Source: Utricularia gibba (taxonomy: Eukaryota; Streptophyta; Magnoliopsida; Lamiales; Lentibulariaceae). Taken from it: DNA of 64,000 nucleotides. The position numbers and the translations under genes are program-made. Shown here one piece after another: positions 1 to 64,000 of this stretch (positions are counted from its first letter, which is position 1; the number at the start of each line of letters is the position of its first letter). The stretch spans positions 744,001 through 808,000 of the forward strand of contig NEEC01000010.1 in the NCBI GenBank assembly GCA_002189035.1, given 5' to 3'. A model generated the notes under the pieces. That model saw only the letters and a list, made by a program, of their open reading frames with translations, was not told where the DNA came from and searched no databases.

Positions 1-560
1 TACCAACGGTGTCCGATTGAACCCTTCTCCTTAGGTGCTTGAGGCCAACCTTTGATTATTCCACACTCACTTAGGGTTATATGGTACTAAACGGCACATT
101 GGTAAAGAAAACGTTGCGAAAAACAGAATCAAACCTCAATTTAAATATCGAAAAACATAGTAAAACAGTCACACGTGCAGGACTTGCGCAAGCAAGGCTT
201 CACCGTAGATCATCAGCCGCAAATGCCTACATGCGCAGACTCGACTCAAACATGAAAATAGACACGAAAATAGGAAAGATTCAAAGTAAAAGTGGTCAAA
301 GACATTTCTAATGGTTGAGAGAGTGAGGTATTTATAGGAGAGTAGATCCAAGTCTTCGTATTGACCTTATTCGATGGGCTTGGATAAAATCCTCTATCCA
401 AATCTTTTATTCAAATCTTCAAAGATTTTCTTCACATCTCTATCTTATCCACAAATCTTGGATCAAATCTTCATCGTTTGACCGAGTCTTGGGCTGGGAT
501 TCGTGGCCCATCAAGTCCATACTTTGGTAGATCTTGTTTCTTCTCAAATTGATCCAAAAG
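1..560 (-). repeat. LTR-like retroelement fragment, copy A
   Basis: This stretch matches 7285-7880 over several hundred bases at perhaps 70-75 percent by eye. Shared blocks include the 'ccgattgaa..cttctccttaag/ggt' start, the 'aaaaacagaatcaaa' block and the 'cgcaagcaaggcttca' block. Read on the minus strand, a TATAAATACC-type box lies near 328-340, as expected of an LTR promoter, and the distal part is rich in repeated 'aaatctt' words. No retroviral coding sequence lies beside it. The copy runs off the left edge, so its true end is unknown. An LTR is the best reading; another dispersed repeat class is possible. Confidence 0.5.
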
Positions 561-841
561 TACCCTAAAAATCCACAAAATACAATTTCTCTCCAAAAAA
601 ATCAAAGTAGTGTAAAAGATGCAAAATCAATTGAGAATAATGAGAAAGTGGGGTCTAAGATAAGTAAAAACAACACTCAAGAGTAGTGGAATAACATGTT
701 TTGGAACGACACTTATAACACACATTTTTCCTAAAATTCATAACACAAAATAGCTATATTTTATCATGATTTAGGTTAGATAAATGTAGTTTTTCATGCT
801 TTAGTGGTGTTTATGTTAATCCTATGTGATTATGTTGAAAA

Positions 842-869
842 GTGGACTAAATCCTTTGATTTAGTCCAC
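842..869 (+). other. 12-bp perfect stem-loop inside element copy 1
   Basis: The arms 842-853 and 858-869 are perfect complements around a CTTT loop. The same hairpin occurs at 16115-16140 in the other copy, with one base pair exchanged on both arms. Confidence 0.85.
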
Positions 870-1130
870 AACTCTTATTACTAACATTTCAGTAAGTTCA
901 CCAAGGAGATGAGCCGAAAATCAAACTTGCAAACGTGTAAATCAAGCAAAAAAAGGGGCGCAAAATCCGGAGAAGGACAAAGAGCAATGTTCTGCCGCCA
1001 CCGCAGTCTGCAAGTTCAGGCTAGGAACAGTGCTGGCGGACAGCAACAGTGCAATGGAGTGAAGGAAAGGGGAAATTTATTTTTTCGAAAAAAGGAGGAA
1101 GGAGAATGGAGTGAAGAGACCGGGGGGGGG

Positions 1131-1258
1131 GACGCAAAGGGGTCTTCTTCCCCAACGGAAGAACACAGAGAGGGGGACGCAAGGGGGTCTTCTTCCCCAA
1201 CGGAAGAACACACAGAGGGGGGACGCAAAGGGGTCTTCTTCCCCAACGGGAAAAACAC
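1131..1258 (+). repeat. 45-46 bp minisatellite, about 2.8 units
   Basis: Units start at 1131, 1176 and 1222, each with GACGCAA followed by 'gggtcttcttccccaacgg'. They lie inside element copy 1 just after a run of ten Gs (1122-1131). The other element copy has a single divergent unit ('gggtttctcccccaac', about 16398-16415), so the array expanded after the copies separated. The open frames across it on both strands are a by-product of the repeat. Confidence 0.85.
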
Positions 1259-1318
1259 CAACCAGAAGGGGGAAGGGAGGCCTTCATCACCAAGAATAGC
1301 ACCGGAGCCCAGTCTAGT

Positions 1319-1346
1319 GCTACTGTTCCGGGCGGTGAACAGTAGC
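1319..1346 (+). other. 10-bp stem-loop inside element copy 1
   Basis: The arms GCTACTGTTC (1319-1328) and GAACAGTAGC (1337-1346) are perfect complements around an 8-nt loop. The counterpart is 16513-16538. Confidence 0.8.
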
Positions 1347-2813
1347 TAACGGGCGGAAGAACAATCTTTATTTACTTTCTAGTTTTCTGAACATTTCGAC
1401 TTTCTGCATTTTACTTGTTTACAATGTTTCTGCCATTTTGGCCAACTTATATGAATGAAATCGTGTTTTATTTCCAAAGCATGAGTGGCTAGAGTCTTAG
1501 GGATGCCTTAAGGAGAAGTGGGTGGTATGTGTTTAGATTGATGATGAAATTTAGTTGTCTTCCTTAACTCTTGTTCCTAACAAACCATGGGTAGACCTAA
1601 GGAGGGGAGCAAGTAGTTTCACAACTTAGATGCTTGGTTTAGAGGTAGACCAACAAACCAAGACAGGATCAGTCGGTGTTAGTCCAGGGTAGAACCAGTA
1701 GAACGGGGTAGACCTAGTTCTATATGCCTTGCATGTGGGTAGACTTAATTGCAATATTGGTTATGATATTGGAGACTAGCTTAAGCCAAAAATATGATGA
1801 ATAACCTGGGTAGACTTAGGTTATTTGAAGTTGTGAGTGTAGCAAGATAATAAATTAAGTTAGGAAGCTTAGCATAACACCACCCGCAGACCCTTAAGGC
1901 GTCCTAGTATTAGTCTGAGTCAAAACCAGTACCTGTTACCTTAGCGTAGAAACCTGATATTGCTTACCTACCTTGTTTACTGAACTTGTTTACCACTGTT
2001 AGTCCGAACTTAGACTAAGACCTACTGTTATCCGAAATTATGCATGTACTAAAACACTTAGCAAGCACAAGCTCTTCGTGATCGACCCCGATATCCACTA
2101 TACAAGTTTTCCAAATTTGTATTTTGTGTAGATTAGGGATTATAAATTTATTTGATCCGGATTTTCTATTTTTATTTTCAACGATATTAGGAAATTTCCG
2201 TTTATCAAACACAAAATCTCTTATCACTAATTTTACTATAACATGTAAAATTGAAATATAAAAAATATAATGCAATAAAGAATTGAAATAATTTATCATA
2301 CCAAAATATAATCAAATGTATATATGTGAATATGCCATCATAATCATGAAATTTTTTGTATTGATTGTGTTCTTTAAAATGATTAAAATCACTAAGATCA
2401 TAAAATTATTGGATAGATATTTTTTATCTTATGACGTATTTTGGATTTCCTAATATTCTGATATATATAAATATTTGAAACTTATAAAGTTAACAATAAA
2501 TATATATTTTAATAAAAGAATAATTACTTCCAATGCTTTAATTGCTCCATCAACAATATTTTTTGAAATATACATTTCAATCTCAAATGATAAATTATTT
2601 AGATTAAAAAGAAAATGTAATATTTCTTTATTAAAAAAATTAATGGATCTTGCAACTCCGATACTTTTATTATAGAATTTAATAGTCAATTGAATATAAT
2701 GGAAATCAAGAACTATTCCAATTTCATTGTAAATAATGTCTAACAGATTTTTCAAAAAAATTATATGTTTAGCTGTTATAATCTTTAAAATAGATCGATC
2801 GTAACTCACATAC

Positions 2814-2927
2814 CCACTTTCATCTTCAAGAATGCGACCATTAGCATACAACTTCAATATTACGGGAGTTCCACTTTTATCTGCAAGAATGCAACCACAA
2901 GCATACAACTTCAGCATTACGAGAGTC
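2814..2927 (-). repeat. 57-bp tandem duplication, in frame
   Basis: Two adjacent 57-bp units are about 80 percent identical by eye. Because 57 is a multiple of three, the minus-strand open frame carries the repeat as two 19-residue segments, each ending with a 'KSG' or 'ESG' tripeptide. The parent gene is not recognised; it may be a decayed coding fragment. Confidence 0.7.
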
Positions 2928-3480
2928 ATGGGATAATGATATAGAGGATTCTTTTGGTAGTAGAAAAATATAAAATTAGATCATAATGTTCTTATCTTCA
3001 ATCATATGTATAACTAATTTGAAAAATTTATTTAATATTTATATTTTTTTCAAAAATGAGAATTAAAAAAGATATTAGCATGTTAAAAATTAATTATATG
3101 AGCCAATTAGATTTAAAAAATAAATTATCTTTTTCATGTCCCTTATCTTATACGATAATATCTTATTTATGATTATATATTACATATATTTTATTTTTCT
3201 TACAAATTGATTTTTTGGTTATTCACATGGTATAAAAAACACTATTATCATATATAGAAAAATGCAAATATGAATTTAGATATAAGGTATTTTACAAAAT
3301 ATTGATATGAATAGTATAAATTATAAATAAAAGTTTAGACTAAAAAAATAAGAATTTAATATTTCAGTACAGCTATTTGCACATCATGGGATGTTATATC
3401 GAATGAACTAATACAGAAACCTATGTTTGTGCTTGTTTGTTTAACTTTATCGAACACTTTGCCTTTGGTTATACAATATA

Positions 3481-3522
3481 TTTTTAACACAATATTTTTA
3501 ACACAATATTTTTAACACAATG
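3481..3522. repeat. 14-bp unit x3
   Basis: Three head-to-tail copies of TTTTTAACACAATA occur, the last with one changed base. Confidence 0.9.
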
Positions 3523-4491
3523 TCAATCGAAAATCATTGATAATTTAACACAAAAATAATTTTTAATATTATATAGTAAATAATAATACAATATATTTAT
3601 ATATTTATTAATATAATATATTTTATATTATTATTTTATATGAATTCAAAATACATAATTTTGATATTATATTATATATTATAAGTGAACAAAATCAAAT
3701 ATAATTGAACATTGATCTTATTTATATTTATTCAATAAAGTAATCAAACATAATTTTTTTATGTTAATTTATTTATAATATTCAAAAGAAAATAAATGAT
3801 CTTAATCGAGTTAAATATAATTCGACCACAATTTGTTTGTTCATTCTAACATCCCTATGCATATGGTTATAAAATGTGATGCATTGTTTTGAAACTTTTT
3901 TTATATAAATATGATTTTAGTAATATTTTATACTAATAATAAAAAATAAAATAAATTTTATTGTAACATGAATGAATATATTATTTAAAAATTATGAATA
4001 ATTTAATTTTACCTCTCACATTTGATCATTATAAAATCAAAAATAATTTTGATATAAATAAAAATAATAAGAAGTTATTTTGTATATATAAACTATTCTA
4101 TTTATCAAAAGGTAAAAATAAATTTCAATACTTTTTTATAATATTAGATAGTGATTGAAATAAATAAATTATTTATGAAAAAATATAAATTAAAACGATA
4201 CAAATGTATCATATATGTATTATATAATATTGATTATGTATGAATAAATTGCATTTTTTGAAAATTTTGGTTGGAAGAAATGCATAATTCAAAAGAAAAT
4301 ATGATATAAAAAAATTAATTAACTTTTTCATTTTAATTAAATTTTTTGTTCAGTAGGGTAAAATACAACCCAGACAATAAAGTTAATTAATAAAGAAAAT
4401 GTAAAAGTAGAGTAAATCACAAATCAAATTTTAAAAGTAGACTATTTACTCTATTTCCTCAGCATTGGTGTTCGTGCATCTCTGAAATGCG

Positions 4492-4498
4492 TATATAG
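4492..4498 (+). promoter_or_regulatory. TATA box of HSCB
   Basis: TATATAG lies 41 bp before the HSCB start codon, so the 5-prime leader must be very short (10-20 nt if initiation is at the usual distance). Confidence 0.5.
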
Positions 4499-4538
4499 AG
4501 ACGAAGCGCACCAGTCACCGTGCCAAAAATCTCACAGC

Positions 4539-5897
4539 ATGTGGAAGAAGCCGCTTCGCGTTTCGGCGGAAATCTCGCCGACTCTTTTGTTGCGCGCCGT
4601 TTCTGATTCTTCTTCGCTTCGCCGGTTCCGTTATTCTCCTCCTTTCTCTTCTTGCCGTTCCTTCGCCACTATCGGCGCCCAAAGAAACGCTTTCCCTTTT
4701 CCCAAATGCTCGATTTTCGGTGCTATTGAGAGCAATTTCGGAAGTATGCTCGTCAAAAGTTGTAACTCATTCTGCTCCCAGCCCAAGATTGCGGAGCATT
4801 TCCGGTGTTGGAATTGCGGCGCTGGTGCTGAATCTGCGACGGCACTTCTGTTCTGTCAAGTCTGTCGCAGTGTCCAACCGGTTGATGAGTCCATTGATTA
4901 TTTTCACATTTTCGCCCTGTTAGTGTTTGGGTTTCTATTTCGACTGATTTGGGTTCAATAGAAATTACTATGTGAAGCTGCCGCTTCAATTCTTCCCTAT
5001 ATGTAAATTCGTGATCGGCAATTTAGGTCTCTGTGAATTGAGCACCGATGGGAGATTTATCAACTGTATAGCTGTTGATCATTCAATTGATGCACTTCTT
5101 GCTGTTATGAAAATGATTGTATTTTGGTCGTTTTAGGAAGAGGGAATATAAGATCGAGTTGGAAGAATTGGGGAAGGTGTATAAAGAGTGGCAAAAGAAG
5201 CTGCATCCTGATCTTGTCCATTCGAAATCCCAGGTTAATGGAGCATCGTAGTGGTAAAAAAACTCGTTTTTTTTTGTATAGTATCAGTCCTGAGAAAGCT
5301 GGTGTTTTGAATTAGAGGGAAAAAGACTATGCTGCTGAGCAGTCTGCTCGAGTAATCGGGGCGTATTACACACTAGCTGACCCCTTGTCGAGAGCCATCT
5401 ACATTGTATGCCTTTTTTTTTTTTTGTTGCGTTCGCAAGTGCTTGTGTGGAAGGTGAACGGGGAGTGCATCTGTAATGTGCAATTACTTTTGTAGGCGAA
5501 ACTAGAGGGTAAACCAGTCGATGAAGAAGAAAGGATTACAGACCCGGAGCTGCTTGCGGAGGTTTGCTCATGATGATGCATTATGCTGCACCCTGTTAAT
5601 GAGCTTTAACATTATGTATTCCCAGATAATGGAAATCCGAGAGAGCATCGATGACGCCAACGATACGCAGTCCTTGAACGCGATCCATGCCCAGGTAAAG
5701 AGTACACAATCCCACTGCACCTCAGCAGGATTTTATATTGCATTCATTCCTTTGTTCAGTTGCAAGAGAAGTTTCTGGACTGGTCTAATTCCTTCCAAAT
5801 GGCCATTAACGCGAGGAACCATGAGGACGCCTTGTCGTCGATACGCAGAATGATTTACTATAGACGCGCTATCGAAGAAGTCGTGAAAAAGCTCTAG
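4539..5897 (+). CDS. HSCB: HscB, mitochondrial Fe-S cluster co-chaperone (J-protein)
   Basis: HscB is the J-protein that delivers scaffold-bound Fe-S clusters to a mitochondrial HSP70. Six exons join in frame: 4539-4918, 5137-5233, 5316-5405, 5496-5561, 5626-5694 and 5760-5897, giving 279 residues. Residues 1-80 form a Ser/Arg-rich targeting presequence. A zinc-binding module follows with Cys90, Cys93, Cys106 and Cys109 (CWNC...CQVC), typical of eukaryotic HscB. The J-domain has the essential HPD at 150-152. The C-terminal HscB helical domain follows (DPELLAEIMEIRE and the RRM..YRRA stretch) and ends in KKL. The start is the first ATG after a TATA box and precedes the presequence. All junctions are GT-AG and conserved blocks are unbroken, so the gene looks functional. 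Family assignment rests on recalled HscB sequences. Confidence 0.95.
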
Positions 5898-7284
5898 CCC
5901 TGAGCTGGCGCTGAAATACCATGTGGTTCTGTATTCTGTCAGATTGTTTGTGTTTCTGGAAGGGGAGAGACATTTACCTCTGTTCTTCTAAATTCCAAAA
6001 CCATGACCCTCTTCTAATTTTTGAACAATGAATATTGAAATTCTTCTTTTTGTTACAGGGTTGAAGGCTCCACAATATTGAATGATTGATAGTAAAAGGT
6101 GGAGTGGTAATCTGGAAAACATGAAAACTAGAGGTACTTATTCAATAGGAGAAAGATTTAAGTATGTGAGAAAGAAACCAACAAAATTTGTTCAAAAAGT
6201 TATAAGAACTTTGGTAAAGTTGATTACCCTTCTTTGGAATTTTTAAATTTCCGAATGTTACAATTTACGTGTTATACTTTTTTAATACATTTTCTTTAAT
6301 AAAAAAATATAAAATGTATGATTATAATATTTAGTACAAATTTTAAATATTTATGGATTAAATATAAAAAAATAAAAGTGAAGATTTTTCAATGGGTTTG
6401 AATTTAGTAACAATAGCCCACTTACCAAATACATCTTTGTTCATAAATATATAGATCTGAATTTAAAGATATCCAAATAATTAATATGTAGACTAAAATC
6501 TAGCCTGCAAATTAAACTAACAATTAGAGTTTTGGAATAAAAAACTGAGTCAATGCATCTTGAAACTCTAAGTTATCCATATCTTTAGTTTCATAATTTA
6601 TATTCAAGATTTTTTGGTATCATTATTTTAAATTTAGTATATCATTGTGTACGCTTAATGAATTTTAGTTAAGGATTAAAATTAATTGCAATAACTCAAA
6701 AGAATCAAATTTTCATACCATGAGCACCGTCTCATTGTATTCGATTGCAAAAGCTATTGTATATATTGTGTTAAGTTTGTATTTTATGTAAATTAATATT
6801 TATAAATTTATTCATTACGAAAATTTTATATTTCACAATGACTACAAAATTTTCATTTATCAATTGTTGATGATAGTTATGCAAATATACAAAAACTATC
6901 GAAATAATATAATAAGATCGTATACATAGAGAATAATTATTTGAATTTTATTTTTAAAACAATAATTCAAAAAACTGAAAACAAAATAAAAATTTGATTT
7001 TAAAAAAAATAAGAAAATTGACTTTGCATCTAGAATCTACTTTACTTAAAACTCGCCCAAACTTGTGTGTGTAAACCTTGAAAACTGACTCAATTGCACA
7101 AGTTATGACCTTGTAAACCTTGAAAATTTGATGACTGTCATAATATTGTCCCTCATTTAATAAGATTATAGAATCAATCATGACATCAGAGCTATTTCAC
7201 TTCTTGTGATAACCTGTATTTTCTCCACACTCAAATCTAACCTCTATATCTTAAGTAGATAGATTAAATAGAATGTGTTTAATC
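5898..7284. other. AT-rich intergenic DNA with possible retroelement remnant
   Basis: No gene is seen. Around 7181-7195 the plus strand reads 'catgacatcagagctattt'. This resembles the initiator-tRNA primer-binding site of copia elements (TGGTATCAGAGC) and could mark the inner edge of a decayed LTR lying to its left. No coding domain supports it. Confidence 0.4.
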
Positions 7285-7880
7285 AATGATATCCGATTGA
7301 ATTCTTCTCCTTAAGTACTTGAGCCCAATCTTTGGTACTTCTACACTCTTTTAGGATTATGGAGTACTCAAAAGCACGTTGATAAAGAAAACATTGCAAA
7401 AAATAGAATCAAATCTCAAATTAAATGTTGAAAAACATAGTAAAATAAGTACACGCGTAGGATTTGCACAAACGAGGCTTCATCACAGATCTTTAGTTGT
7501 AAGTGCTCACACGCACATGCTAAATTCTAAACAACACGAGTTGATAAAAAAACGATAAGAAAAAAATCCAAAACATGCTGAACTCGACTCTAAACCTAAA
7601 ACTAAATATGATGATTTTGATCTTCGCGTTATGGTCTTTATACAATAGTGATGATAAGTCAGGTTTTCTTAATAGTCTCATATCCAATCTTTTATCCAGA
7701 TCTTTTAAAATATAATGCAAACCTTTTAGGATAAGATCCAAATCTTTCAAAATAAGATGCGAATTTTATCTTATTCAAAATCTTTGACTGTGTATTCATA
7801 TAGATAAATCAAATCTTTGACTTCATCAAAGTCAATTCGAAAATACTTCAAATTATACTAATATTGTCATGAAAAATTAC
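7285..7880 (-). repeat. LTR-like retroelement fragment, copy B
   Basis: This is a second, more diverged and more AT-rich copy of the sequence at 1-560, in the same orientation. The match begins at 'atccgattgaattcttctccttaagtacttgag', runs through the 'aaaacattgcaaaaaatagaatcaaa' block, and fades into a region of repeated 'aaatctt' words. No coding sequence accompanies it. Confidence 0.55.
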
Positions 7881-9191
7881 AAAACACAATTATCCTATAA
7901 AAAGATTAAAATAATATGAAAGATATAAAAAAAATTTAAATCATAAATAAAAAAATAAATGGAATATAAAAACATTCTAAAAAAACCCTAAAAATTATAA
8001 ATATAAGTAATATAAAATTACTTATGAATTATGTATTATGAAAATCTTCGATAATAATGTAATATTTCTTGATTTTATGCAAAAGGCTGCAGCTTTGTAA
8101 GTGAGGCACATAGTTATGAATGTGTATGCTGTCATAAAGTTGAAAGGTCTTTACTAAATAAATTGTATATGATTCTATAGAGCAAATTTTGGTTAATCAC
8201 CACTTATTATGCAGATCCTTTCCTTCTTTGGATTTCGAGAGAGTAAGCAAGAAAATGGGATGATTTTTTTTTTCTCTTGTAACAATTTTAGAATTGTGTC
8301 CAACCATGAATAGTAAATACTACCTAAAAGAAATATTTTTGTGTAAAATAGTTTGACATATGTGACTAATTTTCACATTGACTTCTCAAGCGATAACCAA
8401 GTAGAGTATTTCAATAAAAAAAAAAGCTCTTCTTTCTCTCTAGTTTCTAAAGATTGCATAATTAATTTTGTGTAAAAAGGAAATTAGTTTGGTAGTATTA
8501 TTTAAATCATCGATCATTTGTACTTTCCTAACCCCATATATACTGGTTTTAGGAACTTGAGATATTACAAACCTTGCTAATAAAAAGAAAACCATGAAGT
8601 GTTTTCCAGAAAATCAATCGATTTTCAAATTTTTGAATTAAATTAAGAAATAACAACTAATGTTTTAAATTTCTAAAAATTTGGATTTGAATTTTTTGAG
8701 GAATGAAATCTGTTTGACCTCTCCTAACTTAGTTGAAATAAAAGTGGGGTATGGATGGACCTCTCCTAACTTAAAAAAAAACAAACTTAATAGTTTATAT
8801 ATATTTTTAAAAAATAAAGTGTAATGCCCTTAAAAAATTGTTATGTGCCGAGTAACACTGATTCAAAAGATTTGTTGAATTGGAAATAATTGGAAGAACT
8901 AGAAGTGGAGAGGCGGCCTATGTAAAAAAATGATCTGCTAATAATGTTGTCATTATTTACATATTCTTTTATTCGAGTGCGACGTCGTCGTTTGAATGAG
9001 ACATTATTGTATGGCTCCTCGAGTCGTTCTCGTCTCGTGGTATAGTGGGGCCCGTACCCGAGTAACGTTAAGAACCAATTTGAATTTCAAATTCGCAACG
9101 GTTGAAATCCCTAAAACCCCCGATTTTGGAATCGTCTGCGGTGGTTGGGTTCGTGTTTTTCATCGGAATCCCCTGTTTCCTTTCTCCGATC
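7881..9191. other. Intergenic region upstream of the DUF936 gene
   Basis: This is AT-rich and carries no recognisable gene. A GACGTC (ACGT-core) motif lies at about 8980, some 210 bp before the DUF936 start codon, and may belong to its promoter. The upstream in-frame extension of the DUF936 frame (from about 9102) is treated as leader, because the family begins at MASLTPG. Confidence 0.5.
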
Positions 9192-11580
9192 ATGGCTTCT
9201 CTTACCCCAGGTATTCTTCTCAAGCTTCTCCAGTCCATGAACTCTCCCACGAAAGTAACCGGCGACCACCGAAGCGCCCTTCTCCAGATAATCGGAATCG
9301 TACCCGCTCTCTCAGCGGCGGATTCCCTCTGGTCCCATCACGGATTCTACATCCAGCTTTCGGATTCACTGAATTCCACCTACGTTTCACTCTCCGACCA
9401 CGACAACGAACTCATACTCACCAACCGTCTCCAGCTCGGCCAATTCGTGCATCTCGATCGTTTTGTGTTTGATTCACCGCCGGTTCCTGTCGTTATGAAT
9501 CTCCGGCCGGTCGCCGGCCGCCACCGCTTTGTTGGGTCTCCTGAGCCCCTGATTGCTATCTTTTCCCATTCTAACGGGTTCGTTATTCAGCCGATGACAG
9601 ATTCCGACCCCTCTGGTGATCTCCTGGCGGCGTATTTGTCGAGGGCCGGGAAAAAGAACATGGAATCGACTGAAAAATGTGCTGAAGATGTGGTTTTCAG
9701 GCAAGTGACTGCACCGAAAGAGAATGTAAATGTGAATGTGGCCGCTAATCAAGGAGATGATCGCCTCAATGCAAAAAAATCAGTTTCGGAGAGGGGATCA
9801 CAAAGATTTTCATCACCTGGAGCCTTGAAGCAAAGAACAGTTTCACATGGGAATAAATCTGCTCCCCCAGATAGGGATCCGTCACCTGCAGGGAGGTCGG
9901 GGAAGAGATCTGCCTCACCTGTACCTTCTAAATGCGTCGTACCAAGTCTAGCAGCTGCCAAAGAAGAAACCAAGAGGTCATCAAGGGAGCCAGCTATAAT
10001 TGTGCCATCTAGATATCGATTGCCTTCCCCGACATCTGGGAGACGGCAGGCGAGTCCCATGGTTTCCAGACGAATGTCACTTTCCCCAGGGCGGAGATTG
10101 TCCGGCGGGCTTAAGGTATCTTCGGCAATGGATTCATCAGGAAAGAAAAGAATAGCTAACATTGCTGCTGGAATTCCCAAAGTTTCGGATGCTATTTTGG
10201 GTTCTGGAAAACCCAGTAGAAAGAGCTGGGATAGTGGATCAGCTTCAGGTGATGTAGATTCTTCTAAAGAAAAGGTGGGGACGAAAAACAAACTTGATCT
10301 ACAGGTCATTTTGAGGACTCAGGTATCGAATATTTCCCGTTTAGCAAACCTTCCAGAACGTGTAAATTGTGCCCCCCCCCCCCCCCCCCCAATGCTAATG
10401 ATGCTATCTCTTTAGGCTGCTATTTCAAGACGTCTAAGTGATGTGCATGAGCATAATGACACTAAATCTGGAAGCCTCGAAGCGGAGGATAATCCCAAGT
10501 CTGCATCAGAAGCTCCAGTGATCACCATTCATGAAAAGAAGTGGACTGATGGAAGTGTTTCCTTGGATACGCTGTCTTCAGGGCTTGCGAAATTGGGGGA
10601 GGTGCAGATTATAAAGAACTAAACTTTTTTGTTCTGAAGTTAGTTTCCTTCACTGCTTCAGTTAGTTGTATTAAGCTTGTCAATTTGCTTTCGATCAGGA
10701 TGCTATGCTCAGAAGAAGGATTGCATCAACAGCAGCTTCTGAAGCTTTAGAGGAGGCAATCGCTACTGAATCAATTGTACGAAACTTAAGGTATGAAGCA
10801 TTGATTCTTTGTTACTCTTAACTGCATCAGCAGCAGCTTCTTACGTTCATCAAGCCCCGGATTTTCTGATTGATGATGTTTTCCCTCAATTGGTGCAGCA
10901 AGTTTTCAGACCTAGTTTCAACCTCAAGGCTTGAAAACCCACTCCCCACTGTTGATCACTTCATGTCGTTATATGAAGAGGTTCTCAAGTCAACCGCAGA
11001 TGCGGAAGCAGTTGCCAGTAACCACAAACCATCACCCAGTGTTGAAAGCGCATCGTTAGAATCGTCAAGATTAAGCACCCTATGGGTTGAGTCTGCATTG
11101 GCTACGAATCTTGAAGTAGTCTCTCTTTTAACGAACGACTTCTTCACTCGCTCCACGAAAAAGGAGGATGAGAAATGCAAGAAAAGGCTATCTCCAGTAG
11201 CCCCTCGTAAGACAACTATGAAGTCAGTACCTGCAACATGGACCAGGGGACAAGGAATGAGGGAGACAGTGGAGCTTGGGAAGAGCCTCCATCGGGAGAT
11301 GCAGTTTTGGTTTCTAGGATTCATCCAGTCGTCCTTGGATGCAGGTTTTGGCGTTGTTGCAAGATGTAATCCTGCTGTAGGCCCCGATCGAGGCCTTATC
11401 GCAGCTGCATTATCACAGCTGAAGCGCATCAATGACTGGTTGGATCGAGATGGGACCAAGCGCGAGGGGATCATACTAGAGAAGATTGATCAACTGAAGA
11501 GGAAGATTTATGTGTTTGTGATTGAGCATGTTGGCACCACAACTGATAATATGATCCCATCAGCAGTAGCTTCAAAATGA
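9192..11580 (+). CDS. DUF936 family protein (CORD-type microtubule-associated)
   Basis: The protein begins [17 protein letters not shown], the hallmark start of the plant-specific DUF936 family. Some members (CORD proteins) bind cortical or phragmoplast microtubules and affect their organisation through katanin. Exons are 9192-10322, 10416-10601, 10699-10790 and 10899-11580, giving about 696 residues. Residues 3 to about 120 form the conserved N-terminal domain. Residues about 190-375 are a basic Ser/Pro/Arg-rich, probably disordered linker with repeated SP motifs, as expected of a microtubule binder. The C-terminal half holds the conserved EKKWTDGS and [12 protein letters not shown] blocks. 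The first intron is only 93 bp, contains a run of 19 Cs (10372-10390) and stays open in frame, so retention would add prolines before an in-frame stop. Function is inferred from the family. Confidence 0.9.
10372..10390 (+). repeat. C19 homopolymer in an intron
   Basis: Nineteen consecutive Cs lie inside the 93-bp first intron of the DUF936 gene, about 25 bp before the acceptor. This is an unusual replacement for a T-rich polypyrimidine tract and a likely length-variable site. Confidence 0.95.
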
Positions 11581-14029
11581 ATAGTTGCTTTTTGGTTGTA
11601 AAAGCTGCTTCAAAACCTGGCCAATTCCGTTTCCTTATTGCTTCTTGATATTTAACATCGTGCGAATTAGTCCTGCAGTGTGTTCATGCAGTTTCGAAAA
11701 GTCAAATCTCCGTATCCGGTTCAATTTTTAACTGTGTATCATGTAACTTTCTTTGTTCAGAGAGTAGATTTGTGATTCACAGGGAAGAAATTAGCGTAAC
11801 CAGGAGGCTGCCTGTGCCCGAGGACACGGAGCTGCTGCTCCTCTGAGCCATGTCTGATGAACATGGAGGCAGGCGGCCATTTTAATTTTAGCACCGGGAT
11901 GCGGGGACTCAAAATGAAAAGGGAAGACTTCCAGATTTAACAGAGCTGCGGTTATGCAGCGTAGAGTTTTATGGAAACTGGGAGAACTTGATCAGCCCAT
12001 GCTCTGAACTTTTTCGTCTGTTTGCCCCCTACACAGGATTTCAGAGAGCTCATGAATTCATGAAGGCGCTTCTGAGTTCCAGAAGGAAACTGGGAAGGTG
12101 ACAAGTTGAGTGGTGGTTAATAATATTCGTAGGCTCATGCTGCAGACAATTTGAAGCTTAATTCTAAGAGATTCCTAGAGTACACCTCAGAGTTCTCATT
12201 CCATACACTTGTACACACCTCTCTGGGGGGAGTACCTGGACCACGGTTTAAGTGGCCAACGACTTCAACGTGAAGTAGTCGAGTTTCCAAGCATTCAAGA
12301 TAGTTCTTGCAGTGGATGATAATTTGGATTCTTGGACATACAGCAACAAGTTCATCAGTCTGAGTTTCAATCATGCTTACCCACCCTACACACTTGTCCA
12401 TAATGAACAAAAGTTCATCAGCCTCTACTTAGAAAGGTCTCGGATACTGATAGTCCTTTCCCCAACCTTAGCATGCTACGTCTCTCGCAAGGGATTCTCA
12501 AGGAGAGTGCCCTAGCCCCACAACACATGGCCAACCACTAACCAAATCCACGACCAGAAACTGAAAGAATTTCCAAAAACCTCCTTACAGGTTTAAAATG
12601 CCGTAGAGAGCGAGTAACTACAGAAATCCACATTTTTATCCAAAGATAGACGCAAAAGCATCGTTCATGGAGATGGCACCTAGTGCTTTGAAACGACCGG
12701 ATAATCATGCACCTCAGACCATACCTTATTAACTATAAAACAATACAATAGCAATCTCAAATACGGTCCTTATGCTATCTTTCCTATGCATATATATATA
12801 TATAACATCCTCAAGGATTGCGTTCGTCTAAGCAATGATCAACCCATAAAATAGTTTTATTTTTAAAAATTAAAGTGCCCCTTTACCATATTTGTATAAT
12901 TACCTACAATTCTGTTAGAAAGCTAGAAAAATATGTTTTAAGCTTCATGGGTGTATGAGAGAAGGTTTGTTTTACAAATTATGTGTTTGGCTTGATGATG
13001 GAAAAGGGTTTTTAAAAAAGAATTGGGGTTGTGTAGATTGCACTAATTTGTACGATCTCACACTTGTCATTCAAAAAAATTATAAATAATGCCCCTAGGC
13101 ACCACTTGTGATGAAAAATATTACATTCAAGATGATCCATGTTAATGAAAACATGTAGGGATGGATACGTTAAAACGTTGAAGCCTCGTAATGTAAAACT
13201 TTCTCGGAAGCACCTCATAAAGTTGCTAATGATATTGTATTCGAAAATACAATGAAAATGTAGCCTCAAGGAGAATCATGTATAAGACTAAAAAAAAGGA
13301 AGCTTGTGGGAGTCAACCTATAACTAAGTCTTTACTCACGTATTATAGTTCCAATGTTTAGGTTAATTTAGTTGATTGAAGTTAAAGATTTTTGTACCAT
13401 TTTGTTTTGTTTGGAATTGAGGTTGATTGTGTTGGAAAACATGGAAAAGATGATTTATGCTAGTAGATGATCATGCCTTTTATATTTAAATTAGCACAAC
13501 ATGATTGTGGTTTCAGCGTTATATTCCATGTGAAGTCTTTTCTTATGAAATAAATGTTGTTACATAATGGTTTACTTTCACAAAAGTGATGAACTAATGA
13601 AACAATGAGAAGGTAGCTATTACATCTCAATTGTAGAAATTTCTGATCATGCACTTGGAGGGAAGTGTTATTGCTCATAGATTATCAGGAGCGACCAAGT
13701 GGCTGATTTGATTGGAAAAGTAAACAAAATTGAAACATGGAATGACTAACTCTTTATTGTACAAGTAACTTATTACTAATTTTATTTTATTTGACACGTG
13801 AATAGTATTTCTTCATAATAGATGATTAAAATAGAAAATTATATATTGTTATCCCTTTATGTATATATGTAAGTCATAAAGATGAAATAAACAAGAATTG
13901 GACTTTTAGGAAAGGAAAACACCCCAAAAAGATCAAATTCAACATAATCTGAATCATAACTTTAAATTAAATCGCGGCATGGAAGCATTGATCATTGATT
14001 GGATTTGGTAGGCGGTCACATAATTTCCA

Positions 14030-14035
14030 CACGTG
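14030..14035. promoter_or_regulatory. G-box CACGTG
   Basis: CACGTG in an ACACGTGT context lies 287 bp before the RING gene start codon. It is a binding site type for bZIP and bHLH factors, including ABA-response ABFs and PIFs. Confidence 0.45.
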
Positions 14036-14175
14036 TTTCTCAAAAGAAAATAAAAATTAGCAATGAACACCATAATCCCAACTCTTGGGTTTCTTCCATT
14101 AGTTTATTTTATTTTTTGTATATCGGGCGGGCCGGATAGCAGTAGGTCGTCGGACATTGGGCGTGTAGTAAATAA

Positions 14176-14181
14176 CACGTG
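14176..14181. promoter_or_regulatory. G-box CACGTG
   Basis: A second CACGTG lies 141 bp before the RING gene start codon. Two G-boxes within 300 bp suggest ABA- or light-linked control of this gene, which is inference only. Confidence 0.45.
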
Positions 14182-14321
14182 AAGTGGACCACTCAGTAAA
14201 GAAACAGTCGGAGAGCGTGAGGCATTGCGCAACCTGGATTCATTTTTTTAATGGCTCCCTCGTTGACAAAAACTCCAAACTATTAACTTCATCTGCCAAT
14301 TCCATTTTTACCTTCGACGCC

Positions 14322-14930
14322 ATGAACTCCTCCTCCAATGCGCCGGACAGCATCCTCTCCAACTCTATCAACAACGGTAGCTTAGGCTACGGTATCGGCG
14401 TCTCCGTCGTCCTCCTCCTCATCACCGTCATCACATCCGCCACATACTTCTGCACCCGAGCCACCATAAACAACTCCGTCGTCCCCGCTCGGAGCCCTCC
14501 GCCGGCGCACCACTTTTCGGTAATATCATTACATGTTTTCTGAGGGTCATGTGTTCCCGTGAAATCCATGAGGCAGAAATATATCTTCATTGTTGATGGA
14601 ATATAGTTTCTAATAAAGGTGAGCATTGATGTGGGGGAGGGACTAGACGAGGCCACGCTTAGTAGCTACCCGAAGCTGCTGTACTCGGAGGCGAAGGCAG
14701 ATTCCCGTGGGGGGGACTCTGCATCGGCTTGCTGTTCGATTTGCTTGGCGGATTACCAGAGCAACGACGTACTCAGGCAGCTGCCGGATTGCAGCCATAT
14801 GTTCCATTTGCGGTGCATTGATAAGTGGCTCAGGCTTCACCCTACGTGCCCTGTTTGCCGGACATCCCCGATGCCGACGCCGCTCGCGGAGGCGGTTCCC
14901 CCGCTTCGGGGCACTCTTCTGTGGAAGTAG
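14322..14930 (+). CDS. ATL-type RING-H2 E3 ubiquitin ligase
   Basis: ATL proteins are membrane-anchored E3 ligases that recruit E2 through a RING-H2 finger. Two exons (14322-14519 and 14619-14930) give 169 residues. A hydrophobic segment at about 22-44 is the membrane anchor. The GLD motif at 74-76 (GLDEATLSSYPKL context) is the ATL signature. The RING-H2 ligands are Cys105, Cys108, Cys124, His126, His129, Cys132, Cys143 and Cys146, with Pro122 before the third Cys and Trp136, both ATL hallmarks. The closest remembered relative is ATL67. Most ATL genes lack introns, but here a 99-bp intron separates the membrane part from the RING part. The ATG at 14322 is the first in frame; upstream frame has none. 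G-boxes lie upstream. Confidence 0.88.
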
Positions 14931-15987
14931 AAATCAGTCGCCGATGACTTTCAGCTGATCATGACTTTCGAGCCAGATCTTAGTTTTTTTTTAAAAAAAA
15001 AATTAATTTTAAGTTGAGATATACAAAAAACTCATGAAAAGGATAAAAAGCAAATCCCCTCAGAATAATTATTCAACACCCAAATAAGAATAGGAACATG
15101 AATAGGTGTTTCGAGTCATGGGCTTCGCTTCCCAAACTATTGAAATACTCAAATATGTCAGTACACAATAACTAAACTACGAAAAAAATAAGATTTAACT
15201 TCAAATACACCCAAGCGTAGAGGTATGTTCGAACATAAACCATACGGTTTCACTTCGGTTCGACAAATTTGGAACCGTGAACCGTCGTTTTGTTTTTTAA
15301 TAAGATTAATTCCCCAAGCACCCATACAATTGGTAAGGATACTTAGAAATTCATAATGATTTCCAATTACACATATGATCAATTCAAAACATTCATAATG
15401 ATTGTTAAGGGTGTGTTGACACCACATCGTTTCTGGTTTCCTATTTGGCAAGACACTCGTATTGATTCCTAAGAGTGTCTAGGATCAATGCTAGACACCT
15501 ATAATGACTGTTAAGGGTGTCTAAAATGATTTTTCAAAATAGAGATTTATTCTCAGGCACCCTCAACAGCTCTTGTGCGTTCCTTGGAAACAATTCCAAT
15601 TTTGATTCATTTGAATGGTTTTGATTCAATTCAGTGGTTTCAGTTTGGTTCAATAGTTTCAGTTCCAATAAAATAAACAGTTATAAAAACTAAATATCCA
15701 ATAAACTAAAAATAAAATAAAAATAGTTTTGATTCTTATTGGCTACTATTCACAACCCGAAATACTAGCATTGATATGAGTTTTTGATGCTATTTTTCAA
15801 GTTTGAGGCTTTTCTTCCAGAAAAATCATCTTCTTTTTCCTTTTGATTTGTTGTTGAAGCATGTTGAAGAAGCTCTCTTTGTGTTCTTCATTGAAGCTCC
15901 CTCCTTTTTCGATTCTATCTCCTCTAAAATATCTTTTCCTCTCTTTCTTCAATGTAGGTACTGTTCCTGATAGTCATGATGTGACTG
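14931..15987. other. Intergenic region, no gene seen
   Basis: The sequence is AT-rich. Between 15390 and 15560 several 'ggtgtc' and 'gacacc' words recur in both orientations ('gttaagggtgtc' appears twice), suggesting a degraded repeat. No coding region is recognised. Confidence 0.5.
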
Positions 15988-16114
15988 ATAACACACAAAT
16001 TTTCATGTTTTAGGATATAAAAAATCATAAATTTTTAATTATGTTTAAGTGTTTATTTTATATTTTAAAGTGTTTTTATGTAATTTAGGAAAATATAATT
16101 TTTGATGTGATTAG

Positions 16115-16140
16115 TGGGCTAAATCCTTTGATTTAGCCCA
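16115..16140 (+). other. 11-bp stem-loop, counterpart of 842-869
   Basis: The arms 16115-16125 and 16130-16140 pair perfectly around a CTTT loop. Relative to copy 1, an A-T pair has become G-C on both arms. Confidence 0.85.
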
Positions 16141-16512
16141 TCCCATGTCTAACCCGATTTTCGAGTCTAGCAGCAACCCAAGAATCAAGGAAAAATCTGG
16201 ATTTCGTGCACGTCACCAGGCTGCAGGGGGGCAATGAATACACTGTCACGGCGGTAGTCTGCAAGTCAGGGTCAAGAGCAGCAAATTTGTCAGAAAATGT
16301 ACTTGACTTGGGCAGTGGGAAGCAAAAGAAAGATGATGAGGAGAGAGAGTTGCAAAAAAAAAGGGACACACCCCATAATTTTCAGAACACACACGAGGGG
16401 GTTTCTCCCCCAACTCGAACACAAAGAATACTGAAGGAGGAGGAAGAAAGGCGATTTTTCTGGAGAAGAACCTCCAACTTGAAGGGAAGGAGATCAAAAT
16501 TCAGTTCAGCGC

Positions 16513-16538
16513 CACTGTTCCGACCTATGAATAGTGGT
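16513..16538 (+). other. 9-bp stem-loop, counterpart of 1319-1346
   Basis: CCACTGTTC (16513-16521) pairs with GAATAGTGG (16530-16538), with one G-U wobble and one compensatory T-A to C-G exchange relative to copy 1. Confidence 0.75.
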
Positions 16539-17673
16539 AGACGGAAACCAGAACTCTACTGCTTTATTTTAGTTTGTTTATGTTTTTAGTTTCTGCACCC
16601 AACTTCGGCACGATGTTCTTAACATTTTCGTTGTCTTATGTTAATACCATCACTTTTTACCTTCAAAGCATGAGTAGTTAAACCCTAGAAATGCCTTAAG
16701 GTGAAACATGGTGGTGTGGGTCTAGGAGTCTTAATAAAATTGACCATTATTTCTTAGGCCTTGTTTTTATCAAACCATAGGTAGACCTAAGGAAGGGAAT
16801 AAGTAGGTTCACAACTTAGATGTTTGATTTAGAGGTATATCAACAAATCAAGACGAGACCAGTAGGTGTTAGTCCGGGGTAGAACTAGTAGAATCGGGTA
16901 GACCTAGTTCTATATGCTTTGCATGTAGATAGACCTAATTGCAAGGTTGATGTTGATATGGAGGACTAGCTTGGCCGAAAATATGATGAATGATTTGGGT
17001 AGACTTAGGTTATTTGAAGTTGTGAGTGTAGGAACATGGTAGATTAAATTAGAAATTTTGGCACCACACCACCTATAGATTCTTAAGGCACCTTAGTATT
17101 ATTATAAGTTAGAACCAGTATCTTTTAGTTTAGTGTTAAGACTTGATTTACTGATCTTGTTTACCGAACTTATTTACTACTGTTGGTCCGAGCTTAGATT
17201 AAAACTTATCATTACCTTGAATTCTGCATCTATTGAAATACATGACAAGCGCAAGCTCCTTGTGATTGACCCCGAATTCCACTGTACACTTTGTGTTTAA
17301 TTTGTATTTTGTGAGGATTATGGACTACAAATTTATTTGATACGGATTTCTATTTTTATTGCAACGATACTAGGAATTTCCGTTTATCAGTGATGAAAAT
17401 GCACTCATTGTCTCCTTCTTTTATATTGCTCCTAGTGCTGCATGAAATTTCTATCTGATTCTTACCCGACTTTAAAACCTTGTTGCTATGCTGAAAAAAG
17501 AAGTTAATAACATTGAATGAGTGAAATCAAAGGATTTAACCTATATGTACACAAAAATATATATACTCCTAAATTTGACAAAAAAAAAAACTAAAATAAT
17601 GAAATAAATACTCAAAATATAATTAAAAAGTTACAATTTTTGTATCATAAAAATAAGAAAATTTGTGTGTTAT

Positions 17674-19087
17674 TAATATACACTTGCGATTAAAGATCTG
17701 CGATAAAACCTTAATTGCACAGTTCATTGCACATATGACCATTTATTATGTTTTTTAATATTTAATTTGTTATTTGATTTCATTTTTTCGTAATGTTTTC
17801 TTTGTTAATATGCTCATTATTATTGCAAAATCCTAAAAAAATATGAGAGAATCTTAAATTGAGCTCAAGCATCTAAGGAAAAAGTTTTAATTAGATATTA
17901 TTGACAAGACACATTCAATTTATTCTATCTACGAGGGATTAAATTGTATGGATTAAGATCAGGTGTAAGGAAAACATAAGTTATCATAGAAAGTGAAATA
18001 GTTATGATAACATGATTGATTATATAATCACACTAAATGATAGATGATGCTATAACAATAAATGAGTGGTTATACTTTAGAATAATATTCTTAAAACTTA
18101 TACAAATGAGTTAATTCTTAAGGTTTACATGTACACATATTGGGATAAGCTTATGCATGGTAAAGCATTGATAAAAAATCTATATTTCTGTTGTTTTAAA
18201 AATTATTTTTTTCATTTTGATGTCATTTTTAAAAAAAAATTCAAAATTAATCAATTTTCTATAAATACAATCTTTATTTATTATTTTAATGATTTTTATG
18301 TATTTACATAATTACCATTAGATTCCTATAATCTCAAGAGAGTTTCAAAGCTCTAAATGTTTGCTTTACTAGATTTATGAAGCTAAATAAAATCTTACAT
18401 TCTTTTTCTCTACTTTACTGCCTTTATTACTCAAAGTGCTCGTTATTCAATAGTAAAAAAGCTTACAATTGGGGTTTACGAGGTTAGAGTGTTTCGTGTA
18501 TAGCTTTAAATTTGATTTGTATGTAACTCTGCTTTTTGTAAATTAATATTCTGGAATACAAAAATCTACAAACTTGAAAAAACAAAGAAAAACTCCACTT
18601 TTATATTGATAACATATCTTATCCTTATTGATTGACTTAAAGCGTGCTTTCCAACACGGAAACTAATTTATCAAGCATTCACTTATGTGGACTCCATCTT
18701 TTGCTCCTTCTATTTATTTTATACCATTTTTCATGAATAATACAAATTCATATAATGAAAAATATTGCAACTGTCTATGACCGTAGTCCCTATATGGGTT
18801 TATTTATATTTATCCATCTTTATTATTAATTAATATCCTCTTTTTTTTTCGGATCAGTCTTTCTTGTACCGTCCCCAACTTTTTTGTCTGCATAATTTGT
18901 TTAAAAAATTGTTTAGTTAAAAAATAATCTATTGTTATTTATTTGTACAGCTGTCATAGGCCATAGTTTATTAATTAAAATGGGTGTCATTTTCATGATT
19001 TTTATTTTCAGTTATAAAATGGCAAATATGGTCTCTATAAATTTGAGGTTGTGTAATGAAGTAAATATCGGGACTAGAGAAAAAAGA
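17674..19087. other. AT-rich intergenic DNA upstream of the carboxylesterase gene
   Basis: No gene is seen. The reading frame of the next gene stays open upstream of its start (from about 18932) but encodes nothing conserved. Confidence 0.5.
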
Positions 19088-20968
19088 ATGGGTTCGCTTC
19101 CTCGTGTAGTTGAAGATTGCGTCGGTATCGTGCAAATTTACAGCGATGGCTCGATTTGCCGCTCGGAGGAAATCGATTTTCCGATGAAGCTGCACGATGA
19201 CGGCTCCGCCGTATGGAAGGACTGTCTCTACGACGAGACGCATAATCTTCACCTCCGCCTATACGGGCCCCGTTTGCGGGCGACTACTGCGGATCTCCCC
19301 GTCCTTATCTTTCTACACGGCGGCGGGTTCTGCCTCGGCTCGAGGACGTGGCCCAACTTCCAGACCTGCTGCCTTCGCCTCTCGGCGGCGCTTCAAGCCG
19401 TCGTGGTGGCCCCGGACTATCGGCTTTCACCGGAGCACAGGCTGCCGGCGGCCCTGGAAGATTCGTTGGCCGCAGTTGAGTGGCTTAAGCGCCAGGCTAT
19501 GTCCGCCGCCAGTGGCGCAGACAACTCCGAGGAATGGCTGAGAGATGGGGTTGACTTTGATAGAGTTTTCGTGATCGGTGACTCTTCCGGCGGGAACCTT
19601 GCCCACCACCTCGCAGTGGAACTCCGCCGTGACTCCCCGACACTGGCCCCTCTACGCGTCCGAGGTTACGTTCTGATGGCGCCGTTCTTCGGCGGCAGCG
19701 TCAGGACCAAATCCGAGGCGCACGGCCCTCCTGAGCCCCTCCTCAACGTTGACATTCTGGACAGGTATTCTCCAGTGGCCTCACTTTTATCATTATTTTT
19801 ATTTTCCTCGAAACTCTTTTTATCCACAATAATCCCATCATGAATTTGCATTTCTGGATAAAATAAAAATAGGCCCATGAAATGAAATAACGCACATATG
19901 GGGAGTATTTTGAAATTAGGATGAAACCTTTCTGAAGACAGCGACGGGCAGGGAGAGGAGAGATAGATCCATGTATGCATATCCAGGTCCTAAAATCAAG
20001 CCCCACCGTTTTTGTTGTCTTTTCCGACTCCAGGCACAAAATAATGATATTTTAAGCACTAATCATATCCAGGGACACCCTGTACTTATCTGGAGGAGGA
20101 CTACACCACACCACATTCATAGGACCAGATTTCAAACTTATCCAAACTGTTCCTTGGTTGGATGGATCTACCCACACCTTTCAATCCTCTTCTTTTCTAC
20201 CGGCCTATGAGTGGATAATCAAAACAAAAGTGATTTCAACTTTTGCATTAGGTGACATTCCACCTACCCCCATGTGAATAATGTGCAATTTTTGGGGTCT
20301 TTTTAAACATTTTATCTCATACACTAATTTCAGAATTATTTTATACCTTATTTTTCACCCACAATAAAAATAGGATATTATTTTTCAAAATCATCCTAAT
20401 TTCTGGGGTTGGGCTATTAATAATTTCTTTCTTTTATTTACAGTGAATGCCTGTTGCTGTGTTTTTGTGGTAGTGACTCGTGAAAACAAAAGAAGAGAAA
20501 AATAACTGTGTTGTGGATTTTTGTTATTTTTTTTTTTTTCACTTGGGCTGCGCGACCTCTGCATGTGGAAAAATAAATGCTGTACGGGTTCCAAGTGGGC
20601 GTGGAAACATTTTATATTGTTTGTAAGGTTGAAGAGGCTAAAAATATTTGAACATGTACAGTTTCTGGAGGCTGTCACTGCCTACTGGGGCGACGGCAGA
20701 TCACCCGGTAGCGAATCCGTTTGGGCCGTCGAGTCCAAACATGGAGTTGGTGGATCTTGGTCCGATGATGGTGATGGTTGGAGGAAAGGAAGTGATGAAG
20801 GACAGAGTGGAAGACTACTACAAGAGACTGGAGGCAATGGGCAAACACATCGAGTACCTTGTTTACGAGGGGGAGTATCATGGCTTCTTCGTCAACGACT
20901 CCTATTCTCAGCTCTCCGACCAAGTCTTGAACCACCTCGCCGCCTTCATCCATCGGAATTCTCAGTAG
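19088..20968 (+). CDS. CXE15: CXE15-like carboxylesterase (alpha/beta hydrolase)
   Basis: This is a GID1-like plant carboxylesterase, soluble, of the HSL family. Two exons (19088-19764 and 20662-20968) flank an 897-bp intron and give 327 residues. The oxyanion motif HGGG is at 77-80, the nucleophile Ser166 sits in GDSSGG (164-169), and His299 lies in EYHGFF. At the acid position, where most family members have Asp, this protein has Glu269 (GGKEVMKD). As I recall, Arabidopsis CXE15 shares that feature, and also the MGSL start, the EDC(V/M)G block, the RVRGYVLM block and the FWRLSLP..ANPFGP block. CXE15 enzymes hydrolyse strigolactones, lowering their level. Orthology is strong by motif; substrate is inferred. 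Confidence 0.9.
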
Positions 20969-21673
20969 ACCCGCCAAGTTCCGATTCTGGAGTTTGTGTT
21001 GAATCAATATATGCTCAATGCTTTGGGAAGAGTACACCTATGAGATATCATATTTCAAATTTTCAAATAGCTTTATAATTTAAAATCGTATTCTAAATTT
21101 CTATTTTTTATTTAAGATTCATCCGTCATTTAAAAAAGTGATCATCTATACAATTTCTCTCATAAATTAAAAAAAATTATACTAAGTTGAGTTATGCTCG
21201 TATATGATTTAGTTGATTTTGAACCTGCAACTTAGAATGGGTTTTTAATTAAAAGAAATAGGGATTGGTGGATCCGGATCCGGATCCGGCACCTGGAGTG
21301 CTGTTCCTTGACCTAGGAGGAACCAGGAGCAGACTGATTCTGCCAGATTGAACTGGTCAGTAGAGAAATAAAAATATTAATTTTCTTTTTCGCGATAAAA
21401 TATTTTTAAAAATGGAAATTTCAAGGATACTTCAAATGTCGGCCCTACTGCAGGAAGCGCGTTGAGGAGCCCTAATTCTAGGTTTCTAGGAGCGAGGAAA
21501 TTTTCGCCCAGTTGTCGTGTTTCTCATGGAAACGACGTCGTATTATTCGCTGATTTTTCTATTTTCACACGCTTGTTGAAAGTTTCAACTGCTTTCGTGC
21601 TCATATATTTTGAAACCACACGCAGCTTTTCGATTCATCTTCAGTGTTTCGTGTCTTTGGAATCAGTTAAGCT
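20969..21673. other. Spacer with the NHL gene promoter
   Basis: The 3-prime UTR of the carboxylesterase gene is followed by AT-rich sequence, a short GGATCC-type repeat (GGATCCGGATCC near 21270-21290) and an ACGT-core motif GACGTC near 21533. The last 200 bp is the likely promoter and leader of the NHL gene. Confidence 0.4.
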
Positions 21674-22378
21674 ATGGGAAAATCAGATCTCAACGGCGCC
21701 TACTACGGTCCGGCGATACCACCGCCGAGGACATATCACCGTCCCGGTCGCGGCGGAGGCGGTTGCTGTTGCAATCCTTTCACCTGCTGCTGCGGCTGCA
21801 TCGCGAACCTAATCTGCACCTGCGTTTTCCAGATCCTCTGCACAATTCTCGTCGTCGTCGGAATCATCATCTTCGTGCTGTGGCTGATTTTCCGCCCCGA
21901 CGCGGTCAGATTCTACGCCAACGACGCAGCGCTCTCCCAATTCGATCTCAACAACAACAATCTCCAATACAATTTAACGGTTGATCTCGCGATCCAGAAC
22001 CCTAACCGGCGAATCAGCATCTACTACGACTCGATCGAGGCTACGGCTTTTTACGAGGGGCAGAGATTCAGCGCCGTCGAACTGCCTGCTTTCTACCAAG
22101 GGCATCGCACTACCAATAACTTGACCGCTGATTTCTCCGGGCAGAACATTCTTCTCCTCAGCGGCGATGGCTCAAGGAACTACGAAAACGACAGGGCCTC
22201 AGGTACATACGGCATCAACGTGCGACTGTTCATCAGAGCGAGACTGAGGTTCTGGATCATCAGATCTATGACGATTAGGCCGAGGATTAACTGCAATTTG
22301 GAGGTTCCGTTGATTAACAGCAACACGCCCGGTAGCACCACATTCCAATCGGAGAGATGCAGATTCGTATGGCGTTGA
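21674..22378 (+). CDS. NDR1/HIN1-like (NHL) protein, LEA_2 domain
   Basis: NHL proteins are plasma-membrane proteins with a LEA_2 extracellular domain; several contribute to immunity. This intronless frame encodes 234 residues. The N-terminus has the NHL1/NHL3-type LNGAYYGP and YHRPGRG motifs, then a Cys-rich patch (31-42, possible palmitoylation), a membrane segment at about 50-73, and the LEA_2 core with the signature NPNRRISIYYD at 109-119 and AFYEGQRF. The C-terminus CRFVWR is typical of the subgroup. The ATG at 21674 is the family start. It lies tail to tail with a second NHL gene about 1.06 kb away. Exact orthology (NHL1, 2 or 3) is not resolved. Confidence 0.9.
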   Translation: MGKSDLNGAYYGPAIPPPRTYHRPGRGGGGCCCNPFTCCCGCIANLICTCVFQILCTILVVVGIIIFVLWLIFRPDAVRFYANDAALSQFDLNNNNLQYNLTVDLAIQNPNRRISIYYDSIEATAFYEGQRFSAVELPAFYQGHRTTNNLTADFSGQNILLLSGDGSRNYENDRASGTYGINVRLFIRARLRFWIIRSMTIRPRINCNLEVPLINSNTPGSTTFQSERCRFVWR

Positions 22379-23434
22379 CCATCTTCAGATTCCGATCGCA
22401 TTTGCTGCTGTCATTCATCGGACTTTTTCCGTGGGATTCCGTCCCTTTGGTGTTGTTTGTTTTAGCACGAGTCCCTCATTCCTCTCCATTGACACTGTTA
22501 CTTTGTTTTATATCTTGTGAGTAAATAAATACATTTCATTTTTTTCTTTTTACTTAATATTAGAAATATCAATGCCTCTCTACGGGTGGCCGAGTGTGGG
22601 ACTTGGGCCGCATCACAGCCCAAACAATAGGCCCGGCCCATTTCCCCATCTGACGACCCTCCCACTGGAAAATTGAAAGTAACTTTAATGGCCACGTTAG
22701 CCAATGGATGTTGAAATAGGAAACGCCACAGAGCGTTACAACCAACTCCTAAAAACTATAAACTTTAGTTCAAAACTTTAGGTTGAATCCAACCATTTTT
22801 CATGTTACTTTCCACCTGCTTGTCCTATCACCCACTACCAACTTCGAGCAACCACTTTGAAATCACAAATTTCCTCTATACCATTTATAGTCATCATGCC
22901 AAAAAAAAATAATAATAATAAAGCAAGCCATTTTTTATACATGAAACACGCCAATATCATATTTTATGTGAAAACAATATAAAAGTAGACATATAATTGT
23001 CCTGATTATTTCTACATAAAAGTGATATCATGGAGAAGGACTCAGCTGGGACGTGGGATTCCCAGGGCGGTTGTTCTTTAGTGAGGCGCTGCACCAAAAA
23101 AAAAAAAAAGGGGCGGAACCCCCCGTCCCCTACACCGCACATTTAATGACAACTGAAGTCTCCACTAAATCCTTCCTAATTATACATGTAATATTTGAAT
23201 AAATTAACCGAATTCAATTAAAAAAAAGTGTCTAGAACTCAAGTGTTTACTAGATTTTTGAGTTGTTGGTATCGAAATGAACCTACGGGAAAAGGGTAAA
23301 GAAAAGCAGCCCAGAAGTGGATAGGAAGGAGGATGATGATCAACACCTAACATATGTGATGTTTATTACACGAATGGTAAGTATGATTAGAAGACTAACA
23401 AAATATATTTTTTTTTGTCACCTCCGGTAAAAAT
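22379..23434. other. Spacer between two convergent NHL genes
   Basis: This should contain both 3-prime UTRs. Around 22600-22650 there are several GGGCC/GGCCC words. A 14-A run lies at about 23095-23109. No gene is seen. Confidence 0.45.
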
Positions 23435-24073
23435 TCATAGATCCACGCGACAGCTCTGTCTCAGCTGATACTTCACGCCGCCCTCGGAGGAGACGACGCT
23501 GTACCCGCCGGGATTTCCGAAGGGAATATATACTGGACAGGAGACCGCCAGATGGTATCGCCCGGAGACAAAGAGGCCCACGCGCCACCGCACGCGTGTG
23601 GCGAGATTAATCACCATCGGGACTCTGCCGGAGGCTCGATCCTGCATCAGCGCGACGCCATTGGATGGATCGATGGGGACGTCGGTACCGTAGAGAAACG
23701 GGGACCAAACGTTGTTGTCGTTTTCAGGCTGAAAGGCCGGGGGGATAACGGAGTAGAGAGTGATTTGCTGGTGGCTGTAGGCGGCGAAGACTGCGATTTT
23801 TTCGTAGTAGATGCCTATTTTGGTGTTGGGGTTATGCGAAACGACGGTGACTTGGAGTGTGAGGGAGATGATGTTTGGGGCGGTGATGTTGAGGACGAAG
23901 ATGGTAGCGTCTTGGAGGGTGAATCGGGGACTTGTGGGCTGGAGAACCGCCCAAACGATGAGGAAGATTACGAGGATGATGAAGAGAAATATGAGGACTC
24001 CGGAGAAGCATCGCCTGATAATCCTCCGGCGACGGCCCTTGTGGTGGCAACACTCTTTATCATTTTCCGACAT
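23435..24073 (-). CDS. NHL12-like protein, LEA_2 domain
   Basis: This is an intronless minus-strand frame of 212 residues. It begins MSENDKECCHHKG, resembling NHL12-type proteins of Arabidopsis, which are short-tailed NHLs. A basic patch (14-21, RRRRIIRR) precedes a membrane segment at about 22-43, giving a type II topology with a short cytosolic tail. The LEA_2 domain carries PRFTLQDAT, the signature NPNTKIGIYYE at 81-91, and DNVWSPFLYG. The start is the ATG at 24071-24073; the frame stays open for 12 more codons upstream but only with a TTG. It differs clearly from the plus-strand NHL gene, so the pair is not a recent duplication. The role in membrane-associated defence or stress is by family only. 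Confidence 0.9.
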   Translation of the reverse strand: MSENDKECCHHKGRRRRIIRRCFSGVLIFLFIILVIFLIVWAVLQPTSPRFTLQDATIFVLNITAPNIISLTLQVTVVSHNPNTKIGIYYEKIAVFAAYSHQQITLYSVIPPAFQPENDNNVWSPFLYGTDVPIDPSNGVALMQDRASGRVPMVINLATRVRWRVGLFVSGRYHLAVSCPVYIPFGNPGGYSVVSSEGGVKYQLRQSCRVDL

Positions 24074-26147
24074 CTCCGAGGGCGGCGGTGGCGAGGAGAT
24101 GAAGACCAAGATGTGAAGACGGGTTCGGCGTACCCGCTATTTGTAGACTTCCCAAAGACGAGACGGAAATCAAAAAAATTAATAAAAATAGGAATTGAAC
24201 ATGCATTAAACAAAAGATTGTAAAAAAGACATGAGATGTTGCTGCAAGGCCAGGCCACCCGGTTGCCTTGCCATTGGCTGAATCGCGATTTATTCACAAA
24301 GGCTGACGCGATTTTTGTTTTGTTTTTGTTATTAAAGAATAGGAGGAGGAGTGGCTCCGCTCCACATGACACGAAATGGGAGATTTGAGGTTGGAGCTGC
24401 CTTGACGTAATCGCCAATTCAATTGGGATAACTTTTCATTATTGCATTTGCCTCCCGGTGCGGTTTAGTAACTTTTCACTGCTTGGAATCATCAAAGTTA
24501 CTGTATTTTTATTTACGGGTTTTTCCTCCTTCACAAACACACACTCGCAACCTCAGTGGAAAAGGCTATGGATGTGGGCCGGGCCACTTTGTGGTCGCCC
24601 CAGGGCCCAGTTCCCGTTCAACGATTCAGGATACAATGAAAGTATTGAAAAATTTACTATTTTTTCTGGTCCCAATATTTCAGTCTGCATAGTGAATACA
24701 TCACGTGGAAAGTATGCGTCATTTCTTTTTCAATCATTCTATTTTGGCCAAATCTTTCACCCAGGCCATTAGTTAGTAGTTATGTATATGTTTTCATTTT
24801 GTTTGATAGTATAAGTAAGATTAATTTACATCTTGAAGAACAAGAATGTATTTTACAGATAACGTTATTTATGTAAATTACTATTTATTAATAATAAATA
24901 AATATTATTATTAAAATATCCATAATAGATAATTTGAGTAAACTTTTTGTGAAATAATAAAATAATATATTTTCCATCATACATGATTAATTAATCCACA
25001 TAATAAATGAATTTGTGTTTCATAATAAATATAAGTTTAACTAAAAAATATTTTTATCTAATTCATATTACTAAATATTATTGTTTATCAAACTGATTAT
25101 TAATAATTTTCATATTATTATCATATTATCAAATATTATTTTTCATATTTTACCACATGAAATTTTAAACGTTTGATTACTAAAATAGGATTCAACTAAA
25201 ATCTCAAACATTATTCTTAGTTTCTAAGATTTTCCTTTTATAAAATCTTATCAATTAATGAAAAGCTATTTTACCCTAAACATAAAATTATCTCATGTTA
25301 ATCTTTCCAGCATCACTGATCGTATTGATGATGTATGAAAGCCTAGGCGTGTTTGTTATGAAAAATATTTTAATAATTTATGAAGCATATGGACTATAAA
25401 TTTTTAACTTAGGTCATTTTTAAAAGTTTGAAACAATTAATTTAAGATATTATTATCTACAAACATAATATAACACGTCCTTAAAGTTACCTTTTAACTT
25501 ATACTATAAATAAATTTATAGACAATTAATTACCGAACATGATTTATCAAAATCAAAATTTTATTTACGTTACTTAAAATTGTCTACCAAAAATACGAAA
25601 ATCATTATATAGAGAAAGAAAATGAGACGTTTTTTTGAGTGGGCAGAGGACTTTGGGGGGCGTGCTGGTTGCTAGTCCAATTAAAAAGCACATTAAAATG
25701 GAGAAGACTTTCTCCAAAAGCAAAGGGGAAGAAGAGGAAGACTTACTTTCTTGTTTGAATGTCGCTCCCAAGAAAAGTCTTCCTTCCGTAGAGCATCAAT
25801 AATTCCTGCGTAAATCCTGCACGACTTTTTGGATCAGACTGAGAACACCCTCTTTAATCAGTTCCTGATTCACTGTCCTACGACCACAACACTACTACTA
25901 CTCCTACATATTTGTCATCTTCCGTGCCAAATTCAAACTTGGTATTTCTCTTGTTCGTTATGGTGAAATCCACCACCCCATCCCCGATGGGTCTAAGGCT
26001 GAGCATGATATGAATTATGAAGAAGAAGAAGAAGTTAGATGGGTAATAATGATCCTGAACCATGTGGCTACCTGTATGTTCTGGATCACTGGAAAGTCAA
26101 AAGGGAGGGGTGGCCTAGACATGCGTGATTTTGTAGAGCCCACGAAG
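24074..26147. other. Intergenic region, mostly AT-rich
   Basis: Around 24540-24620 are several GGCC-rich motifs of the TCP-site type. The stretch 24780-25600 is extremely AT-rich. Short frames at 25574-25771 and 25878-26063 (minus) match no family I know. The right end is the PUB promoter. Confidence 0.5.
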
Positions 26148-26169
26148 TTTGACCTTTGGAGAGTTGACT
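26095..26169 (+). promoter_or_regulatory. W-box cluster upstream of the PUB gene
   Basis: Three WRKY-binding cores occur in 75 bp: AGTCAA (TTGACT on the minus strand) at 26095-26100, TTTGACC at 26148-26154 and TTGACT at 26164-26169. They sit just upstream of a TTTATAA box. WRKY-driven, pathogen-responsive transcription would fit the gene class. Confidence 0.6.
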
Positions 26170-26185
26170 TGTAAGGAAGAGCAGA

Positions 26186-26192
26186 TTTATAA
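26186..26192 (+). promoter_or_regulatory. TATA-like box of the PUB gene
   Basis: TTTATAA lies 92 bp before the start codon and about 17 bp after the last W-box. Confidence 0.45.
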
Positions 26193-26277
26193 CCCCCCTC
26201 CCCAGTTGTTTCGTGGGGTTTTCAAGAAGCCTTCTTCTGTGTCCGCTGTTGTTGAGCTTGTGTTCCAGTCGGCATTA

Positions 26278-27495
26278 ATGGCGGAACTTGAGGTTCCTCC
26301 CTATTTCCTCTGCCCCATCACATTAGAAATCATGAAGGACCCGGTGACCGTCTCCACGGGGATAACATACGACAGAGAGAGCATCGAGAGATGGATATTT
26401 TCCGGCAAGAACTCCATCTGTCCCGTGACTAAACTCCCACTCTCCGATGCGGCGGAGCTCACCCCGAATATCATCCTCCGCCGCATGATTAACTCATGGT
26501 CTGCCGCTGTCGGAGTGGATTGTCTGTCACCGCCTCATGCGCCAGTTACAAAATCACAGATTCTGAAGATTTTTGCCGAGGCAGAGGATCCTAACAAGCG
26601 ATTCGCTTGTTTGCAGCGGTTGCAATCAATTGCCTTCTCCGAGAATCCAAGTGATAAACAACTAATGGAGGCCGCCGGCATTTGTGATTTCTTGGAGACG
26701 TTGATTGTATCGGGAGTTTGCCAAGAAAACGAAACGAATATTTCAGGGGAAAGCAGTTTTGAGTTGAGTTTAGGGATTCTGAATAAACTCCAATTATCAG
26801 AATCAAGCTTGAAGTCCCTCGTCAATGGTGAATTTTTAGATTCCCTCACCCGAATCCTGCAATTCGGAAGCTACGAATCACGGATTCAGACTTTAATTCT
26901 ACTCAAATCGATCCTCCAAGTCAGCGATCCAGATCCCCTAATCTCCCTGAAACCTGAATTTTTCAAAGGATTAGCCCTACTTCTTAGCAATCGAATCTCG
27001 GAAAAGGTCTCCGGCGCAATACTCAGAGTACTAATGATCATTTCTCCCGTCGGAAGAAACAGGATAAAAGCCGTGGACGCCGGCGCCGTGAAGATCCTAA
27101 TTGATCTTCTGCGGGAAAATCCATCGGACCGCAGATTCACGGAGAAGACGTTGATTGTGCTGGATCTGCTTTGCCAATGCGCCGACGGCAGGGCGGCGCT
27201 ACTGGAACACGGTGGCGCCGCAGTCGTTTCTCGGAAGATCTTGAGAGTTTCTTGCACTGGGAATGAAAGGGCGGTGAGGATTCTGCATTCGGTTGCGAGG
27301 TTTTCGGCTTCGCCAACAGTGCTGGCGGAGATGCTGCAAAACGGCGTCGTCGCAAAGCTGTGCCTTGTTCTTCACGTCGACTGCGGATCCAAGACCCAAG
27401 AAAGAGCCAGAGAAATACTGGTGCTCCATGCCAGGGCCTGGAGGGATTCTCCATGCATACCCAAGAATTTGCTTTCCCTGTACCCAATTTCATGA
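26278..27495 (+). CDS. PUB22/23-type U-box E3 ubiquitin ligase
   Basis: This intronless gene encodes 405 residues. The U-box occupies about 8-80 (PPYFLCPITLEIMKDPV, TGITYDRESIERW, CPVTK, LTPN..LRR). The rest is an ARM-like helical repeat region, the usual architecture of the PUB22/23/24 class. In Arabidopsis those ligases are induced by microbial patterns, damp immune responses and also act in drought signalling, with exocyst and other trafficking proteins among targets. The start is the ATG next to the MAELEVP(P)YFLCPI beginning typical of the class; the frame is open upstream but carries no conserved residues. The promoter has a TATA box and W-boxes. Ortholog number within PUB20-24 is not resolved. 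Confidence 0.9.
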   Translation: MAELEVPPYFLCPITLEIMKDPVTVSTGITYDRESIERWIFSGKNSICPVTKLPLSDAAELTPNIILRRMINSWSAAVGVDCLSPPHAPVTKSQILKIFAEAEDPNKRFACLQRLQSIAFSENPSDKQLMEAAGICDFLETLIVSGVCQENETNISGESSFELSLGILNKLQLSESSLKSLVNGEFLDSLTRILQFGSYESRIQTLILLKSILQVSDPDPLISLKPEFFKGLALLLSNRISEKVSGAILRVLMIISPVGRNRIKAVDAGAVKILIDLLRENPSDRRFTEKTLIVLDLLCQCADGRAALLEHGGAAVVSRKILRVSCTGNERAVRILHSVARFSASPTVLAEMLQNGVVAKLCLVLHVDCGSKTQERAREILVLHARAWRDSPCIPKNLLSLYPIS

Positions 27496-27871
27496 TTAAA
27501 AAAACAATTAATTTCGAAATACGAGGAGGCGTTTCTGATATTCGAGCCAGCTGCACCAGCAGCTTCCGGCCTGTCGAGACTCGAGGCCCACGACCCACCC
27601 TATGCTTTGTGTAGGCTCGTCCCCAAGCGTCAAGAAAAAGGCCTGTAAACGGGCCCACAGGCTTGGGGCTATCCCACGAAAGGGGCAGCCCAGTGATGGG
27701 ACCGTAAGATTGGGCCTTTCCTTGATGTGGGCTTTATGGAAATGGACCGTAATTGGATAGAAATTACAGGAACCCGGCCCCCACCATGGTAACATATCAT
27801 ATTATTGAAAAATATTTTATATAGTTTTTAAATTAATTTTAACTAGTGTGGGGCCTATATTCTGACGGGTG
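27496..27871. other. PUB 3-prime flank
   Basis: The sequence is GC-richer than its surroundings, with several GGGCC/GGCCC words between 27570 and 27780. No gene is seen. Confidence 0.4.
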
Positions 27872-28045
27872 TTTTACTTTTCTACCTAATGTACTTTAGT
27901 CCAATTTTAAAGTATCCATCTTATATAAACATGTTAAAAAAGTACCCATCTTCTAAAAAATAATTTTTATTTTATTCTATTTTATTCCAAAAATACTATT
28001 AAATAAATTACATAATGTGTGTATAATATGATTTATAATGAAATC

Positions 28046-28093
<48 letters not shown>

Positions 28094-28582
28094 TTATATT
28101 TGCATTTATATTTTTATAAATATAATAGCTATTTTTATTATACAAAATATAATATGAATAAAAATATGAATACTTAAGAAATGAATAAATAAAAAAGAGC
28201 TAATTTGATCACAATTCAAAAAACAGATTATTTGACTAATAGATTTCTTTAAAAATAATTATTTTACTAAAAAGTTTTGGTAATGAATAATGATATATTC
28301 TTTTCAATTTTTTTAAAATATTCTTCTATTTAAAAAATTTAGTATAAATTACTATTTTTCACACCACTTATCAAATTTACATAAATAAATAAATAGAAAA
28401 CAAAATTAAAATACATATCAACATTCATGTAAATAAAATGAATACATGTGATATTTATTTAAAACAAATTGAATAAAATAGAATAAAAAAATAATTTTCG
28501 AGGGATAGGTACTTTTTCAAATAGTAAGAAGGAATGGGTAGTTTTCAAATAAGATTGAAACACAATAAGTATAAAAGTAAAA
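27872..28582. mobile_element. Inverted-repeat element (MITE-like), about 711 bp
   Basis: The arms 27872-27990 and 28469-28582 are imperfect reverse complements over about 115 bp. Shared blocks include TTTTACTTTT, AAAAAGTACC(C/T)AT and TATTCTATTTTATT. The AT-rich core contains a (TA)19 run (28051-28088). There is no coding capacity. I see no clear target duplication, so the superfamily is undetermined. Confidence 0.75.
28051..28088. repeat. (TA)n microsatellite
   Basis: About 19 uninterrupted TA units lie in the core of the inverted-repeat element. Confidence 0.95.
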
Positions 28583-29044
28583 AAATCATATTCTAATTCG
28601 TGTATTTATGCCGGTAAATGGTCTGGCCCATGTGCTTTAAAAGCCTGTAGGTCTGGATTTGACTCATGACCCTAGAAGCCTAGCATACCAACTTTACATA
28701 AGGTCTTAGTATGTACGTATGCTTTGAGTATTAAATAACCAAAATATCGTAGAAACATGACACTTGTCAACATGTGAATGTCTTAAAATTTCATTTCAGA
28801 GTAATTGATTGCATATTTTGAATATAAAATAATCAAAATAGAGTAAAATGATGCATTATAAATTGAAATTATTGGATTGCATAGTACTCCAAATGTGATT
28901 AATCCAGTCACTTGTAGGTGATCATGGCATTTACGCCAAGAAGGGAACTCGCAAGTGGCTTGGGCCATGTATTTCGTGAGTCATAATTTGAATGGCGGTT
29001 TGACATTGTACCGTTTCTCATGAAAATACTAAGAAATGATTGGA
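28583..29044. other. Spacer between two mobile elements
   Basis: No gene is seen. The copia 5-prime LTR would be expected to start within this stretch, but the LTR's first 33 bp or so are not recognisable here. Confidence 0.4.
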
Positions 29045-29527
29045 TTGCAATTTAAATCATAAATTGAAGTACAAGGTGAACTTGTGAAAACTTCATAATT
29101 AAATACATAGAGGAGATTTGAGAATAAGGGAAGTTTCAACAACAGAGGAATGTGCGAAGCTTCCAGAGAGATGAGATTAGACATAATGGCTTTGAGATGA
29201 TGATAATCTAATGGTAAGTTTTGATGATCTTATGGTTAGACAATGAAATGATTTATTTACCTTATATTGGTTGTTATCTTTAAAACTATTAGTGTATTAT
29301 TGAATGTTCATCTTGGTTATGAACATTGTGTTGATATGTATTGATCGAGATTCTCTAGTGTATTGAGAATTGATAGTAGATTTCCTTTGAGCCAGAGAAG
29401 TATAGCCTCTCGATTTTACCTGATCTAAGTGTGTTCGGGTGAACACATTGTGCATTTCTTGTTTTTAAGTTTATTAGCCTTACAGATAGATAAATAAACA
29501 ATGAAATCTTACATATAAATCTCTACA
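29045..29527 (+). repeat. 5-prime LTR of a copia-type element (left end missing)
   Basis: This matches 31226-31690 over its length, including the start TTGCAATTTAAATCATAA, 'gacataatggctttgaga', 'gtgtgt(t/c)cgggtgaacaca' and the end 'acatataaat.tctaca'. A degenerate primer-binding site (TTTGATATCAAAG, compare TGGTATCAGAGC) follows directly at 29528. The terminal TG seen in the 3-prime LTR is absent here. Confidence 0.85.
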
Positions 29528-30162
29528 TTTGATATCAAAGTTTGGTTGTTGGTTTTTCAAAATGTTGTTTCCTTTGTGTTTTCCACAAGGAATCTAGCTA
29601 TGGAAGAGTAGTTTGGTGTGGCTACTTTGAGTTCTTTTAAGGGCAATCACATCGGCGTTCCAAACATATAGAGCAATAGATGAAAAATTTCACATCATTT
29701 CCAGCATGACATTTTCACCTTTATCGATGGAGACTGTGCGGCGAAAATGACATGAACTTCTGTGATGAAATTTTCTCTAGGTGAAATATCAAGCTGATTA
29801 TTGGTGAAAACTGGTGATTATTGGAGATAAAGTAGTGAAATATTTAATATATAAAAACATAATAGAAACATATGATATATAAAAAAAATATGATGTGGAA
29901 GTAAGAGAAATGGTGAAATAATAGAGATGGATGTAGTTGGTCTAATTACTCCATATGGAGAACTAAGATATAAACATTGCTAGTTTGTAAAGATTTCTAA
30001 AATTATGTGATTGAAGAAGTGAATGAGAATGTTAAAGACTCAACTTAGAGAAAACTTCATTTGAAAGCTTGCTTAGTGCTTTTGATATGCATTGAAAATA
30101 ACTATTATAATAAAATTATTAAGCATAGTGATGTATAAAAATTGTAAAAAGAACTAGAAGCA

Positions 30163-31092
30163 ATGTTTCAATCTAAAACAGTTTTGAATAATATCACTTT
30201 GTTGAAGAGTTTCTTAAGGTTAAAATTCAAAGAAGGTGATAATTTGACTGATCATTTGCATAAGTTTAAAAATACAATTGACTTATTATTGGCTATGAAA
30301 ATGAAGTTAAATGATGAGGTTCAAGCAATCTTGTTGCTAGAAACTTTTTTATGAGTTTCGAAAAATATTGGTGATTACATTAAGTAATGTTGTTATTGGC
30401 ACCTTAATACTTGAAAATGTTTTGAATCGTTTGTTGTAGGAGGATTTGAGAAGTAAAAATTCTGGAGATTCTAAAATGTTTACTTTCAGTGAAGTTAAAG
30501 ATATAAATAGAACATTAAATAAAGAATATGAAAAAGTTTCACAACGAGGGAAATCAAACTATAAAGATAAGTCATCAAATAAGCAAAGTCAGAATAATGG
30601 AAAGCAGATTTAAGAAGTTGTTATCATTGTGGTAAGAAAGGTATATCCAAAGTAAATGTACACCCTATCAAAAGATGAATACAAATGAAGAAAAAAATTG
30701 GAAACCAAAGAAATCTAATGATGATGGTAGTGTATCATATATTATAAGTGTTGATGAATTATTGGTCTTGCTTGCTGATGAGTTTGGTGATAATCTAAAT
30801 ATTGAATGGTTTGCAGATTTTACATTACCTTTGAAAGATAGACTAACTGATTATAGACTTGTTGACACTGGATCAATGAAAATGAGAAATTGGGCTAAAA
30901 AAAAGAATTTCAAGGATATAAAATTTGGAGGTAACCACTAGATCAAAATACAAGATCACCTTAACAGTTATGAGACATGTACCCAATTTGTGAATAAATT
31001 TACTTTCATTAGATATCATTGGATAAGGGATGAAGTTAATTAAGGTAATATCATTAAAACAGATGAAAATATTGTAGACATGTTAACAAAAG
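30163..31092 (+). pseudogene. Copia gag-protease-RNase H tail remnant
   Basis: Separate open segments (30163-30351, 30675-30938) and shorter pieces carry copia gag, zinc-knuckle, protease and terminal RNase H motifs in the right order, but with stops and frame changes between them. The fusion of the post-protease segment to the RNase H tail near 31012-31020 is a deletion of about 3 kb relative to a normal copia pol region. Confidence 0.75.
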
Positions 31093-31192
31093 TTGTCAAA
31101 TTCAAAGCATGAGTCTTATTATTAGATGGTAAGACTAATTTATTGCACATATTTTTTTGACAAGTCTTACAAGTTTAGTTTGAGGAGAGGTA

Positions 31193-31690
31193 TGCCGAGT
31201 TACATATGGTTGTATTGATATTGAGTTGCAATTTAAATCATAAGCTCAAGTACTAACTAAATTTGTAAAATCCATGATTAAATATATGGAGGAGATTTGA
31301 AGATAAGAAAAATTTTAACTATAAAACAACATATGAAACTTCAAGTGAGATAAAGTTGAACATAATGGCTTTAAAGAGATAATAATTTAATGGTGAATTT
31401 TGCTAATATTATGATTAGACAATAAAGTGATTTATTTATCTTTGATTGGTTATTATTTTTAAAACTGTTAATATATTATTAAATGTTCATTTTGCTTATG
31501 AACATTGTATTGATCAAGATACTTTAATATATTGAAAATTGCTAGTAGATTGAACCGAAGAAATATAAGCCCTTGGTTTGACCCAATCTGAGTGTGTCCG
31601 GATGAACACATCATACATTCGTTGTTTTAAATTTCATTAAACTTACACATAGACAAACAAATACTTTAATTCAACATATAAATTTCTACA
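31193..31690 (+). repeat. 3-prime LTR of the copia-type element
   Basis: It starts TGCCGAGTTACATATGG just after a purine-rich tract and ends in TCTACA. Its 31226-31690 part aligns with 29045-29527. A related LTR starts at about 63219. Confidence 0.85.
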
Positions 31691-31895
31691 ACTGAGGGTG
31701 CATAACGTTTAATGTACATAAAAATTTGGAATGATACAGAGACAAGTGAACCTTTGTTTTTAGCTGCTGAACCTCCATGCATAACGCTGAAAAGATGCAT
31801 AAAAAACTTTTCTTCAGAACTGCTTCAATCACAGCAGTTTCGGTGTGCGTTCTTTGGCTTACTCGAGCAACCTGGCAAGTGCACAGATGAAAATC

Positions 31896-34800
31896 CTACT
31901 GCTGGGCAAGCCGATCCTGGCAAGACAAAGCAATCAAGAATTGTGAATTGTGGTCACTTACAACGTAGGATGAGATCTAGACTGTGGCCATCGTACACAA
32001 ATAAACATGAATGCCTACAAATACTAGGTGAGGATTTGATAAAAAAGAAAAAAGAAAAAAGAAAAAAAATAGAGGGGTGGGCACGGTAACCGGTATTCTA
32101 AAGAGAGGAGTGTCAAAACCTGTAGCATCTCCAATAGTTTTGGGTGTTGCTCTAGAAGCTGACAAAGTTTGTCACGGTCGCTCAAGAGATGCTTCATTTC
32201 AAAATTGAGAAATGAGAGAGTGAAGTTGAAACCAATTGAATTAAGTTGCAATGAGAAACTGCACGATCCAGGTACCTGGATGGCTTCAGGTGATCTAAAG
32301 TACTCCTGCAATGACATTCCAGGATCTTGCTGGTGGGATGTTCCCTCCCCAGGTAGTCGTGGGGTCTGGGAAAACGCAGGTGACGGTTGAACGTGCAGCA
32401 TCTGAGTTGACTGATTCGGAATCTGTAAAGAGCCTTGTAAAAGTGACGTGCGCTGCTGCTCTGATTGTTGGGGCGCTGGAATAGATGGCCTGAGAAGTTG
32501 AACTTGAGGCTGATGAACCATTGGTGGCTGTAATGGTTGTAACTGAGTAAGAGACTGTAATGGCTGTACTAGTGACATAGTGGGGGGTTCTGCCCAATGT
32601 CGGGCGGATCTCCGTGAAAACCACTTCCATGATGGCTTGTTGGCATCGAACCTGGTCTGAAAATTGACTGTTGCACCAGAGGAGGATAGGAATTCAGCAC
32701 TGACCGTGATGTTGGAAGGTTCGCAGCACCATCTGCTGTTAGTGCAATTACGGATTGCTGAATCTCTGAGTTACCAGTAGTTTGAATGTATGACCCGGTT
32801 TGAGAAGCGGAGCCTCTAACCAAAGAGTTGGGTGAATATGGTGGAATTGGAGCGAGTGGTGGCCTACCAGATACAAAACCAGAGGACATTCGTCCGTACA
32901 CATCAGGAAACGAACCAGACGCAGCAAAAGTAGCACTGGTTGCTGTAGCTGACATATAATCGGATAACTGTGTAAAAGCCCAAAAAAAAAAGGTGAGCAA
33001 TCATTCTTTATAAAATACAAGCTCAAACAAACGACTACTGAACAAAAATCATACCTTTCCTGCAAGGAAACTAGGTGGTACATGGGACTCTGCATCTGAA
33101 ACAGGTTTGACAAATGTAGACTGACTTCCCACAGACTCCCTATTTTGAGATATCACTGAGGCACCAGCGGCATGAAGATGTGGAATTGGAAGCATAGGTG
33201 GCGGACCTGATGGAATTTTCTGGTCATAGTAACTTTGCACCCCAGCAGCTAGTGGGACAGTTCCACTTTGCTTCAAAGGTGTTTCAGGATACAATGTAGC
33301 AGGTAGCCTGGGATCAGTATGATACTGTTGAGACATGGACGATGACCCGGAGCGGGAACCACCTGCACCTGAAGAGGTATCGATAGCATCAGATGTTCGT
33401 GATGAAAATCTCCTTGCATCCATTGGCTTCTCCAGAAATTTTTTATGTGAAGAAACACTAGGCTGCCGACTCAATGGCATCTCAATTTGAGATGTCGGCA
33501 TTCTAGAAGAATAATCACTCAGTACATTTTCATCCATATTGGATGCAACAGGAGTACCCATTTGGGAAGACTGGCTAGTTTCATGTGCATCACCATCGGT
33601 CTCTTCAACCATGGAATGAGGTGACTGCAGGTCAATTGCAACAGACGCAGGTTGCTGCAGGTTATCATCTGGCTGTATGAAGTGTAGCCTTTCATCAGGT
33701 TCATCAGACTCGGCATCAAAAACTATATCAATTCCCTGAAGATCATCATCGAGATCTGATCCCAACTGCTTGTGTTGACTTGACTTCTCAGCACCTAAAT
33801 TGCCATCTCGAGCTACATGCTTCGCCATTCCAGCATCACCAGCTGCCAAACCTTGAGCACCCTGGCGCTCTGTCTGTCTTGCCATGAACACATCAACATG
33901 AATGGAGGGCGGCCGTCCACTAGAAGTTCCTAACCGAGTGACTGCAGTTGCATTAGAAATACTAGTACCCTCCGCATTTCTTTCTCTGGCAACATAGTCG
34001 TCCACATGCATGGATGGAGGCCGGCTTGTGTTTGGTTTCCGCTGCCTGAATGCATCACGACGTGTCAAACCTGCTGGAACTGACATGGGTGGTGGCCCCC
34101 TGGAGAATGAACCATGTGAAGGAACTTCTGCCGCTGTGCTCTCCCCTCTAGGATGCCTATTTGACCCCTCAAGGGAGGTTTTTTTCTTCATAGAAATACT
34201 TGTCTGAGTAAGTCGATTGCGTAGATTCTCAGGGCACTCCCAAGAAAATGCATCCCCGAAAACCTCCAAGCTTGAATTCTCAATGCGCTCCATACTTTTG
34301 TCCGCGAGCCTACAAATCTTTGAACAGAATGGAGGTGCCAGTAACATGACGCATTTACCAGCAACAGTTGCATCCACCTCATCGTCTGAGGACTTTTGCA
34401 ACAATTCCAGAAAAATGTTTGCAGCTTCCATGATCTACACGTATTTGATAAAATGTATCAGGAAAAAAATCCAGCATATAATTGATGCAAGAAACTAAAA
34501 CAATATACATTATGAGGCCTGGAGCTTGTGTGGGTAGAAATTTCATTTCCCATCAAGTTAGTGAGCTTCTCAACATTCTTGAAGCCCTCTGTGACAAAAT
34601 CTTCTAAGGCGGGGCTTTGCTTGATTCTTAATAGGAACTTGATTGCAGAAACTCTTGTTGCGCTGACACTGATGAAAAAAAGAATTTTTAATTTTCATGC
34701 ACAACATTAACCAAATTTAACTGAAACAAAAATGCCATAGATGAATTCTTGAAGAGTCAAGTCCATGAGTTTCTGTGAGCGTATCACACAGAAAAAGAAC

Positions 34801-37800
34801 AGCACCAGCGTACCCTTCTCCAGTAATGCAGAAGTGCAGTACACCTGAAGCTAGTTTGTTAATGGCGGAGGCAATTTGTACAACTGGAGCATCCACAGTG
34901 TCAATAGACTTCAATAAAGTGGTCCAGCAAGAAAGAAGAGGGGGTTCCTCATTCCATTCAATCACATGATCCACGAAACAAAGATGTGTTTTATATTCCG
35001 AGTCCTGAACAGTAGAAGTCTCAGCATGCTTTACAATAGAAAGTAAAGCAGCTTGGCCTTCACCGGACATGAGCATCTCCTTGAAGCTTGATATACAGTT
35101 GAGCAACTCTGTTCCAAATGACAATATCTACAGCGCATACACAGAATGACTGATGAATCTTGAAAAGAAACGATGTAAAATGAAATAAGTCAATCATCAG
35201 GCAATTAAAGGCACGATAACGTCAGCCATTACTTTGATTAAGCATAGTACAGCAAATTGTTTCAGAATAGTTGCCAAGCAGGAAAAAAAACCTGGTACAC
35301 TAAATTCAGACCATTCTAGAATTGAAATTTAAGAACATCAATACATAAAAAAAAAGTTATTTTTTTCCAATGAAATCACAAGCTATCCTGACTCCGGGCT
35401 TCAGAGCTTATTAAATATAGGAAATAAAAAAGAATACCAGGAAAAACCTCAGGATGTATGACAAGCATATGGAGCTCTCCTCAGTTGTAAGACTCTCAGG
35501 AATATTACTGTGGAACACAGGAATAAGCATTCTGTTTGTCAACGGGATAATGCACTGTATAACATCAATATAGAACTTCCTGACCTTTCACACATTCCAT
35601 AATGCTGGAAGGAAGTGCGGCAGTCATTAATTAATGAGATTGACTGGAATACAGGATTACACCAATTAAGAAGCAAAAATTCATTGTTTGCTGGAGCAAT
35701 TCCTATTGAATATTGCTTCATCTCATGGTTTGCAACTCCGATGCATCTCTCAAGAACTTTTGTTAGCATCTCAAATCCGCCCTCTTTCAAGAAAATTGGC
35801 TGTGAAAATGTGTTTTTTTTAGATTGACATTCATCTTTGCGAACGAAAGAACAAGATTTCACTTGAAAAATGGCTGATACCTTAGCATTTGGATGCTCCA
35901 GCATGACAGCAAAAAAATGAAGCAATTGGTTCACCTTTAAAAGGAAGATACATGAGCTAAGATCACCCAGATTTCAACAGAAATGCATATTCATATGACA
36001 AGTGTTGCTGTAACCTTGTAAACATCAGCATCAGATAATGTTGACGATCCCGAGAGACAGTTGGAAACCCATGATATCACAGGTCTCACCAACAGTGATG
36101 CATACTCAAGGTTAAGGCAAGCAATCCGAATCACAAACACACGTAGGATATCTTGTAATATAACTGACATCTGGTACAAACAAAAGATCACTGTTAAAAA
36201 CTTGAGAAAAGAAAACTCAGAAAAACCGGTTAACAGGGAAAGAAGAACTTCAAAATTACTCATTACAGCAAAATGTAAGCATGGTACCCAGTTGAACTTA
36301 CGCTGATAGCACAATGCAGAATAAGTTCTCCCAGTTTCTCAAGTTTAGGAACGAAACTGGATAGAAGCTTCTCAGCATTCCCAGGCATCAGGTGCCAATT
36401 AACTTGCCTCTCCTTCTCTGGCCCCAATATTGATCCCACTGAAATTGTTCGTAATGGGTACATCAAAGGTATTCCGCTCTTCCAACGCCAAGTACCCTCA
36501 TTTGGCAGTAAGTCATTCTTCAAGCGGAAAGTTGGAGCAGACTCAGTTTCAGGTAAGGAGCAATGAAACTTTAATACTTTTCTGAATATTACCAAAAAGA
36601 AAAAAATCATGTTGTCACAATACCAGAAGACAAAATAAACTGCAGATATCTTTGGGTCCAAAAGCCAACAGTGAAGTTGCATGAAGATTGTCAAGGAGGA
36701 ATTGGACAAGACCAGGGGTCCAACCATAAACTGGCCAAAAAGCCAACGCAGAAGCAAGTAGATGGCAAACAGCTGTGATGCCAGGTGCAACTTCAGGATA
36801 CGACTGGGAGAAGTCTGCGGCACAGACAACTAATTTGGAGCTAAAAGTAGAAGGTTTATGTCAGTTACCTTGTCCATACACATGCAATTAACAGTGATAT
36901 GAAATGAACATGCTACCTCACTTCTCTGTGCAACTGTAGGAGTGCGTTCATGAGGTTTTTATTCCGATGTTGCTCCTTGGCTTCCTGACAGAACAAACAG
37001 CATGATTGAATGTGTGTATCATGCAAAAATCAATCCCAAAACGGACAAACTTGACTGGTTTTAAGACAGTATCCATCATTTAAGAATTCCTGGAAACTAC
37101 TTAAGTTCAGAAACTATTGGGGACCAAAGCAAGCAAACTGAGTTTTACAGTCTAAAATTGCAAACCAGGTGCAGGAGCATCATACATTGTGCACTGATGG
37201 GATCTTTCACTTGATCACTAAAAAAACTATTAACCCCAACTAAAAACAGTCAGTGGATAATAATCATGGATCAATATATGGAAGAACATATTGGTGAAAC
37301 AAATACCAACTACAAGATTACAACAAACTTTAAATGATACAATAGTAGATATCCCTACTCCACGAAAAGACTAAATATACCTTCAACTTTTGCAGGAGAT
37401 TGACCAACAGCACTAGTGAAGAAGTCAACAGATCATATAGGCACTTCTCGCGATTGCGTTCCAACAGAAAATCAGAAGTAGAACTGCCCTCCAAACCATC
37501 ATCAACAAGAAAATCTGACAAGGGAACTAACATCTTTCATATACATTTAACATTCAACAGTCCTAGAACTAAAACAACGAAGGCTTTGATTGAATAGATG
37601 CAGGTCTTTCAATACTATATTCATATGGATATGCCATATAAGATATAACAAAACCAAAAAGCGCAATATTCAAAATATTTTATTCTACAACAACCATCAT
37701 TAGAGAAGGTTAAAAAAGGATGGATAAAATATACACTGATGAAAATTTTCATTACAGAAAAATGTCCCAGTACACAAGTGCAATATTAGCACTCCATTGC

Positions 37801-40800
37801 ATGCAAACTTATTAAAGATCAAGGTCAAATTATTAAAAAAAGGATACAAGGATAATATCTAATTTATAAAGACAGTTATTATAAGTGCAAAGATACCCAC
37901 CGTAAACATTGGATGACCTCTCAAGCATGAGCCCACAGTTTATAATAATAGCATGCACAACCATCACAGCACCTTCATCATACAGAGCAGCAGCAAGAAC
38001 CTTTGACAAACGAGATGTATTAGAAATGTACAGAATGGGATAAAAAATAAAAAACCGAAACACCTGATTATCTGACAGAAATCCCAAAATTCGTAAAGCT
38101 GTTGCAAGCTGGGCAATCGAGGAATCACGAAGAACAACACCAGTAAAGTCCTTCTCTGTAATACGTTTCCCAATTAGATTATCTATAACGTTTCCATCAG
38201 AACCACTGGATGAATCTCCAACCATATTATCAACATCTACAATGTCAGAAGACAAAACACTGTTTGCAGCCATGTGCAAATCCCCACCAGAAACCAGAAC
38301 AGCAGCGTATCGCAAGAGTCCAATGACTCCATTTCTGTGGTACACAACACCAGCATCTATCCATTCCAAGAGTCGTGCAGGTGAATCTTTCTTGTTTGAA
38401 CCAGGAGAGGAGGAGTGCAATGCCATATGCAATTCATTTGCAAGACATATCCAAGACTTAAATGAAGCTACAGTTGAGTCAGTAACAATAACTTCAAAAA
38501 TCTCAGCAGCTGAGTGGACAATAGCGAGATTCAAGGGAGATATTCCTGCTGGTAAAACTTTTTTGCAATTATAAAGATATCCATTCACCATAATCTTTAC
38601 AAACTAAAAAGGTACCAGTGTTTGAAGTGGCAGGATCAAGTTGCTTTCCACAGGTCAAAGCATTCATCAAGACACTTATAGCCTATAGCATTGCGTAACA
38701 AGAAAAAAAAAGAAATTATTAACAAAAATGAAAGAGGATCAAGTGCACAAACTTCTAGCAACATTAACGATCTCCACAGCAAAATCCAACTGAGGATTTC
38801 CGTGACACTTATTACTGATATACCTGACTCCTTGTAAAACATTCATAACCAGAAGCAAATAAATAAAATAAAATAAAGAAGAAAAGGATAAAAAATCAAC
38901 ATCACTAATTTTACAAGAATATGGGGTCAAGATTTATGTTCGTCAATGAGAAAAACAAACAAATGTACCTCAGGGAAATTCACTATAATCAGCATTGCCT
39001 GGCGCCCACACTCTGACCTAGAATATGAATATCAAAGACTTTTGAAACCGAAAATGATAGGTTATATGCTACCAAACAAAGCAATAAAAATTAGATACCT
39101 CGATATGCGACAAAGATCCCGTAGCACCCATAAAAATTCTTCAGTGCTGGGAGTCAACTCACACAATCTATCAACGGCACATAACTGGTATTTGTAATAA
39201 AAAAAACAAACTTCTTTATGAAGACCCAGACATAAGTAGGTTAGAAACAAGAAGCAAGACCATGGGGAGGAAGAACTCACCATTGCCATGTGCATCTCAA
39301 GCATAAATCCAACTTCTTGTGGCGGACAAAAAAAACCTTTAGACATCAAAATAGAAGCATAACGAACTGAAAAGCTGGCTTCCTTATGAGTATCCTCAAT
39401 GCCCCTCAATGCATAGACAATGATTGAGAAAACTTCAGGTTCATGCAGCAGAAAATTTAATCCTGAAGTAACAGGCAAAATAGTTGTCAAAAATTTTCAA
39501 TGGCGCATTTGAAAGGACACTAGATCAAAACCTGAGCGACAAAAGAGCAACAAAATAATTATTCCTTCAATTTGCAATACTAGATCCAAAAATGACTCCA
39601 GAGAATGCCCTGCTTCGGAGTGTAGCACTAGAGATGACAGCAGTGCAGCAGACAAAGGAAGGAAACCTCTCTCCTGTTACAGAAGTTCAAAATCAGCCAG
39701 TACATAACATTTGAACTTGATGGTACATAGATGGTGGAAAATACAGTAAACAGATTAACCAGTTGGAATACTGTAAGATAAATGAAAATCTGAGCATGAA
39801 TGAGGTTCATTGGACAACCTTCAAAAGTGCAAGTAAACGTGAGTCAATCTCAGAACTTAAGAAACGACAGGTTGACTGATCAATTATGCTAATGGTAGCC
39901 TTATAAGTCAATTGACAATCATCACCAGCAATGAGATGTCTCCTGGCAGCAGCCAAAGGAGAAGCATCATCAAATGGACCACTTGAACTCAACAGTTTCT
40001 GCAAGAAAGCACAATAAACGCAAGCATTGTCGATTAGGGTGTAACCAAGGAAAACATCAAAGCACTAGTTGATTCAATAGTTTCAATTTATTTTGTTCAG
40101 CAACCACCACAGTTTCGGACAAGAAAAACTAACCGATAGTTTTTGAAGATGCCCTCGAGCGGTGGAAAGCAAGTCCAATGTAGAGTTCACAAACAGATTT
40201 GTAGGCAGATCCCCTAGTATAGACAGAACTGAGTGCTGTATGTAAGACACAAAGGGCTTTCAGTACATAATTCCATACACAACAGAATAACCAGCGCTTA
40301 CATCAACATCAAAAACACATTTTGAGATCAAAATACACAATGCACAACAAGAAAAATAAAAATATCCACACTGCAATTGATGTGGTTAATTGGGGCATTC
40401 CCAGCTTCCACCATTCACATGCAGCACAAGAGAAAAGGCTTAATTCTATTAAAATTTCTAATGTTGTCGGGCACAACAGCATAACTTTACATATAAAAGC
40501 TCATGCTGCTTGTGTTCTGATTTCAAACATATCAATTTTTCCTTATAGCACGTTCATAGAAGACAAAAAAATGAAGCATGTACCTCATATCTACAAGCAA
40601 CTTCATAAAAACGAACACGGTTAAGTATTTGAGTCGCAAAATAAGCAATATCATGTCTTTCAGACTCCAATAGCAGCTTTAACACTTGATTATAGCCTTC
40701 ACTAGTGCAAGATGGTGGGCCTTCATCTCCCCGGGGCCACCAACCCAGGAAACCTTCACATCCAATTGAATGTTGTGTAGCCTGGTCAACAACTCCAAGA

Positions 40801-42938
40801 AGCATTAGTTGTAGACTAGCAGAATTCTTCATCTTGTTCGTGAATATCTCCATCAGATGCTCCATCCCGCCAGAAGTAACAAAATGGAAACAGCTTTCTC
40901 TTGCAGAGCATAACAAACGAGCCACACTCAGCCACATAATCATATTCTTTGTCTGTTAAAAGACAATAAACCACCTTTGAATGCCCATGATTTGTGTACG
41001 GGAAAATCAGAAAGGTCAAGGAAAAAATATAGCTAAAAATCTTCTACCTGTGAGAGATACGAATATCCAAATATGGATCCACGACAATCAAAGTGATTAT
41101 GTAGATCAATTACCAACTCCTTGGATGTTGGGCCAACACCCTCCATGTCAAGAAGCATATATTCTGAAACCTCAGTGGAGGAATTGTTTAACCCGTTTTG
41201 AAGCATCTTTGCGACATCCCAAAGTTCTTTACTGAGTTCAGAAAAAACACAGCCATCTTCGCCACTATCTGATCCGCAGGCACTATTTGATTTTGTATCA
41301 GAAGCTTTTTCAGATGAGTGAACGCCTACAAAGGTTGAAGAAACTGACAGCAACAGACTGATCACTTTGTCCGCTGCCTCTTCAAGAGATGAAGAATCCA
41401 AAATTTTAAAAGTTAAATGCAGAAATTTTCTTAATTCAAGAGAAAGTTCTAACACAACAACTGTAGGAGATATTATTCGTAGAGGAGACACAAATTCTTT
41501 AATTGTCAGTGCAGATGGACGGAAAGCTGAGGGCAAGTCCTCTTGGTTCCCATCAACGTTACTAGCAGTATTCGTCAAAGAGCTGTCTAAATCAACTTCT
41601 ATGTTAAACTGGCCCAAATCTTCTGCTGTATTGCCATATACTACCATGCTTAGACTGCGATAGCTGCCTCTCACAACCAAATGACTTGTAACAATAGCCT
41701 GCACGAAATAAGGTAATAGAAAATTTCTATTAGAAGGAGCATCCCGAAGTTATGAACTCAGGTTATAAGAGAAATATAATACAGTAATCAATTTACAGCA
41801 TTTCATTGTATAACTATTTGTCTAACAACAATGCAGCAGAATTCATCTGCGCTGTATTGAAAATTATGTCATGTGGGGGCAACATGGAGTACAAGAAAAG
41901 CAGAATGTTACTGCCAGAATGAAGAATGAGAATTCAAAGAATCACATTCAAAAAGGATTTCCATCAGGCTCAGCCACAGAAGATCCAGCTCTCTTGAGCA
42001 GCTATTCACCCAATCAAAAAAGCTCACACGGAAACAGATGATAATACAAATTATACTTTGTATATCACAGAAAGGCTCATATGGAAATATTAGAACTTAA
42101 AACACATGGTCCATTAAGGCAAACCCTGTTGGTGAAGGATTGAATAATTTTATTAATTTAGTAGATTCTTTTTTTTAACCGCTTAGCTGCCATTAATACA
42201 TACCTCAATTTCCAGTACATTCGATGATGACTGAGAATAAAGCAATGGCAGGCACAGCCGTCGAAATCGCGCCTCCCCTTCACAATGAATAAAAATCTCC
42301 AGAGCAAATGATGGAGGTGAGGTAGCCCTTCACAAAAAGGGAAGAACCTTCCCGTCAGGGGTTTTTCACATTTTTTTAGGATACAACTGAAAATAAATGT
42401 ATGCTTCACATACCCCACGAGCTTTACTGCAGAACAAGAAGATGGCACATTTTGCTCAAGAAATTCACAAGCAGTTATGACGACAGGTTCTGAGAACAAC
42501 ACCTGCAGAACGAGAAAATAGCCGATTAGTTCACAAAGAAAATGAAATAAAATCTTAAAAGCGTTGAGGTTTACAGATATATACTAATTTCTAGCATCCT
42601 GAATATTCTTGTTTGGTGAGGCCATGAGCAAAGAGGTGATCTCAATATTTCTTAACCTTAAGCTCGTACGAAATTATAACCATTAGCATATTTAAGCTAA
42701 CTACAATTCGTTCTAACAAAAGCGGTGATAAGAGAAACGGTACATTCACAAGTACACTCTGAGTTACAGATCATGACGGAATCCCCACAAAAGAGAAGGT
42801 AACATAAACAATGGGTGTAAACGAGTTGAAGAAACACCCAGATGTATATCTAGGATCAAATACCTCGTCGACGTATTCGTCAAGCTGAGAGTGAACAAAA
42901 GTGTGAGCATACAGAACGCAGGGTTCTGGTCGGCCCAT
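31896..42938 (-). CDS. VIR: VIRILIZER (VIR), m6A writer complex subunit
   Basis: VIR is the nuclear scaffold of the mRNA N6-adenosine methyltransferase complex (with MTA, MTB, FIP37, HAKAI). About 28 exons encode roughly 2190 residues, the usual size. Delimited exons include 42864-42938, 42414-42502, 42204-42327, 41048-41698, 40584-40952, 40134-40235, 39819-39998, a 1.4-kb exon ending near 33056, 32276-32967, 32120-32191 and 31896-31916. The start MGRPEPCVLYAHTFVHSQLD and the end, with LLSDRDKLCQLLEQHPKL then a six-residue last exon, are diagnostic. The large exon repeats RPPS(M/I)HVD..(V/M)AR. In 32276-32967 the frame breaks at a run of six Cs on the coding strand (32582-32587): 692 nt where 693 would keep phase. 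Sequencing error is likelier than inactivation. Confidence 0.93.
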
Positions 42939-43298
42939 GATTATACTCTCCCAGAAAGCCTGAAACTTCTTCTGTGTCTCAGAACAGAACACCGGCAGCC
43001 GGCGAACGGGGTGAGGTCCCCGGAAACTTACCGTCGATTCCGTAAGGAATCAGTAGAAAGTAGAAACTATTTTTCGAGCCCTAACTTTTTGACCGTTGTA
43101 TACTTGGGCTGAGGTTTCGTATAAACCAAATCGTTGGCCCATTGACACCGTTAGGTCCAAACCCAAAATTTGATGAGGAAATTCTGTAACGGCAGTTGCT
43201 TTGTGATTTGGGACTGTGATTGAGGACGAGTCGCTGACCGACCGGAGACTGATTGCTTTGAAGGTATCGCCGGCTATTCCCTCTGGAAGAGAGGGGCG
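42939..43298. promoter_or_regulatory. Bidirectional promoter of VIR and TRS85
   Basis: Only 360 bp separate the two divergent start codons, so both leaders and both core promoters share it. I see no clear TATA box for either gene, which fits broadly expressed genes. Confidence 0.65.
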
Positions 43299-46200
43299 AT
43301 GGCGGATCCGGCGAACACCATGCTTGGTCGGATGCTGTTGGACAAGATCACTCCGGTGGTTATGGTTCTCAGCACACGGAATGTAGAAGATTCGTGCCGA
43401 AAGAATGGATTGTCGCTGATTCAAATGCTTGCTCCATTTTGTAATTTTGACAATGTTGACGGTACTGTCTGCAAACCTCGGATGTGACGTTTTGTGATGT
43501 GATTGGTTGTATTTTTTCTTGATCATTTCTGTCTTGATTTTCAGTTCCTGTAAGGACAGCTAATGATCAACCTTACAGATTGAAGAAATTTAAGCTGAGA
43601 CTGTTTTATGCTTCAGAAATTCGGCAGCCAGACAATGAGGTATGTAGTGCACCCATGCACAATTTTACTCAGAGGGGATATCAGCGTGCTCGCTGAGACA
43701 GTTTTCTTTGGTGCCCATCTAGGCTACCAGGGAAAAGCTAAAACAAGTGGTCAGTCTTGCTGGCGAAGCTGAAGTAAAAGAGCCGTCTTTAGATCCCTTG
43801 AACCTGGACATGGTACCTTCATGGTTTCAAACTTTTAACGGAGAGATTGTGGACGCCGTTTCCTTTTCAGAACATGAAGCTTTTGATCATCCTGTGGCAT
43901 GTAAGATTTTTTTTTTACCAAGGAATTCAGTAAACTGGAAACAATTTTTCACTTCTTGTTGCATCATTAAGGACGTATAAAGAGGTTCATCTTTAATTGC
44001 AAAACTTCATGCGATGCAATAGGTCTTGTTGCTGTCTCCTCAAGGGATGAAAACCCAATTGGAAAGTGTGTTGACCTCTTCAATTCAAGCCAATTGCCAT
44101 CTCTTCTTAATGATGGTGCAATGGATCCAAAGATTTTGAAGCTATTTTTTCTATTACACGATAATCAAGATGGCGCACCTGAAGTGTAAACCGTGCTCTA
44201 TTTCTATCTTAGTTTTATTTGCATATAGCATACCTAAGTTTTTCTATACTTAATATCATGCAGAACTACAGAAATTTTCTCTGAAATGAGGATAACTTTT
44301 GGTACAAATGCTTCTCATTTATTGTGTATAAATTCGTCAACTGATGGCATGGAACAACATCAAGAAAATCCATGGTCTCTTTATGTAAGAAAATAACAAT
44401 TTTAAAATGTTACCATCATCATCTTCTACTCTGTGATTTCATACTCATTTTTCATGCTTTAAGAATCTTGGCCCATCGGATGACAAGAAGCTTGGATGCT
44501 GCCTCAATGTTGATGACATAGAAGAGGTAAAGTGTTTCCAGATATTAACTTTCTTATTTCTTTTTTTTTTTTTTATGGTTTTTTATTTTCTGGAATTGTT
44601 CTTTTTGCAGTTGAGGAATATTATGCATGACATATCATCTAAGCGCATCATACCCCACATGGAGGTCAAAATCCGTGTACTTAATCAGCAGGTATGGTTA
44701 CATCTTTTAAGATACTTGTTGGTGGGTGATGTTCTTGATTTAGTGCGTTTTCATTTCTTTTCTTTTCAATACTAATGCAATCACTATTCTGATTTTGAGA
44801 AATATTTTTTTAATTAGATTTCAGCAACCAGAAAAGGTTTTAGGAACCAGATAAAAAACTTATGGTGGAGAAAGGGGAAAGATGATGTTGTAGAAAACTC
44901 AAATGGCCCATGTACGGTTGCCTTATTTTTATTTACTGTAGCTCTCATTGTGTACGTCTAATGATTATAATGCATATTATTTGTTTGGTTAAACACCACT
45001 ACAGGTATACTTTTAGCTCTGTAGAATCTCAGATTCGAGTTTTGGGTGACTATGGTTTCATGCTACATGACTATGAACTGGCCCTGTCAAATTATCGACT
45101 AATCTCCACAGATTACAAGCTCGATAAGGCATGGAAACACTATGCTGGTGTTCAGGTTGTGTATCCCTTTTGTGATTGAATCCCCATTTCTGCTGCTAAG
45201 ACTTCATTTTTAATGGGATTGTTTAAACTTTAATCAGATGCCCTTTATTCTTCTTATGATTATGATAAGAGTTCTGATTGGCAGGAGGCGATGGGGTTGG
45301 CCTACTTTATGCTTGATCAGTCCAGGAAGGATGCTGAGTACTGCATGGAAAATGCCTTCAATACTTACTTGGTCAGAATGGAGACATTCTTCTTGTATTT
45401 ATTGGATCAAAATGCGTGCTAACTTTTTCTGAAACGATATAATACCTTTTCAGATACTTTCATTTATGCATTCTGATGTATAACGTGATGCTGTTTCTTA
45501 AACAATCTTTAGCTTCAGAAAACTGGACCATCAAGCATCCAAAGTGCCATACGTTGTGGTATCTGGTGGGCTGAGATGTTAAAGGCGAGAGATCAGTTTA
45601 AAGATGCTGCAGCAATCTATTTTCGCATTTCTGGTGAGGTAAAACGCACAAGTACTATGTTCAACTGAGAGGTGGCTTTGCATTACATGAACTTATATAA
45701 TTTCCAGGATCCACTGCATTCTGCAGTGATGCTTGAGCAAGCATCATGTTGTTACTTGTTATCTACACCATGCTTGATAAGGAAAGGTGGATTCCATCTT
45801 GTTCTTTCTGGACAGCTTTACAAAAAATGTGAACAGGTAGTGTTTCTCAACGAACAAATTGATTTGCTCATTCTTGATAAATGCGTGTATGATCTAAAAA
45901 TTTCGTAAATGCCAGATAAAACATGCCATCAGGACATACACATATGCATTGTCCATCTTCAAAGCCACCTCTTGGGGCCACATGAAGGATCATGTCCACT
46001 ACCATATTGGAAAGTAAACACAGGAAAAGGATCATGCTATTATTTTAATTGTAAAAATTAGAAGTTTTGCTTCTAAACTTCAGAATATGACAGATGGTAT
46101 GCTTCTCTTGGAATGTTTGATGAAGCTATTACACACCTACTGGTGGTCTTGAGCTGCAGTCATCAGTCCAAGGCAACTCAAGAATTGTTCTTGAGGGACT

Positions 46201-49200
46201 TTCTTCAAATTGTTCAGGTTCCATTGGTGGATATCCATTTATATTTTTACTCCCTTTTATTTTTTACTTTTCTGAACTTCCCTATGAAACTGTGATTTGA
46301 GGTTTAAAAAAATTATTTTGTTCTGTACCTGGAAATTAGAAGCTCAAGCATGCTACTCTGAGCCGATTTGCTGTAAACATTTTTTATTAAAATTAATGGA
46401 AATTGCATAAACAACGTGATGTATAGTTTCTTCCATATTTATCCTTCTAAACACTTTTGCTTGCTTCCACTTGTCTCTTATTGGACATGATGCAGGTCAT
46501 CTTCTCCCTTACGCACTGTATTTTGATTCTTTTTGTAAAAAAAAAAAGGATTTGACTCTAGTTTACTATATTATGCAGGAAACTGGAAAAAAAATTGAGC
46601 TACCAAGGCTTCAGTTGCCAGTGGTCCTTCCACATCTAATAAAAGTTGTCTATGAAGATCATCGAACTTATGCATCCCCACAAGCTGTAGGTTTTACGAT
46701 TTTTATAAATCACAGGATTAATAGAGCATTGCAGTGAAAAAAGAAATCATATTATTTTCATTTGAAATATTGCTAAAAATGTATTCACATATTTTTGGGT
46801 TCATATGCACATTTTCGTTCATGTTTTTATTTTTATGACTCATGTGCCTCAGTTTTGTGTTGTGCAATCATACGAATGATCGTATAGCACCTGTTGGAAT
46901 TTGTGTTTCATACTTGAGTTCTTTGCAATGTCAGAATCCTCACCAGATTGCATGGCTCTTTAGGATGAAACTAGGATATTTTAAAAATTTGTCTTTACAC
47001 ATTGATGCATAGCCTGCTGTTTATATGCATCTCTTCTCTGTACATGGAATAATCAGGCTTCGGTAAAAGAAAGTTTGTGGAGATCTCTGGAGGATGACAT
47101 GATTGTACTGCCATCATTAGTGAAGGCCAACTGGCTGGAGCCCCAAGCAACCCCTTTTCCAAAGAAGTACCAAAAATCAAATGTTTGTGTAGTTGGAGGT
47201 ATGAGGCATCACTTTGATTATTTTTTATTTATTTATTTTTTCAAAAAATAAGGTATCAACCTGTGGATTATAAAAACATTTTTGTTCTAAAATTAATCTG
47301 GGATAATATTTAAGGTTCTTTTAGGCAACTTTTTTTTTTTTTTTTGTTTCTATTCTTAGAATGAACTTCTCAAACAGTTTTTATCTTTTCCCTTATTTTT
47401 TTCATAGTAAGTTATTTATTGGGTGCATCTTAATGTTTACAAGTTTTGCAGAAAATATCAAGGTGGACGTTGGTTTTAGAAACCCTCTCCAGATTCCGAT
47501 TTCACTCTCAAATGTTACATTAATCTGTCAGCATTCAGTGAAGAAGGACAAAACTGAACCAGGTTCTGTTCCACTTCTATCCTTGTCATACAATTGCTTA
47601 TTGAGATGACATTGATTCTGACTGCGGTCCCCTTTTAATGTATTATTTTAGCAAATTATTCTAAATCTATATAACGTTGCAGACACAAATGGGCCTCCTT
47701 TCGAAAACCACAGTCAAAATGGATTGAGAATTGTCAGCGGGTATGGACTTTAAGCACCAACTATTTAGTTGTTAAATTATTTCTGCAGTTCTGCATAATG
47801 GTAGAAATTAATCTTCACATTTCAGGGAATTCTGCACAGACACATCTTTGTTTTCTTTATCAGAAGTTGATATCTGCATTCAAGGGTGTGAAACTGTAAT
47901 GGTAAACAATATTACCACTAATCAGCTACTGTTTTCAGATTCTTCAGTGTTATTTGCTATTTTCCTCTTTGCTTTTACATTAGGATCATCATCTTGTCCT
48001 TCTACCCCTACAGGTCCAGCTCACTGTTACCCCAAAAATGGAGGGCAACTTAATATTAGTTGGTGTTAGGTGGAGACTCTCTGATGCAGTGATTGGAACT
48101 TATGAATTCAATTTTGATGTCACAAGAAGAAAACTTCCTAGAGGTAAAAGGAAGAGTGGAAGTATTGCAAGAGATGACACACAGTTTCTGGTGATTAAGG
48201 TATCTCTCATGTCCGTGTATAAGATAATTTTCCAAGACCCCCATTTTTCTTGCACATTTTGGATTGAATGTTTGATATGCAGAGTCTTCCCAGGGTCGAG
48301 GGTGTAATTAATCATTTGCCTGAAAGGGTTTATGCTGGAGAACTTCATTGTCTTACTCTAGAGTTGAGAAATCTTTCAGAAATATCTGTGAAGGTATTTT
48401 TATGACACATGGACTTTTAAGTTTTTCACTGGAATGCAGGATATGGCGAGAGGAAATATGTTTAATTTATTGTCCATATCATCTGCTTGCAGAACTTGAA
48501 GATGAGGATAAACAATCCAAGATTTCTTGCAGTGGCTGCACAGGAAGTTAGGGGCATGGAATTTCCTTCTTGCCTTAAAAAACAGATTGATTCGTCAAAA
48601 ACTTGCATGCAATTGAATGGCGATGAGTCACACGGTTTATTTGTTTTCCCAAATGTTGGTGTCTCCACCTGGTGTAGACTTCTCTGCCATGATAGATTTG
48701 GCTATATCTAATTGAAGTTGGCTTTCTTTTGCAGATAACAATTTCTAATGAAACACCACTTCAGTGGAATCTTTGGTTCAGGGCCGCAACATCTGGAAGT
48801 ACTTCACTTCTCATTGCAATTTGCTATGAAACTGAAGATGGAGATTCACCCATAAAATATCGAACTTTACGCATGCGATATGATCTGGAGGTATATTCTA
48901 AAAATGATACAACGAGCGTGGCCTGTATTTTGTATCTGCACATAATATGTTGTAAAATTTTAAATATAATGGGTGCAATGAGCAAACTAACTCCTTTTTG
49001 TAATTGACTCGTTAACCTGGTATTATTTATTTGATAGCTTAACTTGAATCAATAGCAAGTAAAAAAGGTTTATGCTTTGGGGAATTCAACTCAGCATTGA
49101 TGTGCAAATTTCATCCTTGACTTTAGGTGCTTCCATCTTTAGAAGTATCATTCAAAACTAGCCCTTGCCCTACCAGATTGCAAGAGTTACTTGTTCGCAT

Positions 49201-50735
49201 GGATGTCATTAACAGGACAAGCTCAGAGAGTTTTCTCATTCGCCAATTATCATGTGTTGGGTATCAGTGGGAACTGGAACCTATAAAGCCAGTTGAATCC
49301 GTCATTTCTTCGGAAGTCTTGAATGCAGGTCAAGCTCTGTCATGCTTTTTCAAGCTAAAGGTCAGTATATTTATACCCCCTGCAATGTAGATTTGAATTT
49401 GATTAGAAGATGCTTTTGCGCTTGTTTTATTGTAAGCATGGTTCCCGAGATGGTGACCTTGTCTTGACAAGCTTTTAAATACCATAGTGATCCCTTAGTT
49501 CTATACTCTATACCCAGCAGATTTCATAATCTTTCTAACTGAATTTCTGAATGGTTCAGAATCACAAAATACATAGCACTAGTGAAGATGATATTCCTCT
49601 TGAAGCACGAAGAGCAACCCATGTCAGACTTGTTGATAACGATTCCATGGACTTGTTGGATACATCCACTCCGCCATTCATCTCTTTTCATTACCAGGAA
49701 AGACAGAAACAAGAGATTCAGGATCAGGTTTGTCAATATTGTGTTTTTATAGAGATTCAACTTTCGCTCTCTCTAGCATGTACTCCACTCCATATTTTTG
49801 ACCGTACTCAATAGGATTTACACAAGATACACTCTCCGTGTTAAGTATCATTCCTTGTGCTTATGAATCTCTTGCTTAGTTAGGCTGGCTCTGTTAATTA
49901 ATTGCAACGTTTGAGTTTCTAGTTATTTTCTTTTTGGAATGATACAGGACCAGGGTAAAACGGTTGATTTCATCTTGATTTCTGAGTCAAGGAATGATGG
50001 TGATGCCTTAACCGGATCAAGAGTTCACTCTCATCACACATGCCACTGCAGGTACTCACTTCTTTTGAGTGTTGCACTTGTCTGAGATCATTTCTTATCA
50101 GTCTCTGTGTTGCAGTCGCCTTTTATTTTGGTAAGCTGCCATGTGTTAACTTGTTTTTCTGCTCATGTCATGGTTTTGATCATAGAGTAACGAGTAGAAG
50201 CCCAGTTTGGTGGCTCTTAGAGGGACCACGGTTGGTGAGGCACAACTTCGCCGAGTCTTCCTGTGAAATAAAGCTGAATATGACTATTTACAACTCCTTG
50301 GAAGATGTGGTGATGGTTCGCATTGAAACCCTTGATTCTCTCCCACCACCCAACTCAGCAAGCAGTGCTGCTTCCGTATCAGGAAATGACGTCGGCTGGC
50401 ACGATACATCTCGTTTGAGTGAGATGAGAGTGACAACCGATGTTATGGGAACTCGAATAGCCAAGGCAGCCCCGCCTGAGAGTGTCCCAGCTTTCGTTTG
50501 GTCCGGATCGAGCTCCACAAAAAGAACCATTGAGCCGATGTCTTCCGCTCGTATTCCTCTTCAGATTACCGTGTTTTCCCCAGGCACATATGATCTGTCA
50601 AACTACACTTTGCACTGGAATCGTACCTCCAGTCATGGTCAGGGCAATGCGAGTGGCTCCAGTTCAGCTTCCGGTACATGCCACGGTCAACCTTATCACA
50701 TTGCCGTGCTGCCAAGAGAGCCATCCCATCTGTGA
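43299..50735 (+). CDS. TRS85: TRAPPC8/TRS85, TRAPPIII subunit
   Basis: TRAPPC8 (Trs85) is a large subunit specific to the TRAPPIII tethering complex, which activates Rab1/Ypt1-type GTPases in secretion and autophagy. About 27 exons with GT-AG junctions give roughly 1280 residues. First exons are 43299-43461, 43545-43639 and one ending at about 43899; the last runs from about 50187 to 50735. Recognisable blocks are MADPANT..GRMLL, SFSEHEAFDHPVAC, NDGAMDPKILK, ATRKGFRNQIKNLWWR, ESQIRVLGDY, ALSNYRL.STDYKLDKAWK, then the C-terminal Ig-like region ending in SPVWWLLEGP and GTYDLSNYTLHW. At the 46.1-kb exon the frame is kept by the acceptor ending at 46095 (GACAG before ATGG), not the nearer upstream AG. 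The gene looks intact. Complex membership is from family knowledge. Confidence 0.94.
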
Positions 50736-53319
50736 GTTGCCCCGTTTCTTTGCATCATTCTTTTGTGTGGACTGATCCTGAAGGCCGAAAAAAGTGCATT
50801 CAATAGGCCCTGGGAAACAGTTCATTTTGCTATCGCAGTTTACCAGTTGCAACAAAATGGGGCAGTGGATTTTGTAATACACGTCTGTCTATCCGTTGGG
50901 TTTGTTGATTTAGTGTTGTCCATAGAAACCTATGAATTGAATGAGGAAACTATATCTTATTTTATTTTTTCAATATGGTTTTTAACTCATATGGATCAGT
51001 AATGACTTAGGAACACCATTGCTTTGAAGGTATTTTGTTCACCAAATGAGTATTAAACGATGAATTTAATAAACTTGCAAATCTTCAAATCAAACAACAG
51101 CAGGATCCCTAGTTTTGAATCATATTATTTGCCGCATCTCTAGCCATTCTTTTTCAAACCCACTCACTAATCATTCAGTCCTACGGATTAAAAGCACTAA
51201 CAATCTATCCGACTAGTCTTTGGGAGCAAGTGTTGATTTTTTTCAATTTAAGGTTATCTACAAGTAGGTTTTTATAATTAATGAATAAACGTATATGCGA
51301 ATTGTGTTTGACTCAATTAAAATCATTCATTTTTATTTGAATAATGTAACGAATGAATATAAACACCATTCATGTTTGATTAATTTAACAAAAAAAACAC
51401 AAATGAAATCAATATTTAATTATATTTATTATACTAAATTATGCAATAGGGCACACTATTAGGAGGTGTTGAGGTGAAATTCTTGATTGATGCTTCTTTT
51501 TGTTAACCAAATAAAACAACTTGTACTAAGTTTGCTGGTGACCTTAAAAATTTTAGTATTGAATTGGTGTAAGGTGCATAATGTAAAACGTATCATATTA
51601 ATCAATGGCATAATCATATTTTGATTATTTTAGAAACATTTGTGACACAAAAAATTACTTTTAGTGTTGATAATCAAATTATAGATTCTTTTCATCATTT
51701 CTGGTCGATTGAAACGCATGAAATTCTACTTTGTGTGGATAATTGGTTTAGAAGAACTAATATAATAAATAAATTAAAATGTATAAATAATTTTTAATTC
51801 TTTACAATACTTTATACATTGTACAATCTTTTTTATATACATGATAATACATGAATTTTTGGTTAGAAGAATAATAGCTAATATAAATTAGTATTTTAAT
51901 ATTAATTTCAATATTTTGTAGTATTAATAGAATTTACTCCTTTACTCATCAATTTGGACTAAATCATGTCTTGAGTTGAGTTTGTTTCTCTCAGCTTAGC
52001 ACCAACATTACCCAAATGTTAAATCAAATCACACCTCAAGATGTATGATGAACCATACCTAACTTAGGAAATGAGGCAACAGCCAATTGGAAGAAAAATG
52101 ATCAGCAATCAAGGAATGGAACTTTATATCACTTGATTTCTTGGAAATTGTAGAATAGAAATATAAGTGAACATAACATTCCTATAACCCTGAAGTATCA
52201 CATTTATGCTGTTTGAATTAAAATTTAAATTATCCTGCCCTCTTTATTTTTACCTTTATAATTGATGTTCGCCCTCCATTAGTCTTAACTAAAACAAAAA
52301 TTCTCATTTGTAAATATCAAAATACATGAAATTTCATACCATAAGTATCAAACTTCTTGAATTCGACCTTGAATCACTATACACTTTCTTTAGATTTGTA
52401 GATTCATGTGCATTACAATTTTCCAAATTTTATTTGATTTAAAAATTTGGTAATTCATGACAATCAAGAATTTTTCATTCATCAATATGCAATTATTTTA
52501 TTTTATTTTAAAATACCTATGTTTATGTTGAATCAAACCATATTTTAATAACAACATTAGAGTTGTAATAATAAAACAATAAGTGTTGAAGTAATTTGAG
52601 ACATATATTTCATTTTCAAAATTGATATTGAGTTATTTTATTTGCTATATATATTATTAAAAATATGTTTAATACAAAAATTTTATATTTAAATCTTGAA
52701 TTATATAAATGTATTATATATTTTTAATTAATTTCAAACATAAATAAATATAATAATCTATAATATATGTGTTCTAAACAATTATGAACATTAAATAAAC
52801 AAATATTAACAAAATTTTTGTTTGACTAAACTAATTAAATAAATGTAAACAAATTTATCGTTTAATCAACTTCTATCCATGTCCCTTCATTTGATATAAC
52901 AGCCCTATTATTCCAATGCATATTTAAATAAAATTATTTATCCATTTTAAGAATTCATGGAAATTAATCAGTATTTTAAAAGATTAATAAATTGTGAATC
53001 AACTATATGAACGGTATTAAGACCATGATTAAATTATTCTTTTATATATATAAAAAAATTGTTCAATGTTTTCCTTACAAAAAAGAAAGTTACCAATTTG
53101 GATCATAAATCACATCGTTCTTATTGAACTATGATTTGATGGTAAATTAGTGAAATAGTATTCTGTGAATTTTTTATTTTCAAGATAATCCTATTTGGTA
53201 AATACTAGTATAATAGTCATATTTTGTGTAATTTTTTTTGCCAAATAGTAATATTTTTTAAATATCATATTTAATATAATAAAAATAATTAATTTTGATT
53301 AAAAAAACTGAAATACAAA

Positions 53320-53350
<31 letters not shown>

Positions 53351-53798
53351 CAATTATATAATATATATTTATATATATTTATATTTTATATTACTATTTT
53401 TAAATATTCTTTTTTAATTAATTTTCATTTCATAAAAATATATAATTTGCAATGAATTAGAATCTAATTCTTAACTCAAAAGTTCAATAAAAATAAAAAA
53501 TATCAATTAAGCCCGGACTTAAGAAACCACATGGATGTATTATATGTATAAATCACATCAGTGTATGCATCACGAATCATTACGACCGTGGTTTATTCAT
53601 AAGCCATTTTACACTAATGTACCCATAAAATCTGTTCGTTTATAAGAAAAATGTACATTTACACTTTTACTAGACGATCCATTGATGTTATGAATTTGTA
53701 TGCTGCGACAATGATTACGTTTTTGAATTGTACTGTAGCTGTACTCGTGATGTTTAAAAATGTAAACGGTGACTTGAAAGGGGATCGTGATTCACTAT
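50736..53798. other. AT-rich intergenic DNA between convergent genes
   Basis: Apart from the 3-prime UTRs of TRS85 and the syntaxin gene, I see no gene. A (TA)n run lies at about 53327-53350. No LTR, inverted repeat or coding remnant stood out. Confidence 0.5.
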
Positions 53799-54803
53799 TC
53801 ACTTCCTCCATGGATGAAGCGACAGCACGATAACCAAAACAATCAACAACAAGAAAGCAATCCCAAAGCAAGCCCATTTCCTAGTGCTCTTCTGGAGCTT
53901 CCTCGCCTGCTCCAGCTCCTCCGCGCCGCCCTCGACGAATGCAGTCGCCGAATTCACCTGCCTCTCAATGTCGTCGATGACCTCGCCCTGGCTCTCCACC
54001 AGAACCACCATATCCAGAAACACTTGATGCAGCTCCATCAGATTCCTCTCCATCTCTTTAATGGCATCGTGTCTCTCCCGGACCTCCATGATCGCATCCA
54101 TAACCTGCCCCCTCCCCTGCTCCCCGATGGCCTTCCGGAGAAAGGTCTCGCTCTCGCCGGTTTTGATCAGGTGATCCAGTGTCTTCTCATCTGGGTACTC
54201 GCCGGTGACGGCGTAGTATCGCCTCTGCACCGTCTCCCGGTACTCCAACCCTAACACCAATGATTTAAGAGAGACCCCCAAAAAAATAATAGGAAAAGCA
54301 TCATCACAATTCACATGGGTCCATATCAAATTGCTTCTAAAATGAGTGCAGAAAAAACAAGTACCAGCTTTGAGACGAAGGTCGTTGAAGCGGTTCATTG
54401 AGTCATGGAGCTTTTTCATCAGGCCGTTGACCACCGAAGTCCGCGTACGGTAAAAGGAGCTTCCCGGTCCGCGGCCGGGTAACTTTTGGAGGGCGGCGTT
54501 GGACCGATTCAGTGCCTCGAGTCGGAGTTTGATGGCTTTAGCTTTTTTCAAGGCTGTGGTCACGTCAGCTTCCATGCGTGATCGGAGTCTCTTCACATCC
54601 GCCCCGTTGTGGATGGTTTTGCTCTGCTCGTTGGATCTCTGGAGCCGGAGATACAGAGCCTCCAAATCGGCGAGCCCCTCCTTGACCGACTCCACATCCT
54701 CGAAAAAGGGGTCGAAGTCATCGGCTCCGGCGGAGTTGTTGATGCCTTCTACGGGATGGGAGTTTCGCGCACGACCTGAAGACTCCGACAAAAGATCGTT
54801 CAT
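53799..54803 (-). CDS. SYP1-family Qa-SNARE (SYP121/122-like syntaxin)
   Basis: Plasma-membrane syntaxins of the SYP1 group drive fusion of secretory vesicles. Two exons (54365-54803, 53799-54250) encode 296 residues. The N-terminal Habc bundle starts DPFFEDVESVKE (31-42) and includes NEQSKTIHN and RTSVVNGL.KKL. The linker has EYRETVQRRYYAVTGEYPDE. The Qa-SNARE helix runs about 204-265 (ERHDAIKEMERNL.ELHQVFLDM.VLVESQG) with the zero-layer Gln at 234. A C-terminal membrane anchor spans about 273-291. The N-terminus MNDLLS and the GESETFL block favour the SYP121/122 side, whose members act in secretion and defence; SYP124-type or KNOLLE-type identity is less likely but not excluded. The single 114-bp intron keeps phase. 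Confidence 0.92.
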   Translation of the reverse strand: MNDLLSESSGRARNSHPVEGINNSAGADDFDPFFEDVESVKEGLADLEALYLRLQRSNEQSKTIHNGADVKRLRSRMEADVTTALKKAKAIKLRLEALNRSNAALQKLPGRGPGSSFYRTRTSVVNGLMKKLHDSMNRFNDLRLKAGTCFFCTHFRSNLIWTHVNCDDAFPIIFLGVSLKSLVLGLEYRETVQRRYYAVTGEYPDEKTLDHLIKTGESETFLRKAIGEQGRGQVMDAIMEVRERHDAIKEMERNLMELHQVFLDMVVLVESQGEVIDDIERQVNSATAFVEGGAEELEQARKLQKSTRKWACFGIAFLLLIVLVIVLSLHPWRK

Positions 54804-56219
54804 TTCTTCTCAATCCCACGTCCAGGGAACGAAAGGGAAAGCGGAATGAGGTGCTTAAGTAAGAAGAGAACGAAGGTTAGAAATTTCCCAGAAACACACA
54901 TAACAACTGAAAAAGGTTAGGTTAGGGTATCATATAAATCATGTATTTTCTACTACCTGATCAGAAAACTTCGTCCACTACCAAATTTATCCTACCGAAT
55001 TAGGGTTTTTGATGAACTTTTTTTTTTAGTTGACAATATTTCAACAAAAATCCAAGATGAAATATTTAAATATATAAGAATAGATTACATATTATTAAAT
55101 AATTAATTGTATGTAATCTTTTTTAAATATAATGTATGTCTTATTGTGTATTTAGTTTTCATGTGTTTTCATCCAAACCTATCAAATACTTAATTTCAAC
55201 AGACAATATGTGTAATAAAATGGATGCACAATTCAATTATTTGTTTTTACATTCCATTTGAAGCATATTGAGATCTAAAAATTAATTTTATTATCAAATA
55301 CAAATAATTTATAATTCAAAAAGAATATAAATTTAGAATTATTTCTTTTCATTTTATTCTTAATCTCCCGTTTGAAAACTGTTTTTAAAGAAGGAGAATC
55401 ATACCCTCAATTTGACTTCTTATTCTCATTCGTACAACAACTCTTTTAACAAAAATAAAATAAAAAGAATTGAAATAAGGACTGGGTGACATGTTCTTGG
55501 AATTGGGCCTCGGCCCAGTTAACGGCCTTGTTACATGGTTCATCTTTCAGGGCCCATCACAGGATCCCAAACCCACAACAATAAACGCCCCGACCCGTTA
55601 CAAAACAAATCCCAGATCCATAGATATTAATCTATTTTAGAGTTGTCATCCAACGATGATATCTTTTATTAAGCTTTAAAAAAACATATTAATCCTAAAT
55701 TATCATATAGCTTACAAATTACGTAAGTGGCATCAGGCACCCAAATCATGGATTTTTTTCTTTTTTCGTTCATAAAACATGGTACTACTCCTCTTATTTG
55801 AATGGTATTTTAAAAATGAATTAAACTCATTTACATATGAATTTGAATTGAATATATTTTATAATAGTTTTAATGTTTTAGTTATATTTTTAAAAATTTA
55901 AAATTATTAAATGAATTAAATATATTTTTTAAAATTAATAATGAAATAAACTTATGATTTTAAAACATTAGTAGTATCATACAAATCCTAGGTGCTATTT
56001 GGTACATTAAAAGGAAAAAAAAAAAGTAAAAAGTTGCAATTATGGAGAAGGTGAGGGGTAAAAAACTAAAAAACTGGGGGAAAATAGTTACCCTTTCAGG
56101 CTTCCTCCAAGCATTTAAATGGGGCAGGTTCCGCCTCCCAGTTCAACGCAATCTCACTCGTTGATTTCGTGGCTTGCAGCTCATTCTGATTTCCCAGCAC
56201 CGGCGGCGGAACGGCAAAA
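54804..56219. other. Intergenic region between syntaxin and OFP genes
   Basis: This holds the divergent promoters of the two genes on its ends and AT-rich DNA between. GGCCC-type words occur near 55505-55570. An ATTTAAAT sequence at about 56113-56120 may serve the OFP gene as a TATA element. No gene is seen. Confidence 0.45.
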
Positions 56220-56809
56220 ATGTCCGGCAGGAGGAACTGCATTCTCGACACTCTCGCCGCGACCTTCGGATGCGGCGCCAGTTGTCGGCGGCCGAAAGTC
56301 TCGGCGGCGTTTCAGCCCCGGCCGCGGCAGCAGCAGCAGGGGAAATCGCAACCTCGTAGAAACCGGCATCACCACCACAGCAACTACAACACATCCTCCA
56401 CCTCCTGGGACAACGCCACGACCACCACGTTCTCCCCCACCGTGGACACGCCGCCGCGGTCGGAGACGGAATCCGACGTCCACAGCCTGAGAAACATTCA
56501 GGGGTTCGGCAAAATCGGGGCGGCAGCGTGGCGGTGGAGAAGGAATCGAGTGATCCGTACATCGACTTCAGGCAGTCGATGCTGCAGATGATTCTAGAAA
56601 GGGAGATTTACTCCAAGGAGGACCTGAAGGAACTCCTCAACTGTTTCTTGCAGCTGAATTCACCCTACTACCATGGAATCATCGTCCGAGCTTTCACCGA
56701 GATCTGGAACGGCGCCCACTCCGGGTACGGATACATGCCCGGACCCGGGTCGTACGGCAACCCGGCACACGATGTGCATGATATATGGGTACCACGTGGC
56801 GGCTACTAG
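56220..56809 (+). CDS. OVATE family protein (OFP6/8-like), frame broken once
   Basis: OFPs are plant-specific transcriptional regulators that interact with TALE homeodomain and TRM proteins and shape organs. The N-terminal frame (from ATG 56220) has a Cys/Arg patch (GCGASCRRPK), a Gln/His-rich stretch and the conserved SDVHSLRNIQGFGKIG lead-in. The OVATE domain (DPYIDFRQSMLQMI.ER.IYSKEDLKELL.CFL.LNSPYYH..I.RAFTEIW) is in the next frame, from about 56528 to 56725. The switch lies at GGGG 56517-56520. The span is 590 nt, and one more G would give 591 (197 codons) and join both halves. OFPs are intronless, so splicing does not explain it. Either an assembly error or a recent inactivation is possible; the high conservation favours error. 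Confidence 0.85.
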
Positions 56810-56945
56810 TTGGCAAGATTCGTCGCCCTTCCCTTCCCTTGGCCTTTCTTTCTTTTTACCCCACCCCATCCCCCCACAATAAGTCGCTGTAGTTGTTGCC
56901 ATGGTCCGACCCGACCCATGTTAGGTTCAGTTCACTAGGGATTTC

Positions 56946-56998
56946 AATTTTCACCGTATTTTTAGCCCAAGCATGCTGCTAAAAATACAGTGAAAATT
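56946..56998. other. 21-bp near-perfect stem-loop in OFP 3-prime region
   Basis: The arms 56946-56966 and 56978-56998 are complementary with a single C-A mismatch around an 11-nt loop containing AGCATGCT. It lies 137 bp past the OFP stop and so probably in the 3-prime UTR or just beyond. Confidence 0.8.
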
Positions 56999-58945
56999 TG
57001 AAAATCGTTTGCTACTTGCTAGCGCGAGTGGAGTCTTGTATGGTTATGTGGATTCCGTGTGCTGAAAACCATTCTCGTCGTCTATATGTGAAACACAATT
57101 CCTGTTCTGTCGCAGAGGCATCAAATCAATCAATCATGTTAACGGTTAGATGGCGGGCGCGTGCATAATCTCCATGGCCATGCTCGTGTGTGGTTTCAAT
57201 GATTGCTAAAAATGGCTGCACGTGTGATGAAGGTGCAAGGGTCCTGGGTTTCCTTCCATCTCTCACTAGTCACTATTATTGCTGGGGGAATCAAAACCCA
57301 GTTTAGTTTCTTTTCCCTTCTTTTTTTTTTTTTGTTGTTGTTTGGAGAGGTTTTTTGGTTAGGCAAAAACAGGGAGCGGGAGCGGGGGGAAGGACAAGAC
57401 TGGTTAATGTGTTAATGCAGCAGCATCATTGAATGGGGGGACCGCCCCTCCCGGGCTTGAAAAGTTAAGGCTGGTCCTCCAACTTGACACGTGGGTGAAT
57501 TATTACTGCCCTCATTAAAAACAAACGCCAAGTACTAATTAATTACTGCTAAATAATCTTCCTTCCTATTTTGTTTCATTTATTTGATTATTTATTCTCC
57601 CAACACGAAAAAAAAAAAAAAGAAAAAGAAAAGGGTAGTAAGTACATTGCATAAATGTGAAAATAGCAGGTGGGTGGGTGAGAATAGAAGAGGAACAATG
57701 ATGGGTGATGGATCAGTCTCCTGCACGCAGCCTCCGTTCCCTACTCTAACATTCGATGCCCTAGCTCAATCATTGTTATTTCTAAGATGCCTATTCTATT
57801 CATCTTCATACTTCAAACACATTTTTCTACACAAAAGTGGACCCGTAAACAAAAATCTTGAAAACCGAATGGGTATTCAATTTTCAATACTAAGAATGTT
57901 TCATATTTAAAAAAGGTAAAAATTATTTTTTAAATCATAATGTTTGATATATTTTTTTTATAGTAAAAAACTTTAATTTATGTAAAATCCAATAAAGAAG
58001 TTTACCAATGAACTTATTTTATGATATTCTGACCAAAAACTTACCAGAACTAACTGTTATAATTAATATTCGTACACATGATTTAGCACAATTATTAAAA
58101 ATTGTGGGAAATTATTATAAGTGACATTTAATTTCAACTAGTTTTTGATCGAAATACTATAAAATGAATTCATTTGTAAACTTTTTGATTGGATTTTACA
58201 CAAATTAAAATATTAGACTGTAAAATAAAAATGTAATCAACATTCTAACTTAATAAATAATTTTTAAATATATATAAATTTAGAATCATTTTTTATTTAA
58301 AAAAACGGCAAAATTTTTCTAGGAAATGGAACTAAATACAATCTTAAAATCTATACAATCAAGCATGAAACATGTTAATTAATTTTGAGAAACGTAAAAG
58401 TAAATAGCATATGGTAAGTTGATAAATATGTTGAAATCCGAGCAATGGGGCATCCCGGCACGACTAAGAACTCACGCTGCAACTGGAAGTAATGGCGGAA
58501 TCTTTGTCTACCCTTACTAACAAGGGGACCATTCCTATAAATGATTCATGAAGAAATGTAATCATACTCCTTTGGTAGTTTCTTCAATAACCTCTTCTCT
58601 TCTTCTTCTTCTTCTTCTTCTTATCCTTAAAGTGGTGTGGGTCGAGATTGATAATGCCATACTTTGATAATGAGAATGATGCCAATTCATAAAGCGGGGG
58701 GATGATGGCAATCATTGCAGCAGCGCACTTCCTTCAGACTCCCCCAAGACCAGGCGACGAAGAAGAGATTAGCGCAGCATCCACGCACCCCCACCCCCTT
58801 CTCGATGATGTGTGGCTGCCTTTCAAGGAATAATTTGCCGGTCGCTGCTGGCATCAGGGTTTCACGAGGAAACTTTACTTCATGTGTGAAAGAGTCCGTC
58901 CATGAGTTTCATTTCATGAATGTCGCATTTGCTGCTTCGCCTACC

Positions 58946-58983
58946 CATCCATCCATCCATCCATCCATCCATCCATTCATCCA
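58946..58983. repeat. (CATC)n microsatellite
   Basis: About nine CATC units occur, with one interruption (TTCATC) near the end. Confidence 0.9.
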
Positions 58984-61055
58984 AGGAGGGAGAGTCTGCT
59001 TTGCTTGCTTATGTAACGTATACACGTATGAATAATTGTTTTATATACAAACATTAATGAAGGTGAAGTGGAGCAGTGTGGAACCATAAATGTTACAACA
59101 TTTTCCAAGACTGAGTGTGTGACCCCGGGGCGGGGCGGGGCATGCATCTATGGATGTGGGGGCTCTTGCTATCTACCCGCCTACCTTATCCCTGGTTTAA
59201 TGCCCGCCTGACTCCCCCTGATCCACGCGGAGGGGAGTGGACGACATGACGATGGGGGTAGAATGTACTTCCTGAACATCCCATATTCCGCTTACACCCT
59301 CAGGAGAACGCATCCACCCACTGCCTCTGCGGGGCCGCAACCATCCTCACCCCCGTCGGCAAGAGGGTCAGGCCGTGCGAATGGGATGGGATTATCAATC
59401 AGCTTTTGGGTAAGGCGACATGAATTCAACTTGGATCGTGACGTTGCCCATAAGAATTACGATTCGCAGACTTTGCAACACGAGGGCCCATGTTAAAATT
59501 CAAGATCGAAGAGTAGTGCATGTAAGGTTGTGATACGACATGAAGATTCCTATTCCCAACTGCTGGAACGAGTAGGTATGCATACATACATGCATCGAAC
59601 ACATTTTATTTTACTTCACATTTATAATGGGGAATGTATATGAACCAGTTTTGTAATAGATGCTTCGTCAGGGTCAAGATTGGACCTTACCCGTCGTCGT
59701 CGTACGCATTTAAATAAAAAGTTACATGTGGCGTCTTTTTCTTCACAGAGGCAGGAGTGAGGAGCAATCATTATCTGCGTCTGGTAAGAAAAAACACAAT
59801 ACACACACCTATATACATACAGCTGCATCGGTAAGTTCCTAAGGAATACCCAGTGTGAATGATCAGCGTGGCAACAGCATCAACGGACAATGGTCGATAG
59901 TGTGGACGTACCAGGATCGTCCACGTCATCTCTTCACAGACTCTCACGCAACCCTAACGGTAAAAAAAAAGTTATGAACGAGGAGGAGGAGCACCACCCG
60001 ACTGACCGCGCTGCTGTACGACGCTAACGGTATAAGGAAGAAAATTACAGAGTTCAGGGCTGTTTTTGTTTTAACCGCAGTTAAATTGATGCAGTAAAAT
60101 AAACAAGGGATGGGGTGAAAGAGTGAAATCTGTAATTATTTCCTTGTTTTCTCCAAATAAAAAAGAATGATTTCCTTACTGGGCTGAGGCTGAGTCCATT
60201 GGCGACTTCAGTCCAGTCCACAAGCGATGAGAAAACAGGTAGCAATACAAGCACTGATTTGCATGTTACTCGGACAAGCTTTGTGGGAGACAGTTTTGTC
60301 GCAGTGGGGGGAGGGATCATGAACTTGGACCACTGACCACGCTTCGCCATGATCCCCATTCTCGTCCCTCTGGAACACACAATAATACACCTACCACCCC
60401 ATCCAGTAAGTATTCTTCCATTTCATGAAGCATGGGCCGAGCCACTTCGTTATCCCGATGGTCAAGTACCCGTTTCACTGTTCTTCCCATGGGTGGAGCA
60501 GCCTCATCCCCTTCTTTGGAAATTATTAGGTGTCCCCCGACAAGGCATGGTGGAGGGGAGGGAATATTTTTTTTCATTTGTTTGTTGCTTGGCATATGTG
60601 CATGTGCATGTGCATGTTGCTTCCTTGGAGAGATTTGTTGGGGGATTAATGCAGTGAAAATCCATCTCCAAGGCTGAGACAGGAGCAGCTGAGAGTGGAG
60701 TGGACCACCCGGGGACAGAATAATAACCCGTCGCAGAAAAAACTGGAACGGAATGAATAAGCAAAGCCTGCTCTGCTCTGCTGCTCATTGGATTTTACAT
60801 TGAATTTTCTAACAACTCCAGCATTTTGAATTCAAAGAAATATTCATGACCAGCATTTTGAATTTCGGATTTCAATTTCTTACCACGTTTACAGTACTGG
60901 GATCAGTCGAGAAAAATAAAACACGCACTGTCCAGCCAGCACAAGTTGAGTGGAATCATTGCTGTTGAGTCGGGATACCGAATAATGAAACGCTTCATTA
61001 TCCAGACATCCAAAAACAAAAACATTAAAAAAAGAAAAAAACCGTTGATAAAAAA

Positions 61056-61063
<8 letters not shown>

Positions 61064-61090
<27 letters not shown>
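61064..61090. repeat. (GA)n microsatellite after an A-run
   Basis: Thirteen GA units follow a poly-A stretch; on the minus strand this is a CT/T tract. Confidence 0.9.
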
Positions 61091-61373
61091 TTTCTGGGGG
61101 GAACGTCGAAATCAGAATGTCTTCCACCTAATGATAAACTGCATGTGATCCTGGCGTGGTCGTTGGACGTTGAGGTTTGAAAACAATGGCCGAATGGTCT
61201 TCTGGGTGCCCAGTCGAAGACCCTTCCTTGCATTTCATAACCAAAAAACAAAGATGTCTATTTTATTCTTATTTTCTGCGAGCAATAAACATTTTTTTGT
61301 ATAATAAAACATACAATCCAAAATCTATAGAAACATTTGGACATTGAGGAAGGATCTTGGTTGATGTATCTCC

Positions 61374-61919
61374 TTACGAAGTGGAACTGCATTCGCTACT
61401 TTTCTCGGCGTCCTCGCGCTGCAACGACGACATGCCGCACGTGCTGGTAGAAGCGGAGCAACCGCTGCTGCATTCGCTCTCCGTGGGCTTCTGCTCAGAG
61501 AGATGAAGCAGCAGGTCGACGAAGGCTCCGAGGATGAAGCGGTGATTGGCCTCCGCGTTCGTCTTCAGATACCAGGCTAAGACCACTTCCCAGTCCTTGA
61601 GTCCGCGGGCGTTGATCATTTCCTGCATCGAAGCTCTGAAATCCAAGAACGGGTCGATCGAGTCCAGCTCCAATTCGAACGCCCCTTTTGCGTCTTCGAG
61701 GATGGAGCTGGAGCCGGGGGCTGGTTTCACCTGGTCGAACAAAAGGCGGTCCGATTTCAGGGCGATCGCCACGGCCGACTCGTCATCGGAGTTGTCTCGG
61801 TGAACGACGGTCTCTGTGGGGAAAAGGCTTTCTGCCATGGCTGAGAAGGATAGGGTTCTGGGGGAGTCGACGCAGCTCTGCCATGGCCTTCTGCCTTTGA
61901 AAACCAATGGGAATTTCAT
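61374..61919 (-). CDS. OVATE family protein (OFP13/16/18-like)
   Basis: This intronless minus-strand gene encodes 181 residues. The N-terminus MKFPLVFK..RPWQSCVDSPRT-LSF resembles the OFP12-18 group (lysine-rich start, then P-x-TLSFR). The OVATE domain spans about 89-140: DPFLDFRASMQEMI.A.GLKDW..VLAWYLKTN..NHRFILGAFVDLL. The tail is Ser/Cys-rich. The OFP13/16 group represses transcription with the homeodomain partners KNAT/BLH. It faces the other OFP gene across about 4.6 kb. From memory, Arabidopsis OFP6 and OFP18 are also close neighbours, so the pair may be an ancient block rather than a new duplication; the two proteins are clearly different. The start is the first ATG of the frame. Confidence 0.88.
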   Translation of the reverse strand: MKFPLVFKGRRPWQSCVDSPRTLSFSAMAESLFPTETVVHRDNSDDESAVAIALKSDRLLFDQVKPAPGSSSILEDAKGAFELELDSIDPFLDFRASMQEMINARGLKDWEVVLAWYLKTNAEANHRFILGAFVDLLLHLSEQKPTESECSSGCSASTSTCGMSSLQREDAEKSSECSSTS

Positions 61920-63218
61920 TCTTCAGAGAAGAGCAAGGGCCAGAGTAGAGCCGATTTCCAAACTATATGTTGTGTGTGGATATTATATTCATTTTATCAA
62001 ACTACACAAAAGTACGTGCCTAATTTTATGAAAAAAAATAATTATAAAATGAAATGCGTCGAAGACTATGTATTCCCCCAAAATCGATTTAGAAAGGTAT
62101 TGACAATAATGTAGAAATGGAATTTCAAATTATACACATGACTAAGATGATTATTAACTTTAAAGAGCGCTCGGCTTGACAGACCACCGTTATTTATAAA
62201 AAATAGACATAGTTTAATTTTTAATATTTTTTATAACTTATTTAAATATTTGCATATGTAGTGTAGTATTCAAAATCCTACAATTAATCTCTCTCCCATA
62301 TCATTTTCCAATTTTCCGACCACCGCCTACTATCGCTGGCCACTTACTACCGGTGTTGCCAACCCCCAAAACGAAGCCGACGACTACAATTACCGTGTGC
62401 CTCATTCGCAATGATGCTGCTCGTGCTTGCAATTGCTGCTCGCCATTTGTGTGACATCTGAAAAACAAGAATTTCGCATATTGTTGTAAAAATATTAATT
62501 CTCGTCTTAAATAAATTTATAAACATATTTTTGAATAAAAAATCAATCAAATATGAATATATAATAAAATTAGAATTGAACACGAAAAATGAGATTCTTT
62601 TTGTTTAGGTGCTAGTATATTCTATTTTGTCATGATTGAATATTAAGTTTAAATTATGATTAGCATAATTTAATGTAAATAAGCAAATCATATTACTATA
62701 TGCAAATAGATATTATAACGTCTTGAGGCATTCAAGAGTTGTATGGCCATCACTATCATTATTTCACCCAAACAAAAAATTATTCATCAAACAAAACACG
62801 AATTTAAGTCTATTTAAACTCTTTACTCGCCCAATTTTTAGTTTATCTCAAGTTAAATTTGTCTTATGATAAACATGTCACTATTTCCTCTTATTGTATC
62901 TATCCTATTGTAATAAATAATTAGTATAATAATCTAATTAGTATGATCTAATAACCAATGATCATATATAACCATTTTGTCCCCAATGCACCACTTTATG
63001 CTTAGTTGGTCATATTAAGAAGAATTTAAATGATTTTACAAAACAACATCATCAACATGCCTAGAGTCTTAGTGTAAGAGAAAGAAAGCAAACAAAAACA
63101 ATATTAAAAAAAATTTCAACACGAAATATTAAAACGCTTGCTTGCGATTTAATGCTAGTTAGAAGTAATGTTGTTGATAATAAAACCTTCAGTTCAGTTC
63201 TTGACTTCATCTTCTTCT
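61920..63218. other. AT-rich intergenic DNA
   Basis: The first 100-200 bp is the OFP promoter. The rest is AT-rich with no gene, ending at the TG start of a copia-type LTR. Confidence 0.5.
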
Positions 63219-64000
63219 TGTTAGGTTACATATAATTGTATTGATATTGATACAACTTTCTAATTTAAAGAGATTAGTGATCTACGAACATGAGATAATT
63301 TTGATGTTTAGAAAGGAATTTATCTAAGTCTATCCTCAAAAAAATAAATCTCTTACAATTAGACTATGAAAAAAAGGGAAATTAGAAGTTATACTTCAGA
63401 AAAAGGAGGGATTAGAAGTAATAATCCGTAGATACCACAAACTCAAAAAGCTTGATAATCCAAGAGCGTTCAAGCACTCAAATAAAAGAAAATTCTTCAT
63501 AAAATTCATGAAAAATAAATTAAAGATACCTCAAAGAGTATATTTCTAGAATATTTATATTCTAAAATTGGGACCTAAAATTACAAAGCTCAAATTAAAT
63601 TAAAAAAGATTACCAAATCCAATAGCATACATTAATGATAATGATATGTTTTGGACTCTAAGATAGATATACTTTAATGTAGTTGAGTTTATTTGGTTGC
63701 AATATTTTTTTAACCCAATATGATTGACTAGATTTTTAAGTGTAGCTTCAATCTTTTTACTCTTAATCTTTGTGATTGGTTCAAATGAAATGATCTTGCT
63801 ATTCAAAATATCCACTTATGTCACATGCTCAATATCTTTCAAATGACTATCATCATCTTATTGGGACTCATAAGATATTAGGCTGCAATTTAAATTATAA
63901 ACCCAAGTGCAAGCTGAACTTGTAAAAAACCCATGAATGAATATGTGGAGTAGATTTGAAGATAAGGTAAGTTTCAATTATAAAACAATGTGTGGAGCTT
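63219..64000 (+). repeat. Copia-type LTR (same family as 29-31.7 kb), interrupted, runs off the window
   Basis: It starts TGTTAGGTTACATATAATTG, matching the 3-prime LTR start at 31193. It is broken after GATATT at 63248 and resumes at 63880 with GGCTGCAATTTAAATTATAAACCC, matching 31224 onward. The 631 bp between (63249-63879) is an insertion flanked by GATATT repeats. The rest of the LTR lies outside. Confidence 0.8.
63249..63879. mobile_element. 631-bp insertion within the LTR
   Basis: It is bounded by a 6-bp direct repeat GATATT (63243-63248 and 63874-63879), as expected of a target duplication. The minus strand has a 71-codon open frame I cannot place, and its T-rich part resembles retroelement leader sequence. 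I see no terminal inverted repeat. Class unknown. Confidence 0.55.

Follow-up and report, generated by a model that had tools for sequence, protein, structure and literature searches.

The two hairpins of the window, i.e. the whole 64-kb stretch of DNA that was analysed, probably represent a cis element with dyad symmetry that is conserved in the U3 region of Athila-like long terminal repeats (LTRs), and in which template switching would invert the loop and could rewrite an arm. The first-pass annotation had described stems at 842-869 and 16115-16140 that share a CTTT loop and differ by an A-T to G-C swap, and all of this was confirmed (Table 1). The sole difference between the stems is the pair 846/865 (A-T) in hairpin A versus 16118/16137 (G-C) in hairpin B, the latter hairpin being extended by a G.T at 16114/16141. 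RNA folding gives -17.6 kcal/mol for each hairpin (z -6.3 for A and -5.7 for B, with 0 shuffles as good), and DNA folding gives a similar z of about -6 for both. Arms of at least 10 bp with at least four G/C are limited in the 64 kb to these two hairpins and a shorter one at 1319, and perfect arms of like length and G+C are scarce in shuffled sequence. Hairpins A and B exceed chance expectation.

Table 1. Hairpins and LTRs located in the window
Feature	Coordinates	Strand	Description
Hairpin A	842-869	+	12-bp stem 842-853/858-869, GTGGACTAAATC/GATTTAGTCCAC; loop CTTT 854-857
Hairpin B	16115-16140	+	11-bp stem 16115-16125/16130-16140, TGGGCTAAATC/GATTTAGCCCA; loop CTTT 16126-16129
LTR, subfamily A	713-2207	+	Complete, probably solo; start TTATAACACACA, a mutated TGATAACACACA; end CGTTTATCA
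LTR, subfamily B	15986-17389	+	Complete, probably solo; ends TGATAACACACA...CGTTTATCA
LTR fragment, same family	17510-17673	-	Degenerate third copy; decayed hairpin GGTTAAATCCTTTGATTTCACTC; inverted-repeat matches I8, I13, I17

The hairpins had been taken for the two ends of one element, but they sit in separate LTRs, each roughly 130 bp in from the start of its LTR. The 5-bp flanks are GACAC/AACAC for LTR A and GTGAC/GTGAT for LTR B, identical at 4 of 5 positions in both cases. Each LTR is bounded by ends of its own and by matching flanks; A and B are thus distinct LTRs, probably solo, from two subfamilies, and a single element spanning 842-16140 is ruled out. The two LTRs show 81% mean column identity, and copies of the 3' half of LTR A in the genome are up to 98% identical to it. 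LTRs of the family are about 1.4 kb long with sharp ends TGATAACACACA...CGTTTATCA, and their 5-bp flanks match at 4 or 5 positions in 38 of 57 complete LTRs; the family copies are LTRs, mostly solo. A primer-binding site, AAT-TGGCGCCGTTGCCGGGGA, directly follows several 5' LTRs, a constant internal 3' end, ...GTTGTAGCATAGTG, precedes some LTRs, and in the best-preserved cases the internal region between LTRs measures about 8.4 kb. TGGCGCCGTTGCCGGGGA is presumably complementary to tRNA-Asp. Judged by this site and by size, the family would be Ty3/gypsy and Athila-like. TG...CA LTRs and 5-bp target duplications are shared with Athila, Calypso and Diaspora, and the lengths of LTR and internal region resemble those of Athila-lineage elements. 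Diaspora and Calypso, of the Athila lineage, also have a tRNA-Asp-type primer-binding site (PMC1142308), although it begins 5 bp past the LTR in Diaspora versus 3 bp here. LTR stem-loops can conserve both arms (PMC3601003), but those described are R-region or PPT structures, whereas the position of the present hairpin is apparently within U3. Our search of the literature on LTR palindromes or hairpins and on Athila-lineage elements found no description of this hairpin.

The hairpin forms a conservation island within the LTR. Between A and B, the mean identity of 24-bp windows in the LTR 5' half is 48%. The hairpin window is 92% identical, versus 46% for its flanks of 100 bp on either side; it ranks first in conservation among the 24-bp windows of the 5' half, and 92% is reached solely by windows overlapping it. 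Its retention amid a diverged 5' half indicates that the sequence is constrained in active elements. Related families with barely alignable flanks keep GTTGGGACTAAATC/GATTTAGTCCCAAC or AGACTAAAT/ATTTAGTCT, in which the outer pairs differ. Over 201 copies, inner pairs 5-10 are nearly invariant and pairs -2, 1, 2, 3 and 4 are variable: the TAAATC/GATTTA core hardly changes while the outer pairs and the loop vary. Such constraint looks like recognition of sequence plus symmetry rather than of pairing alone. As the inner six pairs barely vary and the loop is free to turn, recognition of the dyad as DNA is favoured over recognition as RNA. We also considered protection of the stem after insertion and rejected it, the stem differing about as often as its flanks in five presumed LTR pairs (small numbers).

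This pattern could have a specific basis: the arms, GATTTAG/CTAAATC, may be inverted half-sites bound by a dimeric transcription factor in a U3 enhancer, with pairing as a by-product of the symmetry. The near-invariant core, the free loop orientation and the location close to the LTR start are all consistent with it. Binding alone, however, leaves the matched change in the second half-site unexplained. We consider this proposal, which is a sub-hypothesis of the preferred explanation and compatible with it, a serious candidate that falls somewhat short of being probable.

Copies were surveyed genome-wide. The pattern GGRCTAAATCCTTTGATTTAGYCC has at least 378 matches with up to two mismatches in 100 Mb of the genome, versus 0 for the reversed control. 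Intact stems of the A-T and G-C types are the commonest states, with 79 and 75 exact copies, respectively. A hairpin-blind sample was assembled by collecting copies with the LTR 3' half alone, which gave 57 copies with a readable hairpin. Frequencies were taken from these 57, the other copies having mostly been chosen for near-intact hairpins. The orientation of each copy was set from its flanks with the hairpin masked, and a flank-only tree was built on about 300 columns.

The first-pass annotation suggested that pairing itself is kept, as RNA or as a cruciform signal, with support to come from several significantly covarying pairs across copies. At pair 3, subfamily A has A-T and subfamily B has G-C in nearly all copies; the remaining states are one-sided or broken. 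The A-T/G-C difference is thus one event splitting two subfamilies, and in the hairpin-blind copies this split accounts for 11 of 14 covarying (two-sided) cells. Stem changes in the 57 hairpin-blind copies are one-sided in 30 cases and two-sided in one, where 0.6 two-sided changes are expected if the arms mutate independently. In the covariation analysis of these copies, three pairs were altered in both arms, and 116 of 500 shuffles gave at least as many, so that several significant pairs were not obtained. Further paired states occur in subfamilies at pair -2 (G-C/A-T), pair 2 (G-C/A-T) and pair 4 (C-G/T-A); they are few and were found by targeted search. The A-T state of pair 2 is carried by L195, L196, L197 and L198, and the T-A state of pair 4 by L190, L192 and L193; L196/L198 and L190/L192 are probably sister copies. 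A tally by hand of double mutants in otherwise intact hairpins (about 160 intact copies) gave 2-3 per pair at pairs 2 and 4 where about one was expected, an excess that we find unconvincing. The idea of maintained pairing is partly supported: the conservation island and the few other paired changes speak for it, and the single subfamily event and the lack of covariation speak against it.

The same observations bear on a hairpin selected as RNA in the element transcript, in which A-T would have become G-C in two steps through a tolerated G-U. Both subfamilies fold strongly, and such selection would fit the conservation island and the further paired changes that other subfamilies show at pairs -2, 2 and 4. 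Five exact copies among the matches listed have a G.T at pair 3 and the genome search returned 0 with A.C, which hints at a G-U-tolerant RNA stage and counts against the template-switch mechanism. However, the G.T copies are decaying LTRs, where selection is not expected; the two-sided pairs of the hairpin-blind copies are equalled in the shuffles; and the sequence of the inner six pairs varies less than pairing requires. No Rfam match up to E = 1 was found in positions 1-20000, and a structured RNA family was rejected. Selection on an RNA hairpin is in our opinion rather unlikely.

Template switching is suggested above all by the loop. Among 174 distinct flank-oriented copies, the loop is CTTT in 139 and AAAG in 29 (4 of 82 in subfamily A, 25 of 92 in B); in the full set of 201 copies it is CTTT in 156, AAAG in 31, CCTT in seven, AAGG in one, and different again in a few others. 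CTTT and AAAG, like CCTT and AAGG, are exact reverse complements, the arms being unchanged. Exact inversion of CTTT to AAAG is seen in about 16% of copies, and an inverted loop is present in 9 of the 57 hairpin-blind copies, with flanks 6-11% from their subfamily consensus. Although CTTT to AAAG would require four transversions, no intermediate series was seen in the 201 copies, so the change is an inversion in place. Assembly error is unlikely as a source of repeated four-base flips. On the flank-only tree, the flip needs 24-25 changes, at least nine of them forced by strongly supported branches; it is nearly as scattered as shuffled labels (mean 27.4). Recurrent exact loop inversion is direct positive evidence for copying between arms, which the first-pass annotation had itself named as another possible origin of the paired change.

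Opposite loops are even found within one insertion, with AAGG in its 5' LTR (L205) and CCTT in its 3' LTR (L048). This insertion was verified: a GTTTT duplication lies on both sides, the LTRs are on one strand, and the primer site and internal end are placed right. Its relatives L042, L066 and L068 have CCTT loops, so the 5' LTR is the inverted one, whether this happened after insertion, at the very end of reverse transcription or through subsequent conversion. In another case (L245/L246), LTRs 91% identical and 8.2 kb apart have AAAG and CTTT loops. Two further 'pairs', L203/L204 (C402) and L218/L219 (C244), were rejected as LTRs of one insertion. L054, L057 and L227 have each lost one arm, the break lying at the loop or within it, a further sign of hairpin-driven instability. 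Broken pairs occur in 2 of 10 flipped versus 22 of 47 unflipped copies, a difference in the direction that arm copying would give but not significant (P 0.17). The use of flips as a clock of copy age was discarded, the only trend being a weak one towards more flips in diverged B copies (P 0.08).

Could the scattered flips be a few old inversions spread by LTR recombination during reverse transcription or by gene conversion? Some related LTRs look mosaic, with a B-type 5' part on an A-type 3' half, and high-frequency recombination between members of an LTR family has been reported (PMC5668417). If family members recombined, flips could end up in scattered places on the tree. Yet flipped loops are present in A stems that have A flanks on both sides and in B stems that have B flanks, and CCTT has also turned into AAGG, so that several independent inversions are needed in any case, and the opposite loops in the two LTRs of one insertion also argue against this scenario, which we regard as improbable.

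In the mechanism that we prefer, the inverted repeat would extrude as a hairpin during DNA synthesis and the polymerase would switch template between the arms. Such a switch would invert the loop and could rewrite one arm as the complement of its partner, so that a mutation in a single arm becomes a paired change at once. According to published work, loop inversion is explained by template switching, which can also produce compensatory changes in a single event (PMC8794818). The A-T/G-C split of the two subfamilies may thus go back to one template switch or else to two ordinary successive changes, fixed where an active lineage needed the dyad, rather than to a series of independent compensations; in dead copies, the arms decay one-sidedly. 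For this pair, arm copying is at least as available as a second independent substitution, and template switching is its suggested cause. No copy combining the loop flip with an arm-to-arm transfer (a paired stem change) was seen, nor were multiple simultaneous stem changes, only single paired ones. That the A-T/G-C pair is a coincidence, i.e. two independent, meaningless transitions in a diverged repeat, is very improbable: both changes are indeed transitions at deamination-prone G/C sites, it is a single event, and the arms of dead copies do mutate independently, but two chance hits on partner sites are unlikely when no other stretch of the 5' LTR is as well conserved as the rest of the hairpin, and both intact types are the commonest genome-wide.

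In chloroplast DNA, minute inversions of hairpin loops were reportedly described by Kelchner and Wendel (1996). Our case is like these in that a short loop between perfect inverted repeats is reversed in place, recurrently and homoplasiously, among close relatives. It is unlike them in that it concerns LTRs of the nucleus and a single hairpin that one genome holds in hundreds of copies, and this multiplicity makes independent inversions countable against sequence divergence. Small loop inversions are also known from Lauraceae plastomes (PMC6824564). The template switches of Monttinen and Löytynoja (2022; PMC8794818) leave the same loop-inversion footprint, and their mechanism can change both sides of a stem at once; unlike those switches, the present copies lack simultaneous multiple stem changes. 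In rRNA genes, loop inversions are rare, with 69 cases of loop inversion alone (PMC8794818), in contrast to the inverted share among copies of a single hairpin reported here. The process is a known one, and its recurrence in the loop of a nuclear hairpin present in many copies is a new instance.

When A-T has become G-C across the two arms of a stem, this is usually read as the best evidence that the stem is functional. The hairpin-blind copies, with 9 of 57 inverted at 6-11% flank divergence, imply that the inversion rate per hairpin is close to the substitution rate per site. At such a rate, arm copying is not to be ignored when covariation serves as evidence. With so many copies, LTR pairs of known age also allow a direct measurement of the rate. 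Taken as a whole, it is a tentative and still doubtful suggestion that Athila-like LTRs have a required element hitherto undescribed, that its copies record template switching in the nucleus, and that mutation by itself makes compensatory changes at about the rate of single substitutions. Matched changes on the two arms may stem from arm copying, and not solely from selection for pairing.

At pair 3 of the LTR hairpin stem (A-T in one subfamily, G-C in the other), exact copies of the one-sided state G.T numbered 5 among the matches listed genome-wide and exact A.C copies 0, whereas equal frequencies would be expected from deamination; these are small numbers. A related and probably younger family (members L200, L209, L214, L216 and L221) is recognised by GTTGTAGCATAATGTGATAACACAT, of which there are about 25 exact copies. 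In this family the LTR hairpin has the arms GTTGGGACTAAATC/GATTTAGTCCCAAC, whole or nearly whole in L209 and L221 and with one arm gone in L200, L214 and L216.

The internal 3' end of the elements carries a second small palindrome, GACTTG-GGGA-CAAGTC, close to the expected polypurine tract. Related elements are represented in the window by three copies of their internal 3' region. The internal 3' end precedes each of L245 and L246, two same-strand LTRs 8.2 kb apart, a layout as in a tandem LTR-internal-LTR-internal-LTR. On genome contig C413, the repeated primer-binding-site pattern GTTTATCAAATTGGCGCCGTTT belongs to a related short element in tandem array.

Coordinates of the repeated features
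Feature	Location	Position	Remark
GTTTATCAAATTGGCGCCGTTT, whole series	C413	3586871-3618847
GTTTATCAAATTGGCGCCGTTT, regular sites	C413	3586871, 3591334, 3595800, 3600263, 3604730, 3609197	spacing about 4,465 bp
GTTTATCAAATTGGCGCCGTTT, further site	C413	3618847
GACTTG-GGGA-CAAGTC	upstream of 3' LTRs	about 44 to 28 bp	e.g. L002, L048, L049, L051
Internal 3' region	window	4-250, 7136-7530, 17681-18057 (minus)
L245, L246	C460	627788-636301	same strand
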